64,000 nt of DNA from an uncultured Lachnospiraceae bacterium (GTDB lineage: Bacteria; Bacillota; Clostridia; Lachnospirales; Lachnospiraceae), in contig CAMEJJ010000007.1 in assembly GCA_945919795.1 (NCBI GenBank), forward strand, positions 1-64,000, read 5' to 3'. The number at the start of each line of letters is the position of its first letter. Within the stretch, counting starts at the first letter, position 1. Below the pieces are notes generated by a model that saw nothing but the letters and a program-made list of their open reading frames with translations, made no database searches and had not been told where the DNA came from. Below, piece by piece: positions 1-64,000 of this stretch. Position numbers and translations under genes: made by a program.

Positions 1-12
1 TAAGAAAGTTTG

Positions 13-54
13 AAAAAAGAGTTTGAAGAATAATACATTCTCCAAGCTCTTTTT
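13..54. terminator. Probable bidirectional intrinsic terminator downstream of hsp20
   Basis: AAAAAAGAGTTTGAAGAAT-aat-ACATTCTCCAAGCTCTTTTTT inverted repeat with flanking A/T tracts. Confidence 0.6.
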
Positions 55-82
55 TCATACAATTAATTCCCAGAATCGGATT

Positions 83-562
83 TTATCCTTCAATCGGAAT
101 GTATTTTTGGTTTTCTATCTGCTGTACTTCTTTCTTTGGAACAGACAGTGTCAAAATACCGTGTTGAAAACTTGCTTTGATATCATTCTGTGTCAACGCA
201 TCACCGACATAAAAACTTCTGCTGCAGGAGCCGCTGTAACGTTCACGCCTTATATATCTTCCGCTCTTTTGTTCTTCTTCCGGTTTTGCTTCATTATTGT
301 CAAATTCTTTGGAAGCACTGATTGTCAGGTATCCCTGATCTAACTCTACAGTCACATCTTCTTTCTTAAATCCCGGAAGATCAATTTCCAATTCATATCC
401 GGTATCCGTTTCCCTGATATCTGTGTTCATAATATTTTTTTCTCTTTGACCGTAAACCTTCTTTTCCAAATTTTTGAATTCGCGATCAAAATCTCTCCAT
501 GGATCATAATAAAAACGATCAAATAAATCAAAGTTATCGTTGAATAAACCAGGTGCTAACAT
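83..562 (-). CDS. Hsp20/alpha-crystallin family small heat shock protein
   Basis: 159 aa; ETDTGYELEIDLPGFKKEDVTVELDQGYLTISA and GILTLSVPKKE alpha-crystallin motifs; CIRCE upstream. Confidence 0.93.
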   Translation of the reverse strand: MLAPGLFNDNFDLFDRFYYDPWRDFDREFKNLEKKVYGQREKNIMNTDIRETDTGYELEIDLPGFKKEDVTVELDQGYLTISASKEFDNNEAKPEEEQKSGRYIRRERYSGSCSRSFYVGDALTQNDIKASFQHGILTLSVPKKEVQQIENQKYIPIEG

Positions 563-680
563 AAGTCATCCTTCCTTTCTTTTATTTGAACTTAACATAC
601 ACCATTAACAACTTTGAACCTGGAATGTTTGGGAACTTTTGTTCCTTTTCTTACGTTCTGATAATGTTATAACACTGTTA

Positions 681-707
681 TTAGCACTCGTCAATAGCGA
701 GTGCTAA
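681..707 (-). promoter_or_regulatory. CIRCE element (HrcA operator), perfect consensus
   Basis: TTAGCACTC-gtcaatagc-GAGTGCTAA, N9 spacer, upstream of hsp20. Confidence 0.95.
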
Positions 708-821
708 TAATTTTTCTAAAATATTTCTAAACAAAAAATAAACCTCTTTTCGGATTTGTGTCCCCACCATGTATAAACAAAAAGCGCGATATATGGGGTC
801 TGCAGAACGATTAAGCAGAGA

Positions 822-2228
822 CTATAAAAGAAAGCGCAGATATGGGTCAAGTATTTTGATTATCCAACGTTGCAGTCGTATCGCAATGGGAACTTCTCGG
901 GCAAATAGTTTCTCCATTTCCCCATTTTTTAAAACTGCCGGTTCTGCGGACTTCTGATAATATTCCATTGCCGCCCGAAGCTGACTATTTAATTCCTCAC
1001 TATCGATGACCAACATCGTTTCCGTATCCTGATAAGCACTTTTTATATCCATATTAAAAGAACCTATCACGGAAATATGGTCATCAATTGCAATACATTT
1101 ACTGTGATAAGAACGCTCTCCTTCATATTCTGATACTCTTAAACCCGTGGCAAGAATTTCTTCCTTGTGCAAAAGATAATCAACCGATCCAAACGGATTT
1201 CCGTTATTTGCCGCTGAATTTGTCATAAGATAAACATCCGCATCCCCATCACACACTTTTTGTATCATCTCATACATATCCTGATTGAAAATCACATATG
1301 GCGTATGAATCGTAATATTATCCTCTGCTTCTTTCATCAAGGCACACAGTCCGTAAAACACCTGTGGTTCTTTTGCATAAAGTCCTGTCTGCCCGGACAA
1401 CAAAGAAATTTTCTTTGTCGCAACCGTAACAGTTTCATAATCCATCATTTCAAACCAATCCGGATGTTCTTTTTTCATGGTTGCATAGATTTGTCTAAGT
1501 TCCTGATCTGCCCGTCTGACACTTGGCTGACAGTTATCCAAGACATTCTTGTCATGCCATGATTTACAACATTCAAGCTCCCATAAACGATCAAAATATT
1601 CCAAAACTTCATAAACAGAGCTTTCTTTCCCTCCTGTATTATAAACAAGAACATCCGTATCATAATTTTTATAACAATCTTGGTCTCCCAGAAAATAGTC
1701 AAAGGTATTTCTTCCACCAACCAGATAAACCCGTTCATCTGCGACAATACATTTATCATGTAATCTGCTCATTCCTTTCCAAGGCAGAAACAGATTGGCC
1801 TTATTGTATATTTTTATTTCTACATTTTCATGTTTTGCCAGATTAATAAAATATGGGTTTCCCTCCATATTAATCCATGAATTAAACCCATCTGCCAATA
1901 TCTGTATTTGTACGCCTCTGTCGGCTGCTTCCAATAAAGCAGCCAGCATTTGTTTTCCGGAAGTATCTGCCGCAAATGAAAAAGTGGATAACACAATCCG
2001 ATCCTGCGCCTGATCAATCAATCGGATGCGTTCTTTTAGAGCCTCTCCATTGTCAATAATAATTTTTGCCCGATCCGTTCCTTCTTCGGTACCGTAATAA
2101 TCTTTCACAGAAAAATTTTGTTTATATTCTTCACTTACCTCAGGATTTTTTCGGTATGGAAGAGTTCCGCCAATCAAAATATAGCAAAGAAGAAACAGCA
2201 CCAGAACTAAGATATACCTAGTCTTCAT
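822..2228 (-). CDS. Phospholipase D-like / cardiolipin synthase-like protein
   Basis: Two HKD motifs (HDKCIVADERVYLVGGRN, HSKCIAIDDHISVIGSFN); start moved to the internal ATG (MKTRYI), overlapping the upstream stop by 11 nt. Confidence 0.85.
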   Translation of the reverse strand: MKTRYILVLVLFLLCYILIGGTLPYRKNPEVSEEYKQNFSVKDYYGTEEGTDRAKIIIDNGEALKERIRLIDQAQDRIVLSTFSFAADTSGKQMLAALLEAADRGVQIQILADGFNSWINMEGNPYFINLAKHENVEIKIYNKANLFLPWKGMSRLHDKCIVADERVYLVGGRNTFDYFLGDQDCYKNYDTDVLVYNTGGKESSVYEVLEYFDRLWELECCKSWHDKNVLDNCQPSVRRADQELRQIYATMKKEHPDWFEMMDYETVTVATKKISLLSGQTGLYAKEPQVFYGLCALMKEAEDNITIHTPYVIFNQDMYEMIQKVCDGDADVYLMTNSAANNGNPFGSVDYLLHKEEILATGLRVSEYEGERSYHSKCIAIDDHISVIGSFNMDIKSAYQDTETMLVIDSEELNSQLRAAMEYYQKSAEPAVLKNGEMEKLFAREVPIAIRLQRWIIKILDPYLRFLL

Positions 2229-2841
2229 CCCTTTTTTCTCCTTTCCACAATAAGACATGAAATCTTATATATTTTATCCAGGAAATCACCATCACAATCA
2301 TCATGACGACAATCAGAAGTGTTCCTATAAAATAAGAAAGATGTGGAAATAACAATAAAATGAAACAACCGATATCATTGATAGCTGTGCTCAGTTTCCC
2401 ATAACTCTGTGCTCCCATAACAACTTTTTTTCGACGAATCAGCAATAAGCCCATCACTACCATATAGATTTCTTTGATTAGAAACAGCATCAAAAAATAC
2501 AACATAGCCGGATATCTCCATGTGATGACCAGGGCAAGTGCCGCCTGTGTCAGTTTATCCGCAACAGGATCCAATGCTTTTCCAAAATCAGAAACCATAT
2601 CTAACTTTCTCGCTATTTTCCCATCCACTAAATCTGATAAATAAGAAAGCGCCAATACAAAAAAAGCAATTACATAATCTCCCACACTTTCGGCATGAGT
2701 ATATAAAAACAAAAAAAGCGGGAGAAGCAAAATTCTAAAATATCCCAACAGATTTGGAATATTAAAATAAACACTTCTCCGCATTTTATCTATGATACGT
2801 TTCATCTTCATTCTCTCCTTGAATTTTAAACACACCGTCAA
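2218..2841 (-). CDS. CDP-alcohol phosphatidyltransferase family (PgsA-like)
   Basis: SDLVDGKIARKLDMVSDFGKALDPVADK matches the CDP-OH-P signature; multiple TM segments; likely start at an internal Met. Confidence 0.85.
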   Translation of the reverse strand: MTVCLKFKERMKMKRIIDKMRRSVYFNIPNLLGYFRILLLPLFLFLYTHAESVGDYVIAFFVLALSYLSDLVDGKIARKLDMVSDFGKALDPVADKLTQAALALVITWRYPAMLYFLMLFLIKEIYMVVMGLLLIRRKKVVMGAQSYGKLSTAINDIGCFILLLFPHLSYFIGTLLIVVMMIVMVISWIKYIRFHVLLWKGEKRDED

Positions 2842-2930
2842 ATATTTTTGAGTTGAAAGACCATTGTAACACCCACTTGTGCCTGCTTCAAGAAAATCAA
2901 AAGAAAGAAAGTATTAATATTTGATAAAAA

Positions 2931-2955
2931 ACAGAGGTGTACAAGACACCTCTGT
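2931..2955 (-). terminator. Intrinsic terminator-like hairpin
   Basis: ACAGAGGTGT-acaag-ACACCTCTGT. Confidence 0.6.
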
Positions 2956-2961
2956 TCACCC

Positions 2962-3978
2962 CTACAAAAGCACATCGATAACTGCAGACGGCATTTCGCA
3001 AACCATCCCATTCGGATTTATACTTTCACATGGACTTTCATAAGTACTTCCGAATGTATTATTCATAACCGTTGTCGAATCCTGCTTTTCCAGATATTTA
3101 AAATACGCTTTTAGATATTCATTATCTGCCTTCACAATCTCTTTCATTTCCCTGTTGCGGTGTTTGATTTTCATTTCTTTTAAATCAGCCGGATCCATAT
3201 CTCTTTTTGCCGCAAGTAATGAATCGTTTAATTCATCTATTCCCAATTCAGACATTAGATTCTGCAACTCTTCACTCATTTCATGAAATAACTCCTGCGA
3301 AAGATCTTCCAGAACGCTCGCATTCATTTCCGAGATAGTAATAGGCTCTATCGTTTGTTCAGTTAGTAATTCTTCTTGCTGAAATTCTTCTTGTTGAATA
3401 TCCTCATGTTGCAATTCTTCTCTTTCCAATTCATCTATGGATGTTCGGTCTTTTTCCTGCTCTTCTTCTGTCCGTTCGTCTGATATCTGGCTATCTGCAC
3501 AAAGACCTCCGCAGGCCTTTGCCATCTCTTCTTCCTCTAAATGCTTCACCTTTTTTCGGGCAATCCGCTCCATTGCTTTCGCATGCACAATTGCAGCATC
3601 GATTTCTTCTGAATCATACTTTCCACTCTGCTTTTCCCTCTTCAACCGAAGGACCTCTCTTTTCGCCTGACTGACAACCTGTCTTGCCATAGCTAACGTT
3701 TTACTTCGCATAATTTTAGAAGAAATGTCTTTATAGTGATACTTCAATTTTTTGAGTTTTCCTGATACATCCTTTGACTTTGTTCTCTGTGTTCGTAGCA
3801 ATTCACTATACTTCTGCATATTTGACATATAGGAATCAAAAAAAGAATTCGTATTTGCCTTTTCAGTCTGCCTGCTATAGGAAGTCATTCCGCATTGTTT
3901 CTGCGTTTTGTTCTCTGTGGTATAAAAAGGATTTGATTTTTTTACATATGGATTTTTAAATAAACCAACTGCGTTCAT
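2962..3978 (-). CDS. Hypothetical coiled-coil, Glu-rich protein
   Basis: Start MNAVGLFKNPYVKKSNPF preceded by GAGGAGGG; Glu/Gln-rich repeats QHEDIQQEEFQQEEL. Confidence 0.75.
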   Translation of the reverse strand: MNAVGLFKNPYVKKSNPFYTTENKTQKQCGMTSYSRQTEKANTNSFFDSYMSNMQKYSELLRTQRTKSKDVSGKLKKLKYHYKDISSKIMRSKTLAMARQVVSQAKREVLRLKREKQSGKYDSEEIDAAIVHAKAMERIARKKVKHLEEEEMAKACGGLCADSQISDERTEEEQEKDRTSIDELEREELQHEDIQQEEFQQEELLTEQTIEPITISEMNASVLEDLSQELFHEMSEELQNLMSELGIDELNDSLLAAKRDMDPADLKEMKIKHRNREMKEIVKADNEYLKAYFKYLEKQDSTTVMNNTFGSTYESPCESINPNGMVCEMPSAVIDVLL

Positions 3979-4008
3979 ATGTAACCCTCCTCTTTTTCTA
4001 CTCATATT

Positions 4009-4112
4009 CTCTAAAATCAATAGTTTGTTCAGCTCTGCTGTTACTATCCTCTGAAATCGATAGTTTGTCCGGCTCTGCTGTTACTATCCTCTGAAATCGA
4101 TATTTTGTCCGA
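4009..4112. repeat. 40-bp tandem repeat, about 2.6 copies, duplicating the 3' end of the adjacent gene
   Basis: CTCTGCTGTTACTATCCTCTGAAATCGATA(G/T)TTTGTCC at 4033 and 4073, with a degenerate third copy at ~4010. Confidence 0.9.
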
Positions 4113-4986
4113 CCTTACTTTCGCTTTCCGTCATGACACTTTCCAAAGAGTTAGCATATGCATACTTTGCCACCATAGAAACCAAGGCATCCACCGAGTC
4201 AGATTTAAACTCAACATATTCCTTGTTTTCTATTGCGTCTTCTACTGTACTTTCTGCTTTGTCTTCCGTTTTGCTTTCAATCTTATCTGCCGTCTTGTTT
4301 TCTTTCAGTTTTTCAAGTCGCTCTTTTATAGCTTCTTTCTCTGCTTTTTTCTTTTCTTTCAGCTTTGCGGCTTTTTTCTCCGCCTGCTTTTTCTCAAGGA
4401 TTTTTGCCTGCTGTTCATTTGCCTTTTCAATGGTAGCAAAAAATGAGGTCTTTCCGTCAGAAGAAACACTCATACCAAAATTCTTAACATTTGCCCCACT
4501 GCTCACAAGACTATTCTTTGCTTCCTGCAATTTTATTTGCGACATGGCTATGATGCCCTCATATTTTTTCCTATAAGCTTCATCCGTTGCCATTCTTTCC
4601 AGTTTTTCATCATCAATTAATACAACCGGTTTATTCGCATTCCCGTAAGCAGCGGCATTTGCTGCCACCTGGGATTTCATATCTTTACTGACCAGGATGA
4701 AGTCCATGCCATGAAATTTACTTTTCAATTTGTCATAATAATCCTTTGCCTGATCAGAGAGCGATACATCTCCTATTACCGTTCCATACCCTGCCTTTGT
4801 TGTGGGAACAAGCGGACTATTCATCTTTATCGGTTTCCACTCAGATACTTCTACTTCGCCATTACTTTTCGCAGTAGTAGTACTTTGTTCCGTTTCCGAA
4901 CTTTTTTTCGTTTTGTCTGTCTGATAATTGTTGTAAATCTGATTTGTCTGTTGATAACTTGAAACTCCATAGAAATTACTTGTCAT
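4084..4986 (-). CDS. DUF6033-like hypothetical protein
   Basis: Resembles the family around MDFILVSKDMKSQVAANAAAYGNANKPVVLIDDEKLERMATDEAYRKKYEG; likely start MTSNFYG with AAAGGAG RBS. Confidence 0.6.
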   Translation of the reverse strand: MTSNFYGVSSYQQTNQIYNNYQTDKTKKSSETEQSTTTAKSNGEVEVSEWKPIKMNSPLVPTTKAGYGTVIGDVSLSDQAKDYYDKLKSKFHGMDFILVSKDMKSQVAANAAAYGNANKPVVLIDDEKLERMATDEAYRKKYEGIIAMSQIKLQEAKNSLVSSGANVKNFGMSVSSDGKTSFFATIEKANEQQAKILEKKQAEKKAAKLKEKKKAEKEAIKERLEKLKENKTADKIESKTEDKAESTVEDAIENKEYVEFKSDSVDALVSMVAKYAYANSLESVMTESESKVGQNIDFRG

Positions 4987-5129
4987 AATCATCTGCTCCT
5001 TTCATAAAACGCCCATGCGAGTAACATGTTGCCCTGCATATTTTGCATAGTACACTTTCATCAAGGATAAAATGATTCATATAAATGCCAAATTCTTTCT
5101 GACACCTACATCAATATATAACAAGTTAA

Positions 5130-5262
5130 AAAGACTATCTGATATCAGATAGATAGAAAAGAAAACCGTTTTCACTTCATCCTTGAAGTATTTGCGTTTC
5201 AAATCCTTTTGAAACGAATCATTCTTTAAGAACAATATCGGCTTAACGTTTCATATAGTTTA
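5130..5262 (-). promoter_or_regulatory. Sigma-D (sigma-28) type promoter and structured leader with two GGA-loop hairpins and a terminator-like palindrome
   Basis: Minus strand TAAA-N16-GCCGATAT (5262..5235); GTTTCAAA-AGGA-TTTGAAAC (5215..5196); ACTTCA-AGGA-TGAAGT (5189..5174); CTATCTGATATCAGATAG-TCTTTTT (5152..~5128). Confidence 0.7.
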
Positions 5263-5321
5263 TAGCATTTTAAAATTTTCCCTATCTAGCTTGTCCGTCC
5301 CTGCTTTATTAGGGTAGTTGT

Positions 5322-6383
5322 TTACCAGTATTGTTCTACTTTTGCTTTTGCTTCCGATTCATTAAAACCATATATTGCCATTACCTGTTCAACAGCATCA
5401 ATCATGGCACCATGTCTTTCTTTCCAGTAAGCTGTTACTCCGGCAATTGCTTTTTCAATTTGAAATGTGGTAACGCTCTTGGTTACTTCTTTAGTTACTT
5501 CTTTGGTTACTTCTTTAGTTACTTCTTTAGTTACTTCTTTGGTTACTTCCTCTTTTACACGGTCTGCCACTTCTTTTCCGTATGCAATTTTTTCTTCATA
5601 AATAATACGTCCAACTTTTGTCATTTCCAGTCTCCTCCTTATCTCTTCGGCTACTTCTTCATCAATAATCTTATCCGTAAAACTCAAAACCCCTGCAAAT
5701 AAAAATCGCTGTGTATTCTGCTCTTCAATGCTTTTAATCAACTCGACCATTTTCTTTGCTGCCTCTTTCTGTCGTTCTTTCCCACGATACGCCAGGGGTA
5801 GAATAATCATTTTCATCTGGTCTTCTTCATCCAGCGGTTGTTTTTCTTCCACTTTTTTTAATATTCTCTGATACTCTGCATCTGCATCAATCTCAATCAG
5901 AAATGCTTCCTCTGTAATCAACTGCACCGCTCCAGCCTGTAATGTCGGCTCCGTTGTCCCTCTCCGTACATCCGCAGTATAAATGATAATAATCCGGATT
6001 TTTACTTTCCGTAAATCAACTTTATCCTTTATAAGCCTGCGAAGTACACGTAATACATATCCAAGATATTTTACTTTATTAATATACCGATACCGGCTTT
6101 CATAATCAATGATTGCATAACTTCCGTCCTCCAAAAGGAAAATGTTATCAATCCGCAATTCGTTCAACTCAAGTGACGGTAAATTCGTCGGCATGACATC
6201 CAGTACCTTAGGAATATCCAACCCATAAACATGCAACGATTTTTCCTTCATGGCTTCTCCGAAGATTTTGGAAACGATATCCTTATTTTGATATGCAATA
6301 GCTGTTTTATCCACTTTGGGAGCAGCACGTTTTTTATTCTGTTTGCCTCTTTTCTTTCTTCTGTTTTGTTCTTTTCCATCCAT
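5322..6383 (-). CDS. Rpn/PD-(D/E)XK nuclease-like protein
   Basis: NELRIDNIFLLEDGSYAIIDYESRYRYINKVKYLGYVLRVLRRL pattern typical of clostridial Rpn-like proteins; C-terminal (EVTK)n tract. Confidence 0.55.
   Translation of the reverse strand: MDGKEQNRRKKRGKQNKKRAAPKVDKTAIAYQNKDIVSKIFGEAMKEKSLHVYGLDIPKVLDVMPTNLPSLELNELRIDNIFLLEDGSYAIIDYESRYRYINKVKYLGYVLRVLRRLIKDKVDLRKVKIRIIIIYTADVRRGTTEPTLQAGAVQLITEEAFLIEIDADAEYQRILKKVEEKQPLDEEDQMKMIILPLAYRGKERQKEAAKKMVELIKSIEEQNTQRFLFAGVLSFTDKIIDEEVAEEIRRRLEMTKVGRIIYEEKIAYGKEVADRVKEEVTKEVTKEVTKEVTKEVTKEVTKSVTTFQIEKAIAGVTAYWKERHGAMIDAVEQVMAIYGFNESEAKAKVEQYW
5478..5549. repeat. 12-bp in-frame microrepeat x6 encoding EVTK
   Basis: tttrgttacttc repeated six times within 5322..6383. 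Confidence 0.95.
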
Positions 6384-6676
6384 AAAATGTCCTCCTTAGC
6401 CTGCAGGAAGCAATCAATTTATAGATGAAACTTTCTCTCATTTCGAAACTTCCTGCCATATTCATAAAAATTGTGAATCTAAAGCACGAATTGTTTCGAT
6501 GGGCATACGCCCGAGATATCAGAATGATATAGATATATCTGTAAAAGATACAGATAAAAAGAAACTTATGCTTTGTAATGAATAACATAGCACAAGTTTC
6601 TTCACAGTTCAACTATAATCGTTATTTCGTTTTTACTTTATAATTATCATTTTTACTTATATCGTTAATTCATTTT

Positions 6677-8800
6677 CTACTTCATTTCATTCATTCCAAT
6701 GATAATCGTTCCGGGTAAGCTATCAGCAGAACTACTGCTATTCAGACTTTTATTTACCTGTTCCCACGTTATATCCGGATCATTTGTCAGAACAATATAC
6801 TGAACCGGATATTTTGCTGATGGATCCTGCCCTACAAGAACCAGTTTATACCTAACTACCATATCACCCTCAACAATGTATTGACCGTTTTCTTCTACGT
6901 AATCAACGCCCATGTTTTCATCACCGGGGTTTGCAACCATAGTACTAATGGGAATGATCTGCTGCATTTCTTCTTCCGCAACCTTTTCCGATTTGGATAT
7001 ATCAATGCTTTCCACCGGCAAAAAATCATTTTCACTTTCTACATCTTTTGTCCATCCAAAAGGAATCCATATTCCGGCTTCTCCCCATGGCCGTATCATC
7101 TTGATTACTCGTATCTGATTGTCTTCCATAAAGGTGATATGAAGTATTTTTTCATTCTCATTTTCACCATCTAAAACTTCTATCGGAATTTTTCTATCGT
7201 TTGGAAGCAGATTTAACAACTCTCTTGCCGCGGTATCCGGTGCAAATAAGTCCTTATACAATGTACTGCTGCTTAGCATTGCATTTTTATTTAATGCTTC
7301 ACCCACTCCATTTTTATTATAATCCATAAAGAACAAGCCGTCTCCATATGCCAAATCAAATTCGCTGCCAAGTACGATATTTTCATATTTATCCGTGCTT
7401 ATCGTTTTCACTATATTTTCTGTTGTCTCGCTATTCTTTTCGAATGTTATATTCTGTCTCCAGACCGTAACATGGGGATCAGAAGTTAATGCATAATAAT
7501 ATATAGTTGCAGCACTGTCACTTATTTTCCCAATACGATACCATTCGTCATTCCAAGGCCAGGGAGATGAAGCTCCAAATACGTATGTTCCATTCACATC
7601 TTCTATTTCTAAGATACTTCTGACATGATCCGAACTGTAATTGTAGATCGTTGCACCGTCTTTGTCACAGAATGCCTTGGCCCACATTTCCACAAACAAC
7701 CGGTTTTCATCAACATGATATTCGTGATCAACGGTTGCATAATTTTCATGAATTTCCTGTTCTTTTTCATTTGATGCAATCTCTTCAAGAGACAATGATT
7801 CTTCCGAGACACTTGTATTTGCATCAGTCGTCTCATTACGATTATTTTCTTCCAATTGGTCATGTTGCTTTGGATTGGTCATAAAACAGACTGCCACGAT
7901 AACCGTTATGAAAATCGAAACAAAAATCATCCAAAACGCCGGCTTTTTATAATTTAGGACAGACTTAACTCTATCCTTTACACTCACTTCACCAAATGCC
8001 ACGGGACAAGCAGATATCATTCTTCTTTGTGAACTGCAATCAAGCAGCACCTGACAATAGTTTGCTTTCCATTCCTTGTCTTTATCCTTCGTCACCTTTT
8101 CATCACAGGCATACTCAATATCTTTACATAGCATGATATAGGAGAGCCAGCAAAGCGGATGAAACCAATATACGGAAAGAAGCAGAAATCCAAGTGGTTT
8201 CCAGATATGGTCTCCTCTTTTTATATGCGTTTTCTCATGCTCAATCACACAGGCATATGCTTCATCATCCATCCCATCCGGCACATAAATACAGAGCTTT
8301 ATGATACCAAGAATAAACGGACTATCGATCGATTTACATTTCATGATTCCTCGATCCAAGGGCTCTGAATTTCTCACTCTGTTTTTAAGCAAAAAAAAGC
8401 TTACCAGTGCATATATCATGAATCCTACCACACCAATGATCCAAACATAGGAGAATAAGATAATAACTATCTGTATCGGATTTATGCTTGCAACTTCTTT
8501 TACTGCAAAATTATCAGCCAGTACCGGATTAATCACTGTATTTATGGATTGTATTCCGGAATCAATCTGTGGAATTTGCGCATATTCAAAATCTGCCGGT
8601 ATGGGCTTTGCACTTGGTATCAGACTAAAAATGCTCTCTATGCTAAAAGGAATGAAAAGTCTGATAGCAACCAATCCCCAAAGCAGGCAATTCATCCATT
8701 TTGGTGCCTTCTTAAACAATAATCGAAAGGCAATGACAGCCAGGATCATCCAACCGGCAACAAGAGCATTATTCAAAATCAAAATAAAAATTTTATCCAT
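6677..8800 (-). CDS. BlaR1/MecR1-type M56 family metallopeptidase with a large C-terminal sensor region
   Basis: ACVIEHEKTHIKRGDHIWK (HExxH) in an N-terminal multi-TM segment; paired with a BlaI homolog. Confidence 0.88.
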   Translation of the reverse strand: MDKIFILILNNALVAGWMILAVIAFRLLFKKAPKWMNCLLWGLVAIRLFIPFSIESIFSLIPSAKPIPADFEYAQIPQIDSGIQSINTVINPVLADNFAVKEVASINPIQIVIILFSYVWIIGVVGFMIYALVSFFLLKNRVRNSEPLDRGIMKCKSIDSPFILGIIKLCIYVPDGMDDEAYACVIEHEKTHIKRGDHIWKPLGFLLLSVYWFHPLCWLSYIMLCKDIEYACDEKVTKDKDKEWKANYCQVLLDCSSQRRMISACPVAFGEVSVKDRVKSVLNYKKPAFWMIFVSIFITVIVAVCFMTNPKQHDQLEENNRNETTDANTSVSEESLSLEEIASNEKEQEIHENYATVDHEYHVDENRLFVEMWAKAFCDKDGATIYNYSSDHVRSILEIEDVNGTYVFGASSPWPWNDEWYRIGKISDSAATIYYYALTSDPHVTVWRQNITFEKNSETTENIVKTISTDKYENIVLGSEFDLAYGDGLFFMDYNKNGVGEALNKNAMLSSSTLYKDLFAPDTAARELLNLLPNDRKIPIEVLDGENENEKILHITFMEDNQIRVIKMIRPWGEAGIWIPFGWTKDVESENDFLPVESIDISKSEKVAEEEMQQIIPISTMVANPGDENMGVDYVEENGQYIVEGDMVVRYKLVLVGQDPSAKYPVQYIVLTNDPDITWEQVNKSLNSSSSADSLPGTIIIGMNEMK

Positions 8801-8930
8801 ATTCTAACCCTTTCCAATCTGCTATCTACTGTCTTCTTTTTCTAGCTTCTTTTCTCTAGCTTTTTTTCTCCGACTTCTTTTCTACTCTTCTGACTTTTTT
8901 CATCTATCTTATTTCCCATGTCTGCTCTCC

Positions 8931-9311
8931 TCATATACTCTCCTCTGTTTGCCCTTCCCTAAAGTCATCAATCATTTTCTGAATTTCATCGACCTCTGAT
9001 TTGGAAAGTTTCTTATTTGATGCAAATGCAGCAATAAAAGCCGGAAGTGATCCATGAAACGAATCATCAACAATTTTCCTGCTCTGCATAGCATAAAATT
9101 CCTGTTTGGATATCAGAGATGTAACCGTTCCCTTTTCATTTTGAAATAATCCCTTATCAATGAGTCTCCTTAAAACCGTATGCGTGGTTGTTCTTTTCCA
9201 CTCAAACTCAACTGCCGCCATTTTCACAAGCTCAGATGATGATACCGGCTCATTCTTCCAAATCATTTCTGCAAATTTGGTTTCTATGTTTCCAAGTTGT
9301 ATTTCTGCCAT
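8931..9311 (-). CDS. BlaI/MecI/CopY family transcriptional repressor
   Basis: LGNIETKFAEMIWKNEPVSSSELVKMAAVEFEWKRTTTHTVLRRLIDKGLF. Confidence 0.93.
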   Translation of the reverse strand: MAEIQLGNIETKFAEMIWKNEPVSSSELVKMAAVEFEWKRTTTHTVLRRLIDKGLFQNEKGTVTSLISKQEFYAMQSRKIVDDSFHGSLPAFIAAFASNKKLSKSEVDEIQKMIDDFREGQTEESI

Positions 9312-9328
9312 TTTGTTTCCTCCTTGCA

Positions 9329-9370
9329 GACTACATTTTGTAGTCTAACATAAGACTACTATTTGTAGTC
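9329..9370. promoter_or_regulatory. Two BlaI-type operator palindromes
   Basis: GACTACATTTTGTAGTC (9329-9345) and GACTACTATTTGTAGTC (9354-9370), 25 bp centre to centre, just upstream of the blaI-like gene. Confidence 0.88.
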
Positions 9371-9460
9371 TCGTTTGTCAAGTGTTATTGCACTTTTTAT
9401 TGCTAATCATTGTTTATCTTTTTTATTATATACCCAATCAACTATCATTTCCGGCATTGG

Positions 9461-9737
9461 GACTACATATGCTTGTAGTCTGTCATGCCAAATGGACTTT
9501 TCTTTGCGCTTTGGGAATACACCTGCTTGTGGCTTGTCATGCCAAACGGACTTTTCTTTACGCTTTGGGACTACATCCGCTTGTGGCTTGTCATGCCAAA
9601 TGAACTTTTCTTTACGTTTTGGGACTACATCCGCTTGTGGCTTGTCATGCCAAATGAACTTTTCTTTGCGTTTTGGGACTACATCCGCTTGTGGCTTGTC
9701 ATGCCAAATGGACTTTATTTCGCGACTTAAGACTACA
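9461..9737. repeat. 54-bp minisatellite, 5 units plus a terminal half unit
   Basis: GACTACA-like starts at 9461, 9515 (GAATACA), 9569, 9623, 9677 and 9731; unit GACTACATCCGCTTGTGGCTTGTCATGCCAAATGAACTTTTCTTTACGTTTTGG. Confidence 0.95.
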
Positions 9738-9771
9738 AAAAGGTGAGTGGCACATCTGCCTCTCACCTTTT
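9737..9771. terminator. Terminator-like hairpin at the end of the minisatellite
   Basis: AAAAGGTGAG-tggcacatctgcct-CTCACCTTTTC. Confidence 0.6.
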
Positions 9772-9888
9772 CTTTTATTTTTCCATATAAACAATATAGA
9801 CCAAATCTATTACTAATTCATTCCCACTCAATCTCCATAATGTCTACTGTCATTATCACAATCTTATTGTTTGCTTCTTTCTGATGCT

Positions 9889-10258
9889 AATTACGTCGTT
9901 TTTCATCCAATGCTATCCACTCATCCAAAGTAAGCGGCTCATAATCAGAATACATGCAGAAGCAGTTAATCATATTACAGGGAATGCTCTGCTCCTCTCC
10001 CTAGCATTTATTGTCTTGGTATTCCGTGTTATCTCCTGAAACTGCTCTAACAATCTCTGATCCTGTGTGTCATGAACATGGCCATAAAGCATATAGGTCT
10101 TAGGATTACCTTCTTCATCCAAACGATACTGCCCATTATAACACATAATCGGATAATGACATAGAACAACCTTGCGCTTATTATCAGAAAGTTCCTCATA
10201 GGGCTTAATCCAGGTAAACCGGCTGGTCCGAAACTCCGGCTGACGCAAAACCGGCCAT
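9889..10258 (-). pseudogene. Truncated and frameshifted metallophosphoesterase remnant
   Basis: RKVVLCHYPIMCYNGQY...YMLYGHVHDTQDQRLLEQF, then frameshift at ~9985 to NMINCFCMYSDYEPLTLDEWIALDEKRR; N-terminal half absent. Confidence 0.8.
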
Positions 10259-11758
10259 TTAATCAGCAAAAAGCTTTCGTTTGCGCTCAATCATCTCATC
10301 TATTTTTTCAATGTAAAGCTTCACATCCTTTACATTATCGCACCTCTCGATTCTCCCGTCCGGGAACACTCGCTTGGTAATTGAACCTGCTCCCAGAGCA
10401 ATGATAGTCTGGACTTCCTCCATAATCAAAATATTATAGATTCCATATTTCCCCGGTTTTGCATAACCGACATTTTCAAAATTGCCGGACATATTTTTCT
10501 GGCGATACAGATAATAAGGATCCATTCCCATATCAGTTGCTCCTTTTGCAGCAACTTTCATCATATCATCCGTATTATTCAGGCAATCGATTCCGTTCTC
10601 TTCTACCCACTGTTTTAATTTTGAGGCACGCTTAATAGCAAGCGAATGAACCGTCAACGAATCCGGAGCAAGTTCTTTAATCTGGCGAATCGTCTCGGCT
10701 ACATCCCCCTCATCTTCACCGGGAAGTCCTAAAATCATATCCATGTTGATATTGTCAAAACCAATCTCTTTTGCAAGCCGGTAAGCATCTTTTACCTGAG
10801 AAACCGTATGCTGTCTTCCGATGATTTTTAAGGTTTCTTCTTTCATGGTCTGCGGATTTACCGAAATTCTGCCAACCTTATGTTTATGAAGCACCTGCAA
10901 TTTTTCCTTAGTAATACTGTCTGCCCTGCCGGCCTCAACCGTAAACTCCAAAAGATGGGACAAATCAAAATATTTCTCCAACAAAGAAAGCAGACGCTCT
11001 AACTGCTCTGCGCTCAAAGTAGTCGGTGTACCTCCACCTACATAGACACTATCTAAAATACGGTCTGAAAAAGCCTCAGAAACATAAACCATCTCTTTTT
11101 CCAGACAATCAATATAATTATCCACTTCTTTTTCAAAAGCACAAATCGGATTGGATGTAAAAGAACAGTACAAACATCTAGTAGGACAGAACGGAATACC
11201 GATGTATAAACTATATCCCTGTTCAACATGGAGCTTATTTAATAAATCATGCTCTCTATGAGCAATGTCCGTTGCCAATTTTATTTTTTCATCACTCACA
11301 AAATGATTCTGTTTCATAAAATCGGCAATCTGAGCATCATTCTTTCCGTCTTCTATCATTGTCATAGCAATCTTAGTAGGACGAATACCGGTCAGATTAC
11401 CCCATGGCAGACTTTTTTGATGAATATCACACAGACTTAAATATAAAAACTGCTTAAATTTGTTTTTATCCTCTTTTCGAAGTAAGCCGTTGCTAACTTT
11501 AAAATCATACGGCGCAGTTGCCGTATAGCAATGCGTCAGTCCGTTTTCTTCATCGCTATAAACAATCTGAGGTGGATTTGACAAAAGAGAAATATAAAAC
11601 GTGGTGGGTTGTGCATTCAAAATACAATCTATCAATCCACCTTCTGCATTTTCTTTATCCGGCGTAAGCACCTTCACCGTTTCTTCCGGATAAAAAGCCT
11701 TTACCAGCGAATGAATGTCATATTCCAAATTTGCCACATCTACTTTTACAATCAACAT
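10259..11758 (-). CDS. hemZ: Radical SAM coproporphyrinogen III oxidase-like protein HemZ
   Basis: YIGIPFCPTRCLYCSFTSNP radical SAM CxxxCxxC; DSVYVGGGTPTTLSAEQLERLL. Confidence 0.9.
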   Translation of the reverse strand: MLIVKVDVANLEYDIHSLVKAFYPEETVKVLTPDKENAEGGLIDCILNAQPTTFYISLLSNPPQIVYSDEENGLTHCYTATAPYDFKVSNGLLRKEDKNKFKQFLYLSLCDIHQKSLPWGNLTGIRPTKIAMTMIEDGKNDAQIADFMKQNHFVSDEKIKLATDIAHREHDLLNKLHVEQGYSLYIGIPFCPTRCLYCSFTSNPICAFEKEVDNYIDCLEKEMVYVSEAFSDRILDSVYVGGGTPTTLSAEQLERLLSLLEKYFDLSHLLEFTVEAGRADSITKEKLQVLHKHKVGRISVNPQTMKEETLKIIGRQHTVSQVKDAYRLAKEIGFDNINMDMILGLPGEDEGDVAETIRQIKELAPDSLTVHSLAIKRASKLKQWVEENGIDCLNNTDDMMKVAAKGATDMGMDPYYLYRQKNMSGNFENVGYAKPGKYGIYNILIMEEVQTIIALGAGSITKRVFPDGRIERCDNVKDVKLYIEKIDEMIERKRKLFAD

Positions 11759-11789
11759 GATAATACACTCCGTTTTTATTTTGGGTTGT

Positions 11790-11945
11790 GGTCTGCAAGG
11801 AATATATTATCTTTCCCGTGCATAACTAAAGTTGATAAGATAAGTTTGACGTCCTGTCGCGAAGTGCTGATATCTTATCGGAATACTAAGATAAACTAAT
11901 CAACAACGTCAAAATGCACGAGAAAGATAATATATTCCATGCTCA
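11790..11945. repeat. Foldback/cruciform-capable inverted repeat element (D)
   Basis: GGAATATATTATCTTTCCCGTGCAT ... ATGCACGAGAAAGATAATATATTCC with nested GATAAGATA...TATCTTATC. Confidence 0.85.
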
Positions 11946-12002
11946 ACATAAAAATCAAACTATTCTCATCTAAGTATTTTCATCTAAGTATTTTCATAGC
12001 TA

Positions 12003-12233
12003 GTTGGGTGGAAATATATCTCATGCGAGTTAATTGCAAAGATGCTGCCTTTTGACTTAGTATTTTGGTCTTATTTCAGCAATTCGCAGCACGGATGCTG
12101 CGAAAGGTGCACGTCGGACATGGATGTCCGGGTGCACCGGTGCGTCCGAAGTCAATTCACTTTCCCAAAATACTTAGTCAAAATCAGCATCGAAGCCTTA
12201 ACTCGCATGAGATATATTCCACCCAACGTCCCC
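12003..12233. repeat. Foldback inverted repeat element with branched core (E)
   Basis: GTTGGGTGGAAATATATCTCATGCGAGTTAA ... TTAACTCGCATGAGATATATTCCACCCAAC; nested CCTTTTGACTTAGTATTTTGG/CCAAAATACTTAGTCAAAA; core hairpins TTCGCAGC-acggat-GCTGCGAA and GGTGCACgtCGGACATggATGTCCGgGTGCACC. Confidence 0.9.
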
Positions 12234-12253
12234 CCGAAAAATACCCCTACGCA

Positions 12254-12877
12254 TCAGACGCAGGGATTATATTCTTTTTCATGTCCGATGGTAGTCGCTT
12301 CGCCGTGTCCGGGATATACCTTGGTATCGTCCGGAAGTAAAAAGAGTTTTTCCCGGATACTGTGGATGAGTTCAGATGCAGATCCACCCGGAAAATCAAT
12401 TCTACCAACGGATTCCTCAAACAGGGTATCTCCGGCAATCAAGATGCCATCTTCTTCAAAATAGTAGCAGCATCCGCCTTTGGTATGTCCGGGTGTTGCG
12501 ATGACTTTAAATGTCATTCCGGCTTCGGTACAGATATCACCGTCTTTTACAAAATCATCTGCCACAACCGTATAGGCACTTCCAAAAGCTCCGGACAAAT
12601 TGGTCGCAGGATCTTCCAAAAGCTCTTTTTCCACATCTAAAGCATAGACTTTGGCACCGGTCAGATTTCTTAACTCATTGCAACCTTCTATATGGTCAAA
12701 ATGACCGTGTGTCAAGTAAATGGCTGCAATATGAAAACCTGCTTCTGTCAGTTTCTCATAAATATATTCACCTCGATCACCCGGATCAAAAAATATAACG
12801 TCCTTTTTTCCTTCTTCATAAACAAAATAACAATTAGTCGCACATGAACTTAATATAAATTTCCCAATCTTCAACAT
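12254..12877 (-). CDS. MBL-fold metallo-hydrolase (glyoxalase II-like)
   Basis: IYLTHGHFDHIEG; VIATPGHTKGGCCYY; VYPGHGEATTIGHE. Confidence 0.92.
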   Translation of the reverse strand: MLKIGKFILSSCATNCYFVYEEGKKDVIFFDPGDRGEYIYEKLTEAGFHIAAIYLTHGHFDHIEGCNELRNLTGAKVYALDVEKELLEDPATNLSGAFGSAYTVVADDFVKDGDICTEAGMTFKVIATPGHTKGGCCYYFEEDGILIAGDTLFEESVGRIDFPGGSASELIHSIREKLFLLPDDTKVYPGHGEATTIGHEKEYNPCV

Positions 12878-13194
12878 CTTTTTCCCTCAAATCATTTTAT
12901 TATAGTCTATAGCATTAGCTATTTGGACTTTTTTCATCATACCATATTACACTAAAAAATTATATAATTTCATAAACTTTATTTTTCTCATCATTCTTCA
13001 CGATTACAGATTACATTTCCAATTTCCCATCAATTTTTTCCCAATTACAAATCGGATTTTCTAAAATAATAAAAATGTCGACAAGTAGTATTTATACACA
13101 AATGTGCAAAATGCTACCTGCCGACACCTAAAATATCAAAATTATAACGATAAAATTATGACCTTTTACCCCAACATCATAATGATTTAAGCAC

Positions 13195-13595
13195 CTATTG
13201 ATTGTTTATGTTCTTTACAAATCTGCAAAAAATATTCATGGGCTTTTGTATACAATCCGTAACTTCCGGATGAAAGGAAATGCCAATCTGATTTCCATAT
13301 TTCACGCCTACAATATTGCCATCCACCTCAGCAATGATCTCTGCATCCGGCCCTGCACTTTCCACAAAAGGGGCACGGATAAATGCCATAGGGATTTTCC
13401 CCACACTTTTACTTCTTCTTCGGTATAAAAGCTACCCAGTTGTCTGCCATAGGCGTTCCGCCTTACCGTAACCGGCAATGTTCCAAAATAGACGTTGTTA
13501 TCATTGGATAACTTTTCTGCTAACAGAATCAATCCTGCACAGGTACCAAGCACCGGAAGTCCCTCTTGTATTTTGGAAAGAATCGGATCAAACAT
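13195..13595 (-). pseudogene. pdxT: pdxT (PLP synthase glutaminase subunit) remnant, N-truncated and frameshifted
   Basis: GLPVLGTCAGLILLAEKL...VTVRRNAYGRQLGSFYTEEE in one frame, continuing MAFIRAPFVESAGPDAEIIAEVDGNIVGVKYGNQIGISFHPE in another; no N-terminal half. Confidence 0.85.
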
Positions 13596-13968
13596 TTGAA
13601 ATCCTCACCAACGGAATTTTATGCGAATGGGCAATTTCCGTTTTTTCTCAATATCCATCACAATGTGCTTATTCTTATTCACACATTCGACACATGGTGT
13701 CGCTCACTCTTTTACACATACAAATATTATAGGTCACTGTCCTGTCTTCAATTTTTACAATTCGCACGATACCACGTCCTTCCTTTTTGTTTTTATTGTA
13801 ATCAACTCATATCTGATTACAAAATTATAATAGCATGGCATTTCGACTTTGTATAATACACAAATCTATTACCCGGTCATAGATATATGCTATATCAAGA
13901 CGAATACTCATATTCGAAGGAAGCATAATTCGTTTCATTGCTTAGCAGGCAGATACAACCGACTTTTG

Positions 13969-14412
13969 TCAATAATCCTCTTCAGGTGCTTCTTCTTTCT
14001 CTCCGATATCGTTTACCGGCTTTTCCAGCCCTTCAATGGTGATGCCATGCTTTTCTGCATAATCCCATAAAGCTGCATGAATTGCCTCCTCTGCCAACAA
14101 AGAACAATGCACTTTAATGGGCGGCAGACCATCCAGTGCCTCCATAACGGCTTTGTTGGTCACCTTTAATGCTTCTTCCACGGTTTTTCCTTTGACTAAC
14201 TCCGTTGCCATACTGCTGGTAGCAACTGCTGCGCCACAGCCAAAGGTCTTAAATTTTGCTTCTTTTATGATACCGTTATCATCAATATCCAGATACATCC
14301 GCATGATGTCTCCGCACTTTGCATTTCCTACCGTGCCTACACCACTTGGATTCTCGATTTCTCCCACATTTCTGGGATTATTGAAATGATCCATTACTTT
14401 TTCACTATACAT
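13969..14412 (-). CDS. nifU: Fe-S cluster assembly scaffold NifU/IscU
   Basis: MYSEKVMDHFNNPRNVGEIENPSGVGTVGNAKCGDIMRMYL; three conserved Cys. Confidence 0.95.
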   Translation of the reverse strand: MYSEKVMDHFNNPRNVGEIENPSGVGTVGNAKCGDIMRMYLDIDDNGIIKEAKFKTFGCGAAVATSSMATELVKGKTVEEALKVTNKAVMEALDGLPPIKVHCSLLAEEAIHAALWDYAEKHGITIEGLEKPVNDIGEKEEAPEEDY

Positions 14413-14535
14413 AAACTGTGATCCTCGTTCTTTCTGTTAATCGCTTTTTTCTACCATCGATATTACATGAATATCAATTTTGAATTTCCACAAATTCTTC
14501 CATATTTCTTTTAGAATACTTTTAGAATATCTGCT

Positions 14536-15726
14536 TTATTTCTGGTGTTTTACAAAGTCTTCATATAAGGGTGACATTCCCCTCAATCTCTCGATGATTT
14601 CTTTTAACCGGTCAACGGTAAAATCAATTTCTTCTTTTGTTGTTTTCTCGGATAACGTAATTCGCAATGACCCATGAGCAATTTCATGAGGCAGTCCGAT
14701 AGCCAATAATACATGTGACGGGTCTAACGAGCCGGATGTGCAGGCAGAGCCACTGGATGCACATATTTTCTGCTGATCCAATAAAATCAACATCGATTCT
14801 CCTTCAATAAAACGGAAGCAGAAATTTGCATTATTTGGAAGACGCTTCTCTCTTTCCCCATTCAGTCTGGCATAAGGGATTTCATTTAAAACACGCTCTA
14901 TGAGATGATCCCGAAGTTTTGTTTCATAAGCAATACGCTTGTCCATATCAGCAAAAGCTAACTCTGCAGCTTTGCCAAAGCCAACGATTCCCGGAACATT
15001 ATGTGTTCCCGCTCTTCTTTGTCTCTCCTGGGCGCCCCCATGGATAAAAGAACGGATTTTTACGCCCTTTCGGATATACATAAGACCAACGCCCTTCGGT
15101 CCGTTCAGTTTATGTCCGCTGGCACTCAACATATCAATATGCATTGCCTCCACATCAATCGGAATATGTCCGAATGCCTGTACCGCATCTGTATGGAACA
15201 GAATGCCATGTTCTTTGGCAATGGCGCCAATTTCTGCGATGGGCTGGATCGTTCCGATTTCATTATTGGCCGTCATGACGGAAATCAGGATGGTATCCGG
15301 TCTGATGGCTTTTTTCAATTCATCCGGTTTTACCGTTCCATATTCATCCACATCCAGATAAGTCACTTCAAAACCTTTTTTCTCTAAATACTCGCAGGTA
15401 TGGAGGATTGCATGATGTTCAATCTTTGTGGTGATGATGTGTTTTCCCTTATCCTGATAAGCCTCGGCTGTTGCCTTTAATGCCCAGTTATCCGATTCAC
15501 TTCCGCCACCGGTAAAATATATTTCATCCGCCCGCGCATTGATGCCCTGCGCCATAATGCCTCTGGCTTTGTTCACAGCCTCACTTGCTTTTCCTGCAAA
15601 TGTATAAATGGATGACGGATTCCCATAATATTCCGTAAAAAATGGTGTCATGGCTTCCAAAACCTCCGGATAAACCTGAGTGGTTGCCGCATTATCTAAA
15701 TAAATGATTTTGTCTGTATCTGACAT
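14536..15726 (-). CDS. nifS: Cysteine desulfurase NifS/IscS family
   Basis: IYLDNAATTQVYPEVLEAM; SASGHKLNGPKGVGLMYIRKG; SGSACTSGSLDPSHVL. Confidence 0.96.
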   Translation of the reverse strand: MSDTDKIIYLDNAATTQVYPEVLEAMTPFFTEYYGNPSSIYTFAGKASEAVNKARGIMAQGINARADEIYFTGGGSESDNWALKATAEAYQDKGKHIITTKIEHHAILHTCEYLEKKGFEVTYLDVDEYGTVKPDELKKAIRPDTILISVMTANNEIGTIQPIAEIGAIAKEHGILFHTDAVQAFGHIPIDVEAMHIDMLSASGHKLNGPKGVGLMYIRKGVKIRSFIHGGAQERQRRAGTHNVPGIVGFGKAAELAFADMDKRIAYETKLRDHLIERVLNEIPYARLNGEREKRLPNNANFCFRFIEGESMLILLDQQKICASSGSACTSGSLDPSHVLLAIGLPHEIAHGSLRITLSEKTTKEEIDFTVDRLKEIIERLRGMSPLYEDFVKHQK

Positions 15727-15824
15727 TTCAAAACCTTCTTTCTATTTCCTAGTGGTTTGCTCGGATATTATTATACTACGCCTAATCCTATTGTCAAGCT
15801 AGGAATTAAACGAATTAAACAAAT

Positions 15825-16259
15825 TTATATCGTATATTGATCTACCTTTTCTGCCTGCCACTCCAAAAGATCAGCCAATGTAATACTGTCCACGACTCCG
15901 TTGATGGCATCATTGATCTTTTCATAAATTCGGACCGTAACACATTCTGCTCTTCTGTCGCACTCCATTCCTTCATCACCGACACAGCTTACCGGTGCAA
16001 GGTCTCCTTCTGTCTGACGCAAAATCATGCCAACCGTATAATCCTTGGGCTCTTTTTTTAACATATAACCGCCCTGTGCGCCTCGGATGCTACGTACAAA
16101 TCCTGCCTTATTTAAAAGTGCGATAATCTGCTCCAGATATTTTTCCGATATCTGCTGCCTCTTGGCAATATCCTTGATGCTGACAGGTTCTCCTGTGTTG
16201 TAAGTTGCCAAATCCAGCATTAATCTCAATGCATATCTTCCCTTTGTTGAAATCTTCAT
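15825..16259 (-). CDS. Rrf2 family transcriptional regulator
   Basis: MKISTKGRYALRLMLDLATY...KYLEQIIALLNKAGFVRSIRGAQGGY; start at the internal Met, 4-nt overlap with the upstream gene. Confidence 0.93.
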   Translation of the reverse strand: MKISTKGRYALRLMLDLATYNTGEPVSIKDIAKRQQISEKYLEQIIALLNKAGFVRSIRGAQGGYMLKKEPKDYTVGMILRQTEGDLAPVSCVGDEGMECDRRAECVTVRIYEKINDAINGVVDSITLADLLEWQAEKVDQYTI

Positions 16260-17062
16260 TCCTTTTCTCTCCTTACTCGTTGCATAGCCTCTGCTGTCAG
16301 GTCTTTGATCACTTCTCCGGCGATAATCAGTCCCACTACCGAAGGTACAAATGCTGTGGAACCGGGAATGTCTCTCCGCTCCGTACACTTACGTTCCGCA
16401 CCGGGCGGACAGAGGCAGTTTGTTCTGCAGCTGATCGCCATGTCCTCAATCGGTCGAAGAGGTTTTTCCTTGGAATAAACCACCTTCAAATGCTTCACGT
16501 TTCTTTTTTTCAATTCCCGCCGCATAACCTTAGCAAGCGGACAGACAGAGGTTTCGTAAATATCTGCCACCTCAAATCCCGCCGGATTCAATTTATTTCC
16601 GGCTCCCATACTGCTGATAATCGGAACACCCGCACTCTGTGCTTCTAAAACCAGTGCAATTTTTGCCGTTACCGTATCTACTGCATCTACCACATAAGAA
16701 TACTTGGTAAAATCGAACGAATCCTTATTATCTGGCAGAAAAAAACATCTGTGCTCATAGACTTTTGCATCCGGATTAATATCCAATATCCGTTCCTTCA
16801 TCACTTCGGTTTTATATCTGCCAACCGTTTTTCTGGTCGCAATCAGCTGTCTGTTGAGATTGGTCAGACAAACCTTGTCATCATCGATGACATCAATCGC
16901 TCCAACACCGCTTCGGACCAGTGCTTCCACAACATGACCGCCTACACCGCCGATTCCAAAAACCGCAACTCTGGAAGAAGCAAGAATATCCATTGCCTCT
17001 TTTCCAAGCAAAATTTCTGTTCGCGAAAACTGATTTAACATGTATTCATCCTGCCTATTCAT
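16256..17062 (-). CDS. tcdA: ThiF/HesA family, tRNA threonylcarbamoyladenosine dehydratase (TcdA/YgdL-like)
   Basis: FSRTEILLGKEAMDILASSRVAVFGIGGVGGHVVEALVRSGVGAIDVIDDDKVCLTNLNRQ. Confidence 0.9.
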   Translation of the reverse strand: MNRQDEYMLNQFSRTEILLGKEAMDILASSRVAVFGIGGVGGHVVEALVRSGVGAIDVIDDDKVCLTNLNRQLIATRKTVGRYKTEVMKERILDINPDAKVYEHRCFFLPDNKDSFDFTKYSYVVDAVDTVTAKIALVLEAQSAGVPIISSMGAGNKLNPAGFEVADIYETSVCPLAKVMRRELKKRNVKHLKVVYSKEKPLRPIEDMAISCRTNCLCPPGAERKCTERRDIPGSTAFVPSVVGLIIAGEVIKDLTAEAMQRVRREKE

Positions 17063-17067
17063 AAAAT

Positions 17068-18234
17068 CTATATCTGCATTTTCTTCTTCATATCCGCTAA
17101 TCTGTCAAGAGCTTTATTCAGTGTCTCATCCTGCTTTGCAAAATGAAAACGGATATAACGGTTTTCGGGCTCTTTAAAGAAACTGGATCCGGGTACCGCA
17201 CCCACGCCAACTTTTCTAGCCAAATCTTCGCAGAAATCCAGATCGCTTTCATATCCAAACTCACTGATATCAACCAGGACATAATAAGCACCCTGGGGAT
17301 TGGTAAATTTTAACCCAATATTCTGCAATCCACCGGTAAACAATTCTTTCATATGGGTATAATGTGCCTGCAGCCCTTGATAATAGTCGTCACCGAATTG
17401 CAAGCCTACAACCGCAGCTTCCATCAATGGTGCCGCAGCTCCCACCGTCAAAAAATCATGTACTTTTTTGACTCGGTCAACGATTTCGCGAGATGCCATG
17501 ACATAGCCCAGTCTCCATCCTGTAATGGAATACGTCTTGGACAGAGAATTACAGATGATTGTCCGCTCTCTCATACTCGGCAATGTCGCAATGCAGGTAT
17601 GTACATGCGGTGCATAGACAATATGCTCATACACCTCATCCGTAATGACATAAATATCATATTTGATTGCAAGCTCTGCAATGATCTTTAATTCCTCATA
17701 AGTAAATACTTTTCCACACGGATTGGAGGGATTGCACAAAATCAAAGCTTTGACCCCCGGCTGTTTGACCGCATCCTCCAAAACATCTGCATCAAATGCA
17801 AATGTCGGTGGTTTTAACGGCACATAAATCGGCTCGGCACCGGAAAGAATGGTATCCGCTCCGTAATTTTCATAAAACGGCGAAAAAATGACAACTTTAT
17901 CACCGGGATTGCACACGGACATCATCGCTGCCATCATAGCCTCAGTGCTACCGCAGGTAACAACAATTTCTTCATCGGGATTTACCTTCATCCCATAGAA
18001 ATGCTCCTGTTTTTTCGCCAATGCCTCCCTGAAATTCTGGGCTCCCCATGTCAGCGCATACTGGTGTGGTCCAATACCTGCCACCTCAGAAAGTTTATCG
18101 GTAATCTCTTTGGGCGGATCAAAATCCGGAAATCCCTGAGATAAGTTAATTGCTCCGTACTGTAAAGAAACTCTTGTCATTCTGCGGATTACCGAATCGG
18201 TAAATCCGGCGGTTCTTTCGCTTAAGTTTTTCAT
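17068..18234 (-). CDS. Class I/II PLP-dependent aminotransferase
   Basis: INLSQGFPDFDPP; CNPSNPCGKVFTYEEL; SLSKTYSITGWRLGY. Confidence 0.95.
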   Translation of the reverse strand: MKNLSERTAGFTDSVIRRMTRVSLQYGAINLSQGFPDFDPPKEITDKLSEVAGIGPHQYALTWGAQNFREALAKKQEHFYGMKVNPDEEIVVTCGSTEAMMAAMMSVCNPGDKVVIFSPFYENYGADTILSGAEPIYVPLKPPTFAFDADVLEDAVKQPGVKALILCNPSNPCGKVFTYEELKIIAELAIKYDIYVITDEVYEHIVYAPHVHTCIATLPSMRERTIICNSLSKTYSITGWRLGYVMASREIVDRVKKVHDFLTVGAAAPLMEAAVVGLQFGDDYYQGLQAHYTHMKELFTGGLQNIGLKFTNPQGAYYVLVDISEFGYESDLDFCEDLARKVGVGAVPGSSFFKEPENRYIRFHFAKQDETLNKALDRLADMKKKMQI

Positions 18235-18312
18235 AAAGCTACTCCTTTGATACCATTTTTTTCATTCCGTTTTACATGTTCTGTATGTCAATAAACACAC
18301 TATTTCCTAAAA

Positions 18313-18933
18313 CTATATGTAATATTCAATCGTCTTATCCGCAGTCAGTCTGGTTTGTTCATTGAATAACAAAACCGCCTCTCTGTTTTCCATGGGTCCT
18401 AATGCATAAATCTCGAGATCCTCTTGATTAAAATAAGCCTCCGGCACAATTCGATTATATGCAAAAGGATGCTCTTTATCCAAGAGGATATCTTCCTGTG
18501 GAAACGACTCATCCCGGTAATAAGGATCAAACATATAAACTAAGCCGTCCTTTTCTCCGGTAAGCAAGACATAATGAGCTTCATCATAAAACAACCGCAC
18601 TACTACAGCTCCATGATGATGAAGGGCATCATTGATTTCGCTGCCTTTGCCCAGATATACATTTCTTCCGGACAAATACCGGCTTGTTACCGGAAGCTGG
18701 CCAATCCTGCCAAAGCCATTGAGCCAGTTACTCAAAAACATCATGGCAGCCATAGATGTTCCGCTCTTTCCGGGAACACCCTCGATGCTATAGCAGTCCA
18801 GACAATATAACATAATGTTGCGGATAACCTCCGGCGGTATATCTTCCCTCGGAAACAAAAAGCTGATTGCGTCAAGCATTGCGGTAGGTCCGCAGTCATA
18901 TTCCGATAATTGATAATGCAGTGGATTTTTCAT
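18313..18933 (-). CDS. C39-like cysteine peptidase-fold protein (putative)
   Basis: LSEYDCGPTAMLDAISFL and ...AHYVLLTG...FDPYYRD motifs. Confidence 0.55.
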   Translation of the reverse strand: MKNPLHYQLSEYDCGPTAMLDAISFLFPREDIPPEVIRNIMLYCLDCYSIEGVPGKSGTSMAAMMFLSNWLNGFGRIGQLPVTSRYLSGRNVYLGKGSEINDALHHHGAVVVRLFYDEAHYVLLTGEKDGLVYMFDPYYRDESFPQEDILLDKEHPFAYNRIVPEAYFNQEDLEIYALGPMENREAVLLFNEQTRLTADKTIEYYI

Positions 18934-19123
18934 AAATAATCCTTTCTATATTTCCTATCGTTTTGGTATGATATATATATTAAAAAATACTACCACCAGA
19001 CTAAGCTGTCAACCATAAACAAACCGAAGCACCACATCAAAAACACCCAAAACAAAATACCGAAACAAAACAAATCACTCGGAATCCAGGTAATCATTTA
19101 TAGAAAACATTCCTAAACTTTAC

Positions 19124-19762
19124 CTAAAATATCGCCCTTATCACCATACCGGTCACGATTACGGCTGTAGCCATGATTGCAAGAACAAACAGAATAAGCA
19201 ATGCAATGGTCATCTTCACACATTTTTTCTCTTTTAAAGCAAGAACCATAATAGAAATCACATCCGCCGTGAAGAAAAACTGGCAAATACCGGCTATTAC
19301 AGATAAGACTTTTCCATGAACACCCTGCTTACAGGATTTTACGATATATCCTATTGAATGAGGTGCTGCACCCACCATAGCAATCCATCCCAATGTCGAA
19401 AGCATTGCCGCCATTACAGGCCCCACAAATACCATAATAACAACCGGAGTAAACATGAGTAATATCATAACTGCAATACACAAACCTCCAATGATATAAA
19501 ACGGTATTAGAGCATATTTAATAAAAACAGCACAGTTTAACAACTGTACCCGCTCTATTCTATTTCTGCCCCCAATCACGACAAAGAGATTAATCAGTCC
19601 AAAAGCAAACGGTATCAAAAGCGGCCATATGCTAATATCCTGTTCGCCAGTTGTATTTTGGCTCATTCCCCCAAATATTACCGGAAATAAATATACTGCT
19701 GCCACATACAAGACAGCCAATATGTATATTGGATGAAATCCTCTTTTTGCTTTGTTTTCCAT
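19124..19762 (-). CDS. Multi-pass membrane protein, unknown function
   Basis: Several hydrophobic segments over 212 aa. Confidence 0.6.
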   Translation of the reverse strand: MENKAKRGFHPIYILAVLYVAAVYLFPVIFGGMSQNTTGEQDISIWPLLIPFAFGLINLFVVIGGRNRIERVQLLNCAVFIKYALIPFYIIGGLCIAVMILLMFTPVVIMVFVGPVMAAMLSTLGWIAMVGAAPHSIGYIVKSCKQGVHGKVLSVIAGICQFFFTADVISIMVLALKEKKCVKMTIALLILFVLAIMATAVIVTGMVIRAIF

Positions 19763-19862
19763 ATTTTGTTTTCCTCCTCATGGTAACCTTTATATAGATT
19801 TTCTATCCTCTCTATGTATTCCGCCGATATATATGTCACTTTTTTCCATAAAGACCGAAATT

Positions 19863-19926
19863 AAGGTCAAAAGGCATTTTGCCCATGATACCTGCACATT
19901 GCTTCGCACTTTGTGCTTTCACAATC
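19863..19926. repeat. Dispersed intergenic repeat copy (family with 36285..36362)
   Basis: AAGGTCAAAAGGCATTTTGCCCATGATACC....ATTGCTTCGCACTTTGTGCTTTCACAATCC. Confidence 0.75.
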
Positions 19927-21261
19927 CTATAAGTATTCAAGTATCTTTTCCCCGACTGCCGGAAAATCACTTTCACATTCCACCATAAAATCAATCAGAT
20001 AATTTTCCAGTTCTGTATCTCTTGGCAGTTTCATCAACTCATCCAGTATCGCTTCTGCCATTCCCGGATTATGGTATCTTGGCAAAAAGGTATAAGAACA
20101 TCTTTGTAAAAAGAAATCTCCGATTTCAAACAATCTCTTATGCTGCAGCCCACCCATTGCCTTTATCAATGTAATGATTTCATCTATTTGACAGACATCC
20201 TGCTCTGATACGATTCGGTCTAGTCTCTCATCTGAGATTTCTCCTGCTGCATCAATGCACGAAATCTCATCAACACTTGGATAATAGGATGCTAAAGCAT
20301 CACTATCATAAGGGAATTTTTCTTCCGGCACCGATATCATACGGTTGATGTTTTCCATTTCGGCTTCAGAAATCTTTTCAACCATTACCTTTGGTATATC
20401 ATCAATTCCATATTCATCACACGCAAAACGCATATCACCGGCCGCAATATATGAGCGAAACTTCCCGTTTCCCTGACCAAAGCGCTGCAGATAACAAGGC
20501 ATGATAACAAATGCATTTACCTTTTTATGTTCAAGAGCCGCTGCCATAGCTTTATGATGGCCATCTATTAGTGCAGTCATATAGCCGTCCATATAATAAG
20601 CTAAAGCTCTGCAACCTATATGTTCCCTATAATAGTCCACCCGGCTTTTATTCAGATTTTTGATGGACTGTGTTGCAATAGTAAAATACGGCCGCAATAA
20701 GCCCCATTCACCATCTCCCCTGTAATATAGACACGAACCGGGCATAGGCTGATTACTGTCAGGCACATTCCAAAATAAGTGACCATTCCCATCCGTTGGA
20801 TACAATTCCGTATCCAATATTACATAATAGTTGTCCCTAAGCAACCCTAAAATCGGAACTATTTCATTGAAAGCATCAGCAAAAGATACCTCTCCTTCAT
20901 TCAGCTTCTCAACATGAAATTCACCCTTTCCTAGCTGATAACCACTTCGCACTATTTTTTCACAAGTTGGGCAAAAATACTCGTATCCCTGTAGTTGGAG
21001 CAGAGGCTTTCCGTCAAACATCAGTGTAACATAAGTTTTCTCTCCCGGTTCCTCTGAAAAGTTTTCCACCAGCAGATCCTTTCCTCCTGTTACACGGATG
21101 AGTGCTCCGGGCGCATAAAAATCCTCATCCCTTTTATCCCATTTTGTAATAATATCAATCTGCGGCAAGGGTTCTTTTTTTCTTTTCCATTTTTCAAACA
21201 TATCACGACTCCCAAATACTGCCTTCAACTGACCAGTCTTATTCATTTCTCCGGTAACCAC
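19927..21261 (-). CDS. Uncharacterised protein with CPTC zinc-ribbon-like motif and ParB-like DGHHK motif
   Basis: YFCPTCEKIV and ALIDGHHKAMAAALEHKKVNAFVIM. Confidence 0.5.
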   Translation of the reverse strand: MVTGEMNKTGQLKAVFGSRDMFEKWKRKKEPLPQIDIITKWDKRDEDFYAPGALIRVTGGKDLLVENFSEEPGEKTYVTLMFDGKPLLQLQGYEYFCPTCEKIVRSGYQLGKGEFHVEKLNEGEVSFADAFNEIVPILGLLRDNYYVILDTELYPTDGNGHLFWNVPDSNQPMPGSCLYYRGDGEWGLLRPYFTIATQSIKNLNKSRVDYYREHIGCRALAYYMDGYMTALIDGHHKAMAAALEHKKVNAFVIMPCYLQRFGQGNGKFRSYIAAGDMRFACDEYGIDDIPKVMVEKISEAEMENINRMISVPEEKFPYDSDALASYYPSVDEISCIDAAGEISDERLDRIVSEQDVCQIDEIITLIKAMGGLQHKRLFEIGDFFLQRCSYTFLPRYHNPGMAEAILDELMKLPRDTELENYLIDFMVECESDFPAVGEKILEYL

Positions 21262-21290
21262 ATAAAAGTAGATGTTCCAAAGTTTACGAG

Positions 21291-21587
21291 CTACAATAGG
21301 CGCTTAGGCACAAATTCCAATTTGACTACCATACCCATTCCTTCCGCTAATCTTTGTAGTGTTGATAACGCTGGATTCGCATTACCTGTCTCTATTTTGC
21401 TAATATCTGCCTGGTTGATTCCGGTTTTTTCAGCAAGTTCTTTTTGTGTCATATGGCTTTCTTTTCTTGCTTTTACTAAACTTTTTGCCAGACTATATTC
21501 ACATTCAGAAGCATCCCACTCTTTTCTAAATTCCTCATCTTTAAGTTGTTCATCCAGATACTTTCTAAAATCGCTCATAAAAATCAT
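21291..21587 (-). CDS. XRE/HigA-type antitoxin
   Basis: SHMTQKELAEKTGINQADISKIETGNANPALSTLQRLAEGMGM. Confidence 0.9.
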   Translation of the reverse strand: MIFMSDFRKYLDEQLKDEEFRKEWDASECEYSLAKSLVKARKESHMTQKELAEKTGINQADISKIETGNANPALSTLQRLAEGMGMVVKLEFVPKRLL

Positions 21588-21943
21588 TCCTCTCCATTTT
21601 CTTTCAGATAATAATCTGCTCTATAAGCCTTTGCTTTTTCTATTTCTCTTACGGGTGTTTTCTGCGTCTTTTTTGTAAAACCATGAGTCAGAATAGCTGT
21701 ATTTCCTTTAATAAAAAAGTAAAGAACTCGTGTAATATCGGATCCTGAAATGGAACGCAATTCAAATATTCCTTCTCCAAGAGGGCTGGAATATGGCAAT
21801 CTAAGCTCATTTCCAAATTCTTCTAATAGCATAATTGACCGTAAGGTCTTTGCCCTCAGCTTCGGTGACAACGAATCTAAATATTCCCTGACTGGACATT
21901 TTCCATCACTTTTATAATAAAAATCTACATTTATCATATGCAA
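21584..21943 (-). CDS. RelE/HigB-type toxin (phage Gp49-like)
   Basis: IFELRSISGSDITRVLYFFIKGNTAILTHGFTKKTQKTPVREIEKAKAYRADY; overlaps the antitoxin by 4 nt. Confidence 0.92.
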   Translation of the reverse strand: MHMINVDFYYKSDGKCPVREYLDSLSPKLRAKTLRSIMLLEEFGNELRLPYSSPLGEGIFELRSISGSDITRVLYFFIKGNTAILTHGFTKKTQKTPVREIEKAKAYRADYYLKENGEE

Positions 21944-21959
21944 ATTCCTTTCTTATAAT

Positions 21960-21979
21960 ATATGGGACATATCCCATAT
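21960..21979. promoter_or_regulatory. Palindromic operator of the HigBA-like TA promoter
   Basis: ATATGGGA-cata-TCCCATAT immediately upstream of the toxin gene. Confidence 0.75.
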
Positions 21980-22236
21980 GTGTCAAGTAAAAAACTATCA
22001 TTGTCGAACAAAATTCGACTAGAAGTGCTAACTATTTTTAATTTTATAAAATGGAATTCTTCGACCGAATGGTCTGAAATTTAGAATTTCAAGATAAGTA
22101 GAGTATACATGAGAGAAACTCAATTGGCAAGCTCATTTTTATATTCAGATTGAATATCATTTTAAGAATGAAAAAAGAGCACCCACTTAAAAGTAGATGC
22201 TCCAAAGTTTGCAAAAGCTAATTTACATATTTCTCT

Positions 22237-23802
22237 TTATGGTATCCAATATCTGATAACCTGCACAATCTTTTCCTGTCTGACAGTAACGATTGTATTA
22301 TAACAGGTAAAGTTTGTGTCTTCTCCCTGCAAAGCAGCCTGTAACCCTGTCACATCCGTTACAACCCCATCAGGCTCCTTACTTTCATCCATATGATCCT
22401 CAAATGTCACATCATCAGCCAACGGAATGGTAATGGTTCCTACCGGATAGTAAATAGGATAATCATTGACTGTAACGGTCCGATACAGTCCATCTTCTTC
22501 CATAAGTTCAATACCATTATTTTCAACACCGCCATTAATGGTGATATAGCCACTTTCTTCATCTTTTTCCAGACTTTTCACCTCTACGATTTCATTACAA
22601 AATTGTATTTTGCTTCCCTCAGTCAACCCGGTAATTGCATCCGGTTCATAACGGTCATACTCATAGACTTTTACGTTTAATGTATAGCCGTCTGCTGTCT
22701 TTTCCAGACTATCTGCACTAAATTCTACAGAATATCCGCCATCTGCCAAGGCATCCTCTGCACTTGTAAGCGGATATAAAGGTTGTATTTCCTTTTTTGT
22801 TTCATTTTCCGTTGTTGCAGACGTTGCGCAGGCAGTCGTTACGGATGCAACTAATACAACTCCAATAAGAACTGATATGAAAGAGTTTTTTTTCATCTTC
22901 ATAATCGCCGTAATCCTTTCTTCAATCGCATTTTTACTAAAATTATTACACAAAGGTGTCATTCCGCTTTTGACGGTTTCCATACGAATCAGTGTTTTTG
23001 CATATCCCGATTTGGATTTCTCACCAAATCCACGCACGACACATTCATCGCAAGACAATTCCATATCCCGATTAACCAAAATATACATAGCCCAGACGAA
23101 GGGATTAAACCAATGAACACATAATACAGCCGTTGTAAGCAATTTGGAAAGTGCATCAAATCGTCTGATATGTATATATTCATGCAACAAAACATATTGT
23201 AAAGCTTCTTTGTTATCCCAATCCGTTTTTTGAGGCATCAATATAACCGGTCGCAATATGCCATATGTAAGAGGTGCAAAAATCCGATCGGACTGGCGTA
23301 TTTCCATTTTTCTGTAAAGCGGATGCTCTCTCTTCCAATTTGTTATAAATTCATTCCTTACAGGTAAAGAAGTCCGAAATTCTAAATAACATTTTACATA
23401 TGCTAAAGAAAAAAATATCAGACAAGCTACAGCACCAATTCCCCATATAATCACCCATATTGATATCGTCGTACCAATACTCTGCCCTGCTCCTATCGGA
23501 TTATGCACCGGCCTGACATTTCTTATCGGTACATTCGGCATAACCTGTAATACCGGTGTTTTTTCAAGAATTTCTGATGGTGTATAATCTTTTACCAGCG
23601 AATACAAACTATAAGGCGATGGAATAGAAAAGGGTATGCATAATCTTAGCAGCACCACATCCCACATGATTAAGAATATCTTTTTGGGTAACCGGTTAAT
23701 CATGACAGCTCTTATGATCACAATTGCTAAAATCATAATTGCACCTGAAAAACTCATCTGGACCAAACTCATCATTTTCACCTCATTCCAATTCTTCAAC
23801 AA
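22237..23802 (-). CDS. BlaR1-type M56 family metallopeptidase (second copy)
   Basis: YVLLHEYIHIRRFDALSKLL; DMELSCDECVVRGFGEKSKSGYAKTLI. Confidence 0.88.
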   Translation of the reverse strand: MLKNWNEVKMMSLVQMSFSGAIMILAIVIIRAVMINRLPKKIFLIMWDVVLLRLCIPFSIPSPYSLYSLVKDYTPSEILEKTPVLQVMPNVPIRNVRPVHNPIGAGQSIGTTISIWVIIWGIGAVACLIFFSLAYVKCYLEFRTSLPVRNEFITNWKREHPLYRKMEIRQSDRIFAPLTYGILRPVILMPQKTDWDNKEALQYVLLHEYIHIRRFDALSKLLTTAVLCVHWFNPFVWAMYILVNRDMELSCDECVVRGFGEKSKSGYAKTLIRMETVKSGMTPLCNNFSKNAIEERITAIMKMKKNSFISVLIGVVLVASVTTACATSATTENETKKEIQPLYPLTSAEDALADGGYSVEFSADSLEKTADGYTLNVKVYEYDRYEPDAITGLTEGSKIQFCNEIVEVKSLEKDEESGYITINGGVENNGIELMEEDGLYRTVTVNDYPIYYPVGTITIPLADDVTFEDHMDESKEPDGVVTDVTGLQAALQGEDTNFTCYNTIVTVRQEKIVQVIRYWIP

Positions 23803-24142
23803 TCTTTTTCAGTCGGCTAATTTCATCAGAAGAAAGGTTCTTTCTTCCAAGCAGAGCTGCAAATAGTTTGTCAACAGAGCCATCATAAATTTTATCAATC
23901 AATTCATTGGTCTCTGCCTCCTGCACATCCTCTTTGGGAATCAGTGCATGGCACATAAAATTGGGTTCTGAACGCTCAATCGCATTTTTCTTTATGCATC
24001 TTTTGATCAAGGTATAAGTTGTGTTGATATTCCATCCGACTTCCTCTTTGAGCACATCTGAAATATGCTTTGCTGTAGTATCCCCTTCACGCCAGAGCAC
24101 ATCCATAACCTTTAATTCCGAATCAAAAAGTTTTACTGTCAC
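23783..24142 (-). CDS. BlaI/MecI/CopY family repressor (second copy)
   Basis: LFDSELKVMDVLWREGDTTAKHISDVLKEEVGWNINTTYTLIKRCIKKNAI. Confidence 0.92.
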   Translation of the reverse strand: MTVKLFDSELKVMDVLWREGDTTAKHISDVLKEEVGWNINTTYTLIKRCIKKNAIERSEPNFMCHALIPKEDVQEAETNELIDKIYDGSVDKLFAALLGRKNLSSDEISRLKKIVEELE

Positions 24143-24158
24143 TTACCTTCTCCTTTAT

Positions 24159-24202
24159 ACTACTGCAGTAGTTTATATTCACATACTACTGCGATAGTAT
24201 GT
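24159..24202. promoter_or_regulatory. Two operator palindromes of the second BlaI pair
   Basis: ACTACTGCAGTAGT (24159-24172) and ACATACTACTGCGATAGTATGT (24181-24202). Confidence 0.8.
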
Positions 24203-24240
24203 GAATGTCAATACATTTTTCCAAAACGATTTACTGGCAG

Positions 24241-24360
24241 TTAAGGTCTAAACGTCCGCAAAGCCTCTATGGTTTGTTCAATCAGTTCATCCAAAGACCA
24301 TCCTAACATATCGGCGCCTCTTTGAATAACCTCTCTGGAGCAGCCTGCTGCAATAATAAA
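24241..24360 (-). pseudogene. C-terminal stub, possibly of an HD-domain hydrolase
   Basis: In-frame peptide IIAAGCSREVIQRGADMLGWSLDELIEQTIEALRTFRP-stop with no start or upstream domain. Confidence 0.35.
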
Positions 24361-24371
24361 CGGGGTGATAA

Positions 24372-26726
24372 TCACCCCGTCGTTCTTTCAATATCTATCA
24401 CACTGTCAATGTTTCTCAGTTTATCAATGGTATGATTTAATTCTTCTCTGCTTCCGATATAGAAAGAAGCTGCCATGGTTGCAATTCCCTGCTTGCTTGT
24501 CTTGGTATTCATACTCATGATATCAATATTCTTCTCAGTCAGGGCTCTGGAAACATCGGCTAACAGACCATTTCGATTGTGTGCATAAATCACAATCTCG
24601 GCAAGATACTTGCCACGGGTTTCCTCGCTTCCCTCCTGCCAGTCTGCATCAATCAGTCTGGCACGGTCTATCTCTGGCAGATTAATCACATTTACACAGT
24701 CCGTACGATGAATGGAAACGCCACGTCCTCTCGTCACAAAACCGATAATTTCATCACCCGGAACCGGCGAGCAGCACTTGGAAAAACGAACCGCAACATC
24801 GTCTACTCCTTTTACCACGATACCGCTCTGCGTCTTTCCTTTGGGGAGCATCATCTGATAAGCATCCCGTTTACTATCAATATCCTTAAGAACATCTGCA
24901 TCCGATACCTCTACCGGATGATCCTTATCGTAGAGTTCTTTCATCTTGTTAGCAATCTGTCCTTCTTTAAGCGCGCCATGTCCAATGGCAGCCAGAACGG
25001 ATTCCCAGTCTTTAAAGCCGTATTTTCGCATAACGGCTTCCATATAATCAGGACGAAGAATACTGACCGGATCCAAACTTTTTGCCTTGCAATATCCCAT
25101 CAAAAGTTCTTTTCCTTTTACAATATTCTCATCCTTAAACTCATTTTTAAACCACTGGTTAATCTTATTTTTGGCCTGTGTGGACTTCACAAGAGATAAC
25201 CAGTCACGGCTTGGTCCCGGCGAATTATTACTTGTGATAATTTCAACCTTGTCACCGTTTTGCAGTTCATAATCAAAGTTTACAATATTACCGTTTACTC
25301 TGGCACCGACCATCTTATTTCCGACAGCCGAATGAATGCAATAGGCAAAATCAATTGGTGTAGAACCTGCCGGCAGGTTTTTGACATCTCCGTTTGGTGT
25401 AAAGCAGTATACATTATCGGCAAACAAGTCCAAATCACTCTTTAACAAGGTCATAAATTCCTTGTTATCATCCGTATCCCTCTGCCACTCCAAAATCTGT
25501 CTTAACCAGGCAAGCTTTTCCTCTTCACCGGTCGATATCTTTTTACCATCCGATGCTTCTTTGTATTTCCAATGCGCAGCGATACCGTATTCTGCGGTAC
25601 GGTGCATGTCGTAGGTTCTGATCTGAATCTCAAATGGTTGTCCGGCAGAACCAATTAAAGTCGTATGCAAAGACTGATACATATTGGCCTTTGGCATTGC
25701 AATATAATCTTTAAAACGACCCGGAATCGGTTTATAAATCTCATGAATTACACCCAGCGCCGCATAACAGTCTTTGACCGAATCCACAATAATACGGACT
25801 GCAAATAAATCATAAATCTGTTCCAGCGACTTATGCTGGTTTTTCATTTTTTTATAAATACTGAAAAAGTGTTTCACACGGCCGTCAATTTTGGCCTCAA
25901 TTCCGGCATTTGAAATATGTTCACTGACTTCATCCACAATGCTCTGGACATATTTTTCACGTTCACTTCTGCGAATCGCAATCTTATCAACCAGATCATA
26001 ATAGACATCCGGCTGCAAATATTTTAAAGAAAGGTCATCTAACTCTACCTTGACCTTGGAAATACCCAGACGCTGTGCAATGGGGGAATAAATATCCAAA
26101 GTTTCTCTGGCTTTTTCCTGCTGCTTTTCCGGAATCATATGATCCAGAGTACGCATATTATGCAGTCTGTCGGCAAGCTTAATCAGAATAACACGGATAT
26201 CCTTGGCCATTGCCAGAAACATTTTTCGCAGATTTTCTGCCTGCAGTTCCAGTTTATCTCCGTCATATTGCAAACGGCTCAGCTTCGTAACGCCGTCCAC
26301 TAAAAGCGCAACATCGCTGCCAAATTGTTCTTTGATTTCCTCAGTTGTAAAAATCGTATCCTCGACCACATCATGCAAAAGACCGGCAGCAATTGTTTCC
26401 TTGTCCATTTCCAGGTCTGCAAGTATAATTGCCACACATAACGGATGAATAATATAAGGCTCTCCTGACTTTCGAACCTGATTGCGATGTGCATCATCCG
26501 CAAGGCGATAAGCCTTTTCAATCAGGCTGATATCATCACTTGGATGATATTTGCGCACACGAACAATCAGATCCTTGTAAAGTTCCTCCGGACTGGTATA
26601 TTCTTCAATCGATTCAATACGTCCGTCGTCAATGACAAGCTCTGTTTTTTTTGCTTTTCCTTCTGTTTTCAAAATATGATCCTGCAGGATACTGTCAGCC
26701 ATACTTTCCACTTCCCCAGTCTTCAA
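24372..26726 (-). CDS. relA: RelA/SpoT family (p)ppGpp synthetase/hydrolase
   Basis: HD domain (AAGLLHDVVEDT), synthetase domain, TGS (FTPNGDVKNLPAGSTPIDFAYCIHSAVG), ACT domain; true start may be MADSILQDH. Confidence 0.96.
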   Translation of the reverse strand: MKTGEVESMADSILQDHILKTEGKAKKTELVIDDGRIESIEEYTSPEELYKDLIVRVRKYHPSDDISLIEKAYRLADDAHRNQVRKSGEPYIIHPLCVAIILADLEMDKETIAAGLLHDVVEDTIFTTEEIKEQFGSDVALLVDGVTKLSRLQYDGDKLELQAENLRKMFLAMAKDIRVILIKLADRLHNMRTLDHMIPEKQQEKARETLDIYSPIAQRLGISKVKVELDDLSLKYLQPDVYYDLVDKIAIRRSEREKYVQSIVDEVSEHISNAGIEAKIDGRVKHFFSIYKKMKNQHKSLEQIYDLFAVRIIVDSVKDCYAALGVIHEIYKPIPGRFKDYIAMPKANMYQSLHTTLIGSAGQPFEIQIRTYDMHRTAEYGIAAHWKYKEASDGKKISTGEEEKLAWLRQILEWQRDTDDNKEFMTLLKSDLDLFADNVYCFTPNGDVKNLPAGSTPIDFAYCIHSAVGNKMVGARVNGNIVNFDYELQNGDKVEIITSNNSPGPSRDWLSLVKSTQAKNKINQWFKNEFKDENIVKGKELLMGYCKAKSLDPVSILRPDYMEAVMRKYGFKDWESVLAAIGHGALKEGQIANKMKELYDKDHPVEVSDADVLKDIDSKRDAYQMMLPKGKTQSGIVVKGVDDVAVRFSKCCSPVPGDEIIGFVTRGRGVSIHRTDCVNVINLPEIDRARLIDADWQEGSEETRGKYLAEIVIYAHNRNGLLADVSRALTEKNIDIMSMNTKTSKQGIATMAASFYIGSREELNHTIDKLRNIDSVIDIERTTG

Positions 26727-26830
26727 TCTTTTGCAAAAAATATGATGATATCAGGGTCAAAAGGTCATACGTTTGGCCTTTGCCCCAACATAAAAAACAT
26801 TATAGTATCATTTCATACATTCGTCAATTT

Positions 26831-26922
26831 ACGATCATTTTGTGAAAATCAATACACGATCATTTTGTGAAAATATATCACAATCGGTTCGTACTAATTA
26901 TTTACAATCATTTCGTGCAAAT
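26831..26922. repeat. Four phased direct repeats (19-mer, 24-25 bp period) upstream of relA
   Basis: ACGATCATTTTGTGAAAAT (26831, 26856), ACAATCGGTTCGTACTAAT (26880), ACAATCATTTCGTGCAAAT (26904). Confidence 0.85.
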
Positions 26923-26954
26923 AATTCATGCGAATTACCCATTTAATAAGCTGA

Positions 26955-27854
26955 TTACTGCGGCTTATATCCTTCATTTTCAAACTCGTCTTTTACATGA
27001 AAGGCAATTCCCACAGTTCTTGGCCCAGCATTTGCGGCAACGGCAGCACCAATCGGATAATATCCTTCCGGTCCGTAACCTGTAATATCACGCATCAGTT
27101 CCTCAGCAGCCTTTACTGCAGAAGGTTCATTTCCATAAATAATACTGTAAGGTGTTCCCGGCTCCATATCGGCAATGGTCAGTTCTACCATGCGCGGAAT
27201 AATCTTAACTTCACCACGCACCTTTGCTCCGGTCACCAACTGATTATGATATATTTTCATAATCGGTTTCAAATTCAGACGGTCACCAACAAAGGCGGCC
27301 GCAGAAGGAATACGTCCGCTTTTTCCGGCATATTTTAAAGTATACATACCAAAATACACTTTTCTGCGGGGCAGCTCATAGGTTAAATACTCCAGTATTT
27401 CCTTTAGTTCTTTTCCTTCTTTTACCATTTTTGCCGCTTCTATGACCGGTTGTCCGTACTGCGCGGAATATCCCATACCATCATAATTATAAAAATGGAT
27501 TTTTCCTTCATATTCGGGATATTCTTCATAAAACAAATCCTTTGCCATTAATGAATTTGCAAAAGTAGAACTTCCCTGGGAATTGATTAAAACCAAAACC
27601 ACATCCGTATATCCGGCTTTTGCTGCTTCTAAATAAAATTCCTGAAATTCAAACGGGGTAATCTGTGATGTTTTCGGAATTTCATCATGCTCTGCCATCA
27701 AATCATAAAATCCTTCCGGTGTAAAATCTTTGCGGCTTATATAAGACTGATCGCCAATCATAATGGTGAAAGGCAGAATCTTAATCCCAAGTTCTTTTTC
27801 TATTTCTTCCGAAATATCACTTGCCGAATCGGTCGCAATTAAAATTTTTTCCAT
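26955..27854 (-). CDS. DegV family protein
   Basis: ILIATDSASDISEEIEKELGIKILPFTIMIGDQSY; GKSGRIPSAAAFVGDRLNLKPIM. Confidence 0.93.
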   Translation of the reverse strand: MEKILIATDSASDISEEIEKELGIKILPFTIMIGDQSYISRKDFTPEGFYDLMAEHDEIPKTSQITPFEFQEFYLEAAKAGYTDVVLVLINSQGSSTFANSLMAKDLFYEEYPEYEGKIHFYNYDGMGYSAQYGQPVIEAAKMVKEGKELKEILEYLTYELPRRKVYFGMYTLKYAGKSGRIPSAAAFVGDRLNLKPIMKIYHNQLVTGAKVRGEVKIIPRMVELTIADMEPGTPYSIIYGNEPSAVKAAEELMRDITGYGPEGYYPIGAAVAANAGPRTVGIAFHVKDEFENEGYKPQ

Positions 27855-28032
27855 AAAAATTACCTCTTTTTTATTTTTGTCAGATGACGATACAAAACGC
27901 TGTCACCGCCCAAAAGTGCCATCAAAAGACAGTTCTATTTTAACATTATACAACATTTTCGCAACTGTTTATTCAAAATATGACGATTGATATTCGCAAC
28001 ACCACACTGCTCCTGCATTTTTAAGCAAAAAA

Positions 28033-28058
28033 ATGCCGTAAGCAAAAGCTTACGGCAT
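28033..28058 (-). terminator. Intrinsic terminator of groESL
   Basis: ATGCCGTAAGC-aaaa-GCTTACGGCAT perfect hairpin with A/T tract. Confidence 0.9.
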
Positions 28059-28122
28059 TTCATGATTATGATAATCTTCATTAATTCTATTTCAAATTTC
28101 TGTTTTGAACTTTCGGATGATA

Positions 28123-29757
<1,635 letters not shown>

Positions 29758-29872
29758 CTAATTTTATTCTTTCAAAATATTTACTTTTCATTTCAATTTT
29801 TTGATATCAAAATGTTTTCATTAAAAATTATATCAAAAATAATATCTTTTAAATCTTCTGTTCATCCAAAAA

Positions 29873-30148
29873 CTATGCTTCAATAATTGCTAAAACATCT
29901 TTCTGTGAGCAGATAATCACAGTCTCATCACCGTCTTTGATTTCGGTACCTGCATATTTTGAATAAATTACCTTATCTCCAACCTTAACTTCCATTTTTA
30001 CATCTTCGGTTCCGGGACCAACTGCAACAACTTCTGCCTGCTGCGGTTTCTCTTTGTCGGCACCGGGTAAAACGATACCGGATTTGGTTGTTTCTTCTGC
30101 TGCGAGAGGTTTCAAGACAACTCTTTCGCCAAGTGGTAATAATTTCAT
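29873..30148 (-). CDS. groES: 10 kDa co-chaperonin GroES
   Basis: MKLLPLGERVVLKPLAAEETTKSGIVLPGADKEKPQQAEVVAVGPG. Confidence 0.98.
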   Translation of the reverse strand: MKLLPLGERVVLKPLAAEETTKSGIVLPGADKEKPQQAEVVAVGPGTEDVKMEVKVGDKVIYSKYAGTEIKDGDETVIICSQKDVLAIIEA

Positions 30149-30447
30149 GATAAAAGCCTCCTTAAAAATATGTATTGATTAAAATAATCTTTGGTTTGCT
30201 TTTGATACGCCGACATCTGTTTCCTGCCGGCTTTTCTTTTGTACGGATCCGTTTTCATCTTTCAAATTCATTTATATACTTCACAGCGTATTTTTTCAAC
30301 TGATTTTTTATAACTTTATCATAAAATAATTATAAACAAATATAAATAAAATTTAAATTGTTGGAAATATATGGTGTTTTCTACACGACATTTACGGATT
30401 ACTAATTAAAAATACGGATTAAAATTGCTGATTATTTAATTTCTGGA

Positions 30448-31257
30448 TTAAAATAAATCAAAATGTTTCAATGCATGATAAATTCCGTCATCATAGAGAT
30501 CTTTTGTAATATAATCTGCGTTCTTTTTGGCAATCTCGGTTCCGTTCCCCATACAAATTCCTATCCCGGCAGCCCTTAACATATCCACATCATTGATACT
30601 GTCTCCTACTGCTATGGAATCGCGGATGTCAATACCGATCTGATTACACATCCGTTCCATCCCTTTTGCCTTATGACAGCCTTTCGGAACTATTTCCGCA
30701 ACCCTAAAATCGTGAACCAACACCTCATAATCCGAACGGAACAAATCATACAACGGTTCGTTACTGATCCCGTTTTTTTCCGCCAGACTAACCTTATTGG
30801 CTTCCACTTTTCCAAAATGCTTCATTGCATACTGCACCGAGATAAAACGTTCCTTCAGCATGTTTTTTACTAACTGCACATACCAATCATCGGGATTATC
30901 CTCAAATGTCACTTCATCATAATAGATATATTCGGTACCTTCTAAAATATACATGGTATCGTATCTCCGAAAAATTTCATACATCTTTTGTAGCTGTGCA
31001 TCGGAGAGATGGTCATCAAAAACCATATGATTGTCTAATTCGCCATAAGCGCCACAGGCTCCCACAACTCCGTCAAATCCGATGTCCAAAATCGGATTTT
31101 GAGGTATCATGGCACGGCTTCTGCCTGTACAGACAAATGCTTTATGTCCGTTCTCCTGTATTTTTCTGATTGCCTCTATCGTTGATTTGGGAACCCCTTT
31201 ATTCTGTATAAATAAAGTACCGTCAATATCAAAAAACACGGCTTTCATATTCTTCAC
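30448..31257 (-). CDS. HAD-IIB (Cof-like) hydrolase
   Basis: MKAVFFDIDGTLFIQNKGVPKSTIEAIRKIQENGHKAFVCTGRS; VGDSINDVDMLRAAGIGICMGNG. Confidence 0.93.
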   Translation of the reverse strand: MKNMKAVFFDIDGTLFIQNKGVPKSTIEAIRKIQENGHKAFVCTGRSRAMIPQNPILDIGFDGVVGACGAYGELDNHMVFDDHLSDAQLQKMYEIFRRYDTMYILEGTEYIYYDEVTFEDNPDDWYVQLVKNMLKERFISVQYAMKHFGKVEANKVSLAEKNGISNEPLYDLFRSDYEVLVHDFRVAEIVPKGCHKAKGMERMCNQIGIDIRDSIAVGDSINDVDMLRAAGIGICMGNGTEIAKKNADYITKDLYDDGIYHALKHFDLF

Positions 31258-31291
31258 TCCGTTTATTTGTTGGGCTCATTGTTTACAACAG

Positions 31292-31317
31292 AAAGAGACC
31301 GGCTAAACGGTCTCTTT
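31292..31317. terminator. Intrinsic terminator hairpin
   Basis: AAAGAGACCG-gctaaa-CGGTCTCTTT. Confidence 0.85.
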
Positions 31318-31340
31318 ACAAAGTCCTTTTATCCGAAATA

Positions 31341-32255
31341 TTATGCTTTTTCCAATCGCTCACGATATCCGGGAGCATTCTTTATTTCAAATTTGTTGTT
31401 GAACATTTCATATTCCGCATCGGAAAGTAAATCCTGTAATTTTTGTTCCACATTGTATTTTAGAACAAAACCACACGCCACACTCGGTGCCAGGTGTTCA
31501 TCTTCAAACTCCAGGCATTTTTGCTGGACACGTGCACAGTAATCCTTTGCTTCGTCATCCTCTGCCATTGGGATTAAGATATTGAAAAAATCTCCGCCGC
31601 ACCGTCCTATGATGTATTCCGGCTTTGCCTCTTCTTTTAAAATATTGGCAACGACCTGTATCAGACGGTCACTTTCCTCATCACCGAAGTGATCATTCAC
31701 ATATTTCCAGTCATTGATGTTGGCACATACTACTGCAACAGGAATAACTTGGGAACGATCGACCACACGCAGTTTATTATCAAAATGAGTACTGTTTAAC
31801 ACTCCTGTGAGAGCATCTTCTTTTTGTCCGTGTTTTACCTGATACTGCTCTTTTTCCAGACGCTTTTCCAAATCATCCACATATAGAGAAAGCTCTGCTG
31901 ACTCATATGTCTTTTCTGCCTGTTTTGTAAGTGCGATAACCAAATTATCAACCAGATTTTTCTTATCTAAATCCGTCATCTCTTCATCTTTTAAATATAA
32001 ATGAGCTATCGTACGATTTTGTACCTTAATCTTATTGCCGGGCTCATGCTCCGTATCCGGCTTAAACCCAACAAAGTTGCCCATGCTAACCGTTTTTTCT
32101 CCATGACGGTCAGTCAAAAGCAGGCTAATCCCGGTCGTTCTATGTAAGCTGTCAAGATAATCCGACAACGCACCGATATCAAAAATCTGATCCAGCGAAT
32201 AATTGCGGATATTTTCTTTCAGACGTTTTTCCAAAGGTATAAGTCCAAATGCCAT
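31341..32255 (-). CDS. GGDEF-domain protein with degenerate signature (GGDFF)
   Basis: KEDALTGVLNSTHFDNKL; RCGGDFFNILIP. Confidence 0.8.
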   Translation of the reverse strand: MAFGLIPLEKRLKENIRNYSLDQIFDIGALSDYLDSLHRTTGISLLLTDRHGEKTVSMGNFVGFKPDTEHEPGNKIKVQNRTIAHLYLKDEEMTDLDKKNLVDNLVIALTKQAEKTYESAELSLYVDDLEKRLEKEQYQVKHGQKEDALTGVLNSTHFDNKLRVVDRSQVIPVAVVCANINDWKYVNDHFGDEESDRLIQVVANILKEEAKPEYIIGRCGGDFFNILIPMAEDDEAKDYCARVQQKCLEFEDEHLAPSVACGFVLKYNVEQKLQDLLSDAEYEMFNNKFEIKNAPGYRERLEKA

Positions 32256-32554
32256 AAACCAATTCCCTCTCTTTTAAAACTTCCCAATTCTGCTGCAATC
32301 CCCCAAATGAATTGCAAATACAATCTGATTATAGCTTTTTTCCTATCTTTTGTCTAGCACCGTGGCTGCTGCATATCTTAAAAAAGTTAAAAAAAGTTCG
32401 TTTTTTTCAAAACCTAGTTTTCTTTTGATTTCATGTGTGCTAAAATATTGACATATAATTAGAATAGTTATCAATGATATATTCGGATTGCTACAACACT
32501 TTACAATCTAAGCAATCTTCGAACTTTTATAAAATCCGAAAGGAGGAATTTCCT

Positions 32555-32743
32555 ATGGATATTCCCGCATTATCAATGGCAATGTCACAAAGCAACATCA
32601 TGAACAGCGTCGGTATTGCAATGCTGGACAAATCACTTGAACTAAATCAGAACATTGGCGATCAGCTTATTTCTGCTATCGATTCTTCCATGGAATTATC
32701 TGTAAATCCTCATATCGGATCTAATTTTGATGTATCCGTTTAG
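32555..32743 (+). CDS. YjfB family protein
   Basis: MDIPALSMAMSQSNIMNSVGIAMLDKSLE...SMELSVNPHIGSNFDVSV; AAAGGAGG RBS. Confidence 0.8.
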   Translation: MDIPALSMAMSQSNIMNSVGIAMLDKSLELNQNIGDQLISAIDSSMELSVNPHIGSNFDVSV

Positions 32744-32826
32744 CACAAATTGCGGATATATAATTTAACTCTCTTTTTGCATTTCATGAGTCAATAATAG
32801 CCCATGCATTTTTTGCTAGGATTCTT

Positions 32827-32871
32827 TATTGTAGGGATACATATTCTAGGAATGCATATTGTAGGAATACA
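32827..32871. repeat. 15-bp direct repeat x3 upstream of a diguanylate cyclase gene
   Basis: TATTGTAGGGATACA / TATTCTAGGAATGCA / TATTGTAGGAATACA. Confidence 0.9.
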
Positions 32872-32913
32872 AGTATTAATTGAGGGTAATACACAAGCAG
32901 AAAGTATTCAACT

Positions 32914-34038
32914 ATGGGTGGATTGAGACGGTTATTTCAAAATATTCAATTAATTCTGACCGGTGAAAAAACAGTTTCCGAACTAGATAAATACCGGTTT
33001 ATTTCTGTTGTTCTTGCAGTTATCCATATCGCTCTTTGCATTTGCTTTTACTTTTTTGAATATTCCATTTTGTTTATTTACAATATCTTTGCCGTTATCC
33101 TCTATTTGGTCATGGGTTTTAAATTCACAGCACAGCGTAAATATGCACTCATGTATTATTGTTGTTATGCAGAGATTACTTTTTTTGCATCCTTTGCCAC
33201 ACTTTTGGCCGGTTGGGACTGGGGATTTATGATCTATCTGATTGCACTGACTCCTGTTTCTTTTTATCTGGCTTACTCTTCCCCACAATTTGGACATGGT
33301 ATCAAAAAACCTTTTTTCTTTGTACTGTTGTCCATGGTCGTTTTTGTTTTAACACGTGTTTTATCTGCGAATATCACGCCCCTTTATACAAAGTGTATTT
33401 TCGATCCGCATATGACCCTCATGTACAGTATCAATGCCATTATCGGTTTTTTAGGGTTGCTGCTTTTTTCTATTTTGTTTACGATTGAGATCCGGCAAAA
33501 TGAGATTCGTCTGGAAGAACAATATACTTTATTAGAATCCGTATCGAGTAAGGATCCGCTAACGGGCTTGTTTAATCGTAGAAGCATGGACAAATATTTG
33601 ACAACCGCTTTGGAACAATCCAAGGGTGTCGGCCTTGTTTTTTCTATCATTTTGGGTGATATTGATGATTTTAAACGGGTTAATGATACTTACGGACACA
33701 ATATTGGAGATCAGGTTTTAGTGCAGGTTGCCAAAAAGATTTCCGAAAATGCCTCGGAAGGTTGCCGGATATGCCGTTGGGGCGGTGAAGAAATTCTCAT
33801 TTTTATACCGGAAAACGAAACAGTTACCAACGAAGTCGCTGAGAAAATCCGACAGTCCATCGAACAGATTCGGGTTCCTTATGGCACAGATTTTGTCAGT
33901 GTGACCATGACGTTCGGCATAGCAGAATATAGTCCGGGATTACCGCTCAACAAGCTGGTATCCACTGCAGACAACCGTTTATATTACGGCAAACGCCACG
34001 GTAAAAATCAAGTTGTAAATGCGATACCGGATGAGTAG
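32914..34038 (+). CDS. Membrane-anchored GGDEF diguanylate cyclase
   Basis: N-terminal TM helices; SSKDPLTGLFNRRSMDKYL; ILGDIDDFKRVNDTYGHNIGDQVL; RWGGEEILIF. Confidence 0.9.
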   Translation: MGGLRRLFQNIQLILTGEKTVSELDKYRFISVVLAVIHIALCICFYFFEYSILFIYNIFAVILYLVMGFKFTAQRKYALMYYCCYAEITFFASFATLLAGWDWGFMIYLIALTPVSFYLAYSSPQFGHGIKKPFFFVLLSMVVFVLTRVLSANITPLYTKCIFDPHMTLMYSINAIIGFLGLLLFSILFTIEIRQNEIRLEEQYTLLESVSSKDPLTGLFNRRSMDKYLTTALEQSKGVGLVFSIILGDIDDFKRVNDTYGHNIGDQVLVQVAKKISENASEGCRICRWGGEEILIFIPENETVTNEVAEKIRQSIEQIRVPYGTDFVSVTMTFGIAEYSPGLPLNKLVSTADNRLYYGKRHGKNQVVNAIPDE

Positions 34039-34116
34039 ACACATTAAAATGGGGTGGTATGTGTTTACACCTTCAATAATTATAAACCAAAATATTTCTC
34101 AGACAGATTTTATTCC

Positions 34117-34252
34117 TTGCAAAAAATGCCCTACCTATGTTATATTGATGATAGAAAAAGGGAAAGCTAGAGAAGCGGCTACCCTCAAGTAATAAGCATA
34201 CTGTTTTTACAAACAGCCGTCACTACTGCGAATAGTGGCGGCTATTTTCGTT
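34117..34252 (+). ncRNA. Predicted antitoxin RNA of a type I TA module, convergent with the toxin mRNA
   Basis: TTGCAA-N18-TATATT promoter (34117-34146); RNA ~34153-34252 ending in AGCCGTCACTACTGCGAATAGTGGCGGCT hairpin (34215-34243) shared with the toxin 3' end. Confidence 0.65.
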
Positions 34253-34337
34253 TTCCCTTGAAAATCGTGTAACACAATCCAACAAGGGCGCAAATGAATA
34301 TTCCAATCTGAATTAAATCAGTATATGTAACATACAT
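34242..34337 (-). CDS. Putative holin-like type I toxin, 31 aa (TxpA/Fst-like)
   Basis: MYVTYTDLIQIGIFICALVGLCYTIFKGKRK: one TM plus a basic tail; RBS AAAGGAGGG; missing from the ORF track because of its size. Confidence 0.8.
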   Translation of the reverse strand: MYVTYTDLIQIGIFICALVGLCYTIFKGKRK

Positions 34338-34593
34338 TGGCAACGCCCTCCTTTCTTTCGTCTAGAGGGTTAGCCCCTCCGAAAAAAGAGGGTAAGCCGC
34401 CCGGCTCTCTAGTTTCCCATACAATTATAATATCATTGTGAGTCGTTCCTTTCAATCAAAACTACTACTATCCACGATAACAATCTTGCTTATTTTATAC
34501 GTAGCGGTAGTTTTTCTTGAAAACTTGGCGTTTTTATGTATAATTAAAATGTATGTCTAACTTTAAAAAATATAGAAAAACAGAGGTTTTACA

Positions 34594-36231
34594 ATGATTA
34601 GTGCAAATAACGTAACGTATAGAGTAGGCAAGAAAGCCTTATTTGAAGATGTAAATATCAAATTTACAGAAGGAAACTGCTATGGACTGATTGGTGCCAA
34701 CGGTGCAGGCAAATCAACCTTTTTAAAGATTTTGTCCGGTGCTTTAGAAACCACCAATGGTGAGATTGTGATTACGCCCGGTCAGCGTCTTTCCGTATTG
34801 GAACAGGATCATTTCAAATATGATTCCTACCCCGTTATGGATGTTGTCATCATGGGCAATGCCAGATTATATGAAATCATGAAAGAAAAAGAAGCCATCT
34901 ATGCCAAAGAAGACTTTTCGGACGAAGATGGTATCCGTGCCAGTGAATTAGAAGGTGAATTTGCCGAGATGGACGGTTGGGACGCTGAGACCAATGCTGC
35001 CATGCTGTTAAATGGTCTGGGAATCGAGACCGAACTTCACTACAGCATCATGAGTGACTTAAACGGTAGTCAGAAAGTGAAAGTCTTATTGGCAAAAGCT
35101 CTATTCGGCAATCCGGATATTCTTCTTTTGGATGAGCCTACTAACCATTTAGATTTAGATGCAATCGCATGGTTAGAAGACTTTTTGATTGACTTTGACA
35201 ATACCGTCATCGTAGTCTCCCATGACCGTTATTTCTTAAACAAAGTATGTACGCATATTGCCGATATTGATTATGGCAAAATCCAGTTATATGCCGGCAA
35301 CTATGATTTCTGGTACGAATCCAGCCAATTACTGGTAAAACAGATGAAAGAAGCCAATAAAAAGAAAGAAGAAAAAATCAAAGAGTTACAGGAATTCATC
35401 TCCCGTTTCTCTGCCAACGCTTCCAAATCTAAGCAGGCAACCTCCCGTAAACGTGCATTGGAAAAAATTGAGTTGGATGACATCAAGCCTTCCAGTCGTA
35501 AATATCCCTACATCGATTTCCGTCCCGACCGTGAAATCGGCAACGAAGTTTTATCGGTAGAAAACCTGACGAAAACCATCAACGGTGAAAAAGTGTTGGA
35601 TCACATCTCCTTTATTTTAGGACATGATGATAAAGTTGCTTTTGTTGGCGGTAATGAATTAGCCAAGACAACTCTATTTAAAATTCTAATGGGAGAATTA
35701 GAACCGGACGAAGGTAGCTTTAAATGGGGCGTTACCACTTCACAGGCTTATTTCCCCAAGGACTCAACCAGCGAATTCGACAATGATTACACCATTGCCG
35801 ACTGGCTGATGGGTTACTCTCCCGTAGATGATATTACCTATGTACGCGGTTTCTTGGGACGTATGTTGTTTGCCGGCGAAGACGGTGTCAAAAAAGTCAA
35901 AGTCTTATCCGGTGGTGAAAAAGTAAGATGTCTGCTTTCCAAAATGATGATTAGCGGTGCTAACTGCCTGATTTTGGATGAACCTACCAACCATCTGGAT
36001 ATGGAAAGCATCACCGCTTTAAACAACGGTCTGATTAAATTCCCCGGCGTTGAGCTTTTTGCCTGCCACGACCATCAATTTGTACAGACAACTGCCAACC
36101 GTATTATGGAAATCCTTCCAAACGGCACTTTGGTTGATAAAATCACAACCTATGACGAATATCTTGCAAGTGATGAAATGGCAAGAAAACGTACCGTCTA
36201 TACAGCCAATACAGAAGACGACAACAATTAA
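34594..36231 (+). CDS. ABC-F family ATP-binding cassette protein
   Basis: Two ABC domains (LIGANGAGKSTFLKILSG; LLLDEPTNHLDLDAIAWLE; LSGGEKVRCLLSKMM), no TM. Confidence 0.95.
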   Translation: MISANNVTYRVGKKALFEDVNIKFTEGNCYGLIGANGAGKSTFLKILSGALETTNGEIVITPGQRLSVLEQDHFKYDSYPVMDVVIMGNARLYEIMKEKEAIYAKEDFSDEDGIRASELEGEFAEMDGWDAETNAAMLLNGLGIETELHYSIMSDLNGSQKVKVLLAKALFGNPDILLLDEPTNHLDLDAIAWLEDFLIDFDNTVIVVSHDRYFLNKVCTHIADIDYGKIQLYAGNYDFWYESSQLLVKQMKEANKKKEEKIKELQEFISRFSANASKSKQATSRKRALEKIELDDIKPSSRKYPYIDFRPDREIGNEVLSVENLTKTINGEKVLDHISFILGHDDKVAFVGGNELAKTTLFKILMGELEPDEGSFKWGVTTSQAYFPKDSTSEFDNDYTIADWLMGYSPVDDITYVRGFLGRMLFAGEDGVKKVKVLSGGEKVRCLLSKMMISGANCLILDEPTNHLDMESITALNNGLIKFPGVELFACHDHQFVQTTANRIMEILPNGTLVDKITTYDEYLASDEMARKRTVYTANTEDDNN

Positions 36232-36235
36232 TACC

Positions 36236-36284
36236 ATTAGCTTTGACATTGCTTCGAAAGGAAGGATGCTCAAAGCTAATTTTA
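36236..36284 (+). terminator. Terminator-like inverted repeat after the ABC-F gene
   Basis: ATTAGCTTTGA...TCAAAGCTAATTTT. Confidence 0.6.
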
Positions 36285-36362
36285 TGATACCAGTATCTTT
36301 TGCCCCATGATACCAACGAATTGCTACGCACTTTGTGCTCTCGCAATCCCTGGTATCATAAT
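36285..36362. repeat. Dispersed intergenic repeat copy (family with 19863..19926)
   Basis: ATGATACCAGTATCTTTTGCCCCATGATACCAACGAATTGCTACGCACTTTGTGCTCTCGCAATCCCTGGTATCAT. Confidence 0.75.
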
Positions 36363-36394
36363 ATACAAATTGTAACAAAAGGAATTATGCCAAT

Positions 36395-38065
36395 ATGAGA
36401 GCAGTCGACTTACACACACATTCAACCAAATCAGATGGAAGTTTTACCCCAACAGAACTGGTCGAATACGCAGTCAAAAAAGGGTTAGCAGCTATTGCAC
36501 TCTCCGACCATGACACGACAGAGGGAATTGATGAAGCTTTTGCTGCGGCAAAGGGAACGAATCTCGAAATCATACCCGCCATTGAATTTTCCACAGAATA
36601 TGAAGGCAGGGATATTCACATCTTAGGTCTGTATATCAATCATCATAGTGAACATTTTGAGGAATATCTTCAGGATTTCCGCGATGCCAGAGATGCCCGC
36701 AATCAAAAGATGTGTGAAAAACTGGCAGAACACGGAATTGATATCTCCTACGAACAATTATGTCGAAAATATGAAGGTTCCGTATTGACTCGTGCTCATT
36801 ATGCGGCATATTTATTAGAAATCGGAGCTGTAAAAAGCAGAAATGAAGCATTCGAGCGTTATATCGGCGACCATGCCCCCTGCTTTGTACCTCGCCACAA
36901 AGTTACGCCCATGCAGGCAGTTGAACTGATTCTACGCGCCGGCGGTGTTCCTATACTGGCTCATCCCATTCTCTATCACTTAAGTAAGGCAAAGTTGGAG
37001 CAGCTTATCACCGACTTAAAGGCAGTCGGATTAGTTGGCATAGAAGCTATTTACTCTACTTACAATTCATCGGAAGAACGACAAATTCGCCATTTGGCAG
37101 ACAAATACAACCTACTAATATCCGGTGGTTCCGATTTTCATGGTGTCAACAAGCAAAAACTGGATTTAGGCACAGGTTACGGTCACCTCTTCGTTCCCGA
37201 AGATGTATTGGACAATATCAAGAAATACCGAAGAGAACATGGAAAATACAAGGACCGTATCATCTTTTCCGATATGGACGGAACTCTTTTGGATGACGAA
37301 AAAAATCTTTCGCCCGAAATCCATGATGCCATCCTGAATTTTACATCACAAGGTGGGAATTTTGTACTCTCCAGCGGAAGACCACTTGCAAGTATTTTAG
37401 AAACAAGAGACAGACTGGGACTTGCTCTGCCCGGCACCTATATTATTTCTTACAACGGTGCATTGGTCTATGACTGTGAAAACGAAAAACCGGTCTTAGA
37501 ACGTCGTATTCCCTTTGAATATGTAAAAAAAGTATTGGAAACAGCTAAAGAATGTGGTGTTCATGCACACACTTATAATAAAAATACCATTATTTCCCCT
37601 GCCGATAATGAAGAACTGGCCTATTACCGTATTCACATCCATATGCCGGCCATCATTACCGATGATGTCGTTGCAGCACTGGAAGAAGAACCCTTCAAAC
37701 TCCTTTTGGTTCATTTAAAGGAAGATGGTAAATTAGAAGATTTCCGAAAAGCATTGGTTCAAGTTGCAAAAGGAAAACTGCACACCTTCTATTCCTCTCC
37801 TTTATATTTGGAATGTTGTATGGCAGATGCCTCCAAGGGCAATGCCGTCCGGTTTTTATGCGATTATCTCGGCATTGACATTGCGAATTCTGTTGCAGCA
37901 GGTGATGCTGCAAATGATATTTCCATGTTGGAAGCCGCCGGAATTGGTGTCTGTATGGTAAACGGAACAGAAGACACAAAAAAAGCCGCTGATTATATCA
38001 CGAAAGCGGATAATAATCATAACGGCTTTTTAGAAGTCTTACGTCTGGCGACTACAACGAATTAG
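36395..38065 (+). CDS. PHP-domain phosphoesterase fused to a HAD-IIB (Cof-like) phosphatase
   Basis: N-term VDLHTHSTKSDGSFTPTELVEYA...LSDHDTT; C-term IIFSDMDGTLLDDEKNLSPEIHDAILNF...AAGDAANDISMLEAAG. Confidence 0.92.
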   Translation: MRAVDLHTHSTKSDGSFTPTELVEYAVKKGLAAIALSDHDTTEGIDEAFAAAKGTNLEIIPAIEFSTEYEGRDIHILGLYINHHSEHFEEYLQDFRDARDARNQKMCEKLAEHGIDISYEQLCRKYEGSVLTRAHYAAYLLEIGAVKSRNEAFERYIGDHAPCFVPRHKVTPMQAVELILRAGGVPILAHPILYHLSKAKLEQLITDLKAVGLVGIEAIYSTYNSSEERQIRHLADKYNLLISGGSDFHGVNKQKLDLGTGYGHLFVPEDVLDNIKKYRREHGKYKDRIIFSDMDGTLLDDEKNLSPEIHDAILNFTSQGGNFVLSSGRPLASILETRDRLGLALPGTYIISYNGALVYDCENEKPVLERRIPFEYVKKVLETAKECGVHAHTYNKNTIISPADNEELAYYRIHIHMPAIITDDVVAALEEEPFKLLLVHLKEDGKLEDFRKALVQVAKGKLHTFYSSPLYLECCMADASKGNAVRFLCDYLGIDIANSVAAGDAANDISMLEAAGIGVCMVNGTEDTKKAADYITKADNNHNGFLEVLRLATTTN

Positions 38066-38090
38066 TAAATTCTACATCAAAATATCTAAA

Positions 38091-38121
38091 AAGGATAGCT
38101 GTTTTACGAGCAGCTATCCTT
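38091..38121. terminator. Bidirectional intrinsic terminator
   Basis: AAGGATAGCTG-ttttacgag-CAGCTATCCTT. Confidence 0.85.
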
Positions 38122-38155
38122 AATTTTATCAATATCTTTTCTGTTTTTGTTTTGC

Positions 38156-38419
38156 CTATCCCTCAACAATCAAATATCTTCCGTCTCCGACTGCAAACAC
38201 TTCATCGGCTTCCACAATTCCATCGGCATCCATATTTTCCATATCAACACCTTCTTCATCAAAATATTCCCATACTTCTTCTTTGGAATTGACCACTAAA
38301 GCCATGCACTCCTCCAAATAATTCTTTGCCTCCTCCGGGGTTTGCGCAACCGGTTCCGGGTACAGTTTTAACTGATTCTCCAAAAAACATTGTAATACTT
38401 TTTCATCAAAATCCGGCAT
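38156..38419 (-). CDS. Small acidic protein of unknown function
   Basis: MPDFDEKVLQCFLENQLKLYPEPVAQTPEEAKNYLEECMAL; coupled to the upstream HAD gene. Confidence 0.7.
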   Translation of the reverse strand: MPDFDEKVLQCFLENQLKLYPEPVAQTPEEAKNYLEECMALVVNSKEEVWEYFDEEGVDMENMDADGIVEADEVFAVGDGRYLIVEG

Positions 38420-39248
38420 AATCTTTCTCCTTTTCCATGTAATTATCATAAAATGCCTGCAAAATCTGCCATACGCCCTTATCCTTCCATCCGGGGCAAA
38501 TATGTTTTGCCGCCTTTTTCACATTGTCAACAGCATTTTCCACGGCATAACTTTCTTCTGCTGCCATAATCAGGCCCAGATCATTATCATTATCGCCAAA
38601 GACCATGGTCTCTTGTGGCAAAATTCCAAGTTCTTTTTGAATCTTTCGTAATGCATTTCCCTTATCAACCGAAAAATCCATGAAATCCACCCATTCCTCT
38701 CCGGCCATGGTCGTTTTGACCCGATCCTTCCATTTGGGAATTAAAATCTGTTCTCCGATGTTTCGGATACTGCCTTTTTTGTAAACAGCAAGCTTTAAAA
38801 ATTCTTCATCCTCTGCCAGAATATCATCCGTCAGGGTCACATCATTCCGATAAGAATCGGTAATTAGGCGAATAAAATCCTCATCCTTGGATTCTAAATA
38901 ACAGCCATGAGAGGTCGATGCCACAACATGGCATTCCTCCGGATACAGCGTACGTAAGTCTGCCATAATTTCTTCCACATCACTTTTTTCCATCTTTGTA
39001 ATGGAAAAATTCTCCGCCGCCAATAAAATATGCGCACCGTTTTCCGCAATATAATCCAGTTTTCGGTTAACAGGCGCAAACATCTTGCGAATGCTCCCGT
39101 ACTGTCTTCCGCTGGCAATCACAAATCGGATTCCCTGATCGCTTAACTTTTGTATAATATCAATCATTTCATCATACATCTGTGGCGAAGAATCTTTAAC
39201 CAGTGTTCCATCCACGTCTGTTGCAATTAATTTAATCTTGGTATTCAT
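38406..39248 (-). CDS. HAD-IIB (Cof-like) hydrolase
   Basis: KLIATDVDGTLVKDSSPQMYDEM; GDNDNDLGLIMAAEESYAVENAVDNVKKAA. Confidence 0.93.
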   Translation of the reverse strand: MNTKIKLIATDVDGTLVKDSSPQMYDEMIDIIQKLSDQGIRFVIASGRQYGSIRKMFAPVNRKLDYIAENGAHILLAAENFSITKMEKSDVEEIMADLRTLYPEECHVVASTSHGCYLESKDEDFIRLITDSYRNDVTLTDDILAEDEEFLKLAVYKKGSIRNIGEQILIPKWKDRVKTTMAGEEWVDFMDFSVDKGNALRKIQKELGILPQETMVFGDNDNDLGLIMAAEESYAVENAVDNVKKAAKHICPGWKDKGVWQILQAFYDNYMEKEKDYAGF

Positions 39249-39309
39249 AAAAAAGATCTCCTAATGAGTGCCATTCTAGCATGAGCATTTGTGAAAAATA
39301 GTCAATATT

Positions 39310-41499
39310 TTATTCTTCATGATGTGTAGCCGGCACAAATACCCGTTCTTTTAACGGATCCTCTTCGGCTTTTTTCGTTTCTTCCATTGCTTCTTTGCAG
39401 AAATTTGCCTGTGCCCCGAAAAGCTCTTTTCCGCGACGGTCTATTCGATCATAATTTCCATCCTTATCCAAAAGCTGAGCCTTCATGGTATCTTTCAATA
39501 GACAGTTTAAAATATGCTGTACTTCTTCCTTCAAATCCAGCTGCTCAATGGGAAACAGTATTTCCACACGGCGGTTTAAATTACGCGGCATCCAGTCTGC
39601 GCTGGCAAGGTAATATTCCGGATTTCCACCGTTTTCAAAATAAAAGATACGACTATGCTCTAAGAAAGTTCCCACAATGGAACGAACCGTAATATTTTCG
39701 GATACTCCGGGAATGCCGACCTTCAAACAGCAAATTCCCCGGACAATCAACTCGATTTTAACTCCTGCCGAACTTGCCTGATACAAAGCCTCTATAATGT
39801 CTCTATCACAAAGAGAATTCATCTTGGCTACAATTCTTGCCTCATTCCCCTGCTTTGCCTGTTCGATTTCACGGTCTATCAAATATAAAAATCTGTTTTT
39901 TAACCACAGCGGTGCAAGTGCCAGCTTATTCCAGCTTCTTGGCTCGGAATAACCGGAAAGCATGTTGAATACCGCCGTTGCATCTTCTCCTATATCTTCG
40001 CGACAGGTTAAAAGTCCGAGATCCGTATACAGCTTTGCAGTCGCATCGTTGTAATTACCGGTTCCCAAATGAACATAACGGCGAATTCCATCCTCTTCCC
40101 TGCGGACTACCAGTGTGATCTTACTATGGGTTTTTAATCCGACAAGTCCGTAAATAACATGGCAGCCTGCTTTTTCCAGTTTCTTTGCCCATACAATATT
40201 ATTTTCCTCGTCAAAACGGGCTTTCAATTCCACCAGAACCGAAACCTGTTTTCCATTTTCAGCCGCATGAGCCAAAGCCGCTATAATAGGCGAGTTGCCA
40301 CTGACACGATACAAGGTCTGCTTAATGGCAAGCACCTGCGGATCTCTTGCAGCATTTTTTATAAAATCTACCACCGGAGAAAAGGTCTGATAAGGATGGT
40401 GTAGCAGGATATCCTGTTTGCGAATCTGCTCAAAAATATCACATTCGGGCGGAAGCTTCTGTACCGGCTGCGGAATATAAGGTTTTTCCTTCAGCTCATC
40501 AAAGCCGTCCAACCCGTACAATTTCATCAGCACGGTTAAATCCAACGGTCCGTTGATATAATAGATTTCTTCTTCAGAAACATTCAGTTCCTTGCGGATA
40601 ATACGGAGTAATGGCTTATCAATACCGTCCTCAACCTCTAACCGGATAGCCTCTCCCCACTGCCGCTTTTTCAACTGCTTCTCAATCTCTTTTAACAGAT
40701 CTTCCGCTTCATCTTCTTCGATGGAAAGATCCGCATTTCGCATAACGCGGAATGGATGAACACTTAAGACATCATAATTTAAAAAGAGTTTTTCAATATT
40801 TCTCTCAATGATTTCTTCCAAAAAGATGAAAGTCCGCTGTTGTTGTTCCGGAATTTCAAAAATACGTGGCAAAACACTGGGAACCTGAACAGTTGCAAAT
40901 TCGATTTCGTCATCTTTACCGTCTTTTAATCCTTTTGCGTTTCCTTTGTCTTCCTTAACGGCCTTTTCTTCTTTTATACCTTTTTTTCGAACCAATGCGC
41001 CCAAATTGAGGGATTTATTGCGGATTAACGGAAACGGTCTTGATGAATCCACGGCCATGGGCGTTAAAACCGGATATACCGTATCTTCAAAATAAGCATC
41101 GACAAACTCAGCCTGCTTTTTCGTCAGATTTTCATGGTGCGTAATAATCTGAATCCCGTTTAGAGACAACTGCGGCAAAAGGCTCCGGTTATACGTAGAA
41201 TACTGCATATTTACCAGCGCATGTGTCTCTTTATTAATCGCCTCAAGCTGTTCTAACGGCGTCATACCTGCAATATCTTTTTTGTGATATTTGGCATGTA
41301 CCATATCCTTTAAGGAAGCCACTCTGACCATGAAAAATTCATCCAGATTGGAGGCTGTGATACTCAAAAATTTTAGTCTTTCAAATAACGGATTTTCTTT
41401 ATCCCTTGCTTCATACAGAATTCGATAATCAAATTTTAACCAGCTCAATTCGCGGTTCTCATAATACTTCGGATCCTGGAAATTAATCTCGCTTGCCAT
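39310..41499 (-). CDS. ppk1: Polyphosphate kinase 1
   Basis: NRELSWLKFDYRILYEARDKENPLFERLKFLSI; THSKITLVVR; LEHSRIFYFENGG. Confidence 0.97.
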   Translation of the reverse strand: MASEINFQDPKYYENRELSWLKFDYRILYEARDKENPLFERLKFLSITASNLDEFFMVRVASLKDMVHAKYHKKDIAGMTPLEQLEAINKETHALVNMQYSTYNRSLLPQLSLNGIQIITHHENLTKKQAEFVDAYFEDTVYPVLTPMAVDSSRPFPLIRNKSLNLGALVRKKGIKEEKAVKEDKGNAKGLKDGKDDEIEFATVQVPSVLPRIFEIPEQQQRTFIFLEEIIERNIEKLFLNYDVLSVHPFRVMRNADLSIEEDEAEDLLKEIEKQLKKRQWGEAIRLEVEDGIDKPLLRIIRKELNVSEEEIYYINGPLDLTVLMKLYGLDGFDELKEKPYIPQPVQKLPPECDIFEQIRKQDILLHHPYQTFSPVVDFIKNAARDPQVLAIKQTLYRVSGNSPIIAALAHAAENGKQVSVLVELKARFDEENNIVWAKKLEKAGCHVIYGLVGLKTHSKITLVVRREEDGIRRYVHLGTGNYNDATAKLYTDLGLLTCREDIGEDATAVFNMLSGYSEPRSWNKLALAPLWLKNRFLYLIDREIEQAKQGNEARIVAKMNSLCDRDIIEALYQASSAGVKIELIVRGICCLKVGIPGVSENITVRSIVGTFLEHSRIFYFENGGNPEYYLASADWMPRNLNRRVEILFPIEQLDLKEEVQHILNCLLKDTMKAQLLDKDGNYDRIDRRGKELFGAQANFCKEAMEETKKAEEDPLKERVFVPATHHEE

Positions 41500-41510
41500 C
41501 TTATTTCCTC

Positions 41511-43052
41511 CTATACGCGTCTCTTCTGCTTAATCACAGGCCGGACACTGTATACTTCTTCAAAAAATTTTGCTCTGGCAGTTAATAAACCTGTCTCTAA
41601 GGTAATATCTTCGGTTGTATCAACCGTAATCACGAGCTGATCGTCCTTGAGACTGGTCTTGACATTCTGAAACTTCTGCTTATGACTTCGATCCAGTCCG
41701 TTTGCCACACGCAAAATAGCGGTCAGCTTTGCAATCATCAGATATGCTTCTCTGCTTAACGTCGTATGTTCACCCAGCTTTTCATAATACTCAAATTCAT
41801 CCCGGTTGTATTTTGCCACATAAGCAACCATTTCACGCTCTGTATGAGACAGACCAATGATTTCCGTGGCCATGATAATCCGGAAACTGCATTCTCCGAC
41901 ATCCGTCTGTGAAATATATTTTCCGCAGTCATTGAGCTGTGCCGCAATCTGTAACAACAACCGCTCACGCTTTCCAAGTCCGTGCACCTTTTTCATCGTA
42001 TCAAAAATAGACACCGCTAACTGCTCAATGCTTTCATTTCGCTTTCTGCTGCACATATAACGTTTGCTGATTGTCTGTGTCGATGCAATAATATCCTTTT
42101 CAAAATCATGGGAAATCGTAATCAGATTATTTTTCTGTGCATATTCATAGGCAATTCCATCACAAAGCGTTGTTCCGGGTGCCCAGATGTGGCTTGCGCC
42201 GGTAACTTCCATAATCCGTTTTATTAAAACCGCACTGTAAAACATCAAAGAAGCATGTTCTTCGGATATTTCCAAAGCCAGACTACAGTCAATCCGGTTT
42301 TTGTGACTGACTTCATCCATGAACTTTTGATAATCGTCATAATCAATTTCTCCCGGAACTTTACAGATTTTATTTTTCTGCAACACAACAGAAAGATAGT
42401 CATCCACGACAATCAGGTTCTGGATTTCACGCTCTTTTAAATACATTTTTTTGAATAACGAAAACTGATTGTTTACCATCTCTTCAATCAACTTTTCAGA
42501 CTGTCCGCTTCGTGGCGCAAGTGCTTCGAGACGCTCCCTAAGACGCATAACACCAAGACGCATATTTTGTGTGGTGACCAGTGAATCCTTTTCAAAGAGT
42601 GAAATCTGAACACTTCCGCCACCAATATCCAGTATGGCACAACCACCTTCGATACACTTATCAAAAGCCTCTCCTTTGGTTGCGATTGCCTTATAATTTA
42701 AAAAGCGCTGCTCCGAGTTACTGATGACATCCACGGTCATACCGGTCCGGTTTTTAATCTGATCTAATACAATCAGTGTATTTTCTGTTTCCCGGATGGC
42801 ACTCGTACCATATGCCTTATAAGCATCAACCTTGTATGTTTTCATAATTTCTTTGAAATCACGAAGCGTATCACACAGTTCATCCATTTTTTCGCGGGAA
42901 AGCTTGCCTGTCTTGTACGAATCCACACCCAGTGCCAGTCGGTGATTGATACAGTCGATTTCCTTAATCCCGGATTTGGACGAGATTTCAAATATTTTCA
43001 TCGTCAGTTCATAGGAACCGACATCGATTGCCGCAAATAGTTTTACTGCCAT
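41511..43052 (-). CDS. ppx: Ppx/GppA-type exopolyphosphatase with HD-like C-terminal region
   Basis: KLFAAIDVGSYELTMKIFEI; GGCAILDIGGGSVQISLFE. Confidence 0.9.
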   Translation of the reverse strand: MAVKLFAAIDVGSYELTMKIFEISSKSGIKEIDCINHRLALGVDSYKTGKLSREKMDELCDTLRDFKEIMKTYKVDAYKAYGTSAIRETENTLIVLDQIKNRTGMTVDVISNSEQRFLNYKAIATKGEAFDKCIEGGCAILDIGGGSVQISLFEKDSLVTTQNMRLGVMRLRERLEALAPRSGQSEKLIEEMVNNQFSLFKKMYLKEREIQNLIVVDDYLSVVLQKNKICKVPGEIDYDDYQKFMDEVSHKNRIDCSLALEISEEHASLMFYSAVLIKRIMEVTGASHIWAPGTTLCDGIAYEYAQKNNLITISHDFEKDIIASTQTISKRYMCSRKRNESIEQLAVSIFDTMKKVHGLGKRERLLLQIAAQLNDCGKYISQTDVGECSFRIIMATEIIGLSHTEREMVAYVAKYNRDEFEYYEKLGEHTTLSREAYLMIAKLTAILRVANGLDRSHKQKFQNVKTSLKDDQLVITVDTTEDITLETGLLTARAKFFEEVYSVRPVIKQKRRV

Positions 43053-43085
43053 TTTTATGTACCTCTTTTCCAATGAACGAACCCA

Positions 43086-44210
43086 TTAATAATTTCCGAG
43101 AATTTTCATATTTCGCGCTTCATCCCTTAAACCGCGTAGCGCATTCTTAACAGCTCCATCTGCCAGATTTCCTTCAAAATCAACAAAAAAGCGGTATTCC
43201 CAGTTGCGCTCTTCAATCGGGCGGCTTTCAATTTTACACAAATTCAGATTATTATAAATAAAATGAGAAAGCATATGATAAAGCGATCCGCTTTCATGCG
43301 GAATCTCAAAACAGATACTGATTTTTTTGGCATCCTTTAAAAATACTTTCTGATTGGTAACAATGATAAATCTGGTGGAATTGGTATCAGATTGGTTAAC
43401 TCCCTTTTTTAATATATCCAGACCATAAATTTCACCGGCATACGCACTGGCAATGGCAGCCTGTGTCTTATCCTCATCCTTAACAACTTTTTGTGCCGCA
43501 AAGGCATTATTTTGCATGCTGATCTGCTTCCAGTTATGCTCGCTTAAAAATCTGGCACTCTGCATCAGAGACTGTGGATGTGAATATACCGTCTTGATAT
43601 CCTCCATCGTCGAGCCCGGAACACCCAACAGACAATGCTCAATTTTAATAATCTGCTCTCCCACGATGTAATTTTCAAATTCCACAAGCAAATCATACAC
43701 TTCGCTAATGATTCCTGCCGTTGAATTTTCGATGGGTAAAACAGCAAAATCAGCACTCCCCTCTTCAATAGCAGACATGGCATCGCGAAAAGTATTTACA
43801 TGAAAGCTCTGTATCTTATCTCCAAAATATTGAACCATGGCAGCCTGTGAATAGGCACCTTCTGCTCCCTGAAAAACCACACGGACCTTTCCATCATCCA
43901 GACTGTCCACTCCCATAAAAGGCAGTCTGCCGATGCTACCGTGTTCCGCTAAAATCTGATACTGCAGTTTCCTGCTTACCGACATAATCTGCTCAAACAA
44001 TTCCTCTACTGCGCGACTTGTAAAATCACTGGTGGTCAACGCTTTGACCTTGCGAATTTTTTCTTCTTCCCTGACACGGTCAAATACCTTTTTCCCATTC
44101 TCTATTTTATATTCAGCAACCTGCTTACAGATGTTAACGCGTTTTTCATAAAGTTCAACAATCTGTTTGTCAATCACATCAATTTCATCCCGTAATTGTA
44201 ATAAATCCAT
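43086..44210 (-). CDS. pheA: Bifunctional chorismate mutase / prephenate dehydratase
   Basis: LRDEIDVIDKQIVELYEKRVNICKQVAEYK; VVFQGAEGAYSQAAMVQYFGD; ESRPIEERNWEYRFFVDFEGN. Confidence 0.95.
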   Translation of the reverse strand: MDLLQLRDEIDVIDKQIVELYEKRVNICKQVAEYKIENGKKVFDRVREEEKIRKVKALTTSDFTSRAVEELFEQIMSVSRKLQYQILAEHGSIGRLPFMGVDSLDDGKVRVVFQGAEGAYSQAAMVQYFGDKIQSFHVNTFRDAMSAIEEGSADFAVLPIENSTAGIISEVYDLLVEFENYIVGEQIIKIEHCLLGVPGSTMEDIKTVYSHPQSLMQSARFLSEHNWKQISMQNNAFAAQKVVKDEDKTQAAIASAYAGEIYGLDILKKGVNQSDTNSTRFIIVTNQKVFLKDAKKISICFEIPHESGSLYHMLSHFIYNNLNLCKIESRPIEERNWEYRFFVDFEGNLADGAVKNALRGLRDEARNMKILGNY

Positions 44211-44394
44211 CTTCTGTCTCTTTTCTGTTTCATTTTGTTTTTCTGTTCTATTCTATATTTCTGTTTTATTCTGTTTTCTGTTCTATTTTATTTCATTCTA
44301 TCTCATTTTATTGTGCTCTGTTCATTGCTCTGTTGCCATATCCCCAACACGTGCTACTCACATCATATATAATGCATTGTATATATGATGTGTA

Positions 44395-45429
44395 TCATTT
44401 CTTTTTCAGCGCAGCTTCTTCTGCAGCCGTAAATGTCTGGACACCGCCTCCGCTTAATACATTGTATTGATACATCGGTGTTGAAAGTCCGAACTCTGAA
44501 AAATAGAAGACGCCGCCCGCTACTCCGAAGTTTGTGTAGTTACCTTCTGCTAACTCCATGGGTTCACTGCCGTCTGCGCGGATTTGCATCAATGCAGGTT
44601 CTGTCTTGGAATTTTTCTGATAGAAAATATAATCTCCGCAGCAAATAAAGGTATCACAACGGTCATCAGTTATTTTTTCTGCCTCTCCTGATGCGATATT
44701 GTAACGATACAAGCAGTAATCATCATCAATATTCATAAAATAGATATATCCGTTCTGGTAATCCGGATTCCAGATATTTCCATCATAGATCATTTGGGAA
44801 GTCTTAGATTTCGGATCATAAACATATAAATAATGATCCCCTTCTTTTCCGTTATAATAAATCTTTCCGTCATAGACACAGGCAGGATTGGCATCAAAAC
44901 CCATCACTTTTTCCGTTTCCTTATTTCTGGTATCCATCCTTTGTAACGATATTCCATCCTGATTATCATACCGCTGATAAAACAAGTCATTATCAATCAG
45001 CTGAACGACACCACATGTCACTTTTTCCATGCACTTTGTTTTATTTCCTTTTTTATCCGTCCTGTACAATCCCAGCATGGAAACCTTAAAACCTCCCATT
45101 CCGGTAACAGAGGACAGATTGTTGATAAAATAATAAACATAGTTTTTATCAACATTGATATAGGATACCGGACTGTCGGTAAGGCATTTTGCACCCGTTC
45201 CATCAAGATCCATGACATATAGACGGTTGTTATCATACGCATTAGCAAAAAACAACTTTCCGTCCTTTTCACAAAACATTCCGCCGTTATTCAGATTGCC
45301 GGTTGTATTTCCTACCGTTCCCTCCGGATTGGAATGCAGATAATCCTTAAAGGTATTATACGCAATACCACCGCCAAGTCCCAAAACAATCACACCGATA
45401 ATTAGGATTAATTTGATTTTGTCAGACAT
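44395..45429 (-). CDS. DUF5050-like beta-propeller protein, membrane anchored
   Basis: N-terminal TM; YVYYFINN...GLYRTDKKGNKTKCM style repeats; overlaps folBK by 22 nt. Confidence 0.7.
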   Translation of the reverse strand: MSDKIKLILIIGVIVLGLGGGIAYNTFKDYLHSNPEGTVGNTTGNLNNGGMFCEKDGKLFFANAYDNNRLYVMDLDGTGAKCLTDSPVSYINVDKNYVYYFINNLSSVTGMGGFKVSMLGLYRTDKKGNKTKCMEKVTCGVVQLIDNDLFYQRYDNQDGISLQRMDTRNKETEKVMGFDANPACVYDGKIYYNGKEGDHYLYVYDPKSKTSQMIYDGNIWNPDYQNGYIYFMNIDDDYCLYRYNIASGEAEKITDDRCDTFICCGDYIFYQKNSKTEPALMQIRADGSEPMELAEGNYTNFGVAGGVFYFSEFGLSTPMYQYNVLSGGGVQTFTAAEEAALKKK

Positions 45430-46235
45430 AAGTTCTCCTTCATATCTTTCATTGTCAGCCGGTAGACCGGATGTACAAATCCCGGTGCAATTTCCGCCAT
45501 GGGGATTAGCACAAAATCACGATTTTTTATATCAATATGAGGAATGGTCAGATATTCATCCTCTAAGATCATCTCATCATAGAATAAAATATCCAGATCC
45601 AGTGTCCGGTTTCCCCAATGAGCTGTTCTAACTCTACCTGCCTTTTTCTCAATTTCATGACATATACGCAGCAATTCATAAGGTGTTAAAAGCGTCTTGA
45701 CTTTTATCACACCATTTAAAAAAGCTTCGGTTGCGACATCCCCATAAGCTTCTGTCTCAATAATTTCCGAAGTACGCAAAACATAGATGTCATTTTCATT
45801 TTCCAGCATTTCCAATCCCTGTCTGATATATTCCTCACGATCTCCAAGATTGGAACCAAAGGCAATATAGGCTACATGCCACCCTCTTTTTACCGTCACA
45901 GAGACATCTTCAAAAGGTAAGGGAATTGGTGCCTGCGGTTTGCTTACCTTTAAGGTGACAGAATGAACCAACGGATATTTTAATAAAATCTCCCTTGCCA
46001 GATTTTCCACAACCGCTTCGAGTAGCTTAAAGGTGTTCTTTTTCATAAATTTGTCTATAAACATACTGACAGAACCATAATCTACCGATTCGGACAATTC
46101 ATCTCGCAAACCGGCTTCTCTGGTATCAACATCCAATATGGCACTGACATAAAAATTCTGTCCCTGTGCCGATTCCTCGGGATACACCCCATGATGTGCA
46201 AAAACTTTTAACCGGTCAATTCTGATTTGATCCAT
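45408..46235 (-). CDS. folK: Fused dihydroneopterin aldolase (FolB) / HPPK (FolK)
   Basis: FAHHGVYPEESAQGQNFYV; YIAFGSNLGDREEYI; HWGNRTLDLDILFYD. Confidence 0.95.
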   Translation of the reverse strand: MDQIRIDRLKVFAHHGVYPEESAQGQNFYVSAILDVDTREAGLRDELSESVDYGSVSMFIDKFMKKNTFKLLEAVVENLAREILLKYPLVHSVTLKVSKPQAPIPLPFEDVSVTVKRGWHVAYIAFGSNLGDREEYIRQGLEMLENENDIYVLRTSEIIETEAYGDVATEAFLNGVIKVKTLLTPYELLRICHEIEKKAGRVRTAHWGNRTLDLDILFYDEMILEDEYLTIPHIDIKNRDFVLIPMAEIAPGFVHPVYRLTMKDMKENLCLTKSN

Positions 46236-46253
46236 AAAAACACACCCCTTTCA

Positions 46254-47063
46254 TCATGAATGTAAAATTGCCTCTGTCATGCGAATAGCTCTGACATTTT
46301 CCTTAATATCATGAACACGGACAAAACCTGCACCCTTCATCACTCCGATGACGGTCGTTGCAAGTGTTCCCTCCACACGGGAATCCGCCGGCAAATCCAA
46401 AGTCAGACCAATCACAGATTTTCTGGAGGTTCCTAAAAGAATCGGTAGTCCAAACGAATGCAGCTCCTCCAGTTTGTTGATAATCTCCAAATTATTTTCA
46501 TAGGTCTTTCCAAATCCCACACCCGGATCAATACAAATATCGGAATAGGGAATTCCTGCGTTTTGTGCAATCTTCAATGTCTCTTCCAAATCCCGTAAGA
46601 CATCCTGCATAAAATTCTGATAATCCGGTTTTTGCCTGTTGTGCATCAGACAACAGGTCATTTTATTTTTGGCAATAACCTCTGCCATCCTTGCATCATA
46701 TTTTAATCCCCAGATGTCATTAATCATGTCGGCGCCTGCCTTAATTCCGGCTTCTGCCACCCTGCTTTTATAAGTATCCAGAGAAATCGGAATATCAAAT
46801 CTCTGACGCAGTGCTTCGATAACCGGAACCACTCTTTCTATTTCTTCTTCATCAGACAACAAGGTATATCCTCCCGGTCTTGTTGACTCGCCTCCGACAT
46901 CCAGAATATGTGCACCGTCCAGAATCATTTCCTCAGCATGGAACAACGCTTTATCCAAATTATTCCATTTACCACCGTCGGAAAAAGAATCCGGGGTGAC
47001 ATTTAAAATTCCCATAACATAACAGTGATGATCTGTATCGAATATTTTGTCTTTTATTATCAT
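46254..47063 (-). CDS. folP: Dihydropteroate synthase
   Basis: YVMGILNVTPDSFSDGGKW; LDVGGESTRPGG; IDPGVGFGKTYENNL. Confidence 0.97.
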   Translation of the reverse strand: MIIKDKIFDTDHHCYVMGILNVTPDSFSDGGKWNNLDKALFHAEEMILDGAHILDVGGESTRPGGYTLLSDEEEIERVVPVIEALRQRFDIPISLDTYKSRVAEAGIKAGADMINDIWGLKYDARMAEVIAKNKMTCCLMHNRQKPDYQNFMQDVLRDLEETLKIAQNAGIPYSDICIDPGVGFGKTYENNLEIINKLEELHSFGLPILLGTSRKSVIGLTLDLPADSRVEGTLATTVIGVMKGAGFVRVHDIKENVRAIRMTEAILHS

Positions 47064-47204
47064 TCTAACTATTCTCTCTTTATTTATCTATAACATCCAC
47101 TATCAGTTCATTTTACATTCACGTCACTTTCATGCCGTTTCTTTTTTTGTACTGAACATTTTTGTGACATTTCATGCGATTAAAGTTGTTTTTTGTATTT
47201 CATT

Positions 47205-47762
47205 CTACTCATGCAGCATCTGATAAAAACTGTTCTGAAGCTTTTCATCATCTGCAAAAGCACCACGTGTCACGATGGTAACCGTTTTACTTCCCGGCTT
47301 TTTCACACCTCTCATCGTCATGCACATATGCTCTGCCTCTATCATGACCATCGCACCTTTAGCATGTAATTCCTCCATCAGGGCATCCGCAATCTGCGCA
47401 CCCATCTTTTCCTGAATCTGAAGACGCTTGGCATATACTTCAACCGTACGCGCAATCTTGCTTAAACCCACAACCTTTCCGCTTGGAATATAAGCCACAT
47501 GTGCTTTTCCGTAAAAAGGCATCAGGTGATGCTCACACATAGAATAAAAAACAATATCTTTTTCCAATACAATTTCATTGTGTCCGGCTGTAAATGTCTT
47601 TTGTAAGTGTTGTGAAGCACTCTGATCCATACCGGAAAAGATTTCTTCATACATACGTGCAATCCGGTCTGGTGTATCAAGTAAGCCTTCCCGATTAACA
47701 TCTTCTCCAATTCCTTCCAATAAAAGGACAACTGCTTCTTTAATTTTCTCTTTATTTACCAT
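47205..47762 (-). CDS. folE: GTP cyclohydrolase I
   Basis: [37 protein letters not shown]. Confidence 0.97.
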
Positions 47763-49131
47763 GGGAGTCTCTCCTCGTCCATTTGTGTTCTTGTATAATT
47801 GCCTTTAATTCCCCCAGATAAGAAAGAGAACCAAAAGCGATGATGACACAGTCCCTGCCACCCATCAGATATGCCATTTCAACCGCCTCAAACAATCCGT
47901 CCGCCGCCGTAACATTGGGATGATATAAAGATACCGCCCGGGCTAACTCATAAGCATCCATCGCCCTTGCATTGTGCGGTGTTTTCACTGTAATAATTCC
48001 ATCTGCCAACGAATAGGTTTCGCGGATTATTTTGTCATATTCCTTATCTTTTAATACACCCATTATATATATTATTTTCTTATTTGTAAACGAAGGACGC
48101 GCTTTATAAAAAGCTATGGTTTTTGCCAATTCCACAGCTGCATCTTCATTGTGTGCACCGTCAATATAGACATCCGGTTTTGTAGCAATTTTTTCAAATC
48201 GCGCCGGCCAGACAATCTGTGCAAATGCTTTTTTCAGCTTTTCCTCCGGTATCCTAAAACCGTATGCTTCTTTCAGACAATCCAAAACCTCTAATGCCGT
48301 CGCCGCATTCAGGAGTTGATATGTGCCACACAACGATAGGAGTATTTTTTTATGTTGCCTGTAATTTAACGTCATCCCTTTTGATGAGATCTGCAACATA
48401 TTTGCTTTTTCTGTATCTACAACAAAAAGCTCTGCTCCCTGCTCCTCTGCCGCTTTTTTGATTACATCCATTGCCTCCGGTTTTTGAGGATAAGAAACAA
48501 CCTTACCGCTTTTTTTGATGATACCGGCTTTTGCTGCGGCAATTTCCGAAAGATTTTTTCCTAAAAACTGCATATGATCCATACTGATGGAACTGATGAC
48601 ACTAACAAGGGGATTTTGAATAATATTGGTTGCATCGGTCAGCCCCCCCATTCCGGTCTCTAAAACCACAACATCACATTCCTTTTCCTTAAAATACAAA
48701 AAGGCTAATGCCGTTTCAAATTCAAACGGTGTCGGATGTGCACATCCCTCCTCAACCATTTGGTCACAAACTTCTCTTATGCGCTCCACGTATTCACACA
48801 ATGTTTTTTTGGAAATCATTCTACCGTTGATGCAAAAACGTTCTCTGTAATCGGATATGGTCGGTGAAATATATCTGCCCGTCTTGTACCCGCATACGGT
48901 AAGCGTTTCACTGACCATGGCAATGATACTGCCCTTCCCGTTTGTACCGGCAACATGAATGAATTTCAAATCATCCTGCGGATTCCCCAGTCTTCTGCAC
49001 AACTCTTTCACACTGTCAAGTCCCAGATGACTTCCCAGTGCCTGCAATGATTCAATGTATTCAAAAGTTTCTCTTTCCGTCATTTCTTCAAATCCTTTAT
49101 CAAAAAAGAAAGGGGCCTGCAAAATATGCAA
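47752..49131 (-). CDS. folC: Folylpolyglutamate synthase / dihydrofolate synthase
   Basis: [33 protein letters not shown]. Confidence 0.95.
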
Positions 49132-49146
49132 AGCCCCATTGCTTTC

Positions 49147-49527
49147 TTAAAATGCATCATCTATTTCATCATCCAAATCATCACCATGTGCAATATTTTG
49201 CGTATTCAGGGTTCTGCGTTTCATTCTCTGCTCTTCGGACTCTTTCAAAATAAAATCTTTGATGGCACGTGCATTTTTGATATGAATCAGTTTCAAATGA
49301 TGATGTGTTGTATCTCCGGTAAAGCATACAACCGTACCAAGACCAAAAATTCTTTCCATCAGGGAAGTCTCTAACTGAACATCCGTAACCTTGTACATAT
49401 AGCAGTCATCCTCCAGCGTTTTGAGAAGTCCCGCTTTAATATTAATCACATCTTCTTTTATGGTATATACGGTAAATGTCCATGGCAGACCAAACAATAA
49501 TAATCTTTTTCTTTCTCTGAATTCCAT
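49147..49527 (-). CDS. Bacterial PH-domain-like protein
   Basis: [46 protein letters not shown]. Confidence 0.7.
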
Positions 49528-49685
49528 CAAAATATCCTCCTGTATCATGGCAATGTATCTTCGTTGCTATTTAAACTATACTAGTATTATTCTATCATAT
49601 TAATACTATTTTTGCCACAATTTGATTCGCTTTGTTCCTTTGTATTTGATTCACTTTGTTTACTTTGGTCTGATTTATATTTCCC

Positions 49686-49919
49686 TTTTCAGATTTGTAT
49701 TCTCAATATATATCTTTGTCCGCTGGCTTTTACAAGGTTTCGTGTTTTTCTTAGCGGCATATGCGAACAAAAATAATGACCGGTTTCAACTGTCTGAAGA
49801 CGAAGTCTGAGTTTTGAAACCGGTCATTTAATCATACTTTGTGAGCATGTCGCTTAGAAAAACTAGAAACCGAAGTACGAAGCAGACAAAGATATATATT
49901 GAGAACACAAATCCGAAAA
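49686..49919. repeat. Long foldback element A
   Basis: CAGATTTGTATTCTCAATATATATCTTTGTCCGCT ... AGCAGACAAAGATATATATTGAGAACACAAATCCG; tip AATGACCGGTTTCAAC...GTTTTGAAACCGGTCATT. Confidence 0.92.
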
Positions 49920-49950
49920 AAGTAAATTCTTATTTTCTGATTTTTTGATT

Positions 49951-49976
49951 GAATACCATATCTAGATATGGTATTC
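49951..49976. promoter_or_regulatory. Perfect 26-bp palindrome, probable operator of the nitroreductase gene
   Basis: GAATACCATATCTAGATATGGTATTC, 35 bp before the ATG at 50011. Confidence 0.8.
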
Positions 49977-50010
49977 TAAGAAAAATGTAAACGCAAACGG
50001 AGGTATTTTC

Positions 50011-50553
50011 ATGACAGCAAAAGAATGTATTTTAGGTCGCCGCAGCATTCGCAAATTCAAAGCAGATGCAGTAGATCATGAGTTATTAAAACAAATTGTT
50101 GAAACAGCTTCTTATGCTCCCAGTTGGAAGCATACCCAGATTACCCGTTATATTGTTGTAGAAGGTGTCTTAAAAGATAAAATTGCTACAGAAGGTACCA
50201 CCATCTATCCGGGAAATGGAACAATTATCCAAAATGCACCCGCATTGGTTGCTGTAACCGTTATCAAAAACAGATCCGGTTATGAAAGAGACGGTTCTTT
50301 CTCAACCGACAGAGGTGATGGCTGGCAGATGTACGATGCCGGTGTTGCATCCCAGACTTTCTGTTTAGCAGCTCATGAAGCAGGTCTTGGAACCGTTATC
50401 ATGGGATTGTTTGATCGTTCCACCGTTGAAGCACTCTTACAATTACCTGAAGATCGGGAATTGGTAGCTTTGATTCCAATCGGATATCCTGACATCGAGC
50501 CGGAAGCACCCAAAAGAAAACCGGTTGATGATTTAGTTTCATTTATCAGTTAA
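50011..50553 (+). CDS. Nitroreductase family protein
   Basis: ECILGRRSIRKFKADAVDHELLKQIVETASYAPSWKHTQ; LGTVIMGLFD. Confidence 0.94.
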   Translation: MTAKECILGRRSIRKFKADAVDHELLKQIVETASYAPSWKHTQITRYIVVEGVLKDKIATEGTTIYPGNGTIIQNAPALVAVTVIKNRSGYERDGSFSTDRGDGWQMYDAGVASQTFCLAAHEAGLGTVIMGLFDRSTVEALLQLPEDRELVALIPIGYPDIEPEAPKRKPVDDLVSFIS

Positions 50554-50558
50554 TTTTA

Positions 50559-50591
50559 AATCGAAGGGAATTTATTTCTCTTCGATTTTTT
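50559..50591 (+). terminator. Intrinsic terminator
   Basis: AATCGAAGggaatttatttCTCTTCGATTTTTT. Confidence 0.8.
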
Positions 50592-50653
50592 ATGGAAAAT
50601 AAAACAAATTACTCATCTTTATAAAAAAACAAGGAAAGAAAGCGAGGAAAAGT

Positions 50654-51565
50654 ATGAGACATCTAATGAATCCTCTGGATTTTACAGTCGAGGAATTGGA
50701 CAAGCTATTTGATCTTGCCAACGATATCGAAAAAAATCCGGAAAAGTACAGCGAGAAATGTAAAGGAAAGAAAATCGCAACCTGTTTTTATGAACCGAGT
50801 ACCAGAACCAGACTTAGTTTTGAATCTGCCATGATCAATTTAGGTGGCAGTGTCATTGGTTTCTCTGATGCAAATTCATCTTCCGCATCTAAAGGCGAAA
50901 GCGTATCCGATACCATCCGCGTTATTTCCTGCTTTGCAGATATCTGCGCGATGCGTCATCCAAAGGAGGGTGCTGCCATGGTTGCCGCCTCCAAATCTTC
51001 TATTCCGGTTATCAATGCCGGAGACGGCGGACACCAGCATCCCACCCAGACATTGACGGACATGCTGACCATAAGGAGCCTGAAAGGAAGATTAAACCAT
51101 TTTACCATTGGTCTTTGCGGCGATTTAAAATTCGGACGCACCGTACACTCTCTGGTAAATGCGCTTTCCCGCTATGATGATATTCATTTCATCTTTATAT
51201 CACCGGAAGAACTTCGTATCCCCGACTACATCCGGGAAATGTTATCCGAAAAAGGTATTTCTTATCAGGAATATATTAAGTTGGAAGACTGTATCGGCGA
51301 TCTCGACCTCTTATATATGACCAGAGTTCAGAGAGAACGTTTCTTCAACGAAGAAGACTATGTCAGATTAAAAGACTTCTATATTTTGGACAAAAACAAA
51401 ATGAGTATGGCAAAGGAAGATATGCTGGTACTCCACCCTCTTCCCCGTGTAAATGAAATTTCTGTAGAAGTGGATGATGATCCCAGAGCCGTATACTTTA
51501 AACAAGTTCAATACGGTGTCTATGTCCGAATGGCACTCATCCTGACACTACTTGAGTTAGCATAA
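50654..51565 (+). CDS. pyrB: Aspartate carbamoyltransferase catalytic subunit
   Basis: [55 protein letters not shown]. Confidence 0.98.
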
Positions 51566-51627
51566 GCCATCGGGACCAAATACCTTTTGTTCCCAACATC
51601 ATATATTCATGGTAAGGAGAATGAAAC

Positions 51628-52062
51628 ATGTTAAATGTAGGAAAAATAGAAGAAGGTTTTGTACTTGACCACATTCAGGCCGGAAAAAGCCTTTCATTAT
51701 ATCATCATTTAATGCTGGATAAGCTGGATTGTACCGTTGCCATCATTAAAAATGCAAAAAGTAATAAAATGGGCAAAAAAGATATCCTGAAAGTAGAATG
51801 CGATATCAATATGCTGGATTTGGATGTCCTTGCTTTTATTGACCATAACATTACCGTCAATGTCATTAAGGACGGAGAAATTGTTGATAAGAAAGAACTG
51901 GTACTTCCAAAAGAAATAAAGAATGTCATCAAATGTAAAAATCCCCGCTGCATCACCTCAATCGAGCAGGAATTACCGCACATCTTCATACTGACGGATG
52001 AAGAAAAAGAAATCTACCGTTGTAAGTATTGTGAAGAAAAATACGGAGAAAAAAGATTGTAA
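51628..52062 (+). CDS. pyrI: Aspartate carbamoyltransferase regulatory subunit
   Basis: VGKIEEGFVLDHIQAGKSL; zinc motif CKNPRCITSIEQELP...YRCKYCEEKY. Confidence 0.96.
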   Translation: MLNVGKIEEGFVLDHIQAGKSLSLYHHLMLDKLDCTVAIIKNAKSNKMGKKDILKVECDINMLDLDVLAFIDHNITVNVIKDGEIVDKKELVLPKEIKNVIKCKNPRCITSIEQELPHIFILTDEEKEIYRCKYCEEKYGEKRL

Positions 52063-52079
52063 TAGAAATTCTTTTTTAT

Positions 52080-52538
52080 AATTGTGTAACTGAGAAACAT
52101 GCAGAAAGCGCAAATATATGAAGCTTTTGACCTTAGATGCAGACTTTTTTCTCTGCCGTCATTTCTCACTATTTATTATTCGCAACTTTGGGGACATAGC
52201 CAGTCGCCCTAACAGAAATATATATCTTTGCCCGAGGAATTTGGCGAGGTTTCCTGACATTTCTTAGCGGCATAAGCGAACAAAAATAATGCCCGGTTTC
52301 AACTGTTCGAAGACGAAGTCTGAGTTTTGAAACCGGGCACTTAATATATACTTTGTGAGCATGCCGCTTAGAAATGCCGGAAACCGAAGTATGAATCGGC
52401 AAAGATATATATTTCTGTAAGGGTGACTGCCATCCCACAAAGATTGCGAACCTTGTGAGAAACGCGGCAGAGCGTCTGCATAATCGGTCTGCAAGCTTTA
52501 TATATTTGCACTTTCTGCATATTCTCAGTTACACAATT
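52080..52538. repeat. Very long foldback element B (~459 bp)
   Basis: AATTGTGTAACTGAGAA.CATGCAGAAAG.GCAAATATAT ... reverse complement to 52538; tip AATGCCCGGTTTCAAC...GTTTTGAAACCGGGCACTT. Confidence 0.93.
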
Positions 52539-52556
52539 AAATAATAAAATAATTTA

Positions 52557-52576
52557 CCCGGCAGAAACCTGCCGGG
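52557..52576. terminator. Intrinsic terminator hairpin
   Basis: CCCGGCAG-aaac-CTGCCGGG-TTTT. Confidence 0.85.
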
Positions 52577-52644
52577 TTTTAAAATGTTTAACACACTTTG
52601 AAATAAAAGATAATACCAAGCACTGCCTCCAAAATGCCTATACT

Positions 52645-52794
52645 AAGATGTCCTTACCTAATGTCAATTCCTGCTGTCTAACCCATGATGTCAATGCCAA
52701 GATGTCTATTCCACGATGTCAGTTCCTGTTGTCCTGCTCGTTGCAAATACGAAGATGTCTTTTACTATGATGACTGAACCAAGATGTCACGGCA
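52645..52794. repeat. Degenerate ~14-bp repeat array, ~11 units
   Basis: Core AAGATGTCnnTTCC: AAGATGTCCTTACC, ATGATGTCAATGCC, AAGATGTCTATTCC, ACGATGTCAGTTCC, etc. Confidence 0.8.
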
Positions 52795-52840
52795 GCCTTC
52801 CGTTCTGATGTAAAACATGATGTGAAAACCGACGAAAAAA

Positions 52841-52866
52841 GGCACTTTGTCCACGGACAAAGCGCC
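52841..52866 (-). terminator. Intrinsic terminator downstream of the abiEii-like gene
   Basis: GGCACTTTGTCC-acg-GGACAAAGCGCC. Confidence 0.75.
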
Positions 52867-52956
52867 TTCGCTTTAGGTATTATTCTTTATTCATGTTTAG
52901 TATAAGTGATATCATTCCGTTTGTCAATAAAAAATCAGTAAAATTTCATTTTTGTA

Positions 52957-53859
52957 TTATTTTTCCTCCCATGATTTTGAATCATGCTTCCAAATTTTCA
53001 TAAACTTTTCATTGTGATTTATTGCATCAACCATTGGTTCTACAAATACTCTAATCTGATCAATTGTTTCTTTTAGAGTAACATCTATCTGTACTTTCTT
53101 TTTCTTCGCAAAAGACTTCCACCGGGACTGTCTGACCGGATCTGATGCATAATCATCTTCAAATGCCGCAATATCATCAAATGATGTATGGCGATGACCA
53201 AACGTCTCTTTACATGCCTCCATTAACTCGGAACCATCTATATCATATTTCCCTGATAAAATATATATATCGTAATAATCCTTAAATCTGCTATTGTCAT
53301 ATCCAAGAGATACAATCGCCTCAAATTTTTCTGCTATGCTGGAACTCAATGAATATGCATACACTTTTGGATTTTCTTCACTCAATATAACCGGGAAATC
53401 CATCACAACCCGCTTGGGATAAATAACATCGCCAAACCCTACATCAATCGACACCTGTATCTTTGTACGGTCAAGATATGCGTCTATCGTCACATTGACA
53501 CCATGGTAATCCTTAAATTCAGTAATACTTTTGACACTTAAGGAATCAAGGTCATACCGAAGTGGATCATCCAATCTCATCGAAAAGATATCACAAAACA
53601 CTTCTTTCATTTGGTCAATATCATTGCTGATACCTTGTGCAAGTAAATCAATATCTGTAGTTGCTCTTGCAAATTCACCATCCATCAGTGCATACAAGAA
53701 AATGCCACCCTTTAATGTGAAATTCTCAACATGGTTTGACTTTGTCAGCCGCATAATGGTTCTCTCTAATCCATAAGCAATCAGAACATCCTGCATTGTT
53801 CTTCCTGTTTCTTTTGCTATATTTTTTAATCTTGCCTTTACCGACTCTGCATTTCTCAT
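52957..53859 (-). CDS. AbiEii/AbiGii-type nucleotidyltransferase toxin
   Basis: FTLKGGIFLYALMDGEFARATTDIDLLAQGIS. Confidence 0.93.
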   Translation of the reverse strand: MRNAESVKARLKNIAKETGRTMQDVLIAYGLERTIMRLTKSNHVENFTLKGGIFLYALMDGEFARATTDIDLLAQGISNDIDQMKEVFCDIFSMRLDDPLRYDLDSLSVKSITEFKDYHGVNVTIDAYLDRTKIQVSIDVGFGDVIYPKRVVMDFPVILSEENPKVYAYSLSSSIAEKFEAIVSLGYDNSRFKDYYDIYILSGKYDIDGSELMEACKETFGHRHTSFDDIAAFEDDYASDPVRQSRWKSFAKKKKVQIDVTLKETIDQIRVFVEPMVDAINHNEKFMKIWKHDSKSWEEK

Positions 53860-54479
53860 AGGAGCACCTCCAGATATGTGCTAAGTATCTTTTCACACCG
53901 AAGCTCTTTAGCATAGCGGTGGAGCTTATTCAGATTTCTCTCTTTCCTCGCCAGATAATTGACTAAAACCTCTTTCGTTTCTTCGATTCCAACTTTATTC
54001 CGATAAAAAAGAATATCTGCAACCGTCTTTTCCATGTCATAAATCCGGAAACCATTCCTTCCCTCCGTAATGGTTTCGATTCCCAGTTCATATCTTTTTT
54101 TTGAATAATACACCACATTAAACTTTGGAAAATCCGGTACTGTAGACACCTTTTTTCGTCTTTCAATCGCAACATCCACAGCATCCGGCCAGTAGGTTGT
54201 CAGTCCATAATACCTTGCAGCACTCATCTGACAGACTACCCCATCCGGCGCATATGCTGTCACATAAAAAAAGTCAGATTCTTCACCTTCGTATGTTGCA
54301 TTCTCATATACACTGCTATTCAATTTGATAAGTGTTCCGGCTTTCACAAGCTTCTTTATTCCATAAAAACTAACACCAAGTTCATTTAACTGCTTTGTTG
54401 TAAAAAACATTTGCTCAGTTGGAAGCTGATAATCAAGTATTTTTGGCATAAAAATCCCTCCATGTTCATCATACAACAT
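53856..54479 (-). CDS. AbiEi-type antitoxin
   Basis: FFTTKQLNELGVSFYGIKKLVKAGTLIKLNSSVYE; SAARYYGLTTYWP; 4-nt overlap with the toxin gene. Confidence 0.9.
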   Translation of the reverse strand: MLYDEHGGIFMPKILDYQLPTEQMFFTTKQLNELGVSFYGIKKLVKAGTLIKLNSSVYENATYEGEESDFFYVTAYAPDGVVCQMSAARYYGLTTYWPDAVDVAIERRKKVSTVPDFPKFNVVYYSKKRYELGIETITEGRNGFRIYDMEKTVADILFYRNKVGIEETKEVLVNYLARKERNLNKLHRYAKELRCEKILSTYLEVLL

Positions 54480-54576
54480 GCATTATTTATTTTCAATATT
54501 TTTCTGCACAAATGTATTTACGCAGTCTAATATTAAAATTAAAGCATCTACTATATTATTATATCCATGGAAGTGT

Positions 54577-54915
54577 TTATTCATAAAAGAAAAGGGTATT
54601 CATCCCTTTTTCTAAAGGAAAATACCCTTTTCTGGTATACAGAGTTTTTACTCTTCGTCTTTTAGCTTTTTCTTCACCACAAGGAATACACCCCTTAATA
54701 TCATATCTCCTAACCTTGTAGAATGCGAATGCATTGCACAGATATTGCATATAATTACCAACTGTCGTATGGTGTATCTTCTCCTGCATGCTTCCCAGAG
54801 TATTGGTAATGTTACGCGCAGATGAAAGATTCGACACATTATCCATAAGAAAATCCACAATTCTATCCATCAGCTGCGTATTTCTTATCTTGTATTTTTT
54901 GCGTATATCACGCAC
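54577..54915 (-). pseudogene. Fragment of a DUF4143-type AAA ATPase
   Basis: RDIRKKYKIRNTQLMDRIVDFLMDNVSNLSSARNITNTLGSMQEKIHHTTVGNYMQYLCNAFAFYKVRRYDIKG; lacks the P-loop domain and the normal C-terminus. Confidence 0.7.
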
Positions 54916-54994
54916 TATCTCTATTAGCCAAAATCAATATTTTTTCATTTTTGGCTAATAGGATACAGATTGAAGTTTGAATCATATTACTTGA

Positions 54995-55735
54995 CTATTT
55001 TCCCGATAGCACATCTTTTATCTCACGACAAGTAGATTTTCCCCACTCCGGGATTGTTCCGTCACAGATTGCAGTCATCATACGTCTTTTCACACCAGGT
55101 GCATGCCGATTCATTTCGTTCAATAATTCTCTCACATAACTTCTTTCAGAAGTATGGTCAAACGGACAGGGATTTGCAGTAACCGGAAGATGATATTTGT
55201 TTTGAAATCCTACAGCTTCTGCCTGCGACACAAAAACAAAAGGTCGGATTAGTTCCATGTCCATATCCTCCCATTTTGTTTTGGGCCAGAATGTGGAAAA
55301 GCGCCCTTCATAAATTAAGGATAACATCATGGTTTCAACCACATCATCCATGTTGTGTGCAAAAGCAATTTTGTTACAGCCAAGAGCCTTTGCTTTCTCA
55401 TTTAGAGCACCTCTGCGCAATCTGGCACATAAGGAGCAACCTTCTGTTTCAATCATCTTATAAATATCTGTCTTAACAATATAGTATTCGACCTCGAGCT
55501 CTTTGCATAGCTTTTCAATCTCTGATAAATCAAATCCGTCATATCCTAAATCAACCGTTATTGCCACCAGCTCAAATGTCCGTGGATAAAAGCTTCGCAA
55601 ACCGGCAAGCGCGTAGAGTAATCCCAGAGAATCCTTTCCACCGGAAACTCCAAGAGCCACTTTATCACCGTTTTCTATCATATGATACGTATCCAGTGCC
55701 TGTCGGACTTTACTGTACAATTGCTGTAATTTCAT
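54995..55735 (-). CDS. TtcA-like PP-loop ATPase (tRNA 2-thiocytidine family)
   Basis: VALGVSGGKDSLGLLYAL; GCSLCARLRRGALNEKAKALGCNKIAFAHNMDD. Confidence 0.9.
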   Translation of the reverse strand: MKLQQLYSKVRQALDTYHMIENGDKVALGVSGGKDSLGLLYALAGLRSFYPRTFELVAITVDLGYDGFDLSEIEKLCKELEVEYYIVKTDIYKMIETEGCSLCARLRRGALNEKAKALGCNKIAFAHNMDDVVETMMLSLIYEGRFSTFWPKTKWEDMDMELIRPFVFVSQAEAVGFQNKYHLPVTANPCPFDHTSERSYVRELLNEMNRHAPGVKRRMMTAICDGTIPEWGKSTCREIKDVLSGK

Positions 55736-55755
55736 CCTGCATCTCCGATTCTATA

Positions 55756-55899
55756 TTATTTCATCTTTGATTTTGTATTATTTCTGTCCAGAATCCGCAT
55801 AAAAGAAATAATCTTTTCGATATCCTGCGTCAGTCTTGGAGCTGTAATCTTAATATCGGTATCCGGATATTTTTCATCAATATCTAACTCGATTTTCAT
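55756..55899 (-). pseudogene. Short ORF resembling the N-terminal stub of a LytTR-family regulator
   Basis: MKIELDIDEKYPDTDIKITAPRLTQDIEKIISFMRILDRNNTKSKMK-stop; no LytTR domain follows. Confidence 0.4.
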
Positions 55900-55984
55900 T
55901 TCGTTCAATCCTTTTCATTTCGTCCGATTCTTTTATTTTACTTCAAGCATTTTCTTTTCTTTTACTTCAAGCGTTTACTTTTAT

Positions 55985-56155
55985 TCCAATCCTTTTCTTT
56001 TGTATACGAATGAGAAGAGAAATACTAACACTACAGCATTTATCAAAATAATCCATACTGCATTTTCCGGCATATCCGAAAATGACATTTTCTCTAAAAT
56101 ATTTTTTAACTGTTCCGTGTAAAAAATCTTTGCAACCTTTGCAATTTTTTCATTT
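55985..56155 (-). pseudogene. C-terminal stub of a membrane protein (ABC permease-like)
   Basis: KIAKVAKIFYTEQLKNILEKMSFSDMPENAVWIILINAVVLVFLFSFVYKRKGLE-stop. Confidence 0.4.
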
Positions 56156-56191
56156 CATATCTTTTATGTCTCATATCTGTTGTGTTTTTAT

Positions 56192-57088
56192 TTATCTATT
56201 CTTAATTTCAATACGATCCAGAATACCTTGTACGCTCACATTTTGGTGTGTCAAATACATTCTGGTAACATCTTCAATAAAGCCTCTGTCTGATTTCGTT
56301 TTTTTCTGTATCTTGTCAATGGAATATCCTCTGTCTATGTACTTCATAATTCTTTGCACCAGAGCATAGCGTTCTTTTTCTTCTTTATCCGTTTTGCTTT
56401 TATCTACTTTATCTGTTCTTTCTGTGCCGGTTTTGCCTTTGCCATTCCCATTTTGCAAAATTCGTTTATTTTCATCGTCCATATCATAATCTGTAGAAAC
56501 ATCCATGACAGCTGCTTTCGCATGTCCATAGTAAATCTTTTTCGGATTACGCTCTAATAACAGCTCCCAGCTCTTTGCAATCTGTGTTCCTTTGTGCATT
56601 TCCAACTCATAAAGTGGATTCAAATCTCCTACCAAAAGTACACCTTCATCCAGACATAGCGATATACTGTCATCACTGTGTCCGGGCGTATATAGAATTT
56701 CTCCATCAATGCCGATTTTCTTCAAAAAATCTCTGCTTTCGGCAATTGTAATCAGTTGTATTTTACTATCATCAATCGGTTTAAAGTTTTTTCTTTTATC
56801 TTTTGCAAATACAGAATCCGAACTATGAATAAACGCCTCCTGCACATCCGCCACAACAATGGCAATCCCCAAATCCGCAATTTCCTGCGCGATTCCCATG
56901 TGGTCCGGATGAAAATGAGAAATAAACAAATATTTGATATCCTGTGCACGGATCTCTTTTTCACCCAATTCTTTGCAAAACAGTGAAAATGTCCCGGCCC
57001 AATCGGTATCAAAGAGAATATATCCATCATTTCCCTTTATCAGATATGTATTTGTATTTGAATATTTTAATTCTGTTATCATATGCAA
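56192..57088 (-). CDS. MBL-fold metallo-hydrolase with C-terminal extension
   Basis: LFISHFHPDHMGIAQEIADLG; YTPGHSDDSISLCLDEGVLLVGD. Confidence 0.9.
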   Translation of the reverse strand: MHMITELKYSNTNTYLIKGNDGYILFDTDWAGTFSLFCKELGEKEIRAQDIKYLFISHFHPDHMGIAQEIADLGIAIVVADVQEAFIHSSDSVFAKDKRKNFKPIDDSKIQLITIAESRDFLKKIGIDGEILYTPGHSDDSISLCLDEGVLLVGDLNPLYELEMHKGTQIAKSWELLLERNPKKIYYGHAKAAVMDVSTDYDMDDENKRILQNGNGKGKTGTERTDKVDKSKTDKEEKERYALVQRIMKYIDRGYSIDKIQKKTKSDRGFIEDVTRMYLTHQNVSVQGILDRIEIKNR

Positions 57089-57090
57089 AC

Positions 57091-57888
57091 TTATTCCAAT
57101 TCTGCGCCTTCTTCTTCGTAACAGGTCAAATCCAGAATATCCGGATTCGAAACATCAAGCCTGCCGTTTTCCAAAGATAAAGAAGGATGATATATCATTT
57201 CTTCATGATCACCGGTTACGGATATTTCTAAATTGGAAACAATGTCACTCTCGTTTCCACGAACCAAAATCACTTCTCCGGGCTTCCCCGCAAACAAAAG
57301 CTTTCCTCTTTTTGGCATGCCGTCATCGGTATCGTCTCCCCACACCTGTTCAAAAACCGATATCTCATCGTCTTCACAGGCCGGTATCAGTAAATATACT
57401 TCTTCTCCCGGCTGCTCTATATAGGGACATTGTTCAATCTCACGCATAAATTCATACTCATAATAAAACTCACCGGCTCCCTGCAGCACATTTTCTTTTG
57501 TACTCTCAGAATATTCGCCTTCCCATCCAAGGAAAAATACCCCAAGTATTACCTGATCCGTTTTTAAATCCTGCTGCAGAGCAATCAGGGATTCTTCTGC
57601 AGTTTCACTCCAGGTATTGGAACCTTCTCTGTCGCTCTCTGCTTTTTCCGCTTCTTCTGAAGTTTGATTATCTATATCTGAATCTTCATTTTGATTCTCA
57701 ACAGCTAACTGTTCATCTGTTTGTTGTTCTTTGGTGTTATCTGCTTCTGCTCCGGCTGTATTGTCTGCTTCGGCTGTGTTTTCAGCGCCTGCTTGCGTTG
57801 TGCCTGTGCATCCTGCCAGCATTAACAACATTGACAGCAAAGCACATGTAGTTAACATAACTTTTTTATTTTGTTTCATATTCCCCAT
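57091..57888 (-). CDS. Putative lipoprotein
   Basis: MGNMKQNKKVMLTTCALLSMLLMLAGCTGT lipobox; acidic low-complexity linker. Confidence 0.7.
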   Translation of the reverse strand: MGNMKQNKKVMLTTCALLSMLLMLAGCTGTTQAGAENTAEADNTAGAEADNTKEQQTDEQLAVENQNEDSDIDNQTSEEAEKAESDREGSNTWSETAEESLIALQQDLKTDQVILGVFFLGWEGEYSESTKENVLQGAGEFYYEYEFMREIEQCPYIEQPGEEVYLLIPACEDDEISVFEQVWGDDTDDGMPKRGKLLFAGKPGEVILVRGNESDIVSNLEISVTGDHEEMIYHPSLSLENGRLDVSNPDILDLTCYEEEGAELE

Positions 57889-57994
57889 CTCCTGTTCACT
57901 TTTATATTTTGGATCTGAAGCTGTTCTCTCCCTGTCAGCCCAAATCGGCTTCCTCTCATGCTTTGGACCTACAAGAATTATCATCGCTTATGCC

Positions 57995-58080
57995 ACGGCA
58001 TATGTAAACAAAAAGAAATACCCGGTTTCAACTTCTTAAAGACAAAGTCTAAGTTTTGAAACCGGGCATTTAATAGATAC
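57995..58080. repeat. Shortened copy of the foldback family (element C)
   Basis: ACGGCATATGTAAACAAAAAGAAATACCCGGTTTCAACTTCTTAAAGACAAAGTCTAAGTTTTGAAACCGGGCATTTAATAGATACT. Confidence 0.85.
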
Positions 58081-58121
58081 TATATCATTTCCTGTTTGGC
58101 CACCTTGAATCCAATAGAATA

Positions 58122-59057
58122 TTAGACAAAGGAAATCACTTCATTTTTGGGTTTCACTGTTTTTTCTACGCTGACTGCATGGAGCACAGGACCTTCTTTT
58201 CCATAATCCTCAAAATACTCAATTGCAACCTTTGCCGTAATTTTAATCCAGCTCTTCTGCTCGAGTTCAATTTCCTTATCATATTTGCAGGCATAACCTA
58301 AAAATGCCATATCATCTGCACAACAGGTCATTGCCATACGACCCGGGACAAAGTAACCTTTGGGGAATTTAGGTGGATGCAATACATTTGCCACAAATTG
58401 AATAGTTTTCCCCTCATACCTTTCCATATTATCCAAAATATCAATGTACCAAAAGCCATATCCGGTATCATCCAGAATAATTGGATCAGTATTCAGGTCA
58501 TAAGGCAAATCCTCTTCCAATGTCACATTCATTTCCCCTGTGGCATTTTCAAAAATAATTTCGGCCTGCTGATTAAGCGCTTTGATATTTCTCTTATATC
58601 CGGCAATTTTATCTTCCATGCCGTCACAACGATTCATAATAATCAGTTCTGAACCCCTAATTTGATCTGCCACAAGAGATTTCATATTGGTAAAATAGTT
58701 TGCAAACGTCTGACCGTTGATCATGGTAATTTGCTGTTCCATTTTCCAATGCCAGGGGAATTTTACATTTTTCAAACTCCACATACCGTTAAATTCAATG
58801 ATAATACGACCGGGCTTATGCTTCTTTTCCAAGGCAATGAGGTTTTGGGATGTAAAATCTTCTTCATCCTCTATGACCTCCATGATTGTACGGCTCTTTT
58901 TCAAAAGTCCGCTGTCATATTCATTTTCGCCTTCCTCACATACAATCAGAAGTGTATTCTTTCTACTTTGAAAATAAGGCTGACTTATGGTATACGTAAT
59001 AAATTCCGTTTTTCCACTATCCAAAAAACCATTAATTATATAAACAGGAATCATCAT
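58122..59057 (-). CDS. CobW/G3E-type GTPase-like protein (divergent)
   Basis: IPVYIINGFLDSGKTEFITYTI P-loop; IIMNRCDG in the NKxD region; C-terminal CobW_C-like segment. Confidence 0.75.
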   Translation of the reverse strand: MMIPVYIINGFLDSGKTEFITYTISQPYFQSRKNTLLIVCEEGENEYDSGLLKKSRTIMEVIEDEEDFTSQNLIALEKKHKPGRIIIEFNGMWSLKNVKFPWHWKMEQQITMINGQTFANYFTNMKSLVADQIRGSELIIMNRCDGMEDKIAGYKRNIKALNQQAEIIFENATGEMNVTLEEDLPYDLNTDPIILDDTGYGFWYIDILDNMERYEGKTIQFVANVLHPPKFPKGYFVPGRMAMTCCADDMAFLGYACKYDKEIELEQKSWIKITAKVAIEYFEDYGKEGPVLHAVSVEKTVKPKNEVISFV

Positions 59058-59113
59058 TCTTCTCCTCTGATACTTACCAGGCTTTACTCTCCAAAACCTT
59101 TTAAAAATTCATC

Positions 59114-60364
59114 TTATGCACCAAATAATTCACGAATGGCTTTCTCATTAATCTTGGAACCGATGACACAAATCTTACCGGTTGTCTCTGCACTTCCATC
59201 TCTGATTTCGCTCTCACCCGGAACATGATCAAAATGAATGAAACTGTCACCGTCTGTCGGAACCATTCCTTTTGCACGAAGAATCATACCATACTTATCG
59301 CCATCTTCCAATGCATCCAGGCATGCCTGTATTTGTTCCTTTGTAAATTTGCTGGAAGTTTCAATACCGACACTGGCAAAAACTTCATCTGCATGATGAT
59401 GGTCATGATCGTGACAGCCACATGTGCAATCCGGTCCATGATCGTGATGATCGTGATCATGGTGGTCGTGATCATGGTGGTCGTGTTCATGATGATCATG
59501 GTCATGGTGGTCATGGTGGTCGTGTTCATGATCGTGGTGGTCGTGGTCGTGGTCATGGTGGTCATGGTCATGATGATCGTGGTCATGGTCGTGGTGGTCG
59601 TGGTCATGGTCGTGGTGGTCGTGGTCATGGTGGTCGTGTTCATGATGATCATGGTCGTGATCATGACAACCGCATGTGCAGTCCGGTCCATGGTCATGGT
59701 CGTGATGCTCATGATCATGTTCATACGCTTCCATAACTTCCTTCATGAGTTCAGCTTCTAAATCTTTTGCATTTTCTATTGTTTCTAATATTTTGATACC
59801 TTCCAACTTATCCCAAGGTGTTGTAATGATGGATGCTTTGGCATTGTGCTCACGAATTAATGCTACACATGCATTAATTTTTTCATCACCCATCTCACCT
59901 GTTCGGCTCAAAATAATCGTTCCTGCATGTTCAATCTGATTAGCAAAAAACTCACCAAAGTTTTTCAGGTATGTCTTGCATTTTTTTGCATCAACAACTG
60001 CAACCGCACTGTTTAAATGAACACCTTCATCAGCTGTTGCACCTTCTACCGCGCGCATGACATCAGATAATTTTCCTACGCCTGAGGGCTCAATTAAAAT
60101 ACGATCCGGATGATATTGATTCAACACCTCTTTTAATGCAGTACCAAAATCACCGACCAAAGAACAGCAGATACATCCCGAATTCATTTCCGTAATATTA
60201 ATTCCGGCATCCTTTAAAAATCCACCGTCAATACCGATTTCACCAAATTCGTTTTCGATTAATACAACCTGCTCTCCTTTTAATGCCTCATTCAGCATTT
60301 TTTTGATAAGCGTTGTTTTACCGGCTCCCAAGAAACCGGATACAATATCAATTTTTGTTGCCAT
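59114..60364 (-). CDS. CobW/G3E family GTPase with long His/Asp-rich metal-binding insert
   Basis: KIDIVSGFLGAGKTTLIKKML; NSGCICCSLVGDF; ~100-residue (HD)n tract flanked by HGPDCTCGCHDHD. Confidence 0.93.
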   Translation of the reverse strand: MATKIDIVSGFLGAGKTTLIKKMLNEALKGEQVVLIENEFGEIGIDGGFLKDAGINITEMNSGCICCSLVGDFGTALKEVLNQYHPDRILIEPSGVGKLSDVMRAVEGATADEGVHLNSAVAVVDAKKCKTYLKNFGEFFANQIEHAGTIILSRTGEMGDEKINACVALIREHNAKASIITTPWDKLEGIKILETIENAKDLEAELMKEVMEAYEHDHEHHDHDHGPDCTCGCHDHDHDHHEHDHHDHDHHDHDHDHHDHDHDHHDHDHHDHDHDHHDHEHDHHDHHDHDHHEHDHHDHDHHDHDHHDHGPDCTCGCHDHDHHHADEVFASVGIETSSKFTKEQIQACLDALEDGDKYGMILRAKGMVPTDGDSFIHFDHVPGESEIRDGSAETTGKICVIGSKINEKAIRELFGA

Positions 60365-60402
60365 TTATATCACCTTTCCTTTAAAACAATGAAAATTTTA
60401 GC

Positions 60403-60435
60403 AAAACATTTTGCAACAAAAACATTTTGCAACAA
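60403..60435. promoter_or_regulatory. Direct repeat x2 with GCAAAACATTTTGC palindrome upstream of the His-rich GTPase
   Basis: AAAACATTTTGCAACAA at 60403 and 60419. Confidence 0.55.
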
Positions 60436-60572
60436 GATGATTTCGCTAACTGTATTAGTATAGCACAATTTAAAAAGAATAGTTTCATTTTACAAAAATT
60501 TTATTTCTTCCTAAAGCATTCAAAATCCGCCCTAATCAAGCTACTTTCTCATACCACATTGATTCTTTTCAT

Positions 60573-61325
60573 TTATTTTATCACCAATTCCACAGGGCAA
60601 TGATCCGAACCTTCTATGGAAGTATGAATATCAGCGCTAACCAGTCGGTCTTTGAGACTTTCCGAAACCACAAAATAGTCGATACGCCATCCGGCATTCT
60701 TTGCTCTTGCCTGAAAACGGTATGACCACCAGGAGTAAATATCCGTCTTATCCGGATAGAAATAACGATATGTATCAATCATTCCCGAATTAAGTACACG
60801 AGAAAATGCGGCTCTTTCTTCATCCGTAAAACCGGCATTATGATGATTTGTTTTCGGATTCTTTAAATCGATCTCGTTGTGTGCCACGTTTAAATCCCCT
60901 GCATAAATCACAGGTTTTGTTTCTTCTAATTTTTTTACATATGCAAGAAAATCTTTTTCCCATTCCATCCGATAGTCCAGACGTGCCAGCTCATTCTGGG
61001 AATTCGGAACATAAACGGTGATAAAAAAGAAATCCTCAAATTCCGCCGTAATGACACGTCCTTCATGATCATGCACATCCACACCAATTCCGTAAGTTAC
61101 ATTCAGTGGCTCTTTCTTTGTAAAAAGAGCGGTTCCTGAATAGCCTTTCTTGTCAGCATAATTGTAGTACTGATGATATCCCGGCAAATCTAAATCAAGC
61201 TGACCTGCCTGCATTTTTGTTTCCTGTAAGCAAAAAATATCCGCATCCAGTTTCTGAAAAATCTCCAAAAATCCCTTTCCCACACATGCTCTTAAGCCAT
61301 TTACATTCCATGATATCAATTTCAT
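60573..61325 (-). CDS. xth: Exodeoxyribonuclease III
   Basis: MKLISWNVNGLRACVGKGFLEIFQKLDADIFCLQETK; GSDHCPVELVI. Confidence 0.97.
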   Translation of the reverse strand: MKLISWNVNGLRACVGKGFLEIFQKLDADIFCLQETKMQAGQLDLDLPGYHQYYNYADKKGYSGTALFTKKEPLNVTYGIGVDVHDHEGRVITAEFEDFFFITVYVPNSQNELARLDYRMEWEKDFLAYVKKLEETKPVIYAGDLNVAHNEIDLKNPKTNHHNAGFTDEERAAFSRVLNSGMIDTYRYFYPDKTDIYSWWSYRFQARAKNAGWRIDYFVVSESLKDRLVSADIHTSIEGSDHCPVELVIK

Positions 61326-61366
61326 CTTTTGTTTTCCTTTCCATCTTCATTTTTTTACGTTTTCAT

Positions 61367-62632
61367 TTAGAGCTTATATTTCCCGCACTTCCCGGACATT
61401 CTGGCATCCAGAAATGCTTTTACATAGATGCCGTTTTCGCGATAATCACATTCTAAAATCTGTGCATTCTGACGAAGCATGTTCAAATCTTTGCCGGCAT
61501 CATAAGGAAGCAAAAGTTCATATATTTCTCTGCTTCCGAATAATTGTTTTTCAATCACCAAAAGCAAATCTTCGATCCCAATTCCTTTGCCTGCTGCCAG
61601 AAATACTTTATTATCCTTAACCTGCGGATAGTTGATATCTGCATTATGCATTGCAACCAAATCCATCTTATTATAAAGATAAAGCATAGGAATTTTTCCT
61701 GCTCCCAATTCTTCCAAAGTGTCTTTTGTCACTTTCATATGTTCGCGATAATGCGGATCAGAAAAATCAATAACCTGTAAAAGCAGGTCGGCATTTTTTA
61801 CCTCTTCCAATGTTGAACGAAATGCCTGAACCAGATTATGCGGAAGTTCATTGATGAACCCAACGGTATCAGATAATAAAAAGCTTTTTCCGTCTTCACG
61901 ATTTACTTTTCGAACCATAGTCTCCAAAGTAGCAAACAACATATCTTTTTCCAAGACCTGCTTTTCTTCTTCACTATCGCAATAGGTCAGTAAAGCATTC
62001 ATAACCGAAGACTTTCCGGCATTGGTATATCCCACCAGACTGACAAGAGGAATTGCATTTTTTTGTCTGGCTTTTCTCTGGGTGTTTCTGTCCTTTTCAA
62101 CTTGGGCAAGTTCTCTTCTAAGCGTAGCCAGTCTTTGCTCGATATGCCGGCGGTCCAATTCCAATTTTTTCTCGCCGGCACCTTTATTACTCATCGCACC
62201 GCTGGCACCGCCCTGCCTGCTTAGAGCATCATGCAGTCCAACCAGTCTCGGAAGGGCATATTGCAAAGCTGCCACATCAACCTGCAACTTTGCTTCTCTG
62301 GTATGTGCTCTTTTTGAAAAAATTTCCAAAATCAAGGTTGTCCGATCCATAATCGGCATATGAAGTTTCTGCTGCAGATTTCTAAGCTGCATGGGAGAAA
62401 GCGCATTATCGAAAATAATCAGATCCGCATCTGTTTCCTCTGCCAGCATTTGGAGCTGTTCCACTTTTCCGGTTCCAATATAAAATGCTTTGTTAACCGC
62501 CTGGGCATGCTGTGTCAGCTCGCCGACAACTTCCAATTCGCAAGCTATTGCTAACTCTTCCAATTCTTCCATAGAATGTGCAAAATCCCGATGTGTTCCT
62601 AAATCAAGACCTACTATAATTGCTTTTTCCAT
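61367..62632 (-). CDS. hflX: GTPase HflX
   Basis: GGASGAMSNKGAGEKKLELDRRHIEQRL; SLVGYTNAGKSSVMNALL; SDTVGFINELPHNLVQAFRSTLEE. Confidence 0.97.
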   Translation of the reverse strand: MEKAIIVGLDLGTHRDFAHSMEELEELAIACELEVVGELTQHAQAVNKAFYIGTGKVEQLQMLAEETDADLIIFDNALSPMQLRNLQQKLHMPIMDRTTLILEIFSKRAHTREAKLQVDVAALQYALPRLVGLHDALSRQGGASGAMSNKGAGEKKLELDRRHIEQRLATLRRELAQVEKDRNTQRKARQKNAIPLVSLVGYTNAGKSSVMNALLTYCDSEEEKQVLEKDMLFATLETMVRKVNREDGKSFLLSDTVGFINELPHNLVQAFRSTLEEVKNADLLLQVIDFSDPHYREHMKVTKDTLEELGAGKIPMLYLYNKMDLVAMHNADINYPQVKDNKVFLAAGKGIGIEDLLLVIEKQLFGSREIYELLLPYDAGKDLNMLRQNAQILECDYRENGIYVKAFLDARMSGKCGKYKL

Positions 62633-62637
62633 AAATT

Positions 62638-62755
62638 AATCCAAATCCATTTCCAAATCTTCGTATAGAACAGTAGCCTTAACAAATCCCATTCCATAGT
62701 ATGATAACTCATAAGGTATAAAATGACATGTAATTCCATCCTTAGTCAGATAAAA
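62638..62755 (-). pseudogene. C-terminal stub of a DUF3298/RsiV-like protein
   Basis: FYLTKDGITCHFIPYELSYYGMGFVKATVLYEDLEMDLD-stop with no upstream domain. Confidence 0.55.
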
Positions 62756-63568
62756 TTATGCTTTCTCATAAATCAATAAAAGAGCTCCGTCCTGCACTTC
62801 AATCAATGCATCTTGTCCAATAAATGAATTGCTGATACCAAGAGCCACTTCTGATGTCAAACTTCCCTCATATTCATATTTTAATCCTTGAATCTTAACC
62901 ATATCAGCCTTATCACTCAGACAGATGACAGATAAATCTCCCGTCATGGCCGCAGAAAAACGTTTACATCCGCGCCACAATATTTCCATGCGAATTCCAT
63001 CCCCCATCATGCGAATATTACATCCTTTTTTTGCATAGTGGTGCATGAGCTGAATATTGGCAAGTGTATGGGAAATACGGGCTCCTCCATAACCGCCATA
63101 CAGCATCATATCCGTATAGCCAAGTTCAAATGCTTTTGCAACGGCTAAAGCCATATCGGTATCATCCTTTTCTACCGGAACTTTTTCGTGTTCAATCCGA
63201 TTGATTTCATTCCAAAAATCCGTTGGTAATTCATCATCCCCTTCAGATAGTGAATCCAGATCACCAATCCAAAAATCCGGACGCATATGGTGGTCAAGCA
63301 AAAATTTCAAACCTCCGTCTGCAGCAATCACATAAACATCCTTTTTTAAACTATTTTCCTTGCAGGCTTTTGCACAGGCACTGCATTTATGATGACACTC
63401 TGATGTTTCTTTTGTCATTTCTGCCGTCTCTTCCAGCACTTCATTTTCATATCCGGCCCATTTTAAAAGGCTCAGTAGCTGGCAAACTTCCTTTCCCATA
63501 GGTGCAGCACCAATTAAAATAGCCTGTTTATATTCTGCGTCTGTTTTTTCCATCCTTACCTTACTCAC
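62756..63568 (-). CDS. Thiamine diphosphokinase-like protein with a Cys-rich insertion
   Basis: VIAADGGLKFLLDHHMRPDFWIGDLDSL; EKDDTDMALAVAKAFELGY; insertion ECHHKCSACAKACKEN. Confidence 0.85.
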   Translation of the reverse strand: MSKVRMEKTDAEYKQAILIGAAPMGKEVCQLLSLLKWAGYENEVLEETAEMTKETSECHHKCSACAKACKENSLKKDVYVIAADGGLKFLLDHHMRPDFWIGDLDSLSEGDDELPTDFWNEINRIEHEKVPVEKDDTDMALAVAKAFELGYTDMMLYGGYGGARISHTLANIQLMHHYAKKGCNIRMMGDGIRMEILWRGCKRFSAAMTGDLSVICLSDKADMVKIQGLKYEYEGSLTSEVALGISNSFIGQDALIEVQDGALLLIYEKA

Positions 63569-64000
63569 TTTTTCTCGGTTTACATAATTTTAGCATCTCA
63601 TTTTTCAAAACTGCCAGAGCTTTCCCTACCAAGACTGAAAATGCAATGGCAGCAACAACATACAAAGCTTTCATTTCCGGCAATCCTTTGGGCAGATATA
63701 AATACCAGATATCACCATAAAATGCCGTATAATCAAAATCAGCAAATATACCGAACAGCCGGTTCAAAAAAGCAAATATACATTTTAGTAATAATATACC
63801 CGTAAACTGGTGAAACATAATATCCCATGTATAATTTCCTAAAAGTGACAGCAGACGAATGGGACTGTCAAATTTTTCCAGTTGCCGTGAAACCGTTAGC
63901 CAGAATGTAATTCCGATGACTGCGCTTAAATAGGTTGCAAAAACACCAAACGGATAATCACAGGTAGATGGAATAGCATAGACAACTCGTCCAAAATATC
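63561..64000 (-). CDS. Acyltransferase-like membrane protein, partial (C-terminal part; continues past the window)
   Basis: The open frame runs to the window edge: YFGRVVYAIPSTCDYPFGVFATYLSAVIGITFWLTVSRQLEKFDSPIRLLSLLGNYTWDIMFHQFTG... Confidence 0.6.
   Translation of the reverse strand, partial: YFGRVVYAIPSTCDYPFGVFATYLSAVIGITFWLTVSRQLEKFDSPIRLLSLLGNYTWDIMFHQFTGILLLKCIFAFLNRLFGIFADFDYTAFYGDIWYLYLPKGLPEMKALYVVAAIAFSVLVGKALAVLKNEMLKLCKPRKSE

Follow-up and report, generated by a model that had tools for sequence, protein, structure and literature searches.

What does the short stretch of DNA beside an ABC-F gene and a GGDEF gene in an uncultured Lachnospiraceae bacterium encode? The window analysed here, 64,000 nucleotides of contig CAMEJJ010000007.1, comes from a genome of 3.1 Mb in 64 contigs, and an earlier note had proposed that it holds an unannotated type I toxin-antitoxin module. 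That proposal gains support from a conserved peptide, convergent promoters and a putative antitoxin terminator lying over the toxin stop codon. With a probability of roughly 0.8, we read the locus as a chromosomal type I toxin-antitoxin module of the TxpA/BsrG/SprG (Hol_Tox) kind, whose toxin mRNA would fold back on itself and be opened by the antitoxin; the reading is drawn from sequence comparison.

The toxin ORF (34337-34242, minus strand; 31 aa, MYVTYTDLIQIGIFICALVGLCYTIFKGKRK) is Hol_Tox-like and was previously unannotated; its product has a single predicted membrane helix and a KGKRK tail. The good ribosome-binding site claimed for this minus-strand ORF is the Shine-Dalgarno (SD) sequence GGAGGG (34346-34351, minus strand), located 8 nt upstream of the ATG and almost invariant across 73 modules. 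Pairwise dN/dS is ~0.21, indicating purifying selection on the peptide. In a Pfam search the window peptide scores 18.8 bits against Hol_Tox (PF16935; cut-off 23.3) and its nearest homologue 21.4 bits, while other close homologues pass at 27-32.5 bits, which supports the claim of a holin-like toxin. The proven toxins BsrG (34.5 bits; the sequence used is 100% identical to the SPBc2 record) and TxpA (31.3 bits for the sequence used) are members of the same family. A further match of the family profile (E 8e-4) is PDB 7NS1, the NMR structure of SprG1-31 of Staphylococcus aureus (PMC8309996). The predicted TxpA/BsrG/SprG membership is carried by intermediate homologues, not by the window peptide alone. 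No second close copy of the peptide was found in its own genome; two other Hol_Tox-like loci occur there, L002 (G000:C4:3776-3850), whose peptide lies above the cut-off at 28.9 bits, and L003 (G000:C37).

The toxin was said to have its own promoter, and one is present, although not at ~34435-34470 as claimed: TTGAAA-N17-TATTAT, with an extended -10, occupies 34427-34455 on the minus strand, and the toxin RNA would start near 34420. The claimed plus-strand promoter TTGCAA-N18-TATATT, with an extended TG, is found at 34117-34146, and the antitoxin RNA would start near 34153. A search of relatives for the peptide together with convergent promoters had been suggested, and both prove to be conserved. 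A tblastn search at E ≤ 0.01 detects the peptide in 87 of the 397 genomes searched from the same family, frequently with more than one copy, and an alignment of 73 modules shows conservation of both -10/-35 pairs, the leader, SD, ORF, hairpin and antitoxin 5′ end. Conservation runs from the toxin -35/-10 to the antitoxin -10/-35, with the flanks at background; this promoter-to-promoter unit is ~300 bp long.

The predicted antitoxin RNA (34153-34254, plus strand) is ~100 nt long, with complementarity over its full length to the 3′ portion of the extended toxin mRNA. Its conserved promoter, 5′ domain and terminator argue for the convergent RNA of about this length that had been postulated. A covariance model of the antitoxin, R1, matches the window at 34155-34254 with 93.9 bits, a match by construction since the window's module was among the 25 used to build it; the model also finds the antitoxin in named strains, at 85-102 bits, and found no second copy in the module's own genome. 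The only Rfam match of the module was RefA9 (RF02844), at 25.4 bits against a cut-off of 49; it was not seen in ten homologous loci and counts as no more than a lead. Phages and plasmids gave no DNA match to the module, the one weak phage protein match was to a faecal phage record (E 0.8), and PADLOC called no system. Elsewhere in the window, positions 12034-12198 (plus strand) match the TwoAYGGAY RNA (RF01731) with 98 bits.

RNA folds of both transcripts were obtained as thermodynamic predictions. The toxin leader contains three elements (34365-34392, minus strand) that can act on the SD, CCCTC at 34392-34388, GGAGGGG at 34380-34374 and CCCTC at 34369-34365; they form alternative pairings, every one of which hides the SD in the predicted leader fold. 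The mean unpaired probability of the SD in this fold is 0.02, in keeping with the proposed SD sequestration in cis, and 56 of 58 modules are predicted to stay below 0.1. Positions 34388-34418 (minus strand; GGGAAACTAGAGA...GGCGGCTTACCCTC) form the 5′ arm of a predicted helix that joins the two ends of the toxin mRNA, with 34411 and 34168 as an example of a T/A pair. The 3′ arm lies at 34160-34186 (minus strand), its plus strand being the antitoxin 5′ domain GGGAAAGCTAGAGAAGCGGCTACCCTC, and just past it a U-tract (34150-34159, minus strand) probably marks the 3′ end of the toxin mRNA; such a tract (at least 6 T of 12) follows the arm in 55 of 59 modules. Folds of the extended toxin RNA predict the helix with a probability of ~1 for the window and of 0.81 on average for the 59 modules, which were chosen by short anchors in both arms, a selection that favours pairing. 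Co-variation of the arms provides an independent test. Cognate arms pair at -43.6 kcal/mol and non-cognate arms at -37.2 (0 of 2000 permutations), and exchanging arms within disjoint nearest-neighbour pairs is energetically unfavourable in 21 of 25 pairs (p = 1.2e-4). At L002 the arms are likewise complementary, with a sequence that differs from the window's.

The helix changes the meaning of a motif, GGCTnACCCTC, that had been described as shared between toxin leader and antitoxin. The motif is indeed shared, but the antitoxin copy at 34177-34186 reads GGCTACCCTC and lacks the 'n'; moreover, its assignment as an SD-pairing element gives way to a better explanation, namely one arm of the co-varying 5′-3′ inverted repeat. 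There is no direct repeat between leader and antitoxin: the only direct repeat sits within the leader, and the one between leader and antitoxin is inverted.

It might be argued that the module is as described but that this inverted repeat plays no part in the RNA, having arisen by inverted duplication of promoter and leader and owing its likeness to recombination. The arms are similar in sequence, the hairpin loop at the toxin stop codon occurs in both orientations, which implies that inversions or template switches happen, and species exchange antitoxin halves by recombination, as seen for the window and L072. We nevertheless judge this unlikely: most disjoint pairs of relatives show co-varying arms, the stretch between promoter and arm diverges rather than staying similar, and bsrG of phage SPBc2 (L100), unrelated in DNA, has the same 5′-3′ helix when folded here.

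A second structure bears on how the two RNAs end. The toxin stop codon lies inside the stem of a hairpin at 34215-34243, which with the U-tract after it makes up the predicted antitoxin terminator (34215-34253, plus strand); read on the toxin strand, this U-tract corresponds to the final Lys/Arg codons of the toxin, those of the basic tail. If at least 7 T in the 12 nt after the hairpin count as a U-tract, 67 of 84 modules have one on the antitoxin strand, and none has one on the toxin strand. In all 84, the antitoxin form of the hairpin is the more stable (mean -18.5 kcal/mol in the antitoxin RNA versus -12.3 on the toxin strand); where the toxin strand has a C-A mismatch, the antitoxin has a G-U pair. 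The stem pairs of the hairpin show two-sided changes among modules. By these signals the hairpin is a terminator of the antitoxin only. The earlier note had correctly placed the toxin stop codon in it, but had both RNAs ending there, which the toxin-strand count contradicts.

That count also weighs on an Fst/par-like reading, in which a bidirectional terminator would be common to both RNAs and the antitoxin CCCTC would block the toxin SD in trans. Convergent promoters, a hairpin on both strands and a CCCTC in the antitoxin at 34182-34186 would all suit it; with no toxin-strand U-tract, however, a bidirectional terminator as in Fst/par was not found in any of the 84 modules. Only about half of the modules have retained ACCCTC in the antitoxin, and antitoxin pairing with the SD region is just 1.1 sd better than shuffled, so that the SD sequestration in trans by CCCTC once proposed is hinted at rather than borne out. 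The inverted sense of the leader/antitoxin repeat, with none direct, speaks against it too, as does the Pfam search, in which Hol_Tox was the sole family reported for the window peptide up to E 10, with no match to Fst; the peptide has no PXXXG motif and no proline at all. We consider this reading unlikely.

Two further observations concern the hairpin. Its stem-loop is found in both orientations, as ACTACTGCGAATAGT and as the reverse complement (e.g. window 34215-34243 and L006), and looks as if flipped by template switching. Four loci (L043, L058, L061 and L086), always located at contig ends, make up a subtype whose hairpin loop is enlarged (GGATCTTACGCAAAGTAAGTGATTAT) and has a separate toxin-strand terminator after it.

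Returning to the Hol_Tox-type module with a fold-back toxin mRNA, we propose the following mechanism. The toxin mRNA (~265 nt, from 34420 to ~34155) would pass the hairpin and terminate at the U-tract on the far side of the antitoxin gene, and its 5′ end would pair with its own 3′ end, with the SD largely hidden. The antitoxin (~100 nt) would pair with the whole 3′ part of the toxin mRNA, probably beginning as a loop-loop contact at the hairpin. Binding would open the 5′-3′ helix and free the leader CCCUC for a tighter lock on the SD; the SD is somewhat more exposed in the fold of the full-length mRNA than in that of the leader, and when the antitoxin-covered part is removed, its unpaired probability falls from 0.13 to 0.036 in the family and from 0.32 to 0.023 in the window. 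The long duplex of antitoxin and toxin mRNA would then be a substrate for RNase III. Without the antitoxin, the peptide would enter the membrane and growth would stop. A tentative extension, which we regard as doubtful, is that the antitoxin 5′ domain copies the leader 5′ arm and so mimics and replaces it, turning a self-locked into an SD-locked mRNA before decay as a general Hol_Tox switch, and that antitoxin genes were born by inverted promoter-leader duplication.

The module is not confined to this genome. Named hosts in the family include Roseburia inulinivorans, R. faecis, Clostridium fessum, Blautia, Dorea and Enterocloster, among others, and in a sample of 295 genomes from the order 23 were positive, in Lachnospiraceae and mostly one other family. 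Copies from the strains R. faecis M72 and R. inulinivorans DSM 16841 are found at L108, L101 and L131. Most homologues show homology that stops at the module ends. L108, from Roseburia faecis, is 90% identical to window 34136-34437 across 303 bp whose ends lie close to the two -10 boxes, and the bare module has likely been transferred horizontally between the two genera. These ends raised the idea of a mobile mini-element, which was rejected as no target-site duplication stands out. At L072 (G302) the antitoxin 3′ part is identical to the window over ~65 nt and the toxin differs; halves of the module recombine between species. Three tandem modules with a 371-bp period occupy L035 669-1504 (G280:C11), on the same contig as L137, in Enterocloster hominis BX10.

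At the site itself congeners differ. One (G397) has a module with a ~70% identical toxin upstream of this ABC-F gene; in two (G399 and G400) all that is left is the hairpin with roughly the final ten codons of the toxin, immediately 3′ of the GGDEF stop codon; and in three (G385, G398 and G401) the GGDEF and ABC-F genes are adjacent with no module between. Because sister species lost most of the module there, it is dispensable at this site. The decayed modules L182 (G400) and L183 (G399), just upstream of the ABC-F gene, have perhaps been reused as terminators.

This history bears on whether the locus is a toxin-antitoxin module at all, or instead a small regulatory membrane peptide with a tuning antisense RNA, serving the neighbouring ABC-F or GGDEF gene. 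The congener module that adjoins the same ABC-F gene would fit a regulatory peptide, as would L052, from another genus, where homology continues into the ABC-F gene; against it, the homology of most homologues ends with the module, many copies occur per genome, some in tandem, sister species have lost it, and the peptide family is that of proven toxins, so that we think it very unlikely. Finally, 31-aa ORFs are common in any sequence, but the negligible possibility of a chance ORF near ordinary promoters and a terminator is already refuted because the peptide and the whole architecture are conserved across the family.

The toxin-antitoxin module is, as far as its sequence indicates, a new and widespread gut Lachnospiraceae branch of a kind known from Bacillus and Staphylococcus. 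Common gut members (Roseburia, Blautia, Dorea and Enterocloster) gain a frequent toxin-antitoxin system that we have not found described; in a single member, Clostridium bolteae, TxpA-like sequences had been reported (PMC6563280). With so many co-varying copies, the RNA mechanism proposed for bsrG/SR4 can be tested by comparison.

Among known systems, Fst/par of pAD1 (RNA I/RNA II; PMC7472228) shares the convergent promoters, a hairpin region on both strands and an SD hidden in cis. Here, however, the repeat is inverted rather than direct, there is no counterpart of the direct repeats (DRa/DRb) crossed by both RNAs, the hairpin would end the antitoxin only, and the peptide has neither a Pfam Fst match nor PXXXG. 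As in hok and AapA mRNAs (PMC6733600), the full-length toxin mRNA is predicted, with co-variation, to close its 5′ end on its 3′ end. The antitoxin here, in contrast, overlaps the toxin 3′ end convergently, and there is no sign of the 3′ processing step needed there; that removing the 3′ end lowers SD accessibility in the folds speaks against such processing. SprG1/SprF1 of S. aureus offers a likeness at the level of the peptide, a 31-aa single-helix membrane protein; its antitoxin works via an overlapping 3′ end (PMC10579593), and, unlike the module here, SprG1 also gives a 44-aa form and sits on a mobile element.

TxpA/RatA of the Bacillus subtilis skin element has in common with the module the Hol_Tox N-terminal motif, a convergent antitoxin overlapping at the 3′ end and, probably, a toxin terminator within the antitoxin gene; TxpA, however, has 59 aa rather than 31, and RatA is reported to act via RNase III decay with SD pairing unchanged (PMC6562991). 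A further system is BsrG/SR4 from the B. subtilis SPbeta prophage, again a Hol_Tox peptide with a convergent antitoxin over the toxin 3′ end, whose U-tract is complementary to Lys-rich tail codons (bsrG read from L100). The systems differ in that no DNA similarity was noticed, BsrG has 38 aa against 31 here, SR4 is a four-stem-loop RNA with ~120 nt of overlap against an antitoxin of ~100 nt, and the module here is chromosomal, not in a prophage. The two toxin mRNAs also agree in a main 5′-3′ helix and in an SD that is masked in cis and becomes more firmly locked once the antitoxin has bound; for the module here these features are predictions. SR4 is reported to bind bsrG helix P1 in its 3′ part and to lengthen SD pairing from 4 to 8 bp (PMC6562991); its contact lies far downstream of the SD, and RNase III cleavage follows the lengthening of the SD stem. 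Because the closing of the SD on 3′ removal matches these reports, a BsrG/SR4-like mechanism is the one we favour.
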